A stretch of 64,000 nucleotides of DNA from Amphiura filiformis (lineage: Eukaryota > Echinodermata > Ophiuroidea > Amphilepidida > Amphiuridae): contig NC_092628.1 of NCBI RefSeq assembly GCF_039555335.1, positions 34,866,965-34,930,964 of the forward strand, read 5' to 3'. Of the stretch, positions 1 to 64,000 are shown one piece after another. The notes beneath the pieces are model-generated. The model was not told the DNA's origin, did no database searches, and saw only the letters and a list, made by a program, of their open reading frames with translations. Both the position numbers and the translations under genes were made by a program. Positions within the stretch are counted from its first letter, which is position 1, and each line of letters opens with the position of its first letter.

Positions 1-296
1 CCTCTTATCAACTCTGTCAGATCACGACAACTACGATTCCTGGGACATATCCTGAGGATGCAGGAAGATGAACCATGCAGAAGATATGCTCTCTACACCC
101 CATTACATGGTAAAAGAAGACCTGGAAGGCAAAGAACATCCTACTTGTCTTATGTGCAAAAACTGTTGGGGATTTCGACAATTTTCTACTGCCAGATGCC
201 ATTGCCACTTTGGCTTCAGATCGTAGTACATGGAGAAACTTTGTAGTCGCCTGCTTCGCAGCCGAATGAAATGAAATGAAATGAAAAATGAAATTA
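1..296 (+). mobile_element. 3' end of a non-LTR retrotransposon (LINE), cut by window start
   Basis: The reading frame from base 1 encodes the extreme C-terminus of a LINE reverse-transcriptase polyprotein. It has an RQLRFLGHILRM block, then GKRRPGRQRTSYL, then a tail ending WRNFVVACFAAE and a TGA stop at 267-269. This arrangement is typical of the region after the RT domain in many LINE families; I do not assign a clade. The frame slips by one base near the T-run at 182-185, and adding one T would restore it. After the stop there are short GAAAT repeats to about 296, as expected for a LINE 3' tail. The element starts before the window. Confidence 0.75.
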
Positions 297-670
297 GTAT
301 TACACCAAATATAGGCAAGTTATAAAAAGCTCTCCTCGGCTTCATTTAAGGCGAGTCGAGTGATGGCGAGTGATCGCACTCACTCGCCTCAAAAGACAAG
401 GCCTGCAGATGTAATCTGTGCAGGTTATTTTGCTTGATATGTGCAAAAATTATGCAAATTAGGTACTTAATTACCATATTTTGCGATGGAAAATCTGGAG
501 ACCGCCAATTGCCACCCCTCCACCAAATTGCATCATAGGAGGATGGTTCAGTGGGCTGGGAATGCCTTTTCTTGCCCACTCTCTTCAATGACTTTCTGGA
601 AGGGACTACTAGTATGTTAGATTCCTTGGATGACAATGCGGCAGCATCAGTATTCGCATCAGTATCTCGC
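297..670. other. No gene seen; short hairpin
   Basis: No coding signal. An imperfect palindrome lies at 365-388, with arms GGCGAGTG and CACTCGCC. Confidence 0.4.
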
Positions 671-875
671 TGCCTTCGGCGGCGGTAAATTTGCGGTAAA
701 ATTTGTTTGCCTATAAGACTATTTTTTTTCTAGTATGTAGTCAATTACCTCCAACTCTGCCTTCGGCGGAGACTAAATATTTTCTGGCTCGTTGGATGTT
801 TTTTTGCCTAGACTCTCCGCCTTTGGCAGAGACTATTTTTTCAAGTAGTAGTATCTATAGCCGCCTTCGGCGGAG
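671..875. repeat. Recurrent GC-rich palindromic motif in AT-rich DNA
   Basis: Four copies of a motif close to GCCTTCGGCGGAGACTA lie at about 671, 759, 817 and 861. The core CCGCCTTCGGCGG is self-complementary around a TTCG-like loop. The spacer DNA between copies is T-rich and not conserved. Confidence 0.6.
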
Positions 876-1551
876 ACTAATTAATTTTATCCCTTAAAAA
901 ATTTCAATATTTTAAATGGAGGATTTTTCTGGCTCAGAAAAATTCCAATATTTTGATATGTTTAGCATCAAAAGAAAGGACGACGACACCTTGAACAAAG
1001 ATGTTCTCTTCTTTCAATGCATGTATACAATACATTCAAGTTATAAATTTTATGTACCGATACTGTACATGTGGTTATTGTTCACTTACCCACATAAATA
1101 GCAGGCCCTCAAATGTCTAAATCTCTGTGTCTATCACTTTCAAACTATGGTCTTCAGTATAGCAACAATGGTGTGCCTGTTTAAAAACAATATAATAATT
1201 GAATCACTTGTTACATGTATTGTAGTTGTGAGGAGGAGCAATAATTTGGGATTCTGTTTTATCCCCTGGCCTAGGGGGTATTGGTGGCACCATGGAGGGA
1301 TGGGAGGGTACAAGGGTGGTATTTTCTCCCAAAATTTGTTTCTTGCCCTTCCCCACCGCCCCAGGAAAAAAATCACAGAAAAAACAGTATTAACCCCAGA
1401 CAGATACAAGGAAACACACTGAAGGCAAAATCTTGGGACCACTTATTGACCATCAGGATAGACAATAATTTTATTTCATTCTTCAAATAAAGATTCCAGC
1501 CATTAAGCATAAAAAGCACAGGGTTTGCGCACAACCCAGAAAAAAACGGAC
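876..1551. other. No gene seen; dispersed repeat fragment
   Basis: Bases 1318-1395 resemble part of the tandem unit at 2968-3425: a TTTGTTTCTTGCCCTTCCCC-like stretch followed by AAAAAAATCACAGAAAA. No supported reading frame. Confidence 0.4.
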
Positions 1552-1835
1552 AAAAAGGGGAGATTCAAAAGTAAGAGCGAAAAGGCTCAACCCAATTTCT
1601 ATTCTACAGCGACCACCCAACTGAGGAATGTGAATCCCAATCTGAAAAACATACAAAAAAGGGGAGATTGAAAAGTAAGAGCGAAAAGGCTCGACCCAAT
1701 TTCTATTCTTCAGCGACCACCCGACTGAGGAACGTGAATCCCAATCATTTCAAAAAGGAGGATTCCAGAGCGCAAGTGAGAATACTGAACCCAATTTAAA
1801 TTCTACAGCGTGCAGCCGACTGTAAAACGCGGAAT
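1552..1835. repeat. Tandem repeat, about 3 units of 90-105 bp
   Basis: Two close copies (1552-1650 and 1654-1745) and one diverged copy (1747-1835) share a GGGGAGATT start, an AGAGCGAAAAGGCTC block, ACCCAATTTCTATTCT, and a CAGCGACCACC...GAATCCCAATC end. Confidence 0.7.
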
Positions 1836-2967
1836 CCAGAGTGAAAATGATATTCACTACAACCCAAAAAACGGAATCTTTATAATGGCTGGAAACTTTC
1901 ACTATCAAATTTTTCATTCTATGATTTAGTGCATACAATCAGTTGCTTCAAGGGCTACGGCCTGGGATGAGTCCTTGAGGTGATGGACTTGGAAGTTACA
2001 ATGACTGAACGAATGAATGTGATAGAATATTAATATGAAATATGGATATACAAGTGCATATAACTGGAGATGCCGGCTAAAAAAGAGACAATTAACATCT
2101 CCTAATTACTATGACTCTTCTCTATAGAAAATATAATTAGCGATTTTCTAGCTTTTTAGTTGATATGCTTTTCTTCTGTGAAGATTCACTTCCTTAATGT
2201 TGAAAAAAATTTTGAGGATGAAGTTTTTGCATAATAAACGTTTAAGCTCACAGTTATAAATGATAATGCTATATGTAGCAGTGTATTGACTTTTATTGCA
2301 TACATTACATTAACTGACCTAACATGTCAGTTGCTTTGATTTATATTTTTTGATTGTTTCTTGAACCCTTCTTTATCCATGTTCAAAAAGCATGCCTAAA
2401 GCATGCTATAATCCATTCAATATAAGAGAAATTTAAGTTAAATCATTTTATGGATTCCATTTCAATATTTTCAACACAGCAGCAAAAAGCATGCCTATAA
2501 ATCAAAAAATTTTCAATTTAAGATGAATCATTTTTCTGATTCCATTTCAACATTTTACACATGACAGCAAAAAAAATGCCTCAAAGCATGCTATAGTCTT
2601 AAAAAATTCAATAATAGGTCGGCTCATTTTTCCGATTCCGTTTCAGCCTGTGAAACATGACAGCATACTTGCCTTGTCTAAATGTCCTTGCTTTCAGGCA
2701 TTTAGTAACACAAAATCTCCCTTAAAATGGGAGAGGTGGGTGGGAAATAAATTTTCCGTCCATCTGATTGCTGGTCAACAAATGCAATGACAAAATCTGC
2801 GACCTCCGTGACCTGGCCCTCAGAAAGGACCGCTTTCATTGGCCGAAAACCGATGCCAATCGCGCTGCCCTGGCAACTCAAGGGAAAATACGATCTGACA
2901 AAGCATGACCCGGGGGTGTCTCTGCTTGAGGTTAAAAGGGTTGTCTAACTGCTTTGCGTTAGAAAAC
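1836..2967. other. No gene seen
   Basis: AT-rich DNA with recurring AAAGCATGCC(T/A) words at about 2390, 2490 and 2580, which look like diverged copies of a local repeat of about 100 bp. No supported coding region. Confidence 0.4.
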
Positions 2968-3425
2968 TATTATGGGTGCAAATGGCCATATTTTGGGCAA
3001 TAATCACTATTTAGGGCAAATATAATCCAATTTTTAAGTGAAAATTGCCCCCCCCATTTCATTTTTGCCGGGGAGGGAAATTTGTTCCTTGCCCCTCCCC
3101 ACCCCACCCCAAGAAAAAAAATCACAGAAAATACACTATTATGGGTGCAAATGCGATATTTTGGGCAATAATCACTATTTAGGGCAAATATAGCCCAATT
3201 TTTAAGTGAAAATTGCCCCCCCCATTTCATTTTGCCAGGGAGGGAAATTTGTTCCTTGCCCCATCCCCCCTCAGGAAAAAGATCACAGAAAATACACTTC
3301 TTTTGGTGCAAATTGCCATATATTTTGGGCAATAATCAAGTAATTTAGGGCAAATATAAGTTTTTATATAACCCAATGTTTAAGTGAAAATTGTCCCCCC
3401 CCATTTCATTTTGCCAGGGAGGGTC
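2968..3425. repeat. Tandem repeat, three units of about 130-168 bp
   Basis: Units start at about 2969, 3137 and 3298. Each runs GGTGCAAAT, ATATTTTGGGCAATAATCA, ATTTAGGGCAAATATA, AAGTGAAAATTG, a C-run, CATTTCATTTTTGCC and GGGAGGG, then TTGTTCCTTGCCCC and ATCACAGAAAATACACT. The third unit is truncated at its end. The apparent minus-strand open frame is a by-product of the repeat. Confidence 0.8.
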
Positions 3426-6028
3426 CCTGGTAGTCAAGTAAATGTTGCAAAAAATGTATACAAATATCACCCATATTAACAGTATCTGGATTTTTTTAGT
3501 GGGGCTGCATGACCTCCTGGGTGCCTGAGCATGGGTCCCTTGCCAAAATAGTGGGCGATGAGGGACGATCGATGCCTAGGGGGTACTCAGTACAAATGAC
3601 CATATATGGGTACATGTACGTGCCGCGAACATGGATAGCATTTTCAGACATTTGTATATCAATCTCTTTTTAGGCCAATTTTGGTATATATACATGTAGA
3701 TGGGTCCTTTTTTTTAAATGTTCTAAAGTTTTTTGGGAAAATAGCCCAACATTTTGTTACCAACATTTTTTAAATATCCTTAAAATTTGGACAAATTTGT
3801 AAATTTATAAAAATTAAGACAATTTGTGTTAAATCTGGCTGAAAATGTTAAATTTTGGTGTATCGATTGGTCCAAATTTCTTGAAAAATTGGTATATTGA
3901 TGTGTTCCCTTTCAAATTCTCAACTTAACACCCCTACCAAAACCAAACTTAAGTACCCCCAACGAAATGTCCCCATTGTGCCACCAGTATAAATTGACAA
4001 CTGGCAGAAAAGTCCAAGAATGAATGGGGAAATGCCCTGATACCCCTTGTTGCCAGATTTGACAAGGGATAGTAATGGGGGAAAAGCCTGAAAGAATGAG
4101 GGGGGGTGGGAGATGCTCTGCCTGAAGCCCTGTTTGTGCCAACACACTCTTTCATTGAAGTTGTAATGTTGCCAGGAGGGCGAGAAAGCTTTCTCCCACT
4201 ACACATAGATCTGCTGCATTACATTTCTTATTTATCTCATTTCCTCAAATAAAATCAAGCAGAAAGCCAAATTCGCGACAACATGGACCCTAGCCCCAGT
4301 TAACATTTCAATCACACCCATATTGAATGAGCTAAATAGCCGGGAGGGGGGGGGGTGATGGGTACACCAGCTACAGGAAGTACAGGGCCTTTATAATTAT
4401 TTAAAACTCTTGACCCCCTGTTGTCCCCCAGAATTGCGAAAATTTCACCTTTTTGCGGTAATTTTGTGCAAAATTTGTTGATTTTGCCCCCCTTAAATTC
4501 ACTTTGCCAGTTGCCCCCTCAATGCCCCCCACCCCGCCACTGTGCAAAAGTACAGTTTACATGTATAACACTCCCTGGGCCTGACATGACACACAAGCCT
4601 GACTAAAAGTTTTTACAGCCGTGAACATGTTGTCAACTTGAAATAAACCCGGGAAATAAATGGAAAATGTGCAATATTATGTGAGCACTGGTTGCCCCTC
4701 ACATGTACGTGTGCCATCACTGCCATGTCATGTGTGTGCGTCTAGGTATGTGAGACCAGGGATGAGACTGAGGGTCAGTGTGTGATTCAAACAATTTCCA
4801 GATGAATATTAAATATTATTAAAATCCAACTCCAAACACAATCATGCAATAAAATAATACTGATATTTATATCTAGTAGTTTCATGGATGTAGTAGATTG
4901 TTCTCCAACACGAACAAAACAAAGCACATTTGATTTGCATATACACGCACTAGCAATGGGGTCATTATGGTCATGCTGGATGCTCTTGACATTGCCTGCC
5001 TGCCTACCCTCAGTACTACGCCGTACCAAGGGGGTGACACTAAATTCACGGTTGTTCTATTAGCAACGCAAAATCTATGAAAAATTCAGCTGGTTTACTA
5101 GCTAGAAAGTGAGGCCAGTTATCGATCCGTTATAGCTCGTTATGAATAATTCATGTTCGACCCCTTGGATCATGTTAATTGAGTTTGGCAAATAACAACG
5201 TTGTTAGTTTTGCGAACTTTGCCTGTTCAATGAGAGTATAGCACGCCCCAATACATCTGGGCGCAAACCAGGCGAAAACGATCCAGTTTAATGAAATGGC
5301 GGACGGGTATTCCCATCAGGCACCAGTGATATGTTTTTTCAAAGAAAGTCTACTAATTTTATATGAAATGACATTTTGCAGTAGCAAAGTCAAAATTCGG
5401 ACTTGCTGTCAATAATATGAAGGAAATATGTGACAGAGGCAAGGTGGGAAATACAAGTAGTATTTAAGTTATAATAACCTTTGATACCCGACCTGACCTT
5501 CCATCATGGCGCCATGATTCGTTTTATGTATTTCTATTATGCTCTCAAGTAAAATAAAATACCAATCTGCGCTGAGCAGACAATGTTACTTGGCTCCCAG
5601 CATGAATTATTGATTTTATACGGAGATAAAGAAATGAACAGTGTATGTGCATGATGTGCAAGCATACTCCAAATATTTACGGTAAATCTGAATAGTGGTC
5701 ACATGGTGACATATCATGTGTTCGGGAAATCACGTGGCAACATTTTAAGATTTCAGGCTTGTTTACTAGTTAATTGCCATTTGTACTCTTTATTATTTAT
5801 CTTTGTTAATTAACATATATTTTAAATGCTGATAAATCGTGGTTGGCTGCCCATGATATCTGTTAAATTCAATGTTTTATGAATATAATTCTACCACGCA
5901 GAGGGGTTCACGCAGCAGAATTTCACATCACCTGACTTAGCTAGATTTCGAAGCTCTGCTCTTCAAATTCATGTAACTTTCAAAGTTTATACATTTAATA
6001 TATTTAATATGATACTAATTTTTTGTTA
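3426..6028. other. No gene seen
   Basis: Low-complexity and AT-rich DNA, with homopolymeric G/C runs near 4350 and 4090. Bases 5243-5266 (CGCCCCAATACATCTGGGCG) resemble a direct copy at 6540-6562, so the 5.2-6.6 kb block may be bounded by a short direct repeat. Confidence 0.35.
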
Positions 6029-6410
6029 GGCAAAATAAAAAAATAAACATGTTTCACGTCCCCTCCCGCTTCCTTTTTTGAGGTTTCCTCAAATATATTT
6101 TTATTTTTTGAAATTCAGTTATAACTTTTCAAAAAATATGTCTATGAAGTTGGAATGCTTTCTATAGCCTTGTTAAAGATACAAGAAACATTTTAGGAAG
6201 GTTTTGTGATCATTGGAGGGGGTGTAACTCTCAGAACAAGAAATAAAAAAGGGCCTCCTTCTTTTCCCAGGCATTGTGGTATACGCTAAAACAGCTCTAA
6301 GTATGGGTATTTACACCAATTTTGCGATAAAAATAGAAAATAAAAGGCCCCCTCCTCCTCCTTTTTTTCGAAAACCCGGACGTGAAACATGTTTTATTTT
6401 TTACTTGGCC
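6029..6410. mobile_element. Foldback MITE with 3-bp TTA target duplication
   Basis: The left end starts GGCAAAATAAAAAAATAAAC and continues into ATGTTTCACGTCC. The right end is the imperfect reverse complement (GGACGTGAAACATG, a T-rich stretch, then ACTTGGCC). TTA directly precedes the left end (6026-6028) and follows the right end (6411-6413). There is no transposase frame inside. TWA duplications are typical of PIF/Harbinger elements, so that superfamily is an inference. Confidence 0.7.
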
Positions 6411-7918
6411 TTATAACCAACTGGTACACGAAATATACTAGCTTATTACCTATACAGAAAGGTGATTATCAGCCTTCACTCAGCAAATTGACATGCCCGG
6501 CATATGCAGCCATTCTCCGTCTGGGTAACATGACTGTCGCCCTCAATACGTCTGGGCGCAAATTTAAATAACAATACGCTATTTACATATCAATGCGGCC
6601 TCATGCTAATTAAAGCTGCCCCATCCAGGAGTTCATCTATGGCCGTACCTCAGTCCGCAAACAAAACACTGCACCTTGCCATGCAGCACTATTAAATAAA
6701 GCACTACAAAATTATTGCACAGTCGGTGGAAGAAACTGTCGAGACACTTTCCCAGTACCGTGTACGCAACGCTCCTATACAAGATCAACAAAGATGCGTG
6801 CAACAATATTTATTTCACATGAAATTTCCTCTACCATGTCTACTGCGTGAACAAATAGACTCGCACAACTTTGTTCACGTAGCTGGTCAGTTCCGACCCC
6901 GTCGTTGAACCCCCACTATCATGCTCTACACTGGCGCATGGCCGACATAATTCCCTAATCATTATCATGCTATAAATTCGGTGACTCACCGGCAATATAC
7001 GGCATGTTGCTGTCCTGCCAATCGTATTAAGTTGGTAAAAAGTGTTGAAGAACTTTTGAAAATAATTTTCATACGTTACGAGTAAGAATATTACAATAAT
7101 CGTTCAGATTCACAATATTTACTCGTCTTGTCGATGTCGCAAGCATGAAGCAGGCTCTGGCTCTGCCGTAGTACGCGTGCGCATTATTGAAATCGTGGCA
7201 AAGCCACCTAAGATATCGGAAATGAATCTCAACTCAGTAGCTCTGTGTGATGACCTTGATTGCCTAGCTTGCTCGGGTAAATCAATACACATGCGACGCA
7301 CAAGTAGTTTGTTTATCAAAACGAGACTCGGCACAACTTGTAGGCTACACTCTCTGTTCATGATCATGATATTATTCAGTGTGGCTTTGTACCACATCAG
7401 GCCTGTGCAGTGCGGGATGACAACACTGATGACAAGTGTCGCCCTCTAGAACAGTGACTGCAGTGACAGCGGTCACGGCCCGGATCGATGGCCGACAGTC
7501 TTGAATTCCTCAGTGAACCGTGAGCTTAATACGACCTGGGCTTACGGTACCGATCATGTACAGCTGACAGTATTGCTATATACAGCTGCATGGCCGCACC
7601 CCAGTTGTAGGTCTATTATCAATTAACTGCACAACCCGCTGAAGAAAGCGTAGGAGTGGGGGACGCAATGGCTCTAGTTCAGTAGGCCTAGGCTCTTACA
7701 CATCATGTGCGCCATGGACCTTCCAAGAGAAGAGCGGCAGTTTGATGGCACCCACCTCCCGAAATCATTACCAGCTCCTACCGTCACTAACCCTGGGAAT
7801 GACCGTCATAACGGTATCCCCGGGACGTTCCTGTATCAGGACATCATAAGAAGGGCCCCTATCTGGAATGATCATTTCCAAATTTCAACAGCTCTCGGTC
7901 ATGATTCGAAGTCCATAA
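6411..7918. other. No convincing gene
   Basis: More GC-balanced than its surroundings. Open frames of up to 92 codons at 7119-7449 and 7705-7953 have no recognisable domain, and they overlap on both strands. Confidence 0.35.
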
Positions 7919-8140
7919 CCCAGTGGGCACACCCGACGTTGAAATCACGTTGAAATCAGGTTGACGTTTCGACGTTGAAATCACGTTGTATTTGCAAATC
8001 GACTCTAACCTGATTTCAACCCGATTTCAACGTTGATTCAACGTCGAAACGTCAACCTGATTTCAACCTGAATTTCACGTTGTATTAACGTCGAAATTTC
8101 AACCTAATTTCAACCTGAATTAAATCCGATTTTAACCTGC
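7919..8140. mobile_element. MITE family A, copy 1 (CCCAGTGGGCAC terminus)
   Basis: Begins CCCAGTGGGCAC, followed by nested inverted repeats of words such as GTTGAAATCAGGTTGA and TTTCAACGTTGAT. A second copy at 19041-19313 ends in the exact complement of the terminus (GTGCCCACTGGG). Bases TA lie just outside the terminus in both copies, allowing for one extra A. The far end of this copy is not clear. Confidence 0.65.
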
Positions 8141-8294
8141 TATTTATTTAAATAATTATAATTATTATAGGCCTATAGTAATAAATTTATACGTACCCGT
8201 GTAGAACCTCACCGCTGTGGTCCGTCTGAGAGAATATTATCATGAATTCATGATTATAGGCTAGGCCTGGTATCGCCCCTGGGTAACTGGTATC

Positions 8295-8552
8295 GCCGTC
8301 GTTGTCGGTGCAGAGGGCCGGTGCAGTCGGCACACGTACGCGGGATGCAACCGGGTGTGGAGTCGTGGTGAGCCCGGCGCAGTGGTCACGCCGTCGTTGC
8401 CGGTGCAGAGGGACGGTACAGTCGGCATCCATACGCGGGATGCAACCGGGTGTGGAGTCGTGGTGAGCTGCGCAGTGGTCACGCCTCGTTGTCGGTGCAG
8501 AGGGCTGGTGCAGTCGGCATCCATACGCGGAGTCAACCGGGTATGGAGTCGG
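8295..8552. repeat. GC-rich minisatellite, about 95-bp unit, nearly 3 copies
   Basis: Units start at about 8295, 8390 and 8483. Each contains CGTTGTCGGTGCAGAGGG, CAGTCGGCATCCATACGCGG, ACCGGGTGTGGAGTCG and GCGCAGTGGTCAC. It stands out as GC-rich DNA between AT-rich flanks and abuts the next minisatellite. Confidence 0.85.
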
Positions 8553-8569
8553 AGGGCCGTGAACGGCGT

Positions 8570-8955
8570 CATGTTTTTGACCAAAAATCAGATTTTGACC
8601 AAAAATCACATTTTGACCAGAAATCAAATTTTGACCAAAAATCACATTTTTGACCAAAATCACATTTTGACCAAAAATCAAATTTTGACCAAAAATCACA
8701 TTTTGACCAAAAATCACATTTTGACCAAAAATCACATTTTTGACCAAAAATCACATTTTGACCAAAAATCACATTTTTGACCAAAAATTACATTTTGACC
8801 AAGATTCACATTTTTGACCATAAATCACATTTTTGATCTTTGACTAAAATAACATATTTTGAAATAAAAACACATTTTTGACCAAAAATCACATTTATGA
8901 CCCAAAATCACATTATTACCTAAAACACATTCTGTACAAAATCACATTTTTGTTT
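8570..8955. repeat. Minisatellite of 17-18-bp unit (TTTTGACCAAAAATCACA)
   Basis: More than twenty tandem copies of TTTTGACCAAAAATCACA, regular up to about 8780 and decaying towards 8955. The unit is partly self-complementary (TTTTGA/TCAAAA words). One and a half units reappear at 12610-12643. Confidence 0.9.
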
Positions 8956-10272
8956 CAAGATGGCCACCACTGAGTAAACATGCAACTTTTTGGAATCTTC
9001 TTGGTATCCGATTTTGCTAATTTCTCACCTTTTCATATCAGTTTATCGTAATAGCCTCAATTTGATGATTTGACCTATTTTTACCCTTCAAATCCTAAAT
9101 AGCTTTCCATAGATTTTAGGTGCAAAGTAAGCGTCGCGTTTTAGGCCATAAGTCGAGTTACCTTGAACTTTGACATTTATATATCATCATCATATCAATT
9201 TTTCAACGTCGTCGTAGAGCCTTCAAGTTGAGTTGCCCAGCAAACACAAAACGTTTTACAGATAACGTGTTATTGTCGGTTTATATAAAGGTATAAAACG
9301 TTTTAATAACGTTCTAAAAACACTTGAAAAATAGATGCACGATTTTAACATAATGTTATTAAAGAGTTGACAAAGCATTTTGTTTACCTTTATAATGCGA
9401 GTAATACAGCAATAAAGACTAAACAATTCTGGTTTATTTTTTCAAGATGTGCCGCCATTTTTAAAATGGCCGCTGCCTTAACAACTGCCTGAAAACAACA
9501 ACAACAAACACATGTACATATACAGGACACCTCTTTCACCTATTATTGGTATAACATCAACCAGAAATATTATAGTGCTCTAGCTGTAGAACAATTATTT
9601 TGGATATGAGGTAATCCATTATTTTTTCAAGATGGTATAGCCAATTTCATAGTGGCTGCCGCCTTTATTTTTAGCTGGAAAAACGCACACAAAAAACTGC
9701 ATATTTATGTTCTAAAGATTCAAAACAATTTTGAATAATTAAAAATATGGGTTAAAAGGATCAAAAATTGGGATATTTTAAGGTCCTTATTCAAAAAAAA
9801 TTCTGTCTTTAGAACATAGATATGCGATTTCAATAGATTTTGAAATTCAGTGTAAGTTGTTATGATTTCATATTATAAAACATATTATCATACACATCGC
9901 AAATCCAAAATAAAATCAGCTCCGTCCTTTTGATTTTCAAGTTACTTTACATGTCTCATACTTTGATACATCCTAAACGCATCCTAGACACTCTAAATGC
10001 TAACGTTTAGCTATTAAAGCGACATGTTTAGATAAGTAACAACATCATAGGACTTCTTCTGATGACGATGTGTGTCACACATCGACAATTCAAGGTTACT
10101 TGGATATTTGTGCTGAAAGTCAGTTTAAACTTTTAGAAATTAGATATGTAAGCTTTTTATTTGTGATGTTTAGGAGTTGGTGTTGCCAAAAATACCAATC
10201 GTTTCGTGAAAATGTGGAAAACAATATTTTCTTTTATTCCTAAGCACTTTAATGAGTCTCCGGCAATTATAA
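8956..10272. other. No gene seen; one solo MITE terminus
   Basis: A CCCAGCAAACAC terminus of the family annotated at 10945-11547 occurs at 9237 and extends to about 9330 (AAAACGTTTT, TATATAAAGG, AACGTTTTAATAACGTT). The rest is AT-rich with no supported frame. Confidence 0.45.
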
Positions 10273-10402
10273 TATCATTATGCCTTATAAATGTTAGAAA
10301 GATAATAATCAAGCCCGAATCACATGGTCGCCATGAGTTTGTTTTAGATAAAACCACGTGATTCGTGCTTGATAATTATTTTTCTTACATAGGCATATTG
10401 TT
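10273..10402. repeat. Short foldback repeat
   Basis: Arms of about 50 bp (10273-10329 and 10352-10402) pair imperfectly: AATCAAGCCCGAATCACATGG on the left, CCACGTGATTCGTGCTTGAT on the right. No coding content. Confidence 0.6.
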
Positions 10403-10942
10403 GTGATAGGCGGAGCCTTCCTTTAAAAAGTGTGTATTTGTTTAAAAAGTGTTACGAGCTGGACATTTAGAACCTAAACACATTAGATTTGTGATGGTTC
10501 TCAAAAGAACTCGTTAATTTTCAAGAAGAATTTTATGTTAAAGTGTGAGGGTTATCCATAGGCCTATGTACTAGGAGGACACTTTAGAACTTGACCCTTT
10601 TGGAACCTTTAAGAATGTACTGGATGCAACGTGCCCATTATACTTAACTAGATTTCGCGGTTCTCGGGTCGGGCGCTTCTCGTGATAGGCCTATTTCTAA
10701 TTACCCAAACCCGTTACCCATATACCTGCCCTGACTTTTTAAACTACTATGAAATGCATCTCTCAATGATCAAGACCCAACTTTACACAACTTAATCAAC
10801 TCTGTTTGTTTTTATAGGTGTGATGCTTACTTCGGTAGTTCGGTAGGCCTACCCATAATCTGGAAACCCATCATTCGCCTCTTCCAAGCCCTGCCCTGTT
10901 ACCACATTTAGAGAAACCGAAATTAGTATCTGGACGTGGATA
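10403..10942. other. No gene seen
   Basis: Contains three TAGGCCTA octamers (10559, 10686, 10844) but no coding or repeat structure I can support. Confidence 0.35.
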
Positions 10943-10944
10943 TA

Positions 10945-11547
10945 CCCAGCAAACACAAAAACGTTTTAAAAATGTTTTAAATAAGTTATATTTTGGCTTT
11001 TGGTTTAAGTGAAAACGTTTTAATAACATTAAAATGTCGGGTTATATAAAGGTCATGATAACGTTTAAAACGTTTTGTATGAAAACACACTACAATAATA
11101 TTTTTGTCAATACTTAAATAACATTATGTTAAAATATTTGAACCCAGCAAACACAGAAATGTTCTTGTTGAAAAAAAAACACATTTTAATAACATTTAAA
11201 TGTCGGGTTACATGAAGGTCATAAAAACGTTTGAAAACGTTATTGCAAATATTTTGGGGAAAAATTTTTCCCAAAATAAGATTCTGTTTAGAATGTTTTG
11301 TATCAAGTTTTCAAGAATGTTTTGGAATGTTATCAAAACGTTTTTATACCCTTTATATAACCCGACATTTAGGCCCTACACGTTTTCTGTAAAACATTTT
11401 TGTTTGCTGAGAAGTAGATTATCAACATTTTTTTTAAGGTTATGAAACCGTTTTATACTCTTAATATTCCTTTTATATAACCCGACATTTAAACGTTTTC
11501 TGACAACCTTTTGCGAATGATGTCGAAAACGTTTTGTGTTTGCTGGG
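10945..11547. mobile_element. MITE family B (CCCAGCAAACAC ... GTGTTTGCTGGG)
   Basis: The left end CCCAGCAAACACAAAAACG and the right end CGTTTTGTGTTTGCTGGG are inverted repeats. TA flanks both ends (10943-10944 and 11548-11549), which fits a TA target duplication. A further left-type terminus lies inside at 11143, so one copy is nested in another. The interior repeats AACGTTTT and TATATAACCCGACATTTA in both orientations. No transposase frame. Confidence 0.75.
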
Positions 11548-11640
11548 TAGGCCGTTACTAAAGTAATGAAATCAATCGCGAGAAACGTGAACGCAAAAAC
11601 GGTTCATATGCCTTCCGGAAATAGTCATGTTCTGCTGAAA

Positions 11641-11760
11641 TAGGCCTATAATTATTGGTCCGATGAGATGCACGTGTTTGGTGTGTGCACGTGTTCGGTA
11701 TTGAAATATGTGTTGAAAATAAGGCCTATAATTATTGGTCAGGATGAGATGCACCTGTTA
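11641..11760. repeat. Direct repeat of about 80 bp, two copies
   Basis: The block GGCCTATAATTATTGGTC plus GATGAGATGCAC occurs at 11643 and again at 11724. Confidence 0.7.
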
Positions 11761-11779
11761 GTCACACTGCTTTTCCGAT

Positions 11780-11940
11780 GCGCGTACTGTACTCCGCGCA
11801 CACTCCCGTTGATACTCCGCGATAGCGCACATAGACATGGGATAGCGCACCGCGAGCACGCGATAGTGCATCGCGTGAACGCGAACCGCGCTGACGCGAA
11901 CGCGATAGCGAGCGGACAGAGGGACGGACGGACGGACACG
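11780..11940. repeat. GCG-rich short tandem repeats
   Basis: Imperfect iterations of GCGATAGCGCAC and GCGAACGCGA end in GGACGGACGGACGGACAC at 11923-11940. There is an open frame on each strand, as expected for such a repeat; no protein is claimed. Confidence 0.6.
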
Positions 11941-12590
11941 CCGTAATTAGTATTAAGATGTTAATATACTTAAAGTAAAAATCCTGAGTAAAAATGTCAA
12001 GTTTTTCTTCTTTTCACGTTACAACTAACTTAAAACTTCTGATACCATGTAAGGTATCTTTAACATATAAATTATGGTTTCTAAGTCCTGACTTTTGATA
12101 CACTAACATATAACTAAACTGGAAATTGTTGATAGATTATATAACTGAATACTTCTATTTTTTTTATGGAAGAACTTCACAGAACTTTCTTAGACTGATA
12201 TACAGATAGTGTGATCAATAGCTTTGGAATTGTTCTGCGTTTGCTTCTGCTTCTGCTTTGATACTCCTCAACGCTACATTTGTAACCAGACGAGGAGAAC
12301 TCTGGAACCTAGAGTTAATGAGTGTATTTTTGAAGTACAGTCAACAGTACCGGGGTGATCCCCTGCAATCCACCCTTCAATGTATTTAAAGGATCCTTGT
12401 GCTCAGTTTTAGCTGAAGGAGATAAGCATCAAAAACGTCAACCCTACCAGTAGGCTTATATCGCATTGATGTCATCAATACCAATATTACTTGAAGAAAA
12501 TCTAGACCAGAATCTGTATTTGCTTGCTTAGTTGTTCAACTTGTTTCTTTCTATGTCAAGACACATATCAAGGCAATAACAGCTGTTATC
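11941..12590. other. No gene seen
   Basis: AT-rich unique-looking sequence; nothing supported. Confidence 0.35.
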
Positions 12591-12809
12591 ATGAAGCTGA
12601 TGGGTTTGCACATTTTGACCAAAAATCACATTTTGACCAAAACACTTTTTGAAGTTGGTCCGTTTCACAGTTCCTGGAATGTGAGGCGTGAGTACAAGTA
12701 CATTCCATCTGATGTACGTGGCAGCAACTGCTTTACGATGGACCCAAAGGCAGAATTTGAAGGAGGGTCGATCTGTGATGTGAATGACCCGCCTCTGGAC
12801 TGTATCTAG
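12591..12809 (+). CDS. Doubtful small open frame carrying a minisatellite monomer
   Basis: A 72-codon frame from ATG to TAG. Its first 18 residues come from the CATTTTGACCAAAAATC minisatellite unit also found at 8570-8955. The following 50 residues (including FTMDPKAEFEGGSICDVND) have an ordinary codon appearance but match no family I know. It could be an exon fragment or chance. No splice sites or promoter decide the matter. Confidence 0.2.
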   Translation: MKLMGLHILTKNHILTKTLFEVGPFHSSWNVRREYKYIPSDVRGSNCFTMDPKAEFEGGSICDVNDPPLDCI

Positions 12810-13369
12810 CTTTATTCAGTGTCGGAGTTGTTCCATGTCATGCCGTGTCAGTTTACTCCATCTTTGATTTGACCATGCTCTTGTATTAAAATTATGGCTC
12901 TCTCAATTGGCCAGTTCATCCAAAATCTTTGGCTGCATCTAAACTTTCTTAAGTTAAAAGTCAATTTTTTTGATGCTTTATACATTGTACATTGTCATGG
13001 ACTATAGTCTATTGCATGGCCAATCTTGTTTTGATTCCATTGTCACGTGGCACAACAACACGTAAGCTGTAAAAAAAAAAAAATAACAATTTCGGGATTA
13101 TCATTTGAAAATACATTTCCATAATTTACACATACAGAAACATTATATTTGACATAGACATGCAGTACGATTAATATGCTTAATGTAAGATAGTTACTCC
13201 TGACTGTTTAGGGTCATTCTGCTGAACAATTCTTAGGGCCATTATTCGGACCAAAAGAGGAAATTGTAAAGTATTTTTGCTCTAGTTTCTTTACATGTTT
13301 AAACAAGAGCGATTACCGTACCATAGCTGAACAATGGGGCTTTGGCAGTATATTGTGGTACATGTATAT
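12810..13369. other. No gene seen
   Basis: AT-rich, with an A-run at 13071-13083; nothing supported. Confidence 0.35.
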
Positions 13370-13560
13370 ATCAACCCTTTATGACCCCTTAATGACCATA
13401 AATGAATATTAAATTATTTTAAACATGTTTAGAATGTCAGAATGATCATTGCATTTAAATTTCAGCTCAATTGGAGCATTTTCGGTTCAAATGACCTTTT
13501 TTGACCCCTGTGACTCCTTTATGACCTCTGATGTTAGGAAATATTTTTATTATATGCTTT
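13370..13560. repeat. Diverged copy of the TGACC-rich repeat
   Basis: Contains ATGACCCCTTAATGACCATA, then ATGACC, TTTTTTGACCCC, TGTGACTCC and TATGACCTC. It resembles the units of the array at 14700-16260 but is decayed. Confidence 0.5.
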
Positions 13561-13841
13561 ACTCCTTCCTCTTTCATTTGACATCACTGGGGGTTCATGA
13601 TTTGATTCATACCTTCGTGGCATTTAAAGTTATGTCCATTTCAGACCAAAAGGTTAGTTAGTAACCTAGTAACATACACTGTTATAGGCTGATACCATTT
13701 CATGGTTCAGCAAAAAGCAAAAACAAAAACTGAGTTCGCTGAGCTGATTTAGGCTTTATACATTGAATGGTAAGACAGACTAATCAAAGAAAAATTCCAA
13801 ACGTCTTTAGTTTCGGAACCGGGGTGCAAGAAAGAAAAAAA

Positions 13842-14668
13842 ACTAGAAAAAAAAAAAAAAAAAAAAAAGGTTTGTCTCACGAACATTTGCCAAAAAGCTA
13901 AGTGCTATGCTTTTTTTTTTTTTTTTTGGGTTTAGAAGCTATGCTAATGCGTTTTTTGTTTTTTTGTGTTTTTTTTTTAGCCTGAGACAAATGAAAATCA
14001 CAAGACAGGTATTGGAAAACTACAAGTGGTCTTACAATGAAAGAGAAGCAACAAATTTACAATGTTAATATTCTGTAACTGTATTTTATTTGCCGGAAAA
14101 TACGGGTTAGGCTACAGCTTCGCCCCGACACCAACTCATTTTTTAGGGCATTCAGAGTAACCGAATCGGCGCACCAATGCAGTGCCCAATTCCTCAGCAC
14201 AGTCCCCCCTGTTTTAACTATACGAATACGAACAATCATGTTGAAATAAACGGTAAAAATTCGTTAAAAAACAGCTACAAAAAATACAAAAATTTATGAA
14301 TACAACATGGCCGCACTCGGTCGCAGAGTTCTCCGTAGGCTAAGTCCTTTTATATTGCATCCACTTTGCTTCGTCGGCTTTACGCTCCGTGCCGTTGCAA
14401 GGATGGCGTGAAACTAGCGAGACTGAGGCTACGGTGTGGGTTACGGGCTATCTGCAACACTAATGGCATACGCGCTGCCTGACATTTTCGATGGTTTTCT
14501 GACATTGAGGAATTCATTTTTACTACGTTGGTCGAACTATCGGGAACCGGAAAAATCGGGGAAAAAAAAACCTTTAAAAAGGCGGTCAGCCAGAGACAAA
14601 CGCGCTGTATCGCTTTCACATACTTATCTTGCTAGCGGGTTCGTGAGACAAACCTTTTTTTTTTTTTG
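13842..14668. mobile_element. Inverted-repeat element with poly-A/poly-T ends
   Basis: An A-run followed by GGTTTGTCTCACGAAC (13868-13883) is mirrored by GTTCGTGAGACAAACC followed by a T-run (about 14640-14668). A related GCCTGAGACAAA word is at 13979. The interior includes a GC-richer stretch at 14280-14420 with no recognised gene. Confidence 0.6.
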
Positions 14669-14699
14669 CCTTAGCTGTGGTCTAAGACCACGAACACAG

Positions 14700-16260
14700 C
14701 CGTGTTGTGATCCCTTAATGACCTTTGACCCCAAAATCTACGAAAACCCCACAGGCATTGCCTTATGTAGATATGTTCACATCATTGATTATAGAGGGAG
14801 TCCTTTATAGCATACTAAAATATATCATCATGGCATGCCATGCGAGCAAAATTTGGCAGTGTACTTTACTGTGTAAATGTATGGGGGAAAATTCAACATT
14901 CATTTTTATTCTTCATAAATCCCATGTTGTAAAATCTCTTATATCAGGGTGTACTCACAGATGCCTAAATAACCACACACAAGCAACTGGACATCATGAA
15001 AGTAAAGCGAATTTTAGCTAAAATGGTTTAAAATTTAGCACAGGTTTCAATGGGAATATGTCGAATCATGCTATATGGCAAGCCATGATTAGGAGGTGAA
15101 CAAACTTTTTGTGATCCAAAAAATTGCAATTGCCAATGCATATTTTGGCAATAAAAAGGCGACATACTTTTGGTCATAACTTTGTAATTATTTAACCTGC
15201 AGACATGGTTGAACCATCATATTTTAAAGAAAATTGTCATCTTTCATTTAATTGCATTTTTAAGGAGATATTCTAAAGTTCAAAATTTAATGATTCTACC
15301 TACCTTATGTCAATGCACGGGTGCACATATTATCACTCTGCCATGTTATTTGTGACAGAAGGGACATTTTGAATGTTTTTTGTCTTGGACCGGAAGTTAT
15401 CCCTTTATGACCTTTGACCCCAAATAAAAAATACCACATATACATTAGGTAAACATAATTCATGTGTGCACATACCGTCACTCTCCATTGTTTTTCTTAG
15501 CTGATAAAACGTTTTGAAGGAATTTGGTTTTATACCGGAAGTGACCCCTTAATGACCTTTGACCTCAAACAAAAATACCACATACACATTAGATAAACGT
15601 AATTCACATGTGCAAATACCGTCACTCTCCTATGTTTTTCTTAGCTAATAAAATTTTTTGAAGGAATTTGGTTTTATACCGGAAATGACCCCTTAATGAC
15701 CTTTGACCTCAAATCTGTGTATGATTCATAGACACTGTGTAATAGCAATGCATGTGCGCAAGTTGCATCACCGTCCTACGTAATTTGTGGGAGAAGTAGC
15801 ATTTTGAAGCTATTTCGTTTTATACCGGAAGTGACCCCTTAATGACCTTTGAAAAAAAAAAAAAAAATACCACATATACATAAGATAAACATAATTAATA
15901 TGTGCACATACCGTCACTCTCCTATGTTTTTCTTAGCTTATAAAAATTTTTGAAGGAATTTGGTTTAATACCGGAAGTGACCCCTTAATGACCTTTGACC
16001 TCAAATCTGTGTATGATTTATAGACACTAGGTAATAACAATGCATGTGTGCGAGTGGCGTTACTGTCCTGCGAAATTTGTAGGAGAAGTAGCATTTTGAG
16101 TTGAAATCACGTTTTTGACCTCTGTGACCCCTACGTGACCTTTGACCCCACGAGTTTCATGTGACATGTAGGGGCATGGTCAGTTATGGTGCTGACTAAG
16201 TTAGGTCAAAATCGGTGTAAGCATCTTCGTGCTAGAGCAAATGTAATGGTCGACAGAAGA
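14700..16260. repeat. Tandem array of about 140-150-bp units rich in TGACC(T/C)
   Basis: Units centred at about 15408, 15553, 15697, 15842, 15989 and 16136 share ACCGGAAGTGACCCC, TTAATGACCTTTGACC, ACATATACATTAGATAAAC or a diverged alternate, and CACCGTCACTCTCC. A degenerate start lies at 14719. TGACCTTTGACCT is exact at 15553-15565, 15697-15709 and 15989-16001; TGACCTTTGACCC is present at 14719, 15408 and 16136. The copy at 15842 is broken by an A-run. The array ends near (AGA)n at 16255-16270. Confidence 0.8.
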
Positions 16261-17432
16261 AGAAGAAGAAGATCCTGAAAGAAAAAGACACAGCCGTGAC
16301 GTTACGGCACGGCTGTGTAAAGAACTGACCAAAAACACTAGTACAATGACCTAGCACATGAGCATGACTAGACCTGTAGTCTAGGGGTTCACCTATGCTC
16401 CCAGCAGTACAATCCAAGCTAGACCTTGCTGCACGATATGACTAGTCTAGGGCTAGGCCTAGTATAGGGCCTAAGTTTGTTAATTATAAAATAAACATTT
16501 GCCACCCCCTTAAATGCCAAAGGCCCAAAAGTCTTCTTTTTAACCCCAAAAGTCCCCTTTTAACCACAAAAATCTCCCTTTAACCCCTGAAGTCCCATTT
16601 ATGCGCATGCTTTCTTGGTCCAAAATGTCCAAATCCGCCCAGTCCAAAAGGTCAAAATTTTGAAAAAAAAGGTCCACTTTTTCAAAATCAGCACCCCCCC
16701 CCAATAAATCCAGACTACGGGCCTGATTTCCCCCAGCAAATATTCCAAACTGGCATGACTGGGTCTTCTACAAAGTACAAGTAATGTCACAAGCATGTCA
16801 ACTTTTTCGTGTTTCTCGAATGGTGCATTCATGATTGTATACAGCATGCATGTCATGTGCAGCAGGCATGTAATTTTAAACTGCTCAGTAAGCTTAACTA
16901 TTTTAACATATCCTGATGATACAAAATGGAAAACCAAGTTGAAATATACATCCAGCAATGTGTCCAAAAGTCAAGTAGACCTTTAAAGAAAATTTAAATG
17001 TTTACTAACCTGTTTTATTTGCAAATTTAGGCCTCAAGTTTATGTACGTCATACGTAACGCGTGCAACTCCTTTTGCTTGCTGCTGTACATTGGGCAATA
17101 TCCACTCTGGAAAAGTGTTGGGCGAAAGCGATATCGACTACTACAATTTTAATCCAAAAATGTAATTTTCGAATGTCCAAACATTTATGGTGGATCTAGG
17201 ATTAAAAACCTGTTTTTTAAGGTCAAAATGCGAATATCCAAAAATTTGAAATTGTTTTTCAACATGTTTCAGATATAGGCCTAGGCCGACTAGCCCTGAG
17301 ACAAGATGATCCAGATCCAGATCCTACATCAAGTTCAAACAAACGGACACATTCAAGGCATTTGTCATTGGCTGATCGCCATCCGCTTCGCGGCAGTGGC
17401 ATAAGTTTTGCACTCGGCGTGCGTGAGGCCTA
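16261..17432. other. No gene seen
   Basis: Short inverted words at 16287-16318 (GCCGTGACGTTACGGCACGGC) form a hairpin. Two TAGGCCTA octamers lie at 16454 and 17276. Weak open frames only. Confidence 0.35.
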
Positions 17433-18290
17433 CTCACAAACACTTGTGCACGCAGCGACGTACCTACAATAATTTGCAAATGCGCGTGTAAACACTTGTG
17501 AACGCGAGAGTGTACTTGCAAACACTTGCGAATTCGCATGCGCACCCGTAATAACTTTCGCGTACCCATAAAAACTTGCGAACTCACATGCGCACCGTAA
17601 TAACTTTCGGCACCCATAAACACTTCGCGAACGCGCATGCGTACTCGAAAACACTTGAAAACTCGACCGCGTAACGCAATGTCTTGTGCACGCACGCGAG
17701 TGCGTTCCGCAATAACTTTCGAACACAAGTGCGCGTACCCATAAACACCTTGCGCATGCGCTGCGTGTTGCAAACACTTGCGACGTGCATGCGCACGCAT
17801 AAACACTTGAGAACGAGTGCATACACGTAAAAACTTGCGAACGTGCGTGCGTACTCGCAAACACTTGCGAACGAGCACGCGTACCCGCCATGACCTGCGC
17901 GCGCACACGACTACGCATACACCCTTGCACACTAGCGTGCCTACCTGCAATATCTTGCTCGCACGCATGCGTGCACATAAACACTTGCGAACGTGCGTTT
18001 GTATTTGCAAACACGTGTGTATGCACATGTGTACTTGCAAACACTTGCGAACGCAGCGCGCACTCCGCAATAACTTGCAAACACATATGCGTACCCATAA
18101 AAACTTGAACATGTACATGCGTACCCATAAAGACTTGCGCACGCGCGCGTGCGTATTCGCAAGATATACTTGTGAATGTGTGTACCGGCAATGTACGCAA
18201 TCGCACCCATGAACACTTGTAAACATGAGTGCGTACTCGCAAACATTTGCGTAACGCATGTGTGTACCGGCGAGTTAACACTTGTGCACG
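17433..18290. repeat. 30-bp minisatellite, about 28 diverged units
   Basis: The unit is a 14-bp AAACACTTGCGAAC half plus a 16-bp half of the type RTGCRTGCGTACYCGC. Regular 30-bp spacing is clear at 17985-18135. Because 30 is a multiple of three and the unit lacks stops, frames of over 300 codons stay open in two minus-strand frames, and shorter ones on the plus strand. These are not considered genes: the predicted proteins are simple Cys/Arg/Val repeats and the array contains out-of-phase length changes. Confidence 0.85.
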
Positions 18291-18477
18291 CTGGTAATGC
18301 GTACTGCACCCACCCACAATATCACAATATTTAGAGAGGCGTGCCCACCGACCTCGATCTGCACCTACTGGCGCCCGGCTACGCCCGCGGCATACCCGGC
18401 AATACCCGGGCGACATCACATAATCGGGTTAGTAAAATAGAAGATATGCGAAGTTCCAATAGGCCTATTAGGGACCA

Positions 18478-18746
18478 CTCACAAACACTTGTGGGGGGTG
18501 ATGCAAAAAAAAAATCATAGTGAAAGTTTTTCGCCCCCCCCTTTCAGTTCTCAAAAAATTCAGGGCCGCCCTTTTTGACATGAAAATTATGAGTCAATCC
18601 CATAGAAAATCATATAAACTCAATTTTCCTGGGAAAATTTTAGTCATTTTTTCAAGGCCCCTGCCGTACCCATAAGAGGGTCAAAACTAAAGCCCCACCC
18701 CCACCCTTTTGCATCAACCCCCCCCACAAGTGTTCACAAGTGTTCA
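18478..18746. mobile_element. MITE next to the 30-bp array
   Basis: The left end CTCACAAACACTTGTGGGGG followed by TGATGCAAAA is mirrored by TTTTGCATCA, a C-run and CACAAGTGTTCACAAGTG. It is about 269 bp with no coding content. The first 16 bases (CTCACAAACACTTGTG) are also the first bases of the neighbouring minisatellite at 17433. Confidence 0.65.
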
Positions 18747-19040
18747 CCATGTTGTAGGAATTCCCATAATTATCAACATCAGCCCGCCAATTGAGCGGCG
18801 ACGGGGCCGTATAGCATACCCCGTACCACCCGGTGTTTTCGGGTAAGTCATTGGAGGTAGTGCACGCCGCGCGCCACTTGAAGGAAAACGGAAGTCCGGT
18901 TTAAATCGTTAGATCATGCGGCCTGGATATATAAAATGAAATTTGGGTAAAATCTCAATGCTCTCGACCTTTAAACATGTTAATATACTAGGCATAGGCA
19001 TATTTCGTCCTAATAATATTTTATGTAAGGTCATTAAGTT
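18747..19040. other. No gene seen
   Basis: Short spacer between two MITEs; GC-rich patch at 18780-18900, nothing supported. Confidence 0.3.
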
Positions 19041-19313
19041 GTGCATTGAAACATTGGTTGAAATCAGGTTGAAATTTCAACGTTGTATCAACGTTGAAGT
19101 TTCAACCTGATTTCAACCTCACTATTTTGCATTGAAAGTTGGTTCAAACATGGTTGAAATCAGGTTGAAATTTCAACGTTGTATCGACGTTGAAATTTCA
19201 ACCTGATTTCAACCAATCTCTAGGTTGAAATCGGGTTGAAATCAGGTTAGGTTAGATTTCGACGTTGTATCAACGTTGATACAACGTCGAAATCCTAACC
19301 TGTGCCCACTGGG
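19041..19313. mobile_element. MITE family A, copy 2
   Basis: Alternating GGTTGAAATCAGGTTGAAAT and ATTTCAACCTGATTTCAACC blocks, with CAACGTTGTATCAACGTTGA palindromes. It ends in GTGCCCACTGGG at 19302-19313, the complement of the start of the copy at 7919. Confidence 0.7.
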
Positions 19314-21882
19314 TAATACTTAGGCACGACACGAGCATGTCCTAAGATTTGAAAGAATGCCTGGCAAGAATGCACAATCAAACTGAAGGCTCGATTTGAG
19401 GGTTAGGTGCATAGCGTGGCTGAGGGTAGCCAGGGCTCATTAGTACCCAAGTGTATCATGCAGACTTACGGTATTTGTTTAAGTTTCAAGAATGCTGTGC
19501 GTGCCAGTTGCAAGCCAGGTTGCCAAAAGCAATCAATCCCCCAAAACACTGCACCGGATAGCATAAAAACACAGCCCGCTAGACTACCATGATGCATCAC
19601 CATGATCACGGGACCGTGTCCTGGGAGACCATAACATGCACAGCACAGGACTTACCAGCTATAGATCCGGCTCGTACAAAAATTGGCCTATGTGGCCCCA
19701 GGCCCTGGGACGTTTACATTTGTGTACCAATACTTCAGTCTGCCAACAATTTATGAACTTGTTAAATTACCGTATATAGGACTCGCTCTCCACTGGTCAG
19801 TTCTAGAAGTTCTAGGACTTGGTTGTCACTGCACTCCCTCGCTGTCCACTAGTCAGTTCAGGAATCTAATTTTATATATGTTTATCCTATAGAAAGGATA
19901 TAAGTCAGATTAAGAAACAATTCTAGGTATGACCATGGAAGTCCATGGTAATGGTATGACCCGGGTATGACTTCTTGTACTATAGGCCTCTCCTTGAATG
20001 CGGTTTAGCTTAATACTATTGTCACAAGCAAAGAGGGACTGATGTACTGCAGTAGTGCATGCAAATGGATACCATTTAAAACACTTCAGCGTGATCTATG
20101 GTGGGTGGGTAATTCGCCACTTGTCAAAAACTAGACTGTAAAGTCAAACGGTGATTATGGAACTAAACTGCTGGTAGCTAGGGCCCCCGGTATCTCAATA
20201 AATACGATTATAAAAACTCGAGTCCCACCAAATGCCACAATCATATCCCCCGTGCAGAATTCGGTCTCCCGAGGCGACGTTACAATCCGTGACAAAACGG
20301 TACTATTCCGTACCGACAGCCGACTCTAATCGTCGTGACTCATCACATACTAATTTACAACCGCTTATGGGGTACGGTAGTATGGTGTGATTATGAGTCA
20401 TCGAGATCACGCACTATATGCATGCTCAGCCACACCCTACCGAGCTATCTCACTGAGGACTGACACAGACTACAGAATTGTATATGCAGGAATTGGTACT
20501 CGCGCTATCGTGCTCAGCATGTATATCATAATTATGCATGCATGGGTGAAAATGGTGTAAATGGCGCTTTGTAAGAGTCGGATGCCCGGCTGGCTGTTCT
20601 ACTATGGTCTATATCATATGGTTCTAATCAATAAACCATAAACATGATCAACCATCATGATTATTACTATACAATTCATTCCGAGCGGCATGGATGGTCA
20701 TTTTGTCAAGGCTTTGCCGTCATTCCAAGTTCTTTTGGATTTAACCGAGTAGCCTGTAGCCGGCGGAGTAGCCGGAGCTCGCTGGTCATCCCGCGTTGTC
20801 TCTTTAGTGTTTTCCTTTTAAGTTCTTCAATTGTTGGTTTCTGCATGGGGAACGTACAATGTAAATCATTTGATTGCTACATAACATAGCCATGTCAACC
20901 GTACCAATTAATTGAACGGACCGACTACGAATTGTGCAACCAAATTAATAAGTTGAAAACAATCATCGGGCTGATGGTAATGCAAGAAAAATGAAGAAAT
21001 CATTTATAGGGAAACAATATGAGGTTTACCTTATTATTCTGTTGGGAAAATTTAGTAAACCCAGTGCATGCAGTGACCTGACGACCCCTCACCTTCCAGA
21101 GAAATGAGTCCCTCCCTGCCTACTCCAATGTGACTACAGACAGAAAGGAGGTTGATTCAGGGACCTTGTGTCATGTATTTTGCTACTAGTGGGTGCACTG
21201 TGTGATCGAAGTCAAATTTAATAATGGGCCATGTTCGGATGAGTAAGAGAGATGACAGGTCACGTGCATGTGATGTGATGTGCACCATGTGCACCAAGCT
21301 TGGAAACTCTGGGAGAGAGGGCCCGGGCGGATTTTTTTTTATCATCCAAGGGCCTCATTCTATTGTGCCTTGACTTTAAAAGTACACGTTTGACATGTCA
21401 TAATGCCAGATGGGATGGCTTGATCAGTCCAGAGTAGATGGCGTGATTCTGAAGTGTAAAAAACGCACATTTTCACTCAACATCGTAGCTCCAAACTAAA
21501 TGTTACGATGGGTTTGTTAATTGATTTAAACAAAATTCGATTTAATCTGAAAATACCAACATTGTAGCCACAACTGAATATTGTTGAGGTGCAAGAAAGT
21601 GAACAATAACACTGCCAGCGCTTAAATGTTAACAGCCGTGCTTGTTGTGTACGTGTGGGATTGCTTCCCATGTCATGATATTGATAATCATGATAATGGC
21701 GGCCGCAACATCTATACTATGAGTACTCTTTAGATCCCAATTCCCCGGCCCAATTCACCCAGTGGTGGAGCGAGTAAAGAAGAAGCTAAAATCCCTCCAC
21801 CGTGACACAATACTTTGGTCTTCAACCAAGCATTTATTTGCTTTGGCCATGGCCATTATTATCACCTGAGGTTTGTTATGTA
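19314..21882. other. No gene seen
   Basis: About 2.5 kb of mixed-composition DNA. A GTAGCCGGCGGAGTAGCCGG word is at 20756-20775. Open frames of 60-80 codons lack domains, splice context or consistent composition. Confidence 0.35.
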
Positions 21883-21925
21883 CTAGTATACCTCCAAACA
21901 ACACGCTTGCTTGGAGGTATACTAG
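21883..21925. other. Perfect 15-bp-stem hairpin
   Basis: CTAGTATACCTCCAA (21883-21897) and TTGGAGGTATACTAG (21911-21925) are exact inverted repeats around a 13-base loop. It could be a tiny foldback element or a structured RNA; nothing else supports either. Confidence 0.6.
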
Positions 21926-24356
21926 CTTGCTTCTAGCCTCCTGCTTTTACAGAGACAAGAAGAGGCAAGCAAGCAGGTACATCATACTGTCAGATATTTG
22001 TTGGAAGGTCAATACGTAGCATTAGCATATCTATTTGCAATCTGCCTAGCAATATAGCTCAATATGCAAACACATGCTGTCGCTTGCTCGATCTGTCTGT
22101 CGCGTGATCTATCAAGTCGAGTGGGAGTGCTTAGTGTCTGTATATCCGTTGTATGTGTGTGTGCAGGGATGTATTTCCAGTGCACAATATGACTTGCTGT
22201 ACGCCTTTTGATACGTAGCTCTTCATGTTCAGTAACCTCATTCCCCAAAGCCGACGTTGGTTGGGGCTTCAGGCATGTAGCTGTGGTGGGTTGTATTAAT
22301 TTAAAGATGATGTGGAAAATAAAACCAAATAAAAAATAAATAAATTCAGTCACTGGTTACCGGTAATTAAAACCATACCATGGTAATTACTATTAAATGG
22401 ATAAGTCGAATTTCTGTATTAAATGGGATTTTAAGTGGGCCCTAATTGATTTTGATGAGATATCATTTTGTTGTTGTTGAGCTTCATCGGGCGCTCGGAC
22501 AAATAAGAAGGAGAGAATATCCTATCTGGGGCCTCTGTAGGGTCCAATTTCCGGATGAAGAAAATCCGCAAAAAAACAAATAAATTATTGGAATGCTTGT
22601 CATGCATAGGCGTGAATCTCCTCGATCCGTGTGCCAATCTGTGGCCAAAATCCCGGGGCCAAAATTCTGGGCCTCCAGGCATAAAAATGAGGCCCAATGA
22701 TAATTTATATAATTTTATATGGCCGGGCCCTGAGACGAAAGCCTACCCGTCTGAAGCCCGTCCCTTCTCGAGGGCACGTACCTGTGCCCAAAAACAAACT
22801 TGTGAGAAACTTTATCACCCGTTCCATCCAACTCCCGATCCCGGGGGCCGCTGTCAAAAATGATCCACGATCCGAGACTACTTTAATAGGCATTTATACA
22901 TGTATCCCCGGGCATGTATCCCGCCCGGAACACCAGCTGACCAGCATAGTGCCGGGCATACGATTTACTCGACATGATTCCTATTTCATGAGCCGCCCGC
23001 CACCAGCTAAGCCGCATCAATTATGTGCCCTGACCCCGGCCCTATGCCAGTCCACAAATCATCCTCCATACCCCATCGGTGATCATGCACCCATTTATAG
23101 CTCCCATGCGGCGCCATGGCTAGCGGCTCAGGCTCCATCCATTTATAAATAAATACCCCTATCCATGTAAATACCCCTATTACCCTAAAAGGCTACGCGT
23201 AAAATGATTTCAATGCTTTTCGTAAACTTCGGACTCAATTCACACTTTGAAGACTCCGAAAATAAACAAAACACAAAATGCTGCCAAAATTTATCAGGAA
23301 ACAGTGATTCTTTGCATCCAGAAGAGCACTCTAACGACGAGGTTGCCTGATGACCTTTTGTAAACCACTCGGGGGTCCTAATCTGCATGTGGAGATCACC
23401 ATCCGCTTTCCTCTTCGACGAGTTTCGATATGGAACCTACCAGCTTTCTTGGAATAGCTTCAAAATCTACCTGAATTTACCACATATCGGGATTTATTTA
23501 GGATATCATATTTACTGGTAAGTTCAACAAGGCTTTGCTCCTTCATGTAGAATTATTTTTGTGGTGGATTTCGTAATTTTTAGGGCGATTTTTGTCGAAG
23601 TAGTGGTGGAAGCACAGTGGAATTAGTCGCCTTTTTTTCTGTGCGCACTCAATACACCATTGCGTTGTGTGTACAGGCTTTGTGTGTACATGTCCCATTC
23701 ATTATGCTAATGCTTCGCGGCATATCATTCTTCTGTCTGCTAGCTTGTGTGGCTGGTTAGCACGCTGCTTACTGCCGTTCACTCTTCATGTATGCTGAAG
23801 GGTCATGCCGCCGCTGTACAAGGATCGCTATACAAGCCGATCATTTCAGTAGCATGGTTTCATGCAGCTACGCCTCGGTTCAATTCACTGTCATGAGAAG
23901 GGGGCTTTGGTGTCCTATGTGGGACACGTTGGGGGTCTTTTGGAATCAGATATTCAGTAACATTGATCCGGGATTGAATCAGGATTGGGATACAAATGGA
24001 GTCTGCATGTACAGACAAGCATGCAAGTATCTAAAACATGCACAAATGGGAGCCAGGTCTCATGCGTGACATGGTTTAGTGCATGATGTAGACCCAGGAT
24101 GTAGAGCGTGAATATGGTGAATATGATATTCAGAATATCTGTGGTTATTTTGATGGATCTTGGATATTATTATTAGTTACCCCCGGTAATGTTTTAACTG
24201 AACAATTTGCTAATAAAATAATGATCAGATAAAAGGGGGGAAAGGGTGACATTTTCACCATTTAGAAAGACTTTTAAGATGGTATGTAAAAGAATGTAGT
24301 GTGTAGTGTAAGCAATCACTGAATCAGTCGGGGGTTTGTATTTCTAGTAGATTTTA
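21926..24356. other. No gene seen
   Basis: Open frames at 22555-23152 overlap on different strands and have no recognisable family. A G/C-rich patch spans 22650-23050. Nothing supported. Confidence 0.35.
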
Positions 24357-24608
24357 GGGGCTGTGCAATAATCCCAGGCAATAAATTTCCAGACGGCTCG
24401 CCAAAAATTGCTTGGCCCCCCCTCTCGGCCGGCCTGCCTATTAGCGTTTCCGTACGGGTTTCCAAAGCCTTTTTAGTGTTTTATTTAAAAGGCGCCACAA
24501 GAATGCGTGCCAAAATCACTTGCCCCCCCCCCCCCCTCAGCTTGCCAAAAATGTCTTGCCCTCCCCCCATTTTACCCTCCCCAGGGCTCATACTTATTGC
24601 ACAGCCCC
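24357..24608. mobile_element. MITE family C, copy 1 (GGGGCTGTGCAATAAT)
   Basis: GGGGCTGTGCAATAAT at 24357 is mirrored by TTATTGCACAGCCCC ending at 24608. Flanks are TTA and TAA, one base different. Sequence to about 24725 (GAGCC, GGGGAGGGTAAAATTGGGG, TTTTTGGCCAGCCGAG) is more of the same family's interior, so copies are nested or rearranged here. Confidence 0.7.
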
Positions 24609-24856
24609 TAATTATGAGCCCCGGGGAGGGTAAAATTGGGGGGGGGGAAGAAATTTTTGGTGAGCCGAATGGGGGGGGAGGGCAAGCAATTTTTGGCCAG
24701 CCGAGAGGGGGGAGGGGCAAACAATTTTATGGCTCATTCATGGGGCACCTTTTAAACCCATGTACGATCTTTTTCAGAATATACCTTTATTTTGTTCAAA
24801 ACCGATTTTTTTTGGCATATTTGTAATTATGTTCCAACTTAAATCTATGAACAAAC

Positions 24857-25043
24857 TCAGGGTTCGATTTAGAAAATAAAATTTACATGCACAACTCTGA
24901 TTTTTTCCTCAAAATGGGCCGAATAACACAAAATTTTGCATGCACAGGCAAAATTCTACATGCACAGAGCCAAAGTTACATGCATAATTTGTGAAAGTTA
25001 CATGCATTTGTGCATGTAAAACCCCTCTAAATCGAATCCTGAG
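24857..25043. mobile_element. Small TIR element, 187 bp
   Basis: CTCAGGGTTCGATTTAGA (24857-24874) and TCTAAATCGAATCCTGAG (25026-25043) are inverted repeats with one mismatch. The interior holds six or more iterations of ACATGCA words, some in inverted orientation. Confidence 0.65.
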
Positions 25044-25260
25044 CAAACTGTCAAATTCGCCTTATTTGTAGTAAAACAGGATGATTTTCTGTTGGTCTGA
25101 CATATTATCATAATTTTTAGATTATGATAATACAAAAATGTATGTCGGAACGACTCGCAAATCGTAGTCTCCTATGAAGCCAGTTTGGTTACCCTCCCTC
25201 CACATTTGACATGTAAAGGGGGGCACAGATTTTTTGGCAGACCAAGAGGGGGGGGCCCAG

Positions 25261-25572
25261 GGGGTCACTCCCATTGTGGCCTGTACACCATCCGCGATAA
25301 TCAACTTTTGAAAAGCACCCTAACAAGGATTTAACCCTTGGCTAAAACGACACCCTAAACAGGGATTTCATTCCTAACATCAAATTTCATACCCTAAATT
25401 TCATTTCCGCGTGTTTCAAATTGCAATTTTGCTACCCTTTTTCCAATTTTTCATGTTTTTGACACCCTAAACGCGATACTGGCGTGTATCGTGCCTTCCC
25501 ACTAAAAAACTTGACCCTTTTACGCGTTTTCATTATCGCGGATGGTGTGCAGGCCACAATGGGAGTGACCCC
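25261..25572. mobile_element. MITE with 41-bp terminal inverted repeats
   Basis: The left arm (25261-25301: GGGGTCACTCCCATTGTGGC, then CTGTACACC, then ATCCGCGATAAT) pairs with the right arm (25532-25572) with about one mismatch. The interior has CACCCTAA and GACACCCTAAAC words and no transposase. The G-rich flanks resemble the interior of family C, so it probably inserted into such a copy. Confidence 0.8.
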
Positions 25573-25618
25573 CCCGGGGGAGGGGCAAGCAATTTTTGTG
25601 GGCTGTTCGGATATACCG

Positions 25619-26481
25619 GGTGTCCCAAAAAAAGGTTACATGTAGATTTTTGAAAATAATCTAAGTTAATGTAAGCAAATATAAATGTCATTTTCATGAC
25701 ATTTTCTATGTACCCTTTACTAGTACCCCTGTGAATGTCAAGTTCACAGCGTGCGATATAGCCCGAATTCCACGAATTCCTGAGTAAGCTGTTCTAAGGC
25801 AACACGAGTTTCGCTGTCCGCATACGGCGCACAGTGCATAATGGCGGGTCATTTGATTAGGTCCAGCCATAGCATGACCTGTGCAGAATATTATTCTGTT
25901 GAACAGATAATTAATTTTGCTCAGTTTTATTTAGTCAAAAAATGAACAATATGCAGCAGCGATTTCAACTTAACAAAACCCAAACAAAGCCTGGATGGAA
26001 ATTGTTATATATTTCATTAGGTTGTTGGCAGGAGGGAGGCCTACATCATGCAGAAATGCTTTCACTATAAAGTGTTCCTCTTTTATGACCATTTTCCTTT
26101 ATTTTTTACCATAAAGAGTCAGAAAGCTTTATAAAGATGTGAAATATTGAATTGTCAATATTATTCTTTAGTGCAATAAGTTTTTAACCATAAAAATAAT
26201 AAATACAAGAAAAATAAAAAGTAATAGAAAAAATAGAAACCAAAGATGTACTTGTGTTTAACTTTCGTTGTAACGATATTTTGATGATTATAGTCACTCT
26301 TGACACTACTGTCATCTTGCGCTCATAAGTTAATTTTCTTTTAAGATACGGAGTTGAAACATAGCTGACAATTACTCTAAGGGTGAATAAATAATACCTG
26401 AAAAAATTACAGTGTTTTGTTGTACCATCTCAAAATGCTGTTCATTTTCTACATGTACATGTAACCTTTTTATGGGACACC
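25619..26481. mobile_element. TIR element, 863 bp (GGTGTCCC ends)
   Basis: The left end GGTGTCCCAAAAAAAGGTTA then CATGTAGA is matched by a right end TCTACATGTACATGTAACC, T-run, ATGGGACACC. The interior is AT-rich with no frame above about 70 codons, so it is a non-autonomous derivative. Confidence 0.7.
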
Positions 26482-27829
26482 TTGTATTTCCCTGGATATT
26501 TCCTTGTATGATTTCTCGTGCTGCTTTTGGGATTGCCAAAAAATTCAGCACAAATAAAATGCAGGTTTTAAAATAATTTCTCATTATAAACCATTTGATG
26601 GGAATTTAAACTACGGTACCAAAAGTTGGGCCGGGGGGAGCCAATGATGAAAATGTTGACACATTTTTCGTAACTATTGGTTTCTATGGGACAGGAATTT
26701 TCAAAAGTCATGTGGAAAATCTCCAAAAATTCGGACATGCCCAATTGGCCTATCAAATCATGGGTTTCAGGGTTTGGCAACTCTGCCTGCTTTCCACAGT
26801 TTTAGGCACTCAAATATTGATAAATTTGTGAGATGCACAGTTTGCGCACGTCCATAATTAATTGCCAGCAGTTTGCCCACTTGTTCTGTTTGGCCATCTC
26901 ACCTTGCTTGCCACTGAGTAAAAGCAGAAGTGAAGACGATGAGCGGGAATGAAAGGGGAGCAGCATGGGAGAACTGGGGCCTCCGGGTGTGGGGGAGCAA
27001 CATTTTCAAATTGTTCCGCTGCACCGCTATAATAACTTGACTGGGATAAAATAGGGTGAAAATTGGTAAATCTTTCATAAAAGCTTTGTGTTTGTTAACA
27101 CTATACTTTTCCAGATGGGTGCTAACACTAAGCTACCTCACCCATCTGAACAAGGCTTTGTTTACAAAACATGCTATTATGAAACATATTAATTACTTGA
27201 TTGTTAATCTTCGATTTAACCATGGGGTCTATGACAATAACATAGATTTTGGGCATACATTGTACATGTAGGCATTTTTTTTTACTTCCCAGGCTGAACA
27301 AACCCAACGGCTAATGGCCCGACCCAATGCCCCTCAGACTAGACTAGACTTTTGCATGGAGGGCTATATTGGATTATAATTTGTAATAATAATGATTATA
27401 ATGTTTTGTGATCTTTCTGGTGGTTTCCCTGGGGTTAGGGGGCAGGGACTTGCCGAATGCCCGGGATGTACAAGAAAATATTGCCCCACAATGTACATGT
27501 TTGTAACAATTTCAAAATTACGCCCCGCCTAAGTCCCCGCTTATCCTCGGGTCCCGGGGCAGGGACTGCAACTGACAGACCCATTATGAGGAGTGTCACC
27601 CCTGGTAGGGAAATTATTTAAATTTTATTTTACACTTTTTTTCTCTTTTATTTGACACCACTCGGGGAGGGGGCAGGTGTCATATACTTTTTGGCATTTC
27701 AAAATATGAAAAGGACTCATATCAACATTGACCCGGGTGTCACTCCTGGTTCCAGGGGAAAAGAAATATTGTTATTACTAATACATGTACTAGGCGGTCA
27801 CCTGTATTCGGTGGTTCTTGGCTGTCATG
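26482..27829. other. No gene seen
   Basis: Weak open frames only; GC-richer patch at 27420-27560 with GGGGCAGGGACT words. Nothing supported. Confidence 0.35.
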
Positions 27830-28960
27830 ATTACCTATACCCATACCACAGTTTATATACTAATTTGACCTCATAACTCTGAAATGACCTTCCAAAAATT
27901 TGGCTTTAAATGGTGACTGTACCCACCAAGTTTCATGCCCATACAACTGTTTATACTGATTTGACCTCAGATGGCCCCTGGTGACCCTGGCTCTAACCCC
28001 TCGTCGCCAAATATGTGCCTGGACACCTCGAATAAGCCGTAAAGTCCCCCTCTGGTCATTTGTACTTTTTTACATATTTGCAAAGAGCATGTTTCAGGGA
28101 TTAAAATGACACCTCAATGAACTTCATATGACAATCAGAAGCGAAGTTATGGCTTGTTATAGGTTGCCATGAATCAAAAAGCGAAACCAAGAAAAAACGT
28201 GCTCAAAGTTAGGGAAGCAAAATCACCTTTCATCAGATGGGCCTCAGAAAATGTAGATTATTTCATATTTCCACTTATTTCTTTAAAATAAAACTTTGTA
28301 TGTGTTTAGAAGAAAGCTTAAACATTTCAAATCTGCAAAAATCTCAACTTCGCTTAAAATACGAGATTTGCATATATTTTCACATGTAGCTCGAAATGAA
28401 GTTTGCCGAGTTTACGGCTCATTCGCCGCGTCCAGCCACATATAATGTAGTTAATCAGACACACAAATATGATGTTGTGACTCGGACATGTTCTTATTCT
28501 TGAGTGCCGTTTCACACAGGGTTGACATACTATCTTAGATTAAGTTAGATACATAAGGTTGACATCCTGATACATGAATATCAGAGGGTGTAAGACACTA
28601 CAGACTGTACCCACCCATATGACAAATTGACCTCAGATAACCCCTAGTGACCCCCAAATGACCTTCCCAAAATTTGGCTCTAAATGGTGACTGTACCCAC
28701 CAAGTTTCATGCCCATCCAACAGTTACTAATTTGACCTCAGATATCCCCTTGTGACCCCAAAATGACCTTCCAAAATTTTGGCTCTAAATGTTGACTGTA
28801 CCCACCAAGTTCCATGCCCATATGACAGTTTTTACTAATTTGACCTCAGATAACCCCTGGATGACATTGGGTAACCTTGACCCACAAAACAAACTTGTTC
28901 TGTTCTGGTTCATGATGCACCCACCCACCAAGTTTGAGGAACATGCGACCCCTAAATAGT
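27830..28960 (-). repeat. 108-bp monomer array, third locus (reverse orientation)
   Basis: Monomers read on the minus strand as at 39.7-40.5 kb. Plus-strand landmarks are TTTGACCTCA, TGACCC, AATGACCTTCC, AATTTGGCTCTAAATG and GACTGTACCCACCAAGTTTC, recurring from about 27860 to 28830. A stretch at 28090-28590 of unrelated sequence interrupts it. The end near 28850-28960 matches the complement of the leader at 39575-39660 (AACTTGGTGGGTGGGTGCAT). Confidence 0.8.
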
Positions 28961-29758
28961 CAGACAGACAGATGGACAGACAGATAGATCATAGACGTTG
29001 CTTATTATTACTGTACTGACTCAAGTATAGTCTCACACATTTTTAAGTGAAAAATAAGGTAGACTATATAGGCCAAGGGCATTTAGAAATCCGTTTTTGA
29101 AAGTGGGGGACACAGTCAATGACCATTATTGGTCAATAATCTTTGGCGAGACGATTGTCGCACATGTGTGACGAGGGTTGTCTGTAGGGGGATGTGCCCC
29201 CCCCGAGAAGTGGGAAAAGCGTTCAAAATGAAGCCCCAACTGAAGCCATTTGGTGCACCATTTTAGCACTACGGGTGTCCAAAACAACTGAAAGCGACCA
29301 CTTATGGGGCGGGTGTCTGAGAGGGCACTCACATTTAAAGGTGGTTCCGGTGTGTGTGGTGCTCAAGGCTCCCTTTTCCCACATTTGGATTATGCTCCAG
29401 TTCTTTAAACTTAGACAACTGTAGATCTTTAGCTAAAACTTTGGGTTTTTTTAGCTCCACCGTCAATAATTTGGCCCAATTTTAGTTCACTAGACCCTTA
29501 AAAATGTTAAAATTTCAGTTCATCAAGTCTCTCTTTTGCCCAAAAATCAGTTCTTAGTTTCCAAGTTGAATGCCCCCCCCTCCCCCGGGCCATGCAGATG
29601 CCCATGATGCATGCCATGTATTGATGTTGAAGTCAGCATTGAGTCCATCTTGATATTGACTTTGGTGAAAAAATGTGATGGGTCTTGCACATCGACGGAC
29701 CCGCAGTAGTTTTCACAGGCTTTTGGGCTGAGGAACCCACCCACCTTCAAGCAATTCC
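28961..29758. other. No gene seen
   Basis: Starts with CAGACAGACAGATGGACAGA, which often ends this repeat family, then unremarkable DNA. Confidence 0.35.
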
Positions 29759-29762
29759 TTAA

Positions 29763-30114
29763 GGGGGTACTACACCCCTGCTCAATTTTGTGCCTATTTT
29801 TGTATTTTTCTCAAAAATTATAGTGCATTGGTGACAAGTAAGAATAGTATATTATAGGGGCAAGGACCACAACTACTGCACTGGAAATTTTATTTCAGCA
29901 CAGACAACAGTTGTGGAGTTACAGTAAAAAATGAGGGAAACCCAGTATTTGATCAATAGATCAATAACTACTTGCCTTGAGTTGCTGAATTTTCAGTGCA
30001 GTAGTTGTAGTCCTTGCCCCTATAATATAAATATCTTACTTGTATCAAATGCGCTATAATTTTTGAGAAAAATGCAAAAATAGGCACCAAATTGGCAAGG
30101 GGTGTAGTACCCCC
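29763..30114. mobile_element. Foldback MITE flanked by TTAA
   Basis: GGGGGTACTACACCCCT on the left and AGGGGTGTAGTACCCCC on the right. TTAA lies at 29759-29762 and 30115-30118. The arms pair far into the element: CTATTTTTG...CTCAAAAATTATAG with its complement, and GGGGCAAGGACCACAACTACTGCACTG with its complement. TTAA duplication is typical of piggyBac and Kolobok elements, so the superfamily is an inference. Confidence 0.85.
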
Positions 30115-30118
30115 TTAA

Positions 30119-30837
30119 GTAATCACAGGCCAGTGATTTCTCTTCTCTTTTCCTCCCTTTTCTCTTTTTCTCCCCTTTTTCTTCTCTTTTCCCCTTTTCT
30201 CTCTTTCTTTTCTCCCTTTTATTTGGGGGGAGGGGGCAAAATGTGTGGGTGTGTGTGTCTGTGAGGCGGGGCATTTGATATTGTGTCCCCACATATCCCA
30301 CTGTCCCTACCCGATTTACACCCTTGATATAGATTGAGACCATTTCATGGATCGGTAAAAATATTCAAGGTACATTGTACGGTACATGATCTTGCACACA
30401 TACATTTGTACAACAGCGTTCCAGCTTTGACTTACGTTTGGCGGACAGAATGGAGGAAACTTAAAGTGAAAGATATCCTACTTAAAGGAACTTTTTCTAG
30501 GGCGAAATTTTGTGTAGAAACTGAATCTGACATTCAAATCGAAAATGAGGCGAATATTATACTTTTTTCCAAATCAATTGTCACCCGAACCTTTGAGTTT
30601 CTACCCCTGCTACGAAAATAAAGAAATATATGGATCCCATTCAATGCTTTTAATATCACAATTGTACCCTTGTTACACAATTAGCATAGAAAATTAGGCA
30701 CTATTTGATAGTTTTCATGTTCATACACTCACAGGAAATTAGCAAGTCAAAATTTTGTCACCCCAAAACGGCCACTTTCGGCCATTATTATGTTTTGATG
30801 GATCCAAGTTGTGATAATATTGGATCCAACACATAAT
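30119..30837. other. No supported gene; pyrimidine tract
   Basis: A long C/T tract spans 30138-30220. A 95-codon frame at 30334-30621 has no domain or splice support. Confidence 0.3.
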
Positions 30838-30985
30838 AATGATAAAATTGGATGCTTTACGCCCAATATTTATTGGTCTCGCTATGAGTTTTAAAATATT
30901 GGACTCGACTCACGTCTCGTCCAATATTTTAAAACTCATAGCTTCGACTCAATAAATATGGGTTTCAACCGATCCAATTTTATAT
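30838..30985. repeat. Foldback repeat with about 65-bp arms
   Basis: The left arm (TGATAAAATTGGAT, CCCAATATTTATTGG, CTATGAGTTTTAAAATATTGG) and the right arm (CCAATATTTTAAAACTCATAG, CTCAATAAATATGGG, ATCCAATTTTAT) pair around a loop near 30907-30920. Confidence 0.75.
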
Positions 30986-31405
30986 CAAAATTGGACCAAA
31001 AGAATTTTTTCAAAATCAGTGAAAAATAAGGGCTTTAGTGCCAAAATCTGAAAATATGTGACATTTTGCCCCTAAAAACGTTTTTAGTAATCAAGAATTT
31101 TGGCATAACATCATAAATATTTGGTGGGTATGTTATCCCAGAATTTTGAGGTGGTGGGTCTGTGGGAGCTGACTGTATACCGGTAAAAGGGGGTAATGGG
31201 TATTTGGAGCTGCGAAAAAAGTAAGAGGGGGTCTTTTGGAACTGCGAACAGTCAAACTCAAGGGTCTTTCTTGGCTTTCTGGTTGAAAATTGCCTGAAAA
31301 AAATGTGAGGAATGAACAATTTTTTTTTGTAAACCTACGTTAAATTCACACCATTGATTTACACACAATTAAACAATGTAAAATTCGAACAAACATTTTA
31401 AATTG
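30986..31405. other. No gene seen
   Basis: AT-rich spacer; nothing supported. Confidence 0.3.
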
Positions 31406-31694
31406 TTAACCCTAACCCAACTAGGTCTCACTAAAGCTCACTATCAAAACCACTCTACGTGCATGCATTCAACGGGACTTGATGACTTAATGCAGCCTAA
31501 GTCATAAATACCCAGGGAATTGCTGCCCTGGGCAGCCAAACCTCGTCGGTGATCGTCACAGTGCGTGGCATGCGAGGGGTTGCAAGTTCGAATCCTGGGG
31601 GTACCAAGTGACTTTTTTCTTTACCTTCTCTCCTTTTTCGTTTCTTCTTTCCCTTCCGATAGCAAAAAAAAAACATGTGTAGGGTTAGGGTTAA
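31406..31694 (+). mobile_element. tRNA-like sequence bounded by telomere-like inverted repeats
   Basis: TTAACCCTAACCC (31406-31418) and GGGTTAGGGTTAA (31682-31694) are exact inverted repeats. Between them, 31545-31612 resembles a decayed tRNA: an anticodon-arm-like GTGCGTGGCATGCG, a B-box-like AGTTCGAATCC (31585-31595), then a T6 run at 31613 as a possible Pol III stop. The T-stem does not pair well and box A is unclear, so this is not called a working tRNA. Confidence 0.4.
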
Positions 31695-33138
31695 TGCCTT
31701 ATTCTTGACCCCAATCTACTATACATATAATATTCAATGCAACTGGAACATTTTAAAGCTAAACTTTCAACTGGCAAAGATGACCTTTGACCTGTAATTT
31801 ATTACAGGTTTATAAACATTGACCCATACCCATATGTGATGCCATCAAACAAAATCATTTGGAATTTCGAAATATTAAATTGTCAGTTTCTTATAGGAAT
31901 TTTAGGATAGTAAAAGCATAATATACAAAGCTGGGTCACTCCATATGATATCAAGGAGTCCCCCACCTGACCCCCTCAGATTTGCTTTATATTTTAGTCA
32001 TAAAGTTTATTGTATTTATACAATAAACAAATTTACCTCCTGTGGAAGAGACTAACCCTGGTCCATAGCTTGTGCTTGGACAAATCAATATGATTGATTT
32101 ATTGATTGGTTGCCTAGTAATGGCTTTATATAAGGACCAATGAGGTTTAAGGTCTATTGTTTGAAGTAGCCAATGGGAAGTGGTTAATAACCTTCTGACA
32201 CTGCCAGTGGTTCAGGGATTAGGCACATTTTTATCTGTCATGGAAGGAGAAGGTTGTGTCTCCAATGTGAAAAAAATTAGGTTTCATAATAGGAGGAATT
32301 CAATCACCAGGGTGCCATGGGGTAGTAAGCCAGGGGTCATCCTACGTTCTCAATTTTTCTCCCAAAAATATAATAGGAGTTTCCGAGTTCTCGTAGCCCG
32401 CTGCTACCACGATTGTTTTTTCTTAGGCCCAAAGCCTTAACAAGTAAGTCTAAAATGTACAAGTATAGTACATGTTGTACATAGGGGAGGATAACCTCAG
32501 GAATTAAAAAAAAAAAAAAAAATAGGCACAGGTTTGGCTATTATTCGGGAATATATACTGGGTGCAGCTCGTACCTCTTCCTTACACAAAAGGTGTCTTG
32601 TAAAGTTGAGATAAATTATCTAAAATATCCTTGCCTTTGTCAATGACATCAAGGGCGTACATTTTCAAGAGATTCTGTAAAGGTTTTTAACGGTGTTATT
32701 AAGCCTGGGGAATTAAGCTATCAAAAAGGATAGCTAGGGTTCATGAAGAGGCTTATAGAATCACAAGTGAAAAAAAAAAAAAGGGGGGGTTGGGCAAATT
32801 TCTGTGCCATAAATTTGTTTGGCGGTAAAAAGGGACAGGGCCACAAATTTAATCTTGAATCCAATTATATGAAAATAATTGGATCACCATAGGTAATTGT
32901 ATAAGTGTTTACAAATAGTAATAATTAAGTAACTAATAAATTTGAGAAATAGTGCATGAGAAGTTGAACGAAATATGTCAAATATCAGATTACTTTCCTG
33001 AATGTTTCGGCTTCAGGAAAGTAGGATTAATGTATATGCACTTTTCTAAGGAATTTATATTAAAGGATTGACTCAATAAATGTATGTAAACTTCTCTAGA
33101 GAAATTTTCTCTTGAAAAGTTAAGCCAAGTTTGATGTA

Positions 33139-33364
33139 CAAGCTGTATCAAAATGATTGGTACCCATCACTTTGATGGTTATTGATAAGCCTGCTTCTTC
33201 CAAATGCAACATTGGATCCTCTTGAAATTGTCATGATTTATTGTTACATGACTGTTTATGACATTAATCAACAAATTATGTGGATCATACATGGCATTTG
33301 GATGTGGTAACCATGTCCATAATCACTGGAAACCGATGGGTACCAATCATTTTGATACAGCCTG
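33139..33364. mobile_element. 226-bp MITE, TA target proven by empty site
   Basis: The ends CAAGCTGTATCAAAATGATT and AATCATTTTGATACAGCCTG are inverted repeats extending into GGTACCCATC. TA flanks both sides (33137-33138, 33365-33366). Copy B of the duplication reads straight through (TTTGATGTATTATAACGG at about 36328), giving the pre-insertion site. Mariner/Tc1-type elements use TA targets, so the superfamily is inferred. Confidence 0.9.
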
Positions 33365-33377
33365 TATTATAACGGTA

Positions 33378-34358
33378 GGGGAGATTGGGGTTAGTTGGAA
33401 CACTGGGTAAGTTGAAACATTGTATTTTTTTCTGACACAAAAAATTAATTTGGTAAAATACTGGCACCTAGTAATAGGTATTAGTAAGGGTCATTCACCA
33501 AATTAGCAACAGCACTGATGCCCCACCAGTGTTGGCTTGGGAAAGGAATATCTGTTTTTTGACTTACTGACTAATTTTTATACCCCTCAGAAAAGATGCA
33601 TTATCTCCATGTTGTTTGAAGATTCAGGGGATTATTTTTTGAGTATCATAAGCACTAGTAGTAAGTCCCAGAATAATGTTAAATAAAAGTTTTATTGTAT
33701 TTCTTCTTTTGTGTAATGAACTTTGAAATGTAAAAATAGGCATTGGGGTTAGTTGAAACTTTTGAGGTGGGGTTAGTTGAAACATGAAAATCGCATAGAA
33801 AAATATGGTTAAAAATTTGACTTTTTAAAAATTTGTAACATGTTTACCATTTCTTCAATATTGCTTTAATATGGTTAAAAAGCAATAATACAAGCAAAAA
33901 GTGCACACAGAAAGTACATTTTATAATATTTTAGGCTTCTCATATTTTGGTCCATGGTGACACTCGTCACCTTGTGTCCAAAGTATTGAACCGCACTCCC
34001 ACATAATATATTTATTTATTTTTTCACACTGATTGTATGTTAAAGGGTGCCTTCAAGGGAAGTATAACCCTAACAACACAATAATAATTATTTTGAAATT
34101 TTTACAAGCCGTGTTTCAACTAACCTCACCCTATGTTTCAACTTACCCCAGGGGCGGGGTTAGTTGAAACACTTTTTTTCAAATTTTCAAATTGGATTAT
34201 ATGAATAATCATAAACAGGTCCAATAAAGTTTAAGGCTGTATTTGTAGCATATATGTATATGTTTATACTGATATGGCTAGTGTTTCTTGAAAGTAATCG
34301 GTTTATGCGTTAAAAAGACGATTTTGTAAAAAATGTTTCAACTAACCCCAATCTCCCC
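33378..34358. mobile_element. 981-bp MITE, TA target proven by empty site
   Basis: Begins GGGGAGATTGGGGTTAGTTG and ends CAACTAACCCCAATCTCCCC. TA lies at 33376-33377 and 34359-34360. Copy B reads AACGGTACCCTTTGG with a single TA at 36344-36345. The subterminal word GGGGTTAGTTGAAAC recurs inside in both orientations (near 33725, 33770, 34120, 34145, 34160). No transposase frame is present. Confidence 0.92.
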
Positions 34359-34491
34359 TACCCTTTGGGTCCGCATTTTATTGGATAAGCTGAAGATAAA
34401 TCCAATTCTGGTTTACAAATAAATGGAGATACTCCTGACAGATATGCCAGCAAAACTTTTGAGTAAAATGTGTCTCATTTCATCTGGGGTA

Positions 34492-36478
34492 ATAAAGTTT
34501 ATTGTATTTATACAATAAACAAATTTACCTCCTGTGGAAGAGACTAACCCTGGTCCATAGTTTGTGCTTGGACAAATCAATATGATTGATTTATTGATTG
34601 GTTGCCTAGTAATGGCTTTATATAAGGACCAATGAGGTTTAAGGTCTATTGTTTGAAGTAGCCAATGGGAAGTGGTTAATAACCTTCTGACACTGCCAGT
34701 GGTTCAGGGATTAGGCACATTTTTATCTGTCATGGAAGGAGAAGGTTGTGTCTCCAATGTGAAAAAAATTTTCCCACCCACCACACCCAAAAATTTAGGT
34801 CATATCCCAGTATTCAATACCTTTGTAGACAGTCACTTGGGAGCATTAGTTGGCTGGGAAGGCATCCATATCGCACGGGTATAGAGGTACATAGACCTAA
34901 AGGGTATTGCAGTCTCCGTGTTAATGGTAGCTTCTGGGCATGGGCAAATTACCAGGAAGAGGCGGTTAAGCTGACCAAGGGAGAGGATTCAATAAGTGCA
35001 CATTTTAACTTCTCTTTGAGAGGTTAGGCCACATTTGGGTATACAGATCTAGGTGTTCAGGAAATCCTTTAAAAGGGTTCTGTAGATTGCGAATACATTG
35101 CTGTTAACTTCTTTAAAGTTGGGCCACACTTGGCGAGTGTGGAAAGGGCTTGAGAATACCCTGGAGGGCCCCGTATCTTACATGAAATTAATTTGGGTTA
35201 ACTTCTCTGCAAGAAGAGGAGTTGGGCCACACTTGTGTGTGGGCCAGGGAAATTCCCCGGAGGGCCCTGTATCTTATGAGGAATTAAATTGGGTTAACTT
35301 ATGCGAAAAGAGAAGTTGGGCCACACTTGCATGTGTGCAAAGGGGCGGAGGAAATTCCCTGGAGGGCCCCGTAGCTTACGAGGAATTTGGGTTAACTTCT
35401 TTGCGAGACAAGAAGTGGGGCCACACTTGCGTGTGTGCAAAAGGGCTTGGGGTAATACCCTGGAGGGCCCCATATTCATTAATTCATTTTCATTCATTCA
35501 TTTCTTTCATGCATTTCTTTCATGCATTTAAAATGTATTGTACAAGGAATTAACTTGGGTTAACTTCTCTCTGAGAAGTTGGCCTCGTATTAAATTCATT
35601 CATTTTCATTCATTCATTCATTCTTCATTGCATCTTACAAGGAATTAATTTTGGTTAACGTCTCTATGATAAGATAAGATTGGGCCACACTTTGTGTGTG
35701 TGCAAAAGGGCCCAGGAAAATTCCCTGGAGGGTCCGTATCTTATACAAGGAATTAAGTTGGGTTAACTTCTCTGTGAGAAGTTGGGCCACACTTTGTTTC
35801 CGGAGAGGCTCCGTACCTTACGGATAAGTAGTGTAGGCATGAGCTCGGGAAATTACCGGGAGGGCCCCGTATCTTACGGGTGAGTAATTTAGGAATTGGC
35901 TCGGGAAATTCCCGGGAGGGCCCCGTATCTTACGGGTGAGCCAACACTGTGTGTAGATGGGAACAGACTCTGTATTTACGGGGAAAGTAAAGACTATCCA
36001 GGTCAAAAATTGTGGCGGTAAAAAAGGGACAGGGCCACAAATTTAATCTTGAATCCAATTATATGAAAATAATTGGATCACCATAGGTAATTGTATAAGT
36101 GTTTACAAATAGTAATAATTAAGTAACTAATAAATTTGAGAAATAGTGCATGAGAAGTTGAACTAAATATGTCAAATATCCAGATTACTTTCCTGAATGT
36201 TTCCGGCTTCAGGAAAGTAGGATTAATGTATATGCACTTTTCTAAGGAATTTATATTAAAGGATTGACTCAATAAATGTATGTAAACTTCTCTGGAGAAA
36301 TTTTCTCTTGAAAAGTTAAGCCAAGTTTGATGTATTATAACGGTACCCTTTGGGTCCGCATTTTATTGGATAAGCTGAAGATAAATCCAATTCTGGTTTA
36401 CAAATAAATGGAGATACTCCTGACAGATATGCCAGCAAAACTTTTGAGTAAAATGTGTCTCATTTCATCTGGGGGTAA
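34492..36478 (+). repeat. Tandem segmental duplication, copy B
   Basis: It shares its two ends with copy A but lacks both MITEs. Its centre holds a minisatellite (35027-35990) absent from copy A. The junction with copy A is direct, at about 34490. Confidence 0.9.
35027..35990. repeat. Minisatellite of about 95-100-bp units
   Basis: GGGCCACACT recurs at about 35121, 35224, 35318, 35418, 35684 and 35783, within units that read GGTTAACTTCTCTGNGAGAAG, TTGGGCCACACTTG, GTGTGTGCAAAAGGGC and TTCCCTGGAGGGCCCCGTAT. A 151-codon frame (35098-35553) is open only because some units are 96 bp long. Confidence 0.8.
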
Positions 36479-37545
36479 TATGTTGTACCTGCAAATTTGA
36501 GGTCTTAAAGCTCTTACGGATTTTCTGTGGCAGCCATTGAAAGTTGGAGTAGGGGAGTCTAAATTTGGACCCAAAAGTTGCCCTTTAAATAAATTTCATC
36601 TTTGGGAGTCTGTGCCTTCTTTATAAAAAGAGAGAGAGATCTGAAACTTTGTATACACACTAACTGCATGCCCTATTTGTCAAAAAGTATTAAAAAAATT
36701 CTGTAATTGCGCATTGTGTCACGGGGTCATTTAATATGCAAGAAAAAATGTAGTCTCCTACGCAGCCAGTTTGGTTACGCTCCCTCCACACAAACAGTCT
36801 GCCAATGACCATGTATACGGCGTTTCTGATTAGCTAAGAGGCGACAATGCAAAGTCAATGAGAACCGAACAGCAGTGCTGCATCCGGGAACTTGATTGCC
36901 CGTGGGTTGAACTCCTGGCTAAATAATCAGATACGCAAGCAGCACGTGCTGGATGACGTCATCAGCCGTGGAGACTAGAAAAAATGTAATGTTTTGTAAA
37001 CTGGCAAGTTTAGCCCCCATACATGTAAATTCACATTTTTTGTCAGATTTATTATTTTTTGTTGTTACTGATGCTATACTAGCTTGAGTATAGAGCCTCT
37101 GCCAATGCCCAATATAGTACAAGTAATTATGAGGTCTGCGGCGCTACGCGCCTCTTCACACCTCGGCGCTGCGCGCCTCGAAGTCGGCGCTAGGCGTCTC
37201 TACTGTTGGACATCGCGATCCGAGGGAACTGACCAAGTTCTAATGCTATACATGATACATAGGATAAATACAATGCATATCCAAAAAATTGAGGTCACAA
37301 CTCATTTACATTTCGAACAGCTCCCTCACAAAGATAACATTTATTGCAAATTCAACATTTTTAGGGGCCCAAAGTCGATGTGGTCCACCTTCAAAATTTG
37401 GAAAACATCACTTATATATGACTACTAGTCTTAAATTACAACTTTGCTAAGTCCCAGTAATTGTATAGGTTGACTTCATATACAATGTAAAAGACAAGCC
37501 CAAAGTTGACCATTTTCTTATGATTGCATGTTAAGAGCCAGTTGT
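36479..37545. other. No gene seen; dispersed motifs
   Basis: 36751-36790 (GTAGTCTCCTACGCAGCCAG followed by TTTGGTTACGCTCCCTCC) closely matches 25166-25205. 37137-37200 holds three iterations of CGGCGCTRCGCGCCTC, a GC palindrome. No coding support. Confidence 0.45.
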
Positions 37546-37739
37546 ACCCAAATAAGGGGGGTTGTGATAAAAAAAAATTCTCTAAAAAAACATTTTGGTA
37601 CATATTAACACCAACAACTCACATGTACAATTTGAGCGTGCACAGCGCCCTCGTTCGGCTGAAAAAATTCTTGAAATTTCAGCCTCTCTGAGCCTACACA
37701 ATGTAGTTTACAAATGGCAAACTTTGGGAGGGGCATAAC

Positions 37740-38543
37740 CACGGCGGCATTCACCATACATAACTTCGCCCAGTCCCATTTCCCAAATATGAAATTTAAA
37801 AAGAAGTGAATTTCAGTTTGGCAGAGGTGGGCCTCAAACCCACACCGCAGCTGCATACGGAATCTCCAAGTCCAGCGGGCTAATCCATTGGACCACATGA
37901 GTTGTTGGTAGCCAGATTGAATTTTAAACATACATTTTGTATAGGTAACTCCAAGTCTCCAACATTTCTCGGGTATATAATAGAAATACAACACTATCGA
38001 TTTTGACTGCATCGTGCATGGTATATCGGTCAGTGCAATGTATAGGGAGTCTGCCATTTTCTTGTAGGCCTATAGGCCCCGGAGTATAGACGTTGGGTTT
38101 CCCCCCAGTTTATTCAAGATTTTCACAGAGAACCCCCAAGATGTTTTTATAAAATGGAAGATTAGATTACCATAAAAGCGATACAGTAATCTTTATCGGG
38201 TTCTATGTAAAAATTATATAGATTTTTCATCATTTTTTTGAGCCATCAGTTTCAGTAAATTCAAAAAATATTTTGACGTACATATAAAATTGAAATAAAA
38301 TTTTCCCCCTCCTAAACAACACCAACATTGGGTATCACGAATCGTGCTACATGTTGTGCAGTTAATTCCTTTATACACAGAATGCTTCAGTACTTTACAC
38401 AAATTATATTTCAGCGAAAACCCGCCCACTCCACTATTTTATAAAGATAATCTGACTTCCCTAGAACATGCAATAATTAGCATTGAAACCAAGTTGTTTT
38501 TACGCATTTTAAAACACTTTGGCCCGATGGTGAAGGCCACTGT
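37740..38543. mobile_element. 804-bp insertion with 10-bp target duplication
   Basis: GGGGCATAAC occurs on both sides (37730-37739 and 38544-38553). The other copy of the host repeat (near 54599-54612, read in reverse) has it once and is uninterrupted. The ends are imperfect inverted repeats sharing GGC(A/C)TTCACCAT. It carries a tRNA-like block on the minus strand. A 9-11-bp duplication would suit a Mutator-like element; this is an inference. The 150-codon minus-strand frame crossing its boundary is chance. Confidence 0.8.
37820..37900 (-). tRNA. tRNA-like sequence (pseudogene or SINE head)
   Basis: On the minus strand there is a box A-like TGGTCCAATGG (complement of 37885-37895) and a box B-like GGTTTGAGGCC (complement of 37831-37841). 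The latter sits in a perfect T-stem, GTGGG/CCCAC. Box A and box B are 43-64 bases apart, normal for a tRNA. The anticodon arm is imperfect and the acceptor stem does not pair, so it is probably a tRNA-derived SINE or pseudogene rather than a working tRNA. Confidence 0.5.
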
Positions 38544-38635
38544 GGGGCATAACATCTTGCGCCATCATCATTCCAACTTGCATTTTGCATTTTTTTGAAG
38601 TACCAAATGGTTACATCACAAAAACCAAGAAAAAA

Positions 38636-39325
38636 AGTTGGGATCTTGATGTGATGGCGTATAAAAACAGCAAATCCATTGTTTTGCTGGAAAATGAAAC
38701 TTACCATGAAGGTCTTTAATTTCAAACTTGTTTGGACTTTGGTTCTCGATGGCGCGGCCACGGTTGTTTGATGTATATAGAATTGGCTTCATTATTAACT
38801 AAATGCAAACTATAGATGGCGCTATTTATCATAAATCATATTTCTTTATTTGCAAGGGTTTGGTGATTAATACTGCCATTAAAACAGTTGGAATAGGTGA
38901 AACAAGCAACAAGGAAATTTATAAACATATTTTTATATCAAACAATAAAAAGAATTATTTGTATTAAAAGCTTGAAAGGGTAATTTCCAGTAACTAAATA
39001 GCGCCACCAATTGTGTCATTAATAGATACATTTTATATCCAAAAAAGCTTTAAAAATACTATAAAAGTGAATAATTTTGTAAAAGAGGGGAAATTTAAGT
39101 TGAGAATGACTCAAAAGCATCTGAATACATTAGCATGATATAACTTTTAGCTGTTTAGGCCTAAAATTTGGTTGTACATGATGTTTTGTTTGAAAAATTA
39201 ATAAATGATCCCATCAAACAACCGTGCGACCTGTTATGATGCTTTGAAGTTTGCATGAGGGCGCTTTTCATCAAAACATTGGATTTGCTGTTTTTATGCA
39301 CCATCAAGATCCCAACATTTTTTTA
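38636..39325. mobile_element. Inverted-repeat element inside composite repeat locus 1
   Basis: GTTGGGATCTTGATG and ATAAAAACAGCAAATCCA near 38638-38680 are mirrored by TGGATTTGCTGTTTTTAT and CATCAAGATCCCAAC at 39281-39322. CGGTTGTTTGATG (about 38761-38773) pairs with CATCAAACAACCG (about 39213-39225). The interior is AT-rich and non-coding. Confidence 0.65.
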
Positions 39326-39336
39326 TTGCCTCCACC

Positions 39337-40500
39337 GTGAGGCATACTGTTTTTGCAATGTCTGTGCTTCCGTCCTTCCGTCCGGATGCCATATCTCAGG
39401 TATGGATGGGCGGATTGACTTCAGATTTTGAGAATAGGTGGGTCATGGTCAAAAACTCTTGGCTACTTTTTTTTGGGTGAGGTTCAAGGTCATATACTGA
39501 GGTAAAAGGTCATTTGAGTTCAGGGGGCTCATTTTCCTTATTTACCTCTTTTCTCAGAGACTAGGGGTCGCATGTTCCTCAAACTTGGTGGGTGGGTGCA
39601 TCTTGACCCCAGGCAGAACAAGTTTGTATTGGTTAGTGGGTCAAGGTTACCTGAGGTCATGCAGAGGTCATTTGAGGTCAAATTAGCCAAAACTGTCATA
39701 TGGCCATGAAACAGTCCCCCCCATTAAACATGAAACAGGTACAGTCAACATTTAGAGCCAAATTTTTGGAAGGTCATTTTGGGGTCACCCAGGGTCATCT
39801 GAGGTCAAATTAGTAAAACTGTCGTATGGGAATGAAACTTGGTGGGTACAGTCAACATTTAGAGCCTAATTTTTGGAAGGTCATTTTGGTGTCACCCAGG
39901 GGTCATCTGAGTTCAAATTAGTAAAAACTGTCGTATAGGCATGAAATTTGGTGGGTACAGTCAAATGTTTGGAAGGTCATTTTGGGGTTATCTAAGGTCA
40001 TCCAGGGGTCATCTGAGGTCAAATTGGTAAAAACTATCATATGGGCATCAAACTTGGTGGGTACAGTCAACATTTAGAGCCAAATTTTTGGGAGGTCATT
40101 TTGGGGTCACCAGGGGTCATTTGAGGTCAAATTAGTTAAAACTATCATATGGGCATGAAACTTAGTGAGTACAGTCAACATTTAGAGCCAAATTTTTGGG
40201 ACATCATTTTGGGGTCACCCAGGGGTCATCTGAGGTCAAATTAGTAAAAACTGTTGGATGAGCATAAAACTTATTGGGTACAGTCAACATTTAGAGCCAA
40301 ATTTTCGGAAGGTCATTTTGGGGTCACCAGGGGTCATCTGAGGTCAAATTAGTTTGAACTATCATATGGGCATGAAACTTGGTGAGTACAGTCACATTTA
40401 GAGCCAAATTTTTGGGAGGTCATTTTGGGGTCACCCAGGGGTCATCTGAGGTCAAATTAGTAAGAACTGTCGTATGGGCATGACATTTGGTGGGTACAGT
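39337..40500 (+). repeat. 108-bp monomer array, locus 1, with 5' leader
   Basis: The leader starts GCCTCCACCGTGAGGCATAC (a small hairpin) and runs to about 39700. Eight monomers then follow, with GTACAG landmarks at 39740, 39846, 39955, 40061, 40169, 40278, 40386 and 40494. Each reads CATGAAACTTGGTGGGTACA, GTCAACATTTAGAGCCAAAT, TTTTGG, AGGTCATTTTGGGGTCAC, CCAGGGGTCATCTGAGGTCA and AATTAGTAAAAACTGTC. Half-sites at DR5 and DR4 spacing occur in the leader end (39654-39680) and in many monomers. Confidence 0.9.
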
Positions 40501-41010
40501 CCATCGATATTAAATACAATCAGATGTCTAACGTGCGTACTGAAGAATAGTACGAGTGCGTAACCGCATTTTCGAAAAAAGTTCCACAAATTATGATAAT
40601 GAGTTCCACAAATTATGATAATTAGTCGAATATCTGTTAATGCGCATGCGCAACATGTACAATATGCCGTACATTGTACATGCAATTTGATGAAATCTTA
40701 TGCGTCATTTTTGTTCGTCCGATCAAAAAAATTAATGGCGACTCAATTTTCACCGCTTACATTGAAATTTCACAAACTGTTCAAACCCAAGGGAACGTCC
40801 TATATTATTATAATACTAGTTCTTTGTTATTATTTACCTAATCCTCTTACGCCGTCTTCGCAATGGATGCCTGGATGTTTATGATGGGTTTTGATCGATT
40901 GGCTGTCACTCAATTAATATTTAGTTATATATTTAGTTATAATTGTTTACAGTTATTTTATAATTTTCAGTGAAGAAATGAGTTTGATAATATTATTGAA
41001 AATAACACGA
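40501..41010. other. Flank Q of composite repeat and inverted-repeat arm
   Basis: AGTTCCACAAATTATGATAAT is repeated twice at 40580-40625. Its complement-like form is at 53455-53545. Bases 40764-40800 are an almost exact inverted copy of 44793-44829. Confidence 0.6.
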
Positions 41011-41680
41011 TATAAATGAATGGGATGAATGGTTTTTTTTAAATGTTTTTTTTTTGTAATCAATATTATTTTTGAATATTATATTACTACTGTTTATTAT
41101 TATTTATTTATATTATCTATTATTGTTATTTTTATTTATTACTATTATATTATTAAATTATTATTATAAATATTAATCATTATTTTATTATTATTATTAT
41201 TTATTATTATTACTAGACCTAATATTATTATTACTATTTATTATTTAATATCACTATCTTATTTTTAAATTTGTAAAAATACAATTAAAAAGTAGGCCTA
41301 CACTGAACTAATTTCAGATTTTTTCTTTATCTTTTTTCTTTTTATAGGCCTTTTCGTTTATTTGTACAGCTAAGTATAATATATTATTTGTTTATGTTAT
41401 TATTTTTGTTAATTTCTTCAGGTAACTTTCATTTATTTATCATTCATTAATTAATTTAAATTTATTTAGATGGTACTGTAGGCTAGCATAGTAGCATGAT
41501 TTTAATTTTATAAGTTTGTCATGATTTATTAAAATAACGACTTTGTTTATAATTTTACATGATAAATCTCTAGTACTAAATCATGCTAATAATTCCTATA
41601 TTTTTTATTTATTTTTAAATCATAACATCATGATTCATTTTCATGTACGATAAATGTATTTTTATTTATTTTTAAATCTG
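41011..41680. repeat. AT-rich low-complexity tract
   Basis: Dominated by TTATTATTATTTATTA-type words on both strands, with T-runs. No gene. An open frame at 41628-41819 on the minus strand, containing CKHNPMTVRKQLKDWW, is not recognised. Confidence 0.7.
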
Positions 41681-42160
41681 CTAAAATAATGTCAGCTGAC
41701 CGTGGGTGATGGTTAGACTTGATCCACCAGTCCTTCAACTGCTTACGCACGGTCATCGGGTTGTGCTTGCAGGTGAGGACTGGTAACGATTGCGTTCGAA
41801 AAGTGTCGAGCGCACACACTCATGAATAATTAATTAGTTGTGATCACGTGGGTGTAATAACTTTTTTATGAATGAATTTACTACGAAATACGATGAATGG
41901 CAAACAAATAAACAAGATATTTAAAAAAATAACAAATAAATAAAGTGTTTACTATTTTAACCGTATTTTAAATAATATTATTTCTATTTTATTGATTAAA
42001 AAATAATGTTACTTTTAAATAACAAACCAAGCAAATCATGCATTTTTGAGTTGTCACTCATCTCAGTCTCATTTTTGAGTTGTCACTCATCTCAGTCCCC
42101 ATGCTCTTCGACTTGTAAAATAATAAAAATATGCATTAAACTTTTTGACTCGAGATATAA
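41681..42160. other. No confirmed gene
   Basis: 41690-41820 is GC-richer and open on the minus strand for 63 codons; it could be a stray exon or transposon fragment. Bases 42031-42100 contain a duplicated TTTTTGAGTTGTCACTCATCTCAGTC word. Confidence 0.3.
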
Positions 42161-42341
42161 GGGGCTGTGCAATAATTATGAGCCATGGGAGGAGGGTAAA
42201 ATTGGGGGGGGGAGCAAGAAATTTTTGCCAAGCCAAAATGGGCAAAGATTTTTTGGCGGGCCGAGAGGGGGTGGGCAAGCGATTTTTGGCGAGCCATTTG
42301 GAAATTTTACCCTCGGGGACTCATAATTATTGCACAGCCCC
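42161..42341. mobile_element. MITE family C, copy 2, with TAA target duplication
   Basis: 181 bp. The ends GGGGCTGTGCAATAATTATG and CATAATTATTGCACAGCCCC are inverted repeats. TAA lies at 42158-42160 and 42342-42344. The interior (GGGTAAAATTGGGGGGGG, AAGAAATTTTTGCCAAGCC) matches 24612-24720. The 3-bp TWA duplication suggests PIF/Harbinger. Confidence 0.85.
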
Positions 42342-42559
42342 TAAGGGGGGTCGTAAAAAATTTAGCCCGCGATAGGGGGTCATAAAAAAATTCACTCCGG
42401 TCACCGACATATATGTGACCCCCCCTTCCGAAGAAAATGACATCCCCCTTAGATTATACCGTTTGTAAGTCATGTATAAATGTGCAGTTGGGAGTGGGCC
42501 TAGGACTACGGTACGGGATTGGTAGTCAGTATAGTGTTACGGTACTGTAGTCACAATGG

Positions 42560-42960
42560 CACACCAGTACCGTGAGGTAACTAACGTTGCGTTGCATTGT
42601 TAATTTACGCATAACTTACGTTGCTTTGTGCAACTTACGTTGCGTAACTTACGTTGCATTATTTGCGTCGTTAAGTTACGCAACGTAACTTACGTTTAAT
42701 GCAACGTAACTTACGTTGCGTTGTTAATGTATGCAACGTAACTTACGTTATGCAACGTAACTTACGTTGCGTAATTTACGTTACATTGCGTTGCGTTGCG
42801 CAATTTATGTTGCGTCACGCAACTTATGTTGCATCGCGCAACTTACGTTGCCTAATGTAAGTTACGTCCCACGACTTACGTCACAGTCACACAATGTTAC
42901 GCAACTCACAGTGTTACGCAACTTACGTCACAATGTTACGCAACTTACGTCCTAATAACA
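42560..42960. repeat. Palindromic minisatellite (CGCAACGTAACTTACGTT)
   Basis: Dense iterations of AACTTACGTTGCG and its complement CGCAACGTAAGTT, many forming CAACGTAACTTACGTTG palindromes. Unit length is irregular (about 15-25 bp). No coding content is claimed. Confidence 0.85.
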
Positions 42961-45492
42961 GTAGGCCCACGGCTGTCCCGGCTGTAGACTACAGCAAGTG
43001 TAACACACTTACACCATGCATACATAACGATACAATGTGTGTATAATAGGCCCAGTCTTAGACTAATGTGTGTATGCGTAGACTACGGCAAGTATAATGC
43101 CTGCCCCTGACAGTACGGTACGATGCATGAGGGCCCAGCCATAGACTACGGTAAGTGTAATGCCTTAATGGTGAAATGCGTGCAAGGCCCAGCCGTCTTG
43201 GAAAAGGTTAGGTAAATAGAATTACATGTACCGTACAGAGTCATGGTACTACTACTACTGCTATGCCTAGCAGCCTAGCAGGACCAGTATTTTGTCCTAC
43301 ATTCATGCAAAACATATCATGACAGGCTAGCTTAGGCCTATCATTCTTCTAGGCCTACTCACATTTGAATACTTTGTGGCTAAGCCTAAGCCATGAAGCC
43401 CGAGCCTAGGCATTCTAGGCCTAGTCATAATTCCGTTTGTGGATCGAGTCTTTGTCTTGTAAAATTGAGACTTGGAGATCCAACCCATGATTTGGCATGA
43501 AGACATGAACTTACCTTTTGTAACATGAAGAATACCATCCATTCGATTTCAAGTGCAGTGCAGCGTCTGATGTAGGAGACGTGCAGTTGCACAGCACAGT
43601 TCTCGGTGAGGCAAGTTACAATGTATTGACAGGTTGGCACTAAACTTTCACAGCGGGATTGACAGTCATGCAGTGACAAGCATACTCCGATTCAGACATG
43701 ACAAACACTGGGACATCGTATTCATGGTAATTTAAATTTGTAAACCAGCACCATCACGATCACACTGTTCATGCTTTTCCCCGGTACTATTCATAGTAAG
43801 CCTATTCCTGGTTTGATTTAATATGACATGAAGACCTGGGCGGGTTCAAGAACATGACAACATTCTGCTCTTCGTGCAGCATATTTGTCAATTATGCATG
43901 TCTGAATCTGATGTACATTGATGTATGCCATACTCAGGATACTATGCAATCATCATGATCATTCATGCATTCATGATCATCACGACAATGAATTTTTTTG
44001 TCTGTCTTGAGACCGTGCATGACTGAGCTTTCTGTAGTACTTACATGCTTAGGTGCCTAGCCTGCACTGACCAATGAATAACATACAAATCACTCGGTGT
44101 GTGTACAATCCGTATAGTTGAATTTATCAGGCTGCTTGTTGACAGTGCACATCCAATTCATGAATTGCAAACTAGAAAATCATGCCGATCGCCGTTTGTT
44201 TGGCACCAAAATGCCTCATATTTTGCTCTAAAAGAACCCATGACTTCAGATAAGCGGTCTAAAAGATAACAAGCAACGTCACCTTCAACTTCTCCAGCCA
44301 AAGTTTCACCATTGACAATCAGGTTTGAAATTAAACATATTTTGTTGTTTTTTCTATGCACTTTCACACAGACAAGCTGATGGCATCTCTCTGCTCTGAT
44401 TTCACAAAAAAATTCAATTTCATGAATAATTAATCATGTAATCATCTCTTTTACAAGCCCTTACTGGCCTTACAACAAGTATTGCACAGGCGTCAACGAT
44501 AATACTGCTGATGAGTTTGACTAGTTTCTATTGAGCTACTGCGCATGCACCCCGGAATTCCGTCGTGAAAACAATAAAATACAAAAGAAATTTCTCGACA
44601 CTTTTGTGCATGTTTCGTTCTCAGGCCCCGAACGAGAAACGGCCATTTTATTCCGCCATTTTGAATTGTTTCGAGGTCGGGGCCAAGGGACTCAGGCTAG
44701 GTGATGGTACTCAAGTAGGCCTACTTGTGGCTTTTAATACCACGGAATAATGGAAGTCAAGTGGTGACTTCCATATAAGGCTCATATATAATGGACGTTC
44801 CCTTGGGTTTGAACGGTTTGTGAAATTTCCGGGTTTTCATCCAAAATATCTCAACATCAGCTGATGTTTATGACTTGGTACTTTGTCACCCGTGAGCATT
44901 TGCGGACTTTTACCACTTGCATTACATTGGGCACACGTAGCTCTTCGATTTTAAGTGATTTTGGACAAGAAACTCCGTCTCCAAATCGGTGTACATTTTA
45001 CACGCAATTTTCGCATTGGGCAGTGCACTGCAATGCAGTGTGAGTTGAGAGGTTGTACTGCAATGGCAACAACCGTGTCACGGATGTCATGGATATTTAT
45101 AGTTCTCTGACCGGGATCTCTGATTGATTTCATCAGCTACTTCTCCTGTCACTGACGGGTAAGTAAGTTTAGCCCGGATTTTAGCTCATATTTGGACAGG
45201 AAATCTACTGTTACTGACGGCCGTATACATGTACCCATCATTCAATCATGCCATGGATGCCATGCATGCATGATTGCATGGTTACAAATATTCACTTGCA
45301 TGCTTGTCAATGCTGAGACTAGCATGACTAGTAAACCAACACAACAGGTCAATGTCATACTCATAGTCGTTGATAGCAGTAGTTATGCATAGACTCTGGA
45401 GTTTAACATTTGTGACATTAAATCACCGACGACACACCGAGTAAATGTTCGCGCCCATGCCATGCCGGCATGGGTTTGAATTTGATCTTATT
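42961..45492. other. No confirmed gene
   Basis: Four TAGGCCTA octamers (43333, 43350, 43416, 44716). CGGCCATTTTATT...CGCCATTTTGA words lie at 44641-44674. An inverted copy of 40764-40800 is at 44793-44829. Frames up to 84 codons show no domain. Confidence 0.35.
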
Positions 45493-46124
45493 TATAGAAA
45501 AATTATTTAATTGAGGCCGTCAGCGTGACGTCATATGCCGCCATCTTGTGGGTACATGCTGCGATGGTCGTTCGATCTCCATGCGTAAACAGCAAAATCA
45601 CGGCGTTGTTGCGTGATAACAGCTGCGTGGCATGAACACACAGATCATTTGTACGGTCCACAAGATGGCGAAATGCTGACGGCGTGGCCTCTATTTGTGT
45701 ACATCGTGGAACATTCAACTACGATTGTTACTCACAACTAATCATGCTAAAATAATACACGAGTGTACAGTGCTACTCTACGCGAGTACGCGTCCATATT
45801 AGCGAGGTTATACTATGATCAGCTCTTAATAGGCGGGAATCATTCGGTTTTTGTTACTGCGCGAGTCAATAAAGTTCCAACTTACGCACACGTAAATTCA
45901 CAAAAGCATGCGTCTTCACGCAAGACGCAAACATGGCAAAGCGCAGATCGCGTAACTGCTGCGCCCAGCTGTGTGTACGCCGTTCTATATCAATCCACGA
46001 TGTTACGAGTCCCCGCCTATTATTTAAGAGCTGATCAGAGTATATCTGTGTACAACAGCTTACTACGCATAGCCACGCAAAGAGTATGTTCCACGATGTA
46101 CACGAATTAAATAATTTTTCTATA
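45493..46124. mobile_element. Nested foldback element, 632 bp
   Basis: The outer arms TATAGAAAAATTATTTAATT (45493-45512) and AATTAAATAATTTTTCTATA (46105-46124) are perfect. Further inverted pairs lie inside: GAGGCCGTCAGCGTGACGTC with its diverged complement near 45660-45700; GTGTACATCGTGGAACAT (about 45697) with ATGTTCCACGATGTACAC (about 46086); and GATCAGCTCTTAATAGGCGGG (about 45817) with CCCGCCTATTATTTAAGAGC (about 46012). No transposase frame; the 115-codon frame inside is a by-product. Confidence 0.8.
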
Positions 46125-46649
46125 GCATATGCTTACAAAATGTAGTACTAGTAGGCAGGCATATGTAAAATGTAAATTTGACGAAAATTTAAGTACAGGG
46201 CGTTCATGCGTGGTCTGACGTGCCGCTATACCATTTTTCACCCTGATGTAGCAGTGACGTCAGTGCGTATTTCATTGGGTGCAGCTTCAAGTCGCTAGTT
46301 TTTGCTCTAAAGCGCTGGCGGCATACATGCACATGCTCAAAGCATGAAAGACGTGCGACGTCGCATGGATGCGTGTGAGATACAGATGCCACAACTCGTT
46401 CACGTCACTGTCACATCAGGCTGAAAAATGGCACACACGACACAGTCGACACCGCTATTCCGACCACACAAATCAGGGTCTTAGGCAGGATTTGAAGGTT
46501 TGGGTGGGTAAATAAAAAAAACTGGGTAGGCCTACTGTGTAAATTTAAAATTTGTGTGGGCTAAAACTGGGTGGTTACAAATTTGGGTGTGTAAAACATA
46601 AAAACACTCCCTATATGGCTGGCTGCCTAATCCCTTGTACTGTACATGC
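46125..46649. other. No gene seen
   Basis: Mixed composition; nothing supported. Confidence 0.3.
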
Positions 46650-47150
46650 TGTATCAGTCCGAATATGAAAATCACTGCACTCATCTGACACTGTCCGAAA
46701 TTTAATTCTAAAAAAAACATGTAGCTAGTCCAAATGTTTTTCAGACTAGTGCAGTATTTTATTAAAATTCTGAAAATCATGTCACCAGCCCAAATCTGAA
46801 TAGCACAGATTTAGATCAATATGCAGCTAGTCTGAATATGAAAAGTGTATACTGCACAAGATGGCAAGAAAATACTGCACCAGTCCAAAACTGAAAACCA
46901 TTGGCATTGCTCTAGTCTGAATCTAAAAAAAAACCCACTGCGCTGGTCTGGATATGAAAAACACTGCGCTGGTCTAAATATGGGAAATATTTGGACTAGC
47001 TATGGACTATGCAGTGTTTTCAAATTCGGACTAGAAAGTCCTGTGGTTCTCAGTGTCGGGCTACAACGCTATATGGTTTTCAGTTTCGGACTGGCTCTGT
47101 ATTTTTCAGATTCGGACTAGCGCAGTGTTTTTCAGATTCCGACTAGAGCA
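46650..47150. repeat. Inverted array of about 36-bp units
   Basis: Left half (46650-46975): iterations of CTGCACTAGTCTGAATATGAAAA-type words. Right half (46995-47150): the complement, TTTTCAGATTCGGACTAGCGCAGTG. The halves meet near 46985, giving a long imperfect palindrome built from tandem units. Confidence 0.7.
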
Positions 47151-47804
47151 ACACTTAACGCCACTGATTTGAACTCCTTACTATAGGGCCTGTGGGCTAT
47201 TTTGTTGGCAGGGCCCTTATCCTTAAATCCGCCACTGGGCTGCAATATGCTAAAAAATAATAATTAATAACCACAATAACACACTCGTGTTTCACTTTTT
47301 TATTTCACAAACTAGGTCGTGACGGTGACGGTAACCTGGATTATGATGATAAGGAGAATGAACGAAGAATAGTAGGGGCCTACATCATGGATGGAATATA
47401 ATTAACCTGGTATGTAGGCCTACACTACAGTAAATTTGATTTAAAGCCATAAATGTACATTGTACAAACTAATAGTACATCAAATTTTAATTTTATTATT
47501 CTTTACACAAAATGTGGAAATAGTATTAGAAATAACTGTCAGAAATGGGGTCTGTCCATTTTAACAAGATAAAGTTAAAGAAACCCTGCTGGCTATTTTG
47601 GCTGTCACCTACAACATGGAGTTCTATGGGGAATTAAATGTCTGATTAGTTTGAATATCGTACGACATTATGTCAAAATTATATTTTTGATCTGACCAAC
47701 ACAGTGTAAACATTACAAATATGCATTTTTACAAATTTCATAAAATTTTACAAATATGGCTTTAAATAAAAATGCAAACAAAATTGTATAGTAGTATATA
47801 CACA
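47151..47804. other. No gene seen
   Basis: AT-rich; nothing supported. Confidence 0.3.
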
Positions 47805-48082
47805 TTAGGCCTAAAAAATTGTTTGATTGGGGTAACATAAAAAAAAAATATTAGGGTAGGTCAGTTGGCAATTAAAAAAAAAAATTACTCACACAATTTA
47901 AACTGTAGGCCCTATTTAATTGCATGATAAAGGCCTTGGAACTTTTTGTTTTGTTTTTTTAATTTAATTTTTTTTTTTAATTTTTAAAAACTTTTGCAAA
48001 AAAAATAAGAAAAAAAGTCTAGGGTCAGGCTTATTATTAGGGTCGGTCGGGTTACATAAATCAAACAATTTTTAGGTCTTGC
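47805..48082. mobile_element. TIR-like element next to SINE
   Basis: The left arm AGGCCTAAAAAATTGTTTGATT, GTAACATAA and GGGTAGGTC pairs with the right arm GGTCGGTCGGGTTAC, ATAAATCAAACAATTTTTAGG. The interior is A- and T-run rich. Confidence 0.55.
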
Positions 48083-48084
48083 AT

Positions 48085-48400
48085 GTGAGGAGGCGTGGCC
48101 TAGTGGTTAAGGCATAGGACTGTGAACCCAAGGGTCAAGGGTTCGAATCCCAGGTCCGGCTCTTTGTGTCCTTGGGCAAGACACTTCACTCTACTTGCTT
48201 AGTGCTTCGGAGGGCACTTTAAGCCCTATTAGTAGGGACAGATACAAATGTACATGGCGAGTTAAAAAAGGTGAGTTAGGAAAAAGCGAGGTACCCCCTA
48301 CAAGGCTACAAAGTTTCAAAGTGACCACCTGCTGAGATTGTAGCAAGTCCCAGTGGTGAGTTAGGTTCTTATGCCAAGTCCAACTTAGTGTTGGGGCATG
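48085..48400 (+). mobile_element. tRNA-derived SINE
   Basis: The head has box A TGGCCTAGTGG (48096-48106) and a perfect box B GGTTCGAATCC (48140-48150), spaced as in a tRNA. The anticodon-loop region reads CTGTGAA. The body follows with TGTGTCCTTGGGCAAGACAC, a tail module I have met in other animal SINEs, then CTTCACTCTACTTGC. The 3' end is uncertain. It would be transcribed by RNA polymerase III and mobilised by a partner LINE. Confidence 0.75.
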
Positions 48401-49204
48401 CACTTTCCTGGAGTGGACAGTCGGTAGCTTCAAAGTTGCAAATTTGACTTAGTCTGCGACTTTGCGGATACAAAATTTCGAAGGTTGGATTTTTAAAATA
48501 TACATAAAAACAATCTATATGAATGCACCGAAGTGTATCACTTGTACATGTACAAAATGTATACACTAATAAATTTTAAACAAATATTTTAACATTTTTC
48601 TTTCTTCTTTTTCAAGGCAATGGAGATTGATCAATTTGGCGTAACTCACCACTGGGACTTGAATTGATATGGCGTCATTCGCCTGCGGGACTTGGTTACT
48701 TTGGCGTAACTTGTCAGTGGGACTTGATTGCTTTAATTGGCCTAACTAAACTTGCAGACTGTGACTTGATGGACAGCTCCATGGGGGTATGTGACAAATT
48801 GTGTATCTTTGTGGGCTGTAACTCGCTTTTTCACTAACTTGCCTTTTCTTAACTTGCCAAAAAATATTCCCTTGTTGGTAGATGAGCTGTGCAAAACAAC
48901 AACAATTCAGCAATTTTGAGTGTGCAGGTAACTGACGATTTAAAAAAAAAAGGCAGGTTTACAACTTTACAAGGCGAGTTTAATCATGACCCACACAAAT
49001 ATTTACTCTACCCCTCACAAATATTTACGTCAGTGTGCGTAAATAAAGAAAATACAGAGGTTATCCCGACGATAACTAAAGAATAAATTCTGTTTGTCCT
49101 CAAAACATTTTGGTTGTCCCCAAAATGTGTCATATTTTTTAATGCAAAAAATCAAATTTGTTTGATGTCTTTTGGTGTGGTAAATCTGTAGCCACAAATT
49201 GCTA
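48401..49204. other. No gene seen
   Basis: Iterated GGCGTAACT(C/T)...GGGACTTG words at 48640-48740 form a short degenerate tandem repeat. Otherwise nothing. Confidence 0.35.
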
Positions 49205-49610
49205 AACCTGAGGCCCTTGCATTCTTAATACGATATCAAATAATTTTCATTTGATGAAATTCACGATATAATACAAATTTGATGACAAATTATTAAAATT
49301 TGATATTTTTCACATTTTGGAGATATAACAGTCCTCAAAGTAAATTTTATAAATTTAATGATATAGTCTTAAAGTGTATGTAGCTGGGAGTCAATTTTCA
49401 ATTGATCATCGGCTTTTATACACTTTAGGTAGAAATCATCAGATTTATAAAGTTTACTTGAGTACTGTTAAATATCAAAAATATCAATTTTAATGATTTG
49501 CCATAAAATGTGTATTACATTGCTAATTTCAAAAAATCAAAATTATTTGATCTATCAGAAGGCCATTCTTCGTATTCAGAATGCAATTCGATATGTCTGA
49601 TGTGCTCTAA
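49205..49610. mobile_element. AT-rich foldback element
   Basis: Arms pair over most of the length: TTGCATTCTTAATACGATATC with CGTATTCAGAATGCAA, AAATTTGATGACAAATTATT with ATTTTAATGATTTGCC, and AGTAAATTTTATAAATTTAATGA with ATCAGATTTATAAAGTTTACT. The centre is near 49400. No coding content. Confidence 0.65.
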
Positions 49611-49993
49611 TGTCCCACAATAATACTGTCCAAACATTCATACCCCTTCCCTTAAGGATACAAATTACAATCAATTTACATGAAATCAAAATTCAAAATT
49701 TCATGTCAAGTTTATCATGATTTTGGAGGTAAAATATAGTGGTTGTCCCCAGTCCCCAGTGGTTGATAAGTACATAGCTCAATATGGTTGTCCCCGGTAA
49801 TTCTTGGACAAGAGGACAGACAAGAGGATTTATTTCGAACACTGATTGACATCCAGAGGCTTGCCTACAATGTATGTGATAAAGCTAAAATGAGTGTGTA
49901 CTCGCTTTAACCAAAATTATGTGTACATACATGTACTGTTGAAACTGCAAGAATCACAATTTTGTCTCTGTCTTCAATTATTTTATTTTACAG
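49611..49993. other. Probable intron end
   Basis: No gene. The last bases form a good 3' splice site: a TTTTATTTTACAG pyrimidine-rich run ending at 49993. Confidence 0.35.
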
Positions 49994-50308
49994 ATGAAAA
50001 CAAGAACTTGCACTGGAAGTCTGGAAGGACCGTGGAGATAGGAGTACCGATCTGTATACAATTTTATACATCAAACCTATCAGACACAGAAGGGGTCATC
50101 CAATTTGAAATGACAGCCACCAACAGGACAGTTTTATGCACATTCGTACTTCCCCTGTACTACATGTATAAAGCACACATCCTGGAAAGAACTCCAGGAC
50201 TGTGTAAAGACATGGAATGGTGATGGTCTCCAATCTTTGGCAGTCACACAAGCAAATCCATCTAAATTCAAGGCTACTGTTCTTCTTGAAAAACTGCCCT
50301 TAAATTAG
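49994..50308 (+). CDS. Possible terminal exon of a death-domain-like protein (frame-broken)
   Basis: The exon follows a strong acceptor. One frame encodes ELALEVWKDRGDRSTDLYTIL, which resembles the last helices of death domains (leucine-rich, W-x-R/K-D/R-G-D-R-S-T, then L-x-x-I/L). A second frame continues NLSDTEGVIQ, the usual next helix. A third ends SWKELQDCVKTWNGDG...LLEKLPLN and TAG at 50306-50308. Joining them needs a one-base change in the A-run at 49997-50000, one in the AAA at 50070-50072, and one more downstream. Similar homopolymer slips occur in the zinc-finger exon. Alternatives are a decayed pseudogene or a chance likeness; a 77-codon frame with a stop at 50221-50223 also exists. 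Upstream exons were not found. Confidence 0.35.
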
Positions 50309-50590
50309 TCATGCATGCCACCATGATGCCACATGCTTGCTGCCACCACTAGTGGAAACTTGATAATGGGACTGAGTATTTTGGAGGACAACAAACCATG
50401 AACTCAGGGGTAGCAATAAACCAGTGCTTAGAGGTCCAGGACCGCCATTGTTAAAGCCATATTATAACATTTGCTGAGGAGGACTCCTCAATATTTTTCA
50501 AAATTCTGTTTTTTACACAATAATATCCAGCAAAAATCAGGACTCTAGGTGCTGCAGTTTTAATTATTACAATGGAATGTGTCCCCAGAA
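50309..50590. other. Possible 3' UTR
   Basis: Follows the candidate terminal exon; CAATAAAC near 50416 could act as a weak poly(A) signal. Nothing else. Confidence 0.25.
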
Positions 50591-51242
50591 CAGTGGCATA
50601 GATTTCTTTGTGACATGGGGGGATGAGGTTGGAAAAATTGTCTTGATAGTGAATCCAACACATTTTGGCGACAAAAGAAGTTTATGGTACAATTTTTTTT
50701 TTTTTTTTGGTTTAAGGGTTTGAAATTTTCTGGGGGGGGGGGAGGGTTGAGTGAGCAAACCAACTCATTTTGGGGTTCATTACACCACACTGGGCTATAC
50801 TTAACTAATACTATACTTTTATAGTGCGCCTTTTCCATTAGCTTCAAAGCGAAATGTCAAAAGAATACCAGAAATGATCAAATACAAAAAAAAAGGCAAC
50901 ATTATCAGCTACATGTCATGGAAAAAGATATATCTTGACCATGGTTTTGAATTATTCCAGGGGACATAGGCGCGAGATCCCAGGGGATATATCCCCCCCA
51001 ATATTTTGTTGGGGGTGGTCCATACAATCATTTTAGCCCCCAAAGCCCAATTTTTTTTTTGATTTTCGCGAATTTATTCCACTTTTGCACTATTTCATTG
51101 ATTTTACCTTCAAAATGGCAAAATTTTCCGCGCGCATTTGTGCCATATACTGGTTCTGTTGCCAAAAGTGCCGGATTCTCTATATTTCAAGGATTTTTTT
51201 CCAACCCATCCCCGCAATGTCAAAAAGAAATCTACGCCACTG
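50591..51242. mobile_element. TIR element, about 652 bp
   Basis: The left end CAGTGGCATAGATTTCTTTG, TGACATGGGGGGATG, GGTTGGAAAAA is mirrored by the right end TTTTTTTCCAACCCATCCCC, GCAATGTCAAAAAGAAATC, TACGCCACTG. The interior has a palindromic CCCCCCAATATTTTGTTGGGGG at about 50994. No transposase. Confidence 0.75.
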
Positions 51243-51622
51243 CCAGAGGAGCAGCATTCCTGTTATGAACCGGTAAGGTATTCCACAAACGTGGATCTGC
51301 CACTGGTAAAATAGCAATGTGGTGGTACAGGTGTGCCAAAATATTCCTCTATCCAGTCAGAATCATTATCATACATGTATCAGTAATCTTGGTAATGAGC
51401 TTTTAATTTGATGGGGAAAATAAAACAATTAAAAAGATACATGCTTCTTGTGTGTGTTTCATTGCAAATCGCCTAATTAATGATTGTAGATACTGAATGT
51501 TAATTTTATTATTTGAGTTTCTCAAACATTGCTAGTATATCTTTAGTATCTACCCTATGGGGTTTAATACCCCAGGTTACAAAATGATTTTCAAAACATA
51601 AATTGTAGCGCTTGCTAAACTT
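51243..51622. other. No gene seen
   Basis: Nothing supported apart from the short palindrome TGGGGTTTAATACCCCA at about 51559. Confidence 0.3.
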
Positions 51623-51793
51623 TGGTTCACCTCAAGTACAGTAGTGACGTCAATGCTTTTTCGCGGTTGCGCTGCAAACAAGCGTCGCTTGGACTTGTGC
51701 GGCTACGCTCTCTGCGATTAACTTTACGTGCACAGTTAAATCCTGCACATAGTGAAATACGGACCTACGTCATTACCAAACTTGAGGCGAACC
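51623..51793. mobile_element. Small foldback element, about 171 bp
   Basis: TGGTTCACCTCAAGT...AGTGACGT on the left pairs with ACGTCATTACCAAACTTGAG, GCGAACCA on the right. The interior is GC-richer. Confidence 0.6.
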
Positions 51794-52234
51794 ATGTTGC
51801 AATTGGATAAACAAGTTCACCTTTTTGTGTTGACTCACTTAAAGAGTGACAATCTTGGTTCTAGCAACAAAGGGTACCTAAAAAATTTTTATTTCCAAAA
51901 ATCAAACAGAATTTTGAACCATTTTGCTTTCAGGTCATAAATTTGTGATTTTGAGTTTAACATAAAAGAACATATCATGTGTTTTCATTTTTGCAATAGC
52001 TGTGTGGAGCACAAAAAGTGCAACTCATCTTCTGCAAAAATTGCCACTTTTACAGGACTGTGCCCCCAAAACTGAACTGTTTATGGCCAACAACAAGTTC
52101 AGGATTTTGTATGTCAAACCCCGAAACTGAATACTTTTTTTACACCTACAGTACACTTGGACTTTAATTTGGACACTTCGTCATATGTGTGCGACAGGAA
52201 CCAAAGAGGTCCAAATCCACTGAGTTGGACATAG
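51794..52234. other. No gene seen
   Basis: Nothing supported. Confidence 0.3.
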
Positions 52235-52828
52235 AATTGAATACCTGAGTGGAAGAAGGGCCCAACTCCATCAAAACTGTTTTTGAGATATTAAGAAAAA
52301 ACTTAATATTTGGAAAAGTTTTATAGGCAGAACGTTTTTATCTTCAGGGGACCTTAAATACATGAACATACAATAGTACATACATTCAAAATTAAATATG
52401 ATGTTTCCATGGCAACGGTACAGGTCTTAATACGAGCTGGAGTTGGGCCCTTCTTCCACTAATATACCACAAGTACCAGTTCTGTGTTATAAATAGCTAC
52501 AGAAATTAGATAATCACCATTAATTGCACAAGTAGAACTCATGTAATAGGTTGGCAAGAAAATGTATTGTAGTGAAAAGCAGATTTCATGGATGAACAAA
52601 ATTCCTCTTTAACACTATATTTGTGGAAGAAGGGCCCAACTCCATGGAGTTGGGCCTTTCTTCCATGAAAACCATGATTAAGTGTATGTGGAAGACTATT
52701 TGGAGAGTGGATTTTGGCTCATCCTTCACACACAAGGAAGATCAGTCTGTTGGCAATAGAATGCTGGGTCTAACTCATTTTTGTAAAATTTTGGAGTTGG
52801 GCCCTTCTTCCACTCAGGTATTCAATTG
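52235..52828. mobile_element. Composite of nested TIRs (GGAAGAAGGGCCCAACTCCA)
   Basis: Outer ends: AATTGAATACCTGAGTGG plus AAGAAGGGCCCAACTCCA at 52235-52272, mirrored at 52795-52828. The same core appears reversed at 52439-52460 and forward at 52623-52645, where it also makes a CCAACTCCATGGAGTTGG palindrome. So two related elements, or one plus an internal duplication, occupy the block. No coding content. Confidence 0.8.
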
Positions 52829-53454
52829 TTAAACATTATAGGTTACATATGATTTTTGCTTCATACTAATAGAAAATTAGAAATAGGCCTAAATAAATTA
52901 AAAATGCTAGTGTCAATAATGCATGTGATAAATCTTCTCGCCAGTTGAAAGCCCAAGCATGTTTTGTTTAATAACTTTTTTAGCAACTGCTTTATCTCTT
53001 CAACAAATATTGAATGAACTTGATTCGATTTTTGTAGCTTTTTCAGGGCCAGATCAGAATTTCGTTTCACAGTGCGAGAATCAATCCTGATTCTTTCAGA
53101 ATAAATTTATGGGAATCATTTGATTCTCGCAAATCAACTCATCTATCTCATTTATTCTGACCCTGTCTTTATTGTTTGTCCAAATAGAAATGAGAGGGTT
53201 TTTTAGGAGCGTCTATGCGTATAGGTTAGGAGACTGAAGGATTTAAACTAATGCCGAAATACACGCAAAAACATGGATCTTTCCCAAGTCCCCAAATTTG
53301 AGATATATTTAGTATTCAGACACGTTATAAAGATTTAGGTGACTAGGCAAGATCCAGGCTACGTACTGCACTTTTATTGCAGTATAAATCATGAATATTA
53401 ATTAACATGCCCATATAAGGATCGTACATCCGGGCGATCATGCCCATATTAGCG
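52829..53454. other. No gene seen
   Basis: An inverted pair GTGCGAGAATCAATCCTGATTC/GGGAATCATTTGATTCTCGC at 53072-53130 forms a hairpin. Nothing else. Confidence 0.35.
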
Positions 53455-53545
53455 TTCCTCATTAACATTATTTGTGGAACTTTATCTAATTAACATTATT
53501 TGTGGAACTCATTAACATTATTTGTGGAACTTTATGCAGTACTTC
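53455..53545 (-). repeat. Flank Q of composite repeat, locus 2
   Basis: Three iterations of CATTAACATTATTTGTGGAACT, the reverse-oriented counterpart of the two AGTTCCACAAATTATGATAAT copies at 40580-40625. Confidence 0.65.
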
Positions 53546-53599
53546 CGGTTACGCCGTAATCGAAAGCATAGGCTTCTGGTTGTTAAATAGACTTCAGTG

Positions 53600-54490
53600 G
53601 TACAGTCAATGTACAGAGCCAAATGTTTGGAAGGTCATTTTGGGGTCATCCAGGGGTCATCTGAGGTCAAATTAGTAAAAACTATCATATGGGCATGAAA
53701 CTTGGTGGGTACAGTCAACATTTAGAGCCAAATTTTTGGGACATCATTTTTGGGTCACCCAGGGGTCATCTGAGGTCAAATTAGTAAAAACTGTTGGATG
53801 AGCATAAAACTTATTGGGTACAGTCAACATTTAGAGCCAAATTTTGGGAGGTCATTTTGGGGTCATCTGAGGTCAAATTAGTTTGAACTATCATATGGGC
53901 ATGAAACTTGGTGAGTACAGTCACATTTAGAGCCAAATTTTGGCAGGTCATTTTAGGGTCATCTGAGGTCAAATTAGTAAAACTGTCATACGTACATGAA
54001 ACTTGGTGGGTACAGTCAACATTTCTAAGAGCCAAATATTTGGAAGGTCATTTTGGGGTCATCCAGGGGTCATCTGAGGTCAAATTGGTAAAACTATCAT
54101 ATGGGCATGAAACTTGGTGGGTACAGTCAACATTTAGAGCCAAATTTTTGGGAGGTCATTTTGGGGTCACCAGGGGTAATTTGAGGTCAAATTAGTTAAA
54201 ACTATCATATGGGCATGAAACTTAGTGAGTACAGTCAACATTTAGAGCCAGCCAAATTTTTGGGACATCATTTTTGGGTCACCCAGGGGTCATCTGAGGT
54301 CAAATTAGTAAAAACTGTCATACGTACATGAAACTTGGTGGGTACAGTCAACATTTCTAAGAGCCAAATATTTGGAAGGTCATTTTGGGGTAATCCGGGG
54401 TCACCCAGCTTTGTATCACCTTGTGAGTACATGCCACATCACTCCCTTTGGTGGAGGCATCACGGACGACGCTTTGCGTCGAAAACCGCG
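53600..54490 (+). repeat. 108-bp monomer array, locus 2, with 3' end
   Basis: GTACAG landmarks at 53600, 53709, 53818, 53914, 54010, 54121, 54229 and 54345 give about eight monomers of the family at 39.7-40.5 kb, in the same orientation. The array ends in TTTGGTGGAGGCATCACGGA (about 54460-54479), whose GGTGGAGGC is the complement of the GCCTCCACC that starts the leader at 39337. Bases 53632-53669 carry four half-sites: AGGTCA, N5, GGGTCA, N5, GGGTCA, N4, AGGTCA. Confidence 0.9.
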
Positions 54491-54524
54491 ACATCCGAGA
54501 ACCGCGATCCATCTAGTTCTCAAG

Positions 54525-54790
54525 TGGTTTTTGTGATGTAACCATTTGGTACTTCAAAAAAATGCAAAATGTAGGTTGGAATGATGATGGCGCAAGATGT
54601 TATGCCCCTCCAAAGTTGGTCATTTGTAAACTAGGCTCAGAGAGGCCGAAAATTCAAGAATTTTTTTCAGCTTAATGAGGGCGCTGTGCATGCTCATATT
54701 GTACATGTGAGTTATTGGTGATAGTATGTACCGTACCAAAATAATTTTTTAGAGAAAATTTTATTTGTATCGCAGTTGGGTAGATAAAAA
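54525..54790 (-). repeat. Flank P of composite repeat, locus 2 (uninterrupted)
   Basis: Reverse-complement match to 37546-37739 and 38544-38625. It shows the undisturbed target GGGGCATAAC of the 804-bp insertion in locus 1. Confidence 0.85.
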
Positions 54791-54920
54791 GGAAGACTGG
54801 TTCTACCAAATATGTTCATTCTTTGCCATTTTGAGCTTGTAAATCAGCTGGGATATGTTTTATGCACTACCTAATTACTAACTAATGAACTTGTTTTTTG
54901 TTTGTTTTTGTTACATACAG

Positions 54921-55014
54921 CAGGCTCACCTTCCCTGGTTACTGCAGTGAAATTCTGTGATATCTGTGATAGGGTGTGTGTTCATGTGAATCAGACTGCC
55001 ATTTCTGTCAAGAG
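54921..55014 (+). CDS. Probable 5' exon of the zinc-finger gene (coding status unclear)
   Basis: 94 bases between a strong acceptor (TTGTTTTTGTTACATACAG) and a good donor (AAGAG|GTAGGT). One frame is open throughout (ending FCDICDRVCVHVNQTAISVK) and leaves two bases (AG) of a split codon. Spliced to the A20 exon, this frame stops after seven codons, so in that transcript the exon is best read as 5' UTR. Spliced directly to 57645 it stays in phase with the C2H2 frame. Composition is more balanced than the surrounding intron. No family is recognised. Confidence 0.5.
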
Positions 55015-55986
55015 GTAGGTGGGTTACACAGAAGCATTGACAATGTATTGGGTTTTGTATTGATCATAGTTCCTACTAGAGATGAAAATACAGAACAATT
55101 GGCAGCCCCGGCCGAATTACGCACATGTTCAACCAGCCAGGTCTGTTATGGCTTTATGCGCACACTCACCCCAACCCAGTGGAGTAGCATGAGTCATCTT
55201 ATGGGGGGACCAACCTTTTAACATCTCCTATCAACCCTATCCCTAACAAACTTTATATTTGCTTTTGCTCGGGGCCCTGACCCTCGGGCTCGTGGATTTC
55301 TTCCACCCTATCCATCCGCTTGTAACTGGCATGTATTTTCAATTTACCAAACCAAAATTACTACATTGTATAATGATTGTGGCTCCATCGATTTGCAGCC
55401 GTCTTTTTGCAGTAAAACGTAATGATGGATTTACTTGAATGATAAAGTGCGAGTCAGGTACCAATGTACATATTATGCATATAATTTGCATATATTAATC
55501 ACCAAATTCCAAAATTAATCTGCTCAATATTTTGAATCTTGTAGGATAGTTTAAAAATGTAAATGAATCTCTATGTTCTGTGATGATGTATACATATTTC
55601 CATAATTATGCATATTAAAATAATTTGCTTAAAAAAAGCCCATTAATCCACTCTGTCACCATAGCACAATGATGGACTGCTATGTGTATGAATATATAAA
55701 GAGTGTCAGATATTGAGAGGTTACCCAATACATGGCCTCAGTTTTCAATGTTCTGTGTTCACGACTGAGAAACTTACAACCAGGCCCCCCAAATTGGCAA
55801 AAGTATACAAAAACTCCCCAAAACGGGTTTTTTACGCCTTTTTGGTCAAAAAGGGTCCAAAATTTTGGGGAAAAGTCCAATAAGTGACGGGGGAAAAAAG
55901 GTAGTTAATGTACATGTACTCCATATTCATTTATCAGAATGGTACCATTTTGAATTTTTTATTTCATTATTTGTATTTACCTATAG
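55015..55986. other. Intron (inferred)
   Basis: No coding signal; AT-rich, bounded by a donor at 55015 and an acceptor ending CCTATAG at 55986. Confidence 0.45.
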
Positions 55987-56195
55987 GATGGGCCAATTAT
56001 TTTCACCATGAATTTGGTACCAGATCAAATTGGTGACTCTGACCCAGACATGCTGTGCCGGAATGGATGTGGTTTCTTTGGCAGTGTAGAATGGCAGGGG
56101 AATTGTTCCCGATGTTGGACAGGGATGTCAGCGAGTGAGAAGCTAGAAGCAATGGCTGCTACCCAGCAGATACAACTACCAGAGAATTTGACTAG
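55987..56195 (+). CDS. Exon encoding a complete A20-type zinc finger
   Basis: The likely start is ATG at 56008 in a favourable context (ACCATGA). The protein reads MNLVPDQIGDSDPD and then a textbook A20 finger: cysteines in LCRNGCGFFG...NCSRCW fit C-x3-C-x11-C-x2-C exactly, about 16-37 residues from the start, with the aromatic and glycine positions of the family. A20 fingers in ZFAND proteins, Rabex-5 and A20 bind ubiquitin or act as ubiquitin ligases; here that role is an inference. The exon ends ...ACTAG|GTTAGT and leaves two bases (AG) of a codon. The acceptor at 57645 supplies the third base (C) and continues the C2H2 frame. The exon's 5' end is in frame with no stop (DGPIIFT), so an upstream coding exon is not excluded. 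Confidence 0.8.
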
Positions 56196-56579
56196 GTTAG
56201 TTCCTCTCAACATATCAATGTTGTTAACTGGAACATAAAATGTCTATAGTGTGTCTTGTCTCAAGTTGAGAGTAACGCAGTGTTGGATATAGCTATGGCA
56301 GATTTGAATTTGTGCGATGCTAGTATACAGACAAATCGCCCTACTGCACGATTTGAATCTGCCGCTGCAAAATCCAACATGGCATTACTGTTACAGACTA
56401 TATTTATAACCTCTTCCTTATCATGTGGCACTATTATAGATGTGCAAAACAGACTTATGTGAAATGTGCTTCAGGTGCTGCACGACAAAAATAGCTACTT
56501 TAGTAATACAGGTGATGGAATACGCAATAACTAATCTTTCCCTCGAGATAGCAGAGGAATGAATAAATTAATTCTTCAT

Positions 56580-56640
56580 CTAGAAATTGAACCCGGGACC
56601 TCCCGTTTATTAAGCAGATGCACTAACCACAGCGATATCG
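56580..56640 (-). tRNA. tRNA-like sequence (SINE fragment) in intron
   Basis: On the minus strand: TCGCTGTGGTTAGTGCATCTG (box A-like, described as TCGCTGTGG plus TTAGTGCATCTG) followed by GGAGGTCCCGGGTTCAATTTC with a box B-like GGTTCAATTTC. The anticodon stem is mismatched and there is no acceptor stem, so it is a decayed tRNA-derived SINE rather than a tRNA gene. Confidence 0.5.
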
Positions 56641-57117
56641 AGGATTGACAGCATTGAATTGCTATATACATGTTAGAGGCCTTTGTTCAAATTCCCTAAT
56701 TTCTCTAGTGACTATCATGATGGAGAAATAATGATTAATTCTAGCAGATTGCTCCAGGTGCTGTCTTCTTACTCTCAGAGTGGACATTATACAAGTATGT
56801 AATACTAGTATAAATTAATGCATAGATAATTCTCACTACATGCTCAAGCTGTAGTTATACTATTATCAGGGTAGACTCGGACTAGAATTACTTCACACTG
56901 TACATGAGTTTACATGTAGTTTGATAGCCATTTTCTTCTGAAATTAATGTGAAGAATATGTGTTGCCAATCAAGTCTTATGGATATGAACAAATTTGAAC
57001 AATTATGGTAGCTAGGTTATTCATTGTTTTTGCTAAATGCACATGTTTAAAATGCATTTGACATAGGTGCTGCATTCTACTGTGTTTAGTTCTGTTTTAT
57101 GCACAGAATTAAAACCA

Positions 57118-57410
57118 GAGAACCGGGACTCGACCGCCATCTTGATACAGGCATGGAGCAAAAATTGGGGGTATTCGGTTTCCCTCGGAATGCCCTCGAG
57201 GCATTCGTTGTCATGCAAGCGACATGGATGATGGGCATTTGAGAGACGCACTTGATGCGACCTGCACTTGAGTACCAAGACGCTTCAGATGAGACGCAGA
57301 ATTGTTTTCGTTCGTCTCCAAGACCGTCGGCAAGGACCCGAATACCCCCAATTTTCTCCCCATAGCTGACGACGCGATTGTACGTGGCGGTATAGGGAGT
57401 CCCGGTTCTC
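57118..57410. mobile_element. Foldback MITE in intron, about 293 bp
   Basis: GAGAACCGGGACTC (57118-57131) and GAGTCCCGGTTCTC (57397-57410) are perfect inverted repeats. A second inner pair, AAATTGGGGGTATTCGG and CCGAATACCCCCAATTT, is also perfect. CGACCGCCATCTTG sits in the left arm. No coding content. Confidence 0.8.
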
Positions 57411-57644
57411 CTTCTCTAATTCTGTGGTTTTATGCTACTCTGTTTATCAGTCCACAACCAATACAATATGTACTGTAGTTGAAAAATTAAAGTTAAGGGG
57501 GGATTTTGGCATTTCATTGAGTTCCCATATCAGTACAAGGACTTACTAATACACAGGTATGACCATCCTATGTGCTTTAAGTTGAAACATGTTTCAAGTA
57601 CAATGTAGTTCTCAAAGTGCCTTTTCTTTCTCATTATACAACAG

Positions 57645-59211
57645 CTCTCTACAGGAGTCAAGCAAACCAGAGAAGATCCGAGTGAAATCAAAAAGAGTGA
57701 AACCAAGAAGAATGTTACAGAGGAACCCAAGTCATACCTGCATGTACTGTGGTCAGAAGTTCAAAGGTGACATCTCTCGCTACAGAGCTCATCTCTGGTA
57801 TCATCAACATAAAGTGCAGAGATTTTGGTATCAGGTAGACACCAGTAAAGGTGTCAATGTGATTAAGTCTAGGCGGAAGTTTTATAAGAAAAGGCCAAAT
57901 AGGTATATATTTTTGGGGCAAGAAGAAAGTAAAAATCTTGAAGCACAAGATTCATTATCAGTTGAAAGTAATGCCACAGAGGATAGCTTTGATGCAGCCA
58001 GTAACCTCAAGTGCAGATTTTGTGAGGCGCTTTTTACTAATGAGGACCAGCTTCTCCAGCACGAGAAATTCCACTCGACGCAGCGACCGTACACATGCAC
58101 CATTTGCGGGCAGAGCTTTAAGATACGTGGTCACCTCGCTAGACACGAGGTCATTCATCAGAGAAATGAAAAACACAGCTGTGATTTTTGCAATGCCACA
58201 TTTGCCAAGACTTCACAACTGAAGGTCCACAGAGTCATCCATTTGACAGGGAAAGAAGATGAAGATGACTCATTTGACTCGGAATTACCCACGCAAATAC
58301 CCAGCAGAATTATATACCCCAAACAAAAGAAAGTGAATCCCTTAAAGATAGTACTAGGCCAGAAATTACTTAAACCAAAATTTGAAGAGGAAGATGAAAT
58401 TGAGCTACCACCAGAAGAAGAAGAAGAAGATGATATGAATGTGGATGGGTCGGATGGGATACAGAGTATCAATATTGACTACATACAGAAGAAGGCTATT
58501 GAACAGCGTAGTGCATTAGGTGAAGGGAAGGTCTGTAACTTCTGTGACAAAAGGTGTGCTAGTGCAAGAGACTTGATGGAACATGAAAGAAAACATACCG
58601 GGGAGAAACCACACAAATGCCCAATATGCTCCATGAAAACTGCACGCAAGAGCGATCTCACCAAACACATGCGTACCATGCATCCTACTGTGCATTTCAT
58701 GCGCTGCACTGTCTGTGACGCCCTCTTCACATCGCAAGAGAAGTATGAAGCTCATCAGCAGATCCACATACCTACTGATCTCATACCACCCACTCCGCCA
58801 CCAAGCTACCTGGAAAGTTCCAGCAGTTTATTAATTGGTGATCTGGATCCAAGTGAACCGCAAGAGTACCCATTAGCACTGACAAAACATTCCAGTATAT
58901 CAGAGAAGTCTACATCACACGCTGTTTTAGGGTTGTCAATACCTAAAGTGAGGTCACCATTCCGAGCACAACCTAAAGCACCTCTTGCCTGCCAGTACTG
59001 CCCAAGAGTGTACACCATCAGGAGAGATCTCATTGAGCATGAAAGAACGCACACAGGAGAAAAACCTTACGTTTGCAATAAATGCCCACAGAGGTTTCAT
59101 CGTAAAAGCAACTACTTCCGCCATCGACAAATTTGCAAAGGGATGCCCCCAGGTCCAACAGCAACACCACTAAAAGTAATGGCCACCTCGTCAAAGATGT
59201 TTGGATGTTTT
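57645..59211 (+). other. Zinc-finger exon, frame block 1 (fingers 1-9)
   Basis: A basic leader (KIRVKSKRVKPRR) precedes finger 1 (CMYCGQKF, x13 spacing). Fingers 2-4 (CRFCEALF, CTICGQSF, CDFCNATF) follow, then an acidic linker, fingers 5-7 (CNFCDKRC, CPICSMKT, CTVCDALF), a Ser/Pro linker, and fingers 8-9 (CQYCPRVY, CNKCPQRF). Finger 9 ends H-x3-C, so it is C2HC. The frame is lost at the T4 run 59208-59211; one more T would give CFYCENTF. Confidence 0.85.
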
Positions 59212-62200
59212 ACTGCGAAAACACATTTCCTGATCAAGTTACCCTTTTAAAACATCAGAGATCACACAGCTCTACTTCTCAGCAGCAGAATTCAGCAGAG
59301 ATGAAGGCAAAGAAAGGATTGGACAGGTTATTTCCATGTCAATATTGCAATAAGCGATTTTTAAATCGGTCTGGTCTTGTTGTTCACGAGAAGAGCCACA
59401 AAGGGACATATCGCACAGTTGCGGTACTGCAGAAGAAGATTCCTTACTAGATCTGGCTTAATTACACATGAGAATATGCATATAAAAAACAAGTCACGGA
59501 TCATCAAAACAGAACCTATAGACCAAGTACCAAGTGAAACTGAAATGGCTAATGATAATCATGAGGAACTGGAAGAAGGTGCACCGGTACAAGATGATAC
59601 AACCGAGACAGAACAGTTGACTGATGAATTCCAACCACAGCAGACGTACACCATACCAATGCTACCATCATGCGATGTAAAGGTGAATGAGAAGGTCCAG
59701 GCCTACAAATGTAGATACTGCAGTAAAGTCTGTGGAAAATACAGTAATCTACTGGTCCATGAGAAGCTTCATACACATGGAAATCGTTACAGGTGTAAGA
59801 AATGTGGGAAAGGCTTTGATGTTAGACGGCGACTAAAACAGCATGAAAACACGCACAAGGAATACATTTGCAATATCTGTACTAAAAGTTTCTTGCGTCA
59901 TCTTCAGCTAATAAGACATATCAAATCTGCTCACAAGAACATGTCTTTGATGAGGCCAGTTTCAATTGCAAGCAGTCATGGTGAAATCAAGCCAGGTAAG
60001 AGAGGGTTGCTATGTATGTATTGTGGTCATCGATTTTGTCGTAAGAATAAACGACTGCTCAGCCATATGCGTAGTCATCGAAAACGCTATGGGAAGTACT
60101 GGTACATTAAGGCTGCTAATGTGGTTCCTGTTATAAGCTACACCAGTCCAGAATTATCAGTTGATGTGACAAATCAAGATGATCAAATGCCACAACAGGT
60201 CTTTTCTCCACATAGTGGCTCCGGTCCATTCAAATGCCGCTTCTGTGAAAAAAGTGTGCTCTAGGAAGATGTACCTTGAGCAACACGAGGTCATTCACAC
60301 TGCTAACAGGCGGTTCCAGTGCAACACATGTGGTTTGAAGTTCTGCAAGTTATACCAACTGACAAGGCACAGAAAGAAGGCTCACAAAGGAAGCAAACCT
60401 AGTCCAAAAATGTTCATTGAAGAAGAAGGTATGGAAGAAGAACTAGACGATTATGATGAAGAAAGTGAGGAGCACTTTGTAGAGGAAGAGAGTTATGACG
60501 AAGAAAAGAAGAGCCACGTTTGTCATTTCTGTAATGCTGTATGCGATACAAGAGAAAATTTACTGAGTCATGAGAAATCCCATAGTTCTGATGGACAGGA
60601 AGTAAGCTACACTTGCAAGTTTTGTCCGATGATGTTCTACAGACGAACAGAGTATGAACGTCATGAGAGGACCCATACTGGGGAACGCCCATACAAGTGT
60701 AACATATGTAGCAAGACATTCAATCGCACATGGAATCTGAAGATACACAAACTCAATGTACATGGGATCAAATCATCTAGGTTCAGCACAGGGATGGAAA
60801 TTACACCTGTTGTTAAGTCACCACCACAGATCCAGAGGCAACCAGACCTTTATCAAGATGATGTGGGAGGTGATGTCAAGAATGAATATACCTGCAAGTT
60901 TTGCGGAAAGCATCTGATGTCTGAGTGGAGCTTACGTGTTCATGAGAGAACACATTTGCAGCAAGAAGGTGTCCATCAGTGTCGTGTATGCGGTATAGGT
61001 TTCAATCGAGAATGGGATTTGAAACAACATCTGTGGTCTGAGCACAAAGGAAGAATGAATGCCAAGACTTGTAATATTTGCCAGAAAGAATTCGCCAACC
61101 CGTCTAACCTGAGAAAACACCTGAAGCAGGTACATTTAATCAAGAATCCGTTTGTGTCAAAGTACTCTTTGCCAACAGATCTCCCTGACATTAAAGATGA
61201 AGACATTATCACTGTAGCTCCTGCTCCTCGGCCTCAGCCTCGTCCTCAACCACCACCAGTCAGTCGCATCAAGACAGAAAATTTGTACAGTCTCAAGTGT
61301 GACAAATGTGGTAAGAGGTTCGGAGACCATCAGTCTTCGCAAGCATAAGATTACTGTGTGCGGTGGAGGGCACGTCAGTGCCACATCTGTAAACAAGTAT
61401 TTTCCAACTCATCCAATCTGAATCGTCATATCGTCTCTCACACAGGACAGAAACCACACAAGTGCACTATCTGCCAACGTGGTTTCTTCCAATCAACCCA
61501 TCTGACCAGACACATGTCTCTCCATTCTGGTAAGAGACCATTTGCTTGTAATCTTTGCAAAAGTAACTTCAGCTCACAGCCGCTGTTAGACCATCACAAG
61601 CTGAGTCATTCTTTGTCTCATGGTAAGAATAAATTGATGCAAGATGTTGCAAGCAGTCTCCAGATGAATGATGAATATCTACCGTTGGGCATGCAGGAGA
61701 CAGGTGCAGCCCCATTAGCAAGTATAAAAGGTTACAAGTGTCAGTACTGTGAAGCCAACTTCATAGACCAGGCTCAACTTCGAGTCCATGAGAGAGCTCA
61801 TCTTGTTGAACTACCATTCCGTTGTCAAACCTGTTTTAAGCTTTTTGAAACTAATGGTAAGCTTGAAGAGCATGAACAAATGCATATTGAAGGATCTGTC
61901 CAAGAGAATCAAGAATCACCAAAGAGGACTGTACCAAACCAAAGCAGTGAGGAAGTTGAGCAAAAACCTCAATTATGTGGTTACTGCTCTAAAGCATTCA
62001 CAAATGCTAATGATCTGAAGAGACATGTATTTCTTGTACATAATGTTGATGAAACCACTGTGGAACCTAAACCAGAACGGAAGCCTGCTATATCAAGTGG
62101 AGGAAACAAGGTCTATCCCTGTGTGTTGTGTAGAAAGAACTTTTCAAGCAGTTCCAATCGATCTAGACATTTTCGAATATTTCACAAAGGTAAGAAGTCG

Positions 62201-64000
62201 CTGCCAGTGCTGCCATCATTCACACCAAAACCAGTTTCTAAAGCAGCTTCTAAACCAGCCGCAAAACCAACAGCAACACCAGCAGCAACCACTTATGTTG
62301 ATCGTGCTACTAAGAGATACTATTGCATACCATGTAACAGGAGTTACAGTAGCAGTGGTAATTTATCCAAGCACAGGCGAATTCATCATGGTCAGAAGCT
62401 AAAGGTCACATCACCCCAAAAACCCATGAATCTAACCACATCTCCTGGGTTCTCTAAACCTATCCAAGATGTGCAATCATCCATGCGGTCTGTAGTAGGC
62501 TTTAGAAAGTACACTTGTCATTTGTGTAGCAAAACATTCAGCAACAGTGGGAACTTGGCAAGACACAAACGGTTGTTTCATAACCAGAGGTCTAGTATGG
62601 GGAATGTTTTAGGCAAGTTACTGCATGGAAAGCAGGTTGCCGCACAGCAGAGAAGTCAGATTTCACGAGTGACTCCTCAACAACAACCCAAATCACCGAT
62701 ACCATCTCCTGTAAAGTTGCCTGTGGTACAACAACACAAACCAGCTTTATCACCTAGATCAAAAGGTGGCAAGTTTGCTTGTAACATGTGTGATAGGTCA
62801 TTCACACAAAGTACAAATTTGTCAAGGCACAAGCGAAACTTTCATGGTGTGAAACCTAGAGTGCCATATCCTGCAGAAAAACAAGTGGTTGTAAGAAGAA
62901 AGAGAAACCGGAGAGTGGAGGTGGTGGAGTGAAGTTTGGATGCTTGTACTGTCATGAGATGTTTTCTCTTAAGTCAGCTTTGATTGAGCATCAAGCAACT
63001 CACACAACCAAATCATCGTTCATGTGTCAACACTGTGATGCGACATTTGTTGATAGTAGCGCACTCGTTGCCCATGAGAAGCAACACTTGGAAGTGGACA
63101 AAAGTATGGAATGTCGATTCTGTGGTCAAACATTCACCAACCGAGGAGGACTGACGATGCACGAGAGGGCACACAAAGGGGACAAGCGATACCAATGTCG
63201 TCAGTGCTTCAAAACTTTTTTCAACAAAGCAGGGCTAATGTCACATGAAAGATGTCATGCTGGAGATAGTCATGGTGTCAGCGAGGAAGAGTCTCCAAAA
63301 CGTAGTCGAAGCAGCAGTGTCAGCAGCAGCAACAGCACCAAGCAGTACACTCCAAGCCCTCCACACGAGAGTGCTACCAGCATCATAAAACTCAATGAAT
63401 TTACAAATGACATTGCAAGACCACATTCTTGTGAATGGTGTGACAAGCGATTTTTGACTACGACTGATTTAAAGCGCCACATCAGGACACACACAGGAGA
63501 ACAACCCTATCCTTGTCCACTGTGTCCAAAACGATTCTCGCAGAGTCAGAATCTGAAGAAGCATCTCTTTGTAATCCACAAGCAAGGCATGCCATTGGCC
63601 TCGTGGAATCTAAGCGACACCCAGATGACTGCAGCACCAGCTATGCCCATACTTACTCCAGAAAAAGCTGTCCCGGAAAGAGTTGGAAAAGGTGGCTACA
63701 AATGCAGGTACTGTAGTAAAGTATGCAGTGCACTTCAGTACTTAATGCAGCACGAAAAAGTTCACACTGGGGGTGCACCACAATTGGGGAAGAATAGAAA
63801 GAAAACGCCAGTGAAGATGTCGTTCAAGTTGCCAGCAAAAGGGTCAACAACAGAGTCAAGTTCATCAAGTCCATCAAGTAGTAGGCCTAATGGGCAGGGA
63901 AGGCGCTACCATTGTTCAATGTGTTCCAAATCATTCGGGTCATCGGGTGACCTCACACGTCACATCAGGACCCACACAGGAGAGAAACCATTTGAATGTG
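57645..64000 (+). CDS. Giant poly-C2H2 zinc-finger exon (at least 43 fingers), runs past window end
   Basis: A single exon of more than 6.3 kb, in frame with the A20 exon. It encodes at least 43 C2H2 (Krueppel-type) fingers of the form C-x2-C-x12-H-x3/4-H, plus the start of another at 64000. Some are joined by TGEKP-type linkers (e.g. after fingers 5, 8, 20, 40, 43). Acidic stretches rich in E and D separate groups at about 58383-58450 and 60415-60510, and Ser/Pro-rich linkers lie near 62215-62300 and 63280-63360. Such proteins are nuclear DNA-binding factors; the target is unknown, and no KRAB, BTB or SCAN domain is visible. Frame changes occur near 59208, 59419, 60248, 61335, 61376 and 62929. 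All fall in or beside short runs, and each correction restores a canonical finger or the open frame. No premature stop occurs within a frame block. I therefore favour sequence error over pseudogene, though a young pseudogene is possible. It matches no named gene I can vouch for. Confidence 0.9.
59212..59420 (+). other. Zinc-finger exon, frame block 2 (fingers 10-11)
   Basis: Finger 10 (YCENTFPDQVTLLKHQRSH, with its first Cys in the previous frame) and finger 11 (CQYCNKRFLNRSGLVVHEKSH, quoted as CQYCNKRF...HEKSH). The frame changes again around GTTGCGG at 59418-59424; two short-run corrections (TT and C) would supply the missing first Cys of finger 12. Confidence 0.85.
59421..60250 (+). other. 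Zinc-finger exon, frame block 3 (fingers 12-17 start)
   Basis: Finger 12 (RYCRRRFLTRSGLITH), an acidic/Gln-rich linker, fingers 13-15 (CRYCSKVC, CKKCGKGF, CNICTKSF), finger 16 (CMYCGHRF, x13 spacing), and the first half of finger 17 (CRFCEK). The frame is lost at the A6 run 60248-60253; five A bases give exact C-x2-C-x12-H-x3-H spacing for finger 17. Confidence 0.85.
60251..61335 (+). other. Zinc-finger exon, frame block 4 (fingers 17 end-25)
   Basis: The end of finger 17 (VCSRKMYLEQHEVIH), finger 18 (CNTCGLKF), an acidic linker, fingers 19-21 (CHFCNAVC, CKFCPMMF, CNICSKTF), fingers 22-24 (CKFCGKHL, CRVCGIGF, CNICQKEF), a Pro/Arg linker (PAPRPQPRPQPPPVSR), and the start of finger 25 (CDKCGKRF). 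The frame is disturbed at about 61334-61337 (a TC unit missing) and 61376 (one C missing); together they remove three bases. Finger 25 would end H-x4-C. Confidence 0.85.
61377..62929 (+). other. Zinc-finger exon, frame block 5 (fingers 26-35)
   Basis: Fingers 26-28 (CHICKQVF, CTICQRGF, CNLCKSNF), 29-31 (CQYCEANF, CQTCFKLF, CGYCSKAF), and 32-35 (CVLCRKNF, CIPCNRSY, CHLCSKTF, CNMCDRSF), the last group separated by long Ser/Thr/Pro/Gln linkers. Fingers 32-35 share an SSGNL/SRHKR core, suggesting a recent internal duplication. An apparent stop at 62930-62932 comes from a single missing G in GAG(G)TGAAG. Confidence 0.85.
62929..64000 (+). other. Zinc-finger exon, frame block 6 (fingers 36-44 start)
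   Basis: Open without interruption to the last base. Fingers 36-39 (CLYCHEMF, CQHCDATF, CRFCGQTF, CRQCFKTF), a Ser/Pro linker (RSRSSSVSSSNST), fingers 40-41 (CEWCDKRF, CPLCPKRF) joined by TGEQPYP, finger 42 (CRYCSKVC), a Ser-rich linker, and finger 43 (CSMCSKSF) followed by TGEKPFEC, the start of finger 44. Confidence 0.9.

Follow-up and report, generated by a model that had tools for sequence, protein, structure and literature searches.

A Rabex-5-like A20 zinc finger exon and its probable in-frame junction with a polydactyl C2H2 gene

The window analysed here, a stretch of DNA of 64,000 nucleotides, would contain the 5' portion of a single animal gene, in which a first coding exon (positions 55987-56195) specifies a Rabex-5-like A20 zinc finger at the N-terminus, and the next main exon, from 57645 onwards, specifies a polydactyl C2H2 protein. 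Judging from sequence features, we consider it fairly probable that the A20 exon and the C2H2 exon form one protein, either as the sole product or as one of several isoforms; A20-C2H2 would then be a probable new pairing of known domains. In C2H2 proteins, N-terminal domains largely set the mode of action once the protein is bound. If the joined protein is real, an A20 finger in this position would tie a ubiquitin-handling module physically and directly to DNA binding, and non-vertebrate C2H2 genes would gain an effector open to experiment; should the two exons prove to be separate, the window holds an ordinary C2H2 gene beside a stray A20 exon. The features central to this proposal are the following.

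55987..56195, + strand: A20 exon, 209 bases, ending in phase 2 (Pfam zf-A20, splice-site ranks, sequence)
56056..56115, + strand: A20 zinc finger core CRNGCGFFGSVEWQGNCSRC (pattern scan, C-x3-C-x11-C-x2-C; PDB matches)
56196..57644, + strand: predicted intron of 1449 bases between the A20 exon and the C2H2 exon
57645..64000, + strand: C2H2 exon, running past the end of the window (C2H2 profile, grouping, Pfam zf-C2H2 in six segments)
57646..57732, + strand: Lys/Arg-rich segment KPEKIRVKSKRVKPRRMLQR, from the junction to the first C2H2 finger (codon score reached by 0.2% of null frames, synonymous part by 2.2%)

Results

The exon at 55987-56195 encodes an A20 zinc finger of the Rabex-5 type

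Translated from its start codon (ATG 56008, with an A at position -3), the A20 exon, which is probably the first coding exon of the gene, reads MNLVPDQIGDSDPDMLCRNGCGFFGSVEWQGNCSRCWTGMSASEKLEAMAATQQIQLPENLT. Its flanks, read directly from the + strand, are an acceptor (ATAG/G) and a donor (TAG/GTTAGT). The earlier note had recognised an A20 zinc finger here from the letters alone, and the database comparisons bear this out: the exon scores 41.3 bits against Pfam zf-A20 (PF01754; cut-off 21.6 bits, E 1.4e-10), which places it in the A20 family, and Rabex-5 structures head the nine PDB matches (2c7m, E 2.5e-8; 2fid, E 7.9e-8). The next match is to ZFAND5 (2kzy, E 2.3e-4), and the fingers of TNFAIP3, the A20 protein itself, match weakly (E 0.15 to 0.51), level with a chance match to cathepsin H (E 0.23) in the same search. 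By our own count from the alignment, 14 of 28 aligned residues are identical between the exon and Rabex-5 2c7m; the four Cys residues and the WQG-x-CS-x-CW stretch are conserved, and the aromatic pair is retained as GFFG where Rabex-5 has GYYG. On these sequence matches, we regard the finger at 56056-56115 as no chance pattern.

An NCBIfam search with the A20 exon and the first C2H2 segment returned no matches. No relatives of the A20 exon were found in viral and prokaryotic contigs, nor any of a 77-residue finger stretch in viral contigs, as expected for an animal gene. The six-frame pattern scan picked up one further A20-like spacing, at 36669-36719, which was set aside when it gave no Pfam match.

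The A20 donor fits the C2H2 frame, and phase carries limited weight

The last two bases of the A20 exon, AG, open a codon whose third base is the C at 57645, in the frame of the C2H2 exon. The C2H2 frame continued through acceptor 57645 reads ...NLTSSLQESSKPEK..., and translation across the direct 56195/57645 junction gives ...PENLTSSLQESSKPEK..., so that the assertion of the earlier note that donor 56195 and acceptor 57645 are in phase holds. It was equally right that a second acceptor, 57655, is out of phase: direct joining to it shifts the frame and leads to a stop 11 codons past the junction codon. The phase fit itself is real, but as evidence it is weaker than had been implied. The two acceptors lie 10 bases apart; 57645 accepts donors of phase 2 and 57655 those of phase 0, so that phase 1 alone fails and chance agreement with either site is expected for two of the three donor phases. 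Two small exon candidates in the intron also reach 57655 in frame; phase therefore says even less, and by the same token the fusion does not depend on a single junction.

Splice sites were scored with rough weight matrices drawn up from general knowledge, and the values are approximate. Donor 56195 ranks 133rd among the 3631 GT sites of the window and third among the 89 within 56100-57640; among the 3364 AG sites of the window, acceptor 55987 ranks 50th, 57655 87th and 57645 99th. Acceptor 57655 thus slightly outscores 57645 (7.32 vs 7.04), which counts against the joined protein, since 57655 is out of the C2H2 frame if used directly. The same difference in scores speaks for a structure in which a small extra exon, spliced to acceptor 57655, bridges the A20 exon and the C2H2 part. 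At the thresholds applied, the intron contains three short stop-free exon candidates (56709-56757, 56709-56794 and 56758-56794), and the first and the last of these each connect the A20 exon to 57655 in frame. Yet all candidates are shorter than 90 bases, have modest splice scores (5.1 to 6.1) and yield no Pfam match in the frames scanned, and we hold such a structure to be very improbable.

The intron also carries nested inverted repeats (57102-57131/57397-57426 and 57148-57178/57338-57368) with arms of 30 and 31 nt that are 83-84% complementary; they resemble a foldback mobile element or MITE.

Coding signal at acceptor 57645 and the search for an upstream exon

Codon scores were trained on the finger region with the first 118 bases of the C2H2 exon excluded, and compared with a null of 4000 stop-free frames from the remainder of the window. 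The 29 codons that follow acceptor 57645 score 0.454 per codon, a value reached by 0.2% of the 4000 null frames (2.2% for the synonymous part), whereas the 19 open codons that precede it score -0.026 per codon (37% of null frames, synonymous 42%). Coding sequence thus seems to begin near acceptor 57645 rather than at the in-frame ATG at 57589. A gene whose coding signal starts there needs an upstream exon, and some exon is probably spliced on near 57645.

The strongest candidate within the window for this upstream exon is the A20 exon. A Pfam scan of the + strand from 44.0 to 57.8 kb (98 stop-to-stop frames of at least 36 aa; 101 minus-strand frames lay outside the scan) matched it alone at E values up to 0.01. 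KRAB, SCAN, BTB and ZAD, as well as Vps9, AN1 and OTU, gave no match among these 98 frames. Vps9 was also without a match in the six C2H2 segments scanned, up to position 64000, and a six-frame scan of the window, likewise to 64000, found no AN1 finger pattern. The joined protein is further favoured by the position of the A20 finger directly after the ATG, as in N-terminal A20 fingers elsewhere. Against it stands the weak codon score of the A20 exon (0.085; reached by 7.7% of null frames, synonymous part 11%), which another frame of the same stretch, one with stops, matches at 0.108.

One competitor for the upstream position deserves attention.

54921..55014, + strand: rival upstream exon, an open frame with a half finger CDICDRVC (splice scores 7.35 and 9.7; junction translations)

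Its donor at 55014 (9.7) is the top-scoring donor between 54.0 and 57.64 kb. The exon ends in phase 2 and is in frame when joined to 57645, but out of frame with the A20 exon. These properties suit a reading in which the A20 exon is part of a separate transcript, either as a stray shuffled exon or as the final, or sole remaining, exon of a Rabex-5 or ZFAND relative, and in which the start of the C2H2 gene lies elsewhere, such as at 54921-55014. Read-through of the A20 exon meets a stop at 56236, and an AATAAA follows at 56562, so the A20 exon could end another gene. The nearby sequence does not supply the remainder of such a gene, given the missing Vps9, AN1 and OTU matches in the 98 + strand frames. 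The rival exon itself offers half a finger only: at 5.9 bits, CDICDRVC is the third best of 2604 segments upstream of 57640, which is near chance, and codon usage does not make the exon stand out (score reached by 17% of null frames, synonymous part by 19%). We judge a separate A20 transcript to be unlikely.

The same exon allows a milder proposal that overlaps with the joined protein: the A20 exon would be an alternative first coding exon, and the gene would produce some isoforms that carry the A20 finger and others that lack it. Donors 56195 and 55014 are both in phase 2 and both fit 57645, and the frame soon closes when 54921-55014 is joined to the A20 exon. A loose precedent comes from KRAB genes, for which an excerpt of PMC5509000 describes isoforms that include or lack the KRAB B exon. 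Exon 54921-55014 is, however, itself a candidate, and we regard this arrangement as a minority possibility.

Joining the A20 and C2H2 exons into one protein, as the earlier note had proposed, has the in-frame junction in its favour and is the best-supported reading of the window; the proposal has to be qualified in that exon 54921-55014 fits acceptor 57645 as well.

The C2H2 exon encodes small groups of fingers

We counted 43 complete C2H2 fingers in this exon, four of them across frame changes, together with the start of a 44th. In a list compiled by hand, they fall into 23 groups of one to four fingers with linkers of up to 97 aa, a grouping that differs from one long reading array. A local C2H2 profile, built from 24 strict fingers of the exon, gave 53 positive-score hits, a number that includes chance fragments, and the finger count was drawn from these hits. 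Pfam zf-C2H2 exceeds its 25.2-bit cut-off in all six segments (four at 82 to 125 bits, two at 31 and 32), which establishes membership of the C2H2 family, and no non-finger family rises over its cut-off in these segments. The Lys/Arg-rich segment at 57646-57732 is, by composition, a possible nuclear localisation signal.

Several further features of the exon were recorded. The atypical fingers at 57739-57804 and 60013-60078 have CMYCG in common and end in similar aromatic tails (QRFWYQ and GKYWYI); by eye, they may point to an internal duplication. A sub-threshold zf-UBP match at 60012-60110 (frame 59365-60261; E 0.046, 14.4 bits against a cut-off of 22.7) covers the atypical finger CMYCGHRF... 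and is of interest next to an A20 finger; it is probably due to chance. Strong donor-like sites of the GTAAG type occur at 59995, 61529, 61622, 61856 and 62189 (scores 8.58 to 11.25) and may represent either Gly-Lys codons or internal splicing.

Frame changes in the finger region

59190..62935, + strand: stretch with five C2H2 frame changes (frame maps)

The earlier note had spoken of a giant C2H2 protein. In this sequence its reading frame is not single: it changes near 59205, at 59400-59425, near 60245, at 61325-61375 and at 62880-62930. A frame broken five times counts against the joined protein, and five changes in 6.4 kb could mean that the locus is a pseudogene in decay. Several observations oppose decay. 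All five stops that end finger frames coincide with a frame change, and no stop occurs in the 1897 codons counted; this half of the argument, which concerns nonsense mutations, is weakened because the counted segments were picked as open. The zinc ligands are retained across the breaks except for two C2HC forms (59074-59136 and a broken finger near 61298-61359). Under decay, the probability of seeing neither nonsense nor ligand loss would be 0.045 to 0.0002 if substitution-to-indel ratios of 5-10 and either 5 or 7 indels are assumed. Runs of a single base coincide with two of the five breaks (four T near 59208, six A near 60248). We favour assembly errors over decay as the cause of the five frame changes and consider a pseudogene improbable.

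Other features of the window

Similar tandem arrays of a satellite-like unit of 105-109 bases lie at 39738-40501, 53599-54403 and 28627-28858, the last with the unit reverse-complemented as seen by eye. A further tandem array at 8574-8952 consists of about 20 copies of a TTTTTGACCAAAAATCACA-like unit. Searches of the window against Rfam (gathering thresholds) and with ARAGORN gave no matches.

Discussion

A possible ubiquitin-directed function

If the A20 and C2H2 exons are joined, the A20 exon may have originated by exon shuffling from the first exon of a Rabex-5 (RABGEF1)-like gene. In Rabex-5, the aromatic pair of the A20 finger contacts ubiquitin. The finger in the window would act as its Rabex-5 counterpart does, by binding ubiquitin or by promoting mono-ubiquitination, and the small groups of C2H2 fingers would carry it to chromatin. 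A role of the A20 finger at chromatin in ubiquitin binding, or as a weak ligase, is a tentative suggestion by analogy. An excerpt of PMC7329146 is cited here for the Rabex-5-type A20 mechanism, and the portions consulted of PMC5135002 and PMC4197634 name the Asp58 patch of ubiquitin as the surface used by the Rabex-5 zinc finger. Because inspection revealed no MIU-like acidic helix after the finger, it may bind ubiquitin less tightly than Rabex-5 does.

More speculatively still, and in our view unlikely, the gene could stand for a class of C2H2 proteins, specific to one animal lineage, whose N-terminal effector is a Rabex-5-type A20 finger; guided by DNA binding, they would read or write mono-ubiquitin on chromatin as ubiquitin-acting counterparts of the KRAB and ZAD proteins.

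Comparison with known systems

Two papers that mention both zf-A20 and C2H2 treat them as separate classes. Among the matches listed, titles and the opening portions of abstracts contained no description of the pairing; subscription journals lay mostly outside the search. The COMPASS-like paper PMC3784565, whose title suggested relevance, was dismissed, as it concerns a homeodomain protein.

The closest known relative of the A20 finger is that of Rabex-5/RABGEF1, as judged by the best PDB match, the WQG-x-CS-x-CW stretch and the aromatic pair that follows CG. Rabex-5, too, has its A20 finger near the N-terminus. The window departs from Rabex-5 in lacking a Vps9 match in the frames scanned, with C2H2 fingers following the A20 finger instead, in its aromatic pair (FF rather than YY) and in the missing acidic MIU-like helix.

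ZFAND5/6 and the plant SAP proteins, which combine A20 with AN1, share with the window a single A20 finger near the N-terminus and the MLC-x3-CGF start; in ZFAND5, the finger occupies residues 10-35 of a 213-residue chain. The absent AN1 pattern and a match weaker than that to Rabex-5 set them apart.

Among C2H2 proteins, ZFP91 joins C2H2 fingers with a reported ubiquitin ligase activity, which an excerpt of PMC13061254 ascribes to the second basic zinc finger and not to an A20 finger. The same excerpt notes the activity of RABGEF1 via its A20 finger and cautions that ligase activity is unlikely to extend to every zinc finger protein. C2H2 proteins with an N-terminal KRAB, SCAN, ZAD or BTB domain are well known, and the part consulted of the C2H2 review PMC5509000, in which the term A20 has no hits, describes KRAB genes with N-terminal domain exons placed before the C2H2 exon. 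The gene proposed here would share this layout; it would differ from these proteins in that its N-terminal domain is an A20 finger and in that its C2H2 fingers are distributed over 23 short groups rather than forming one array.
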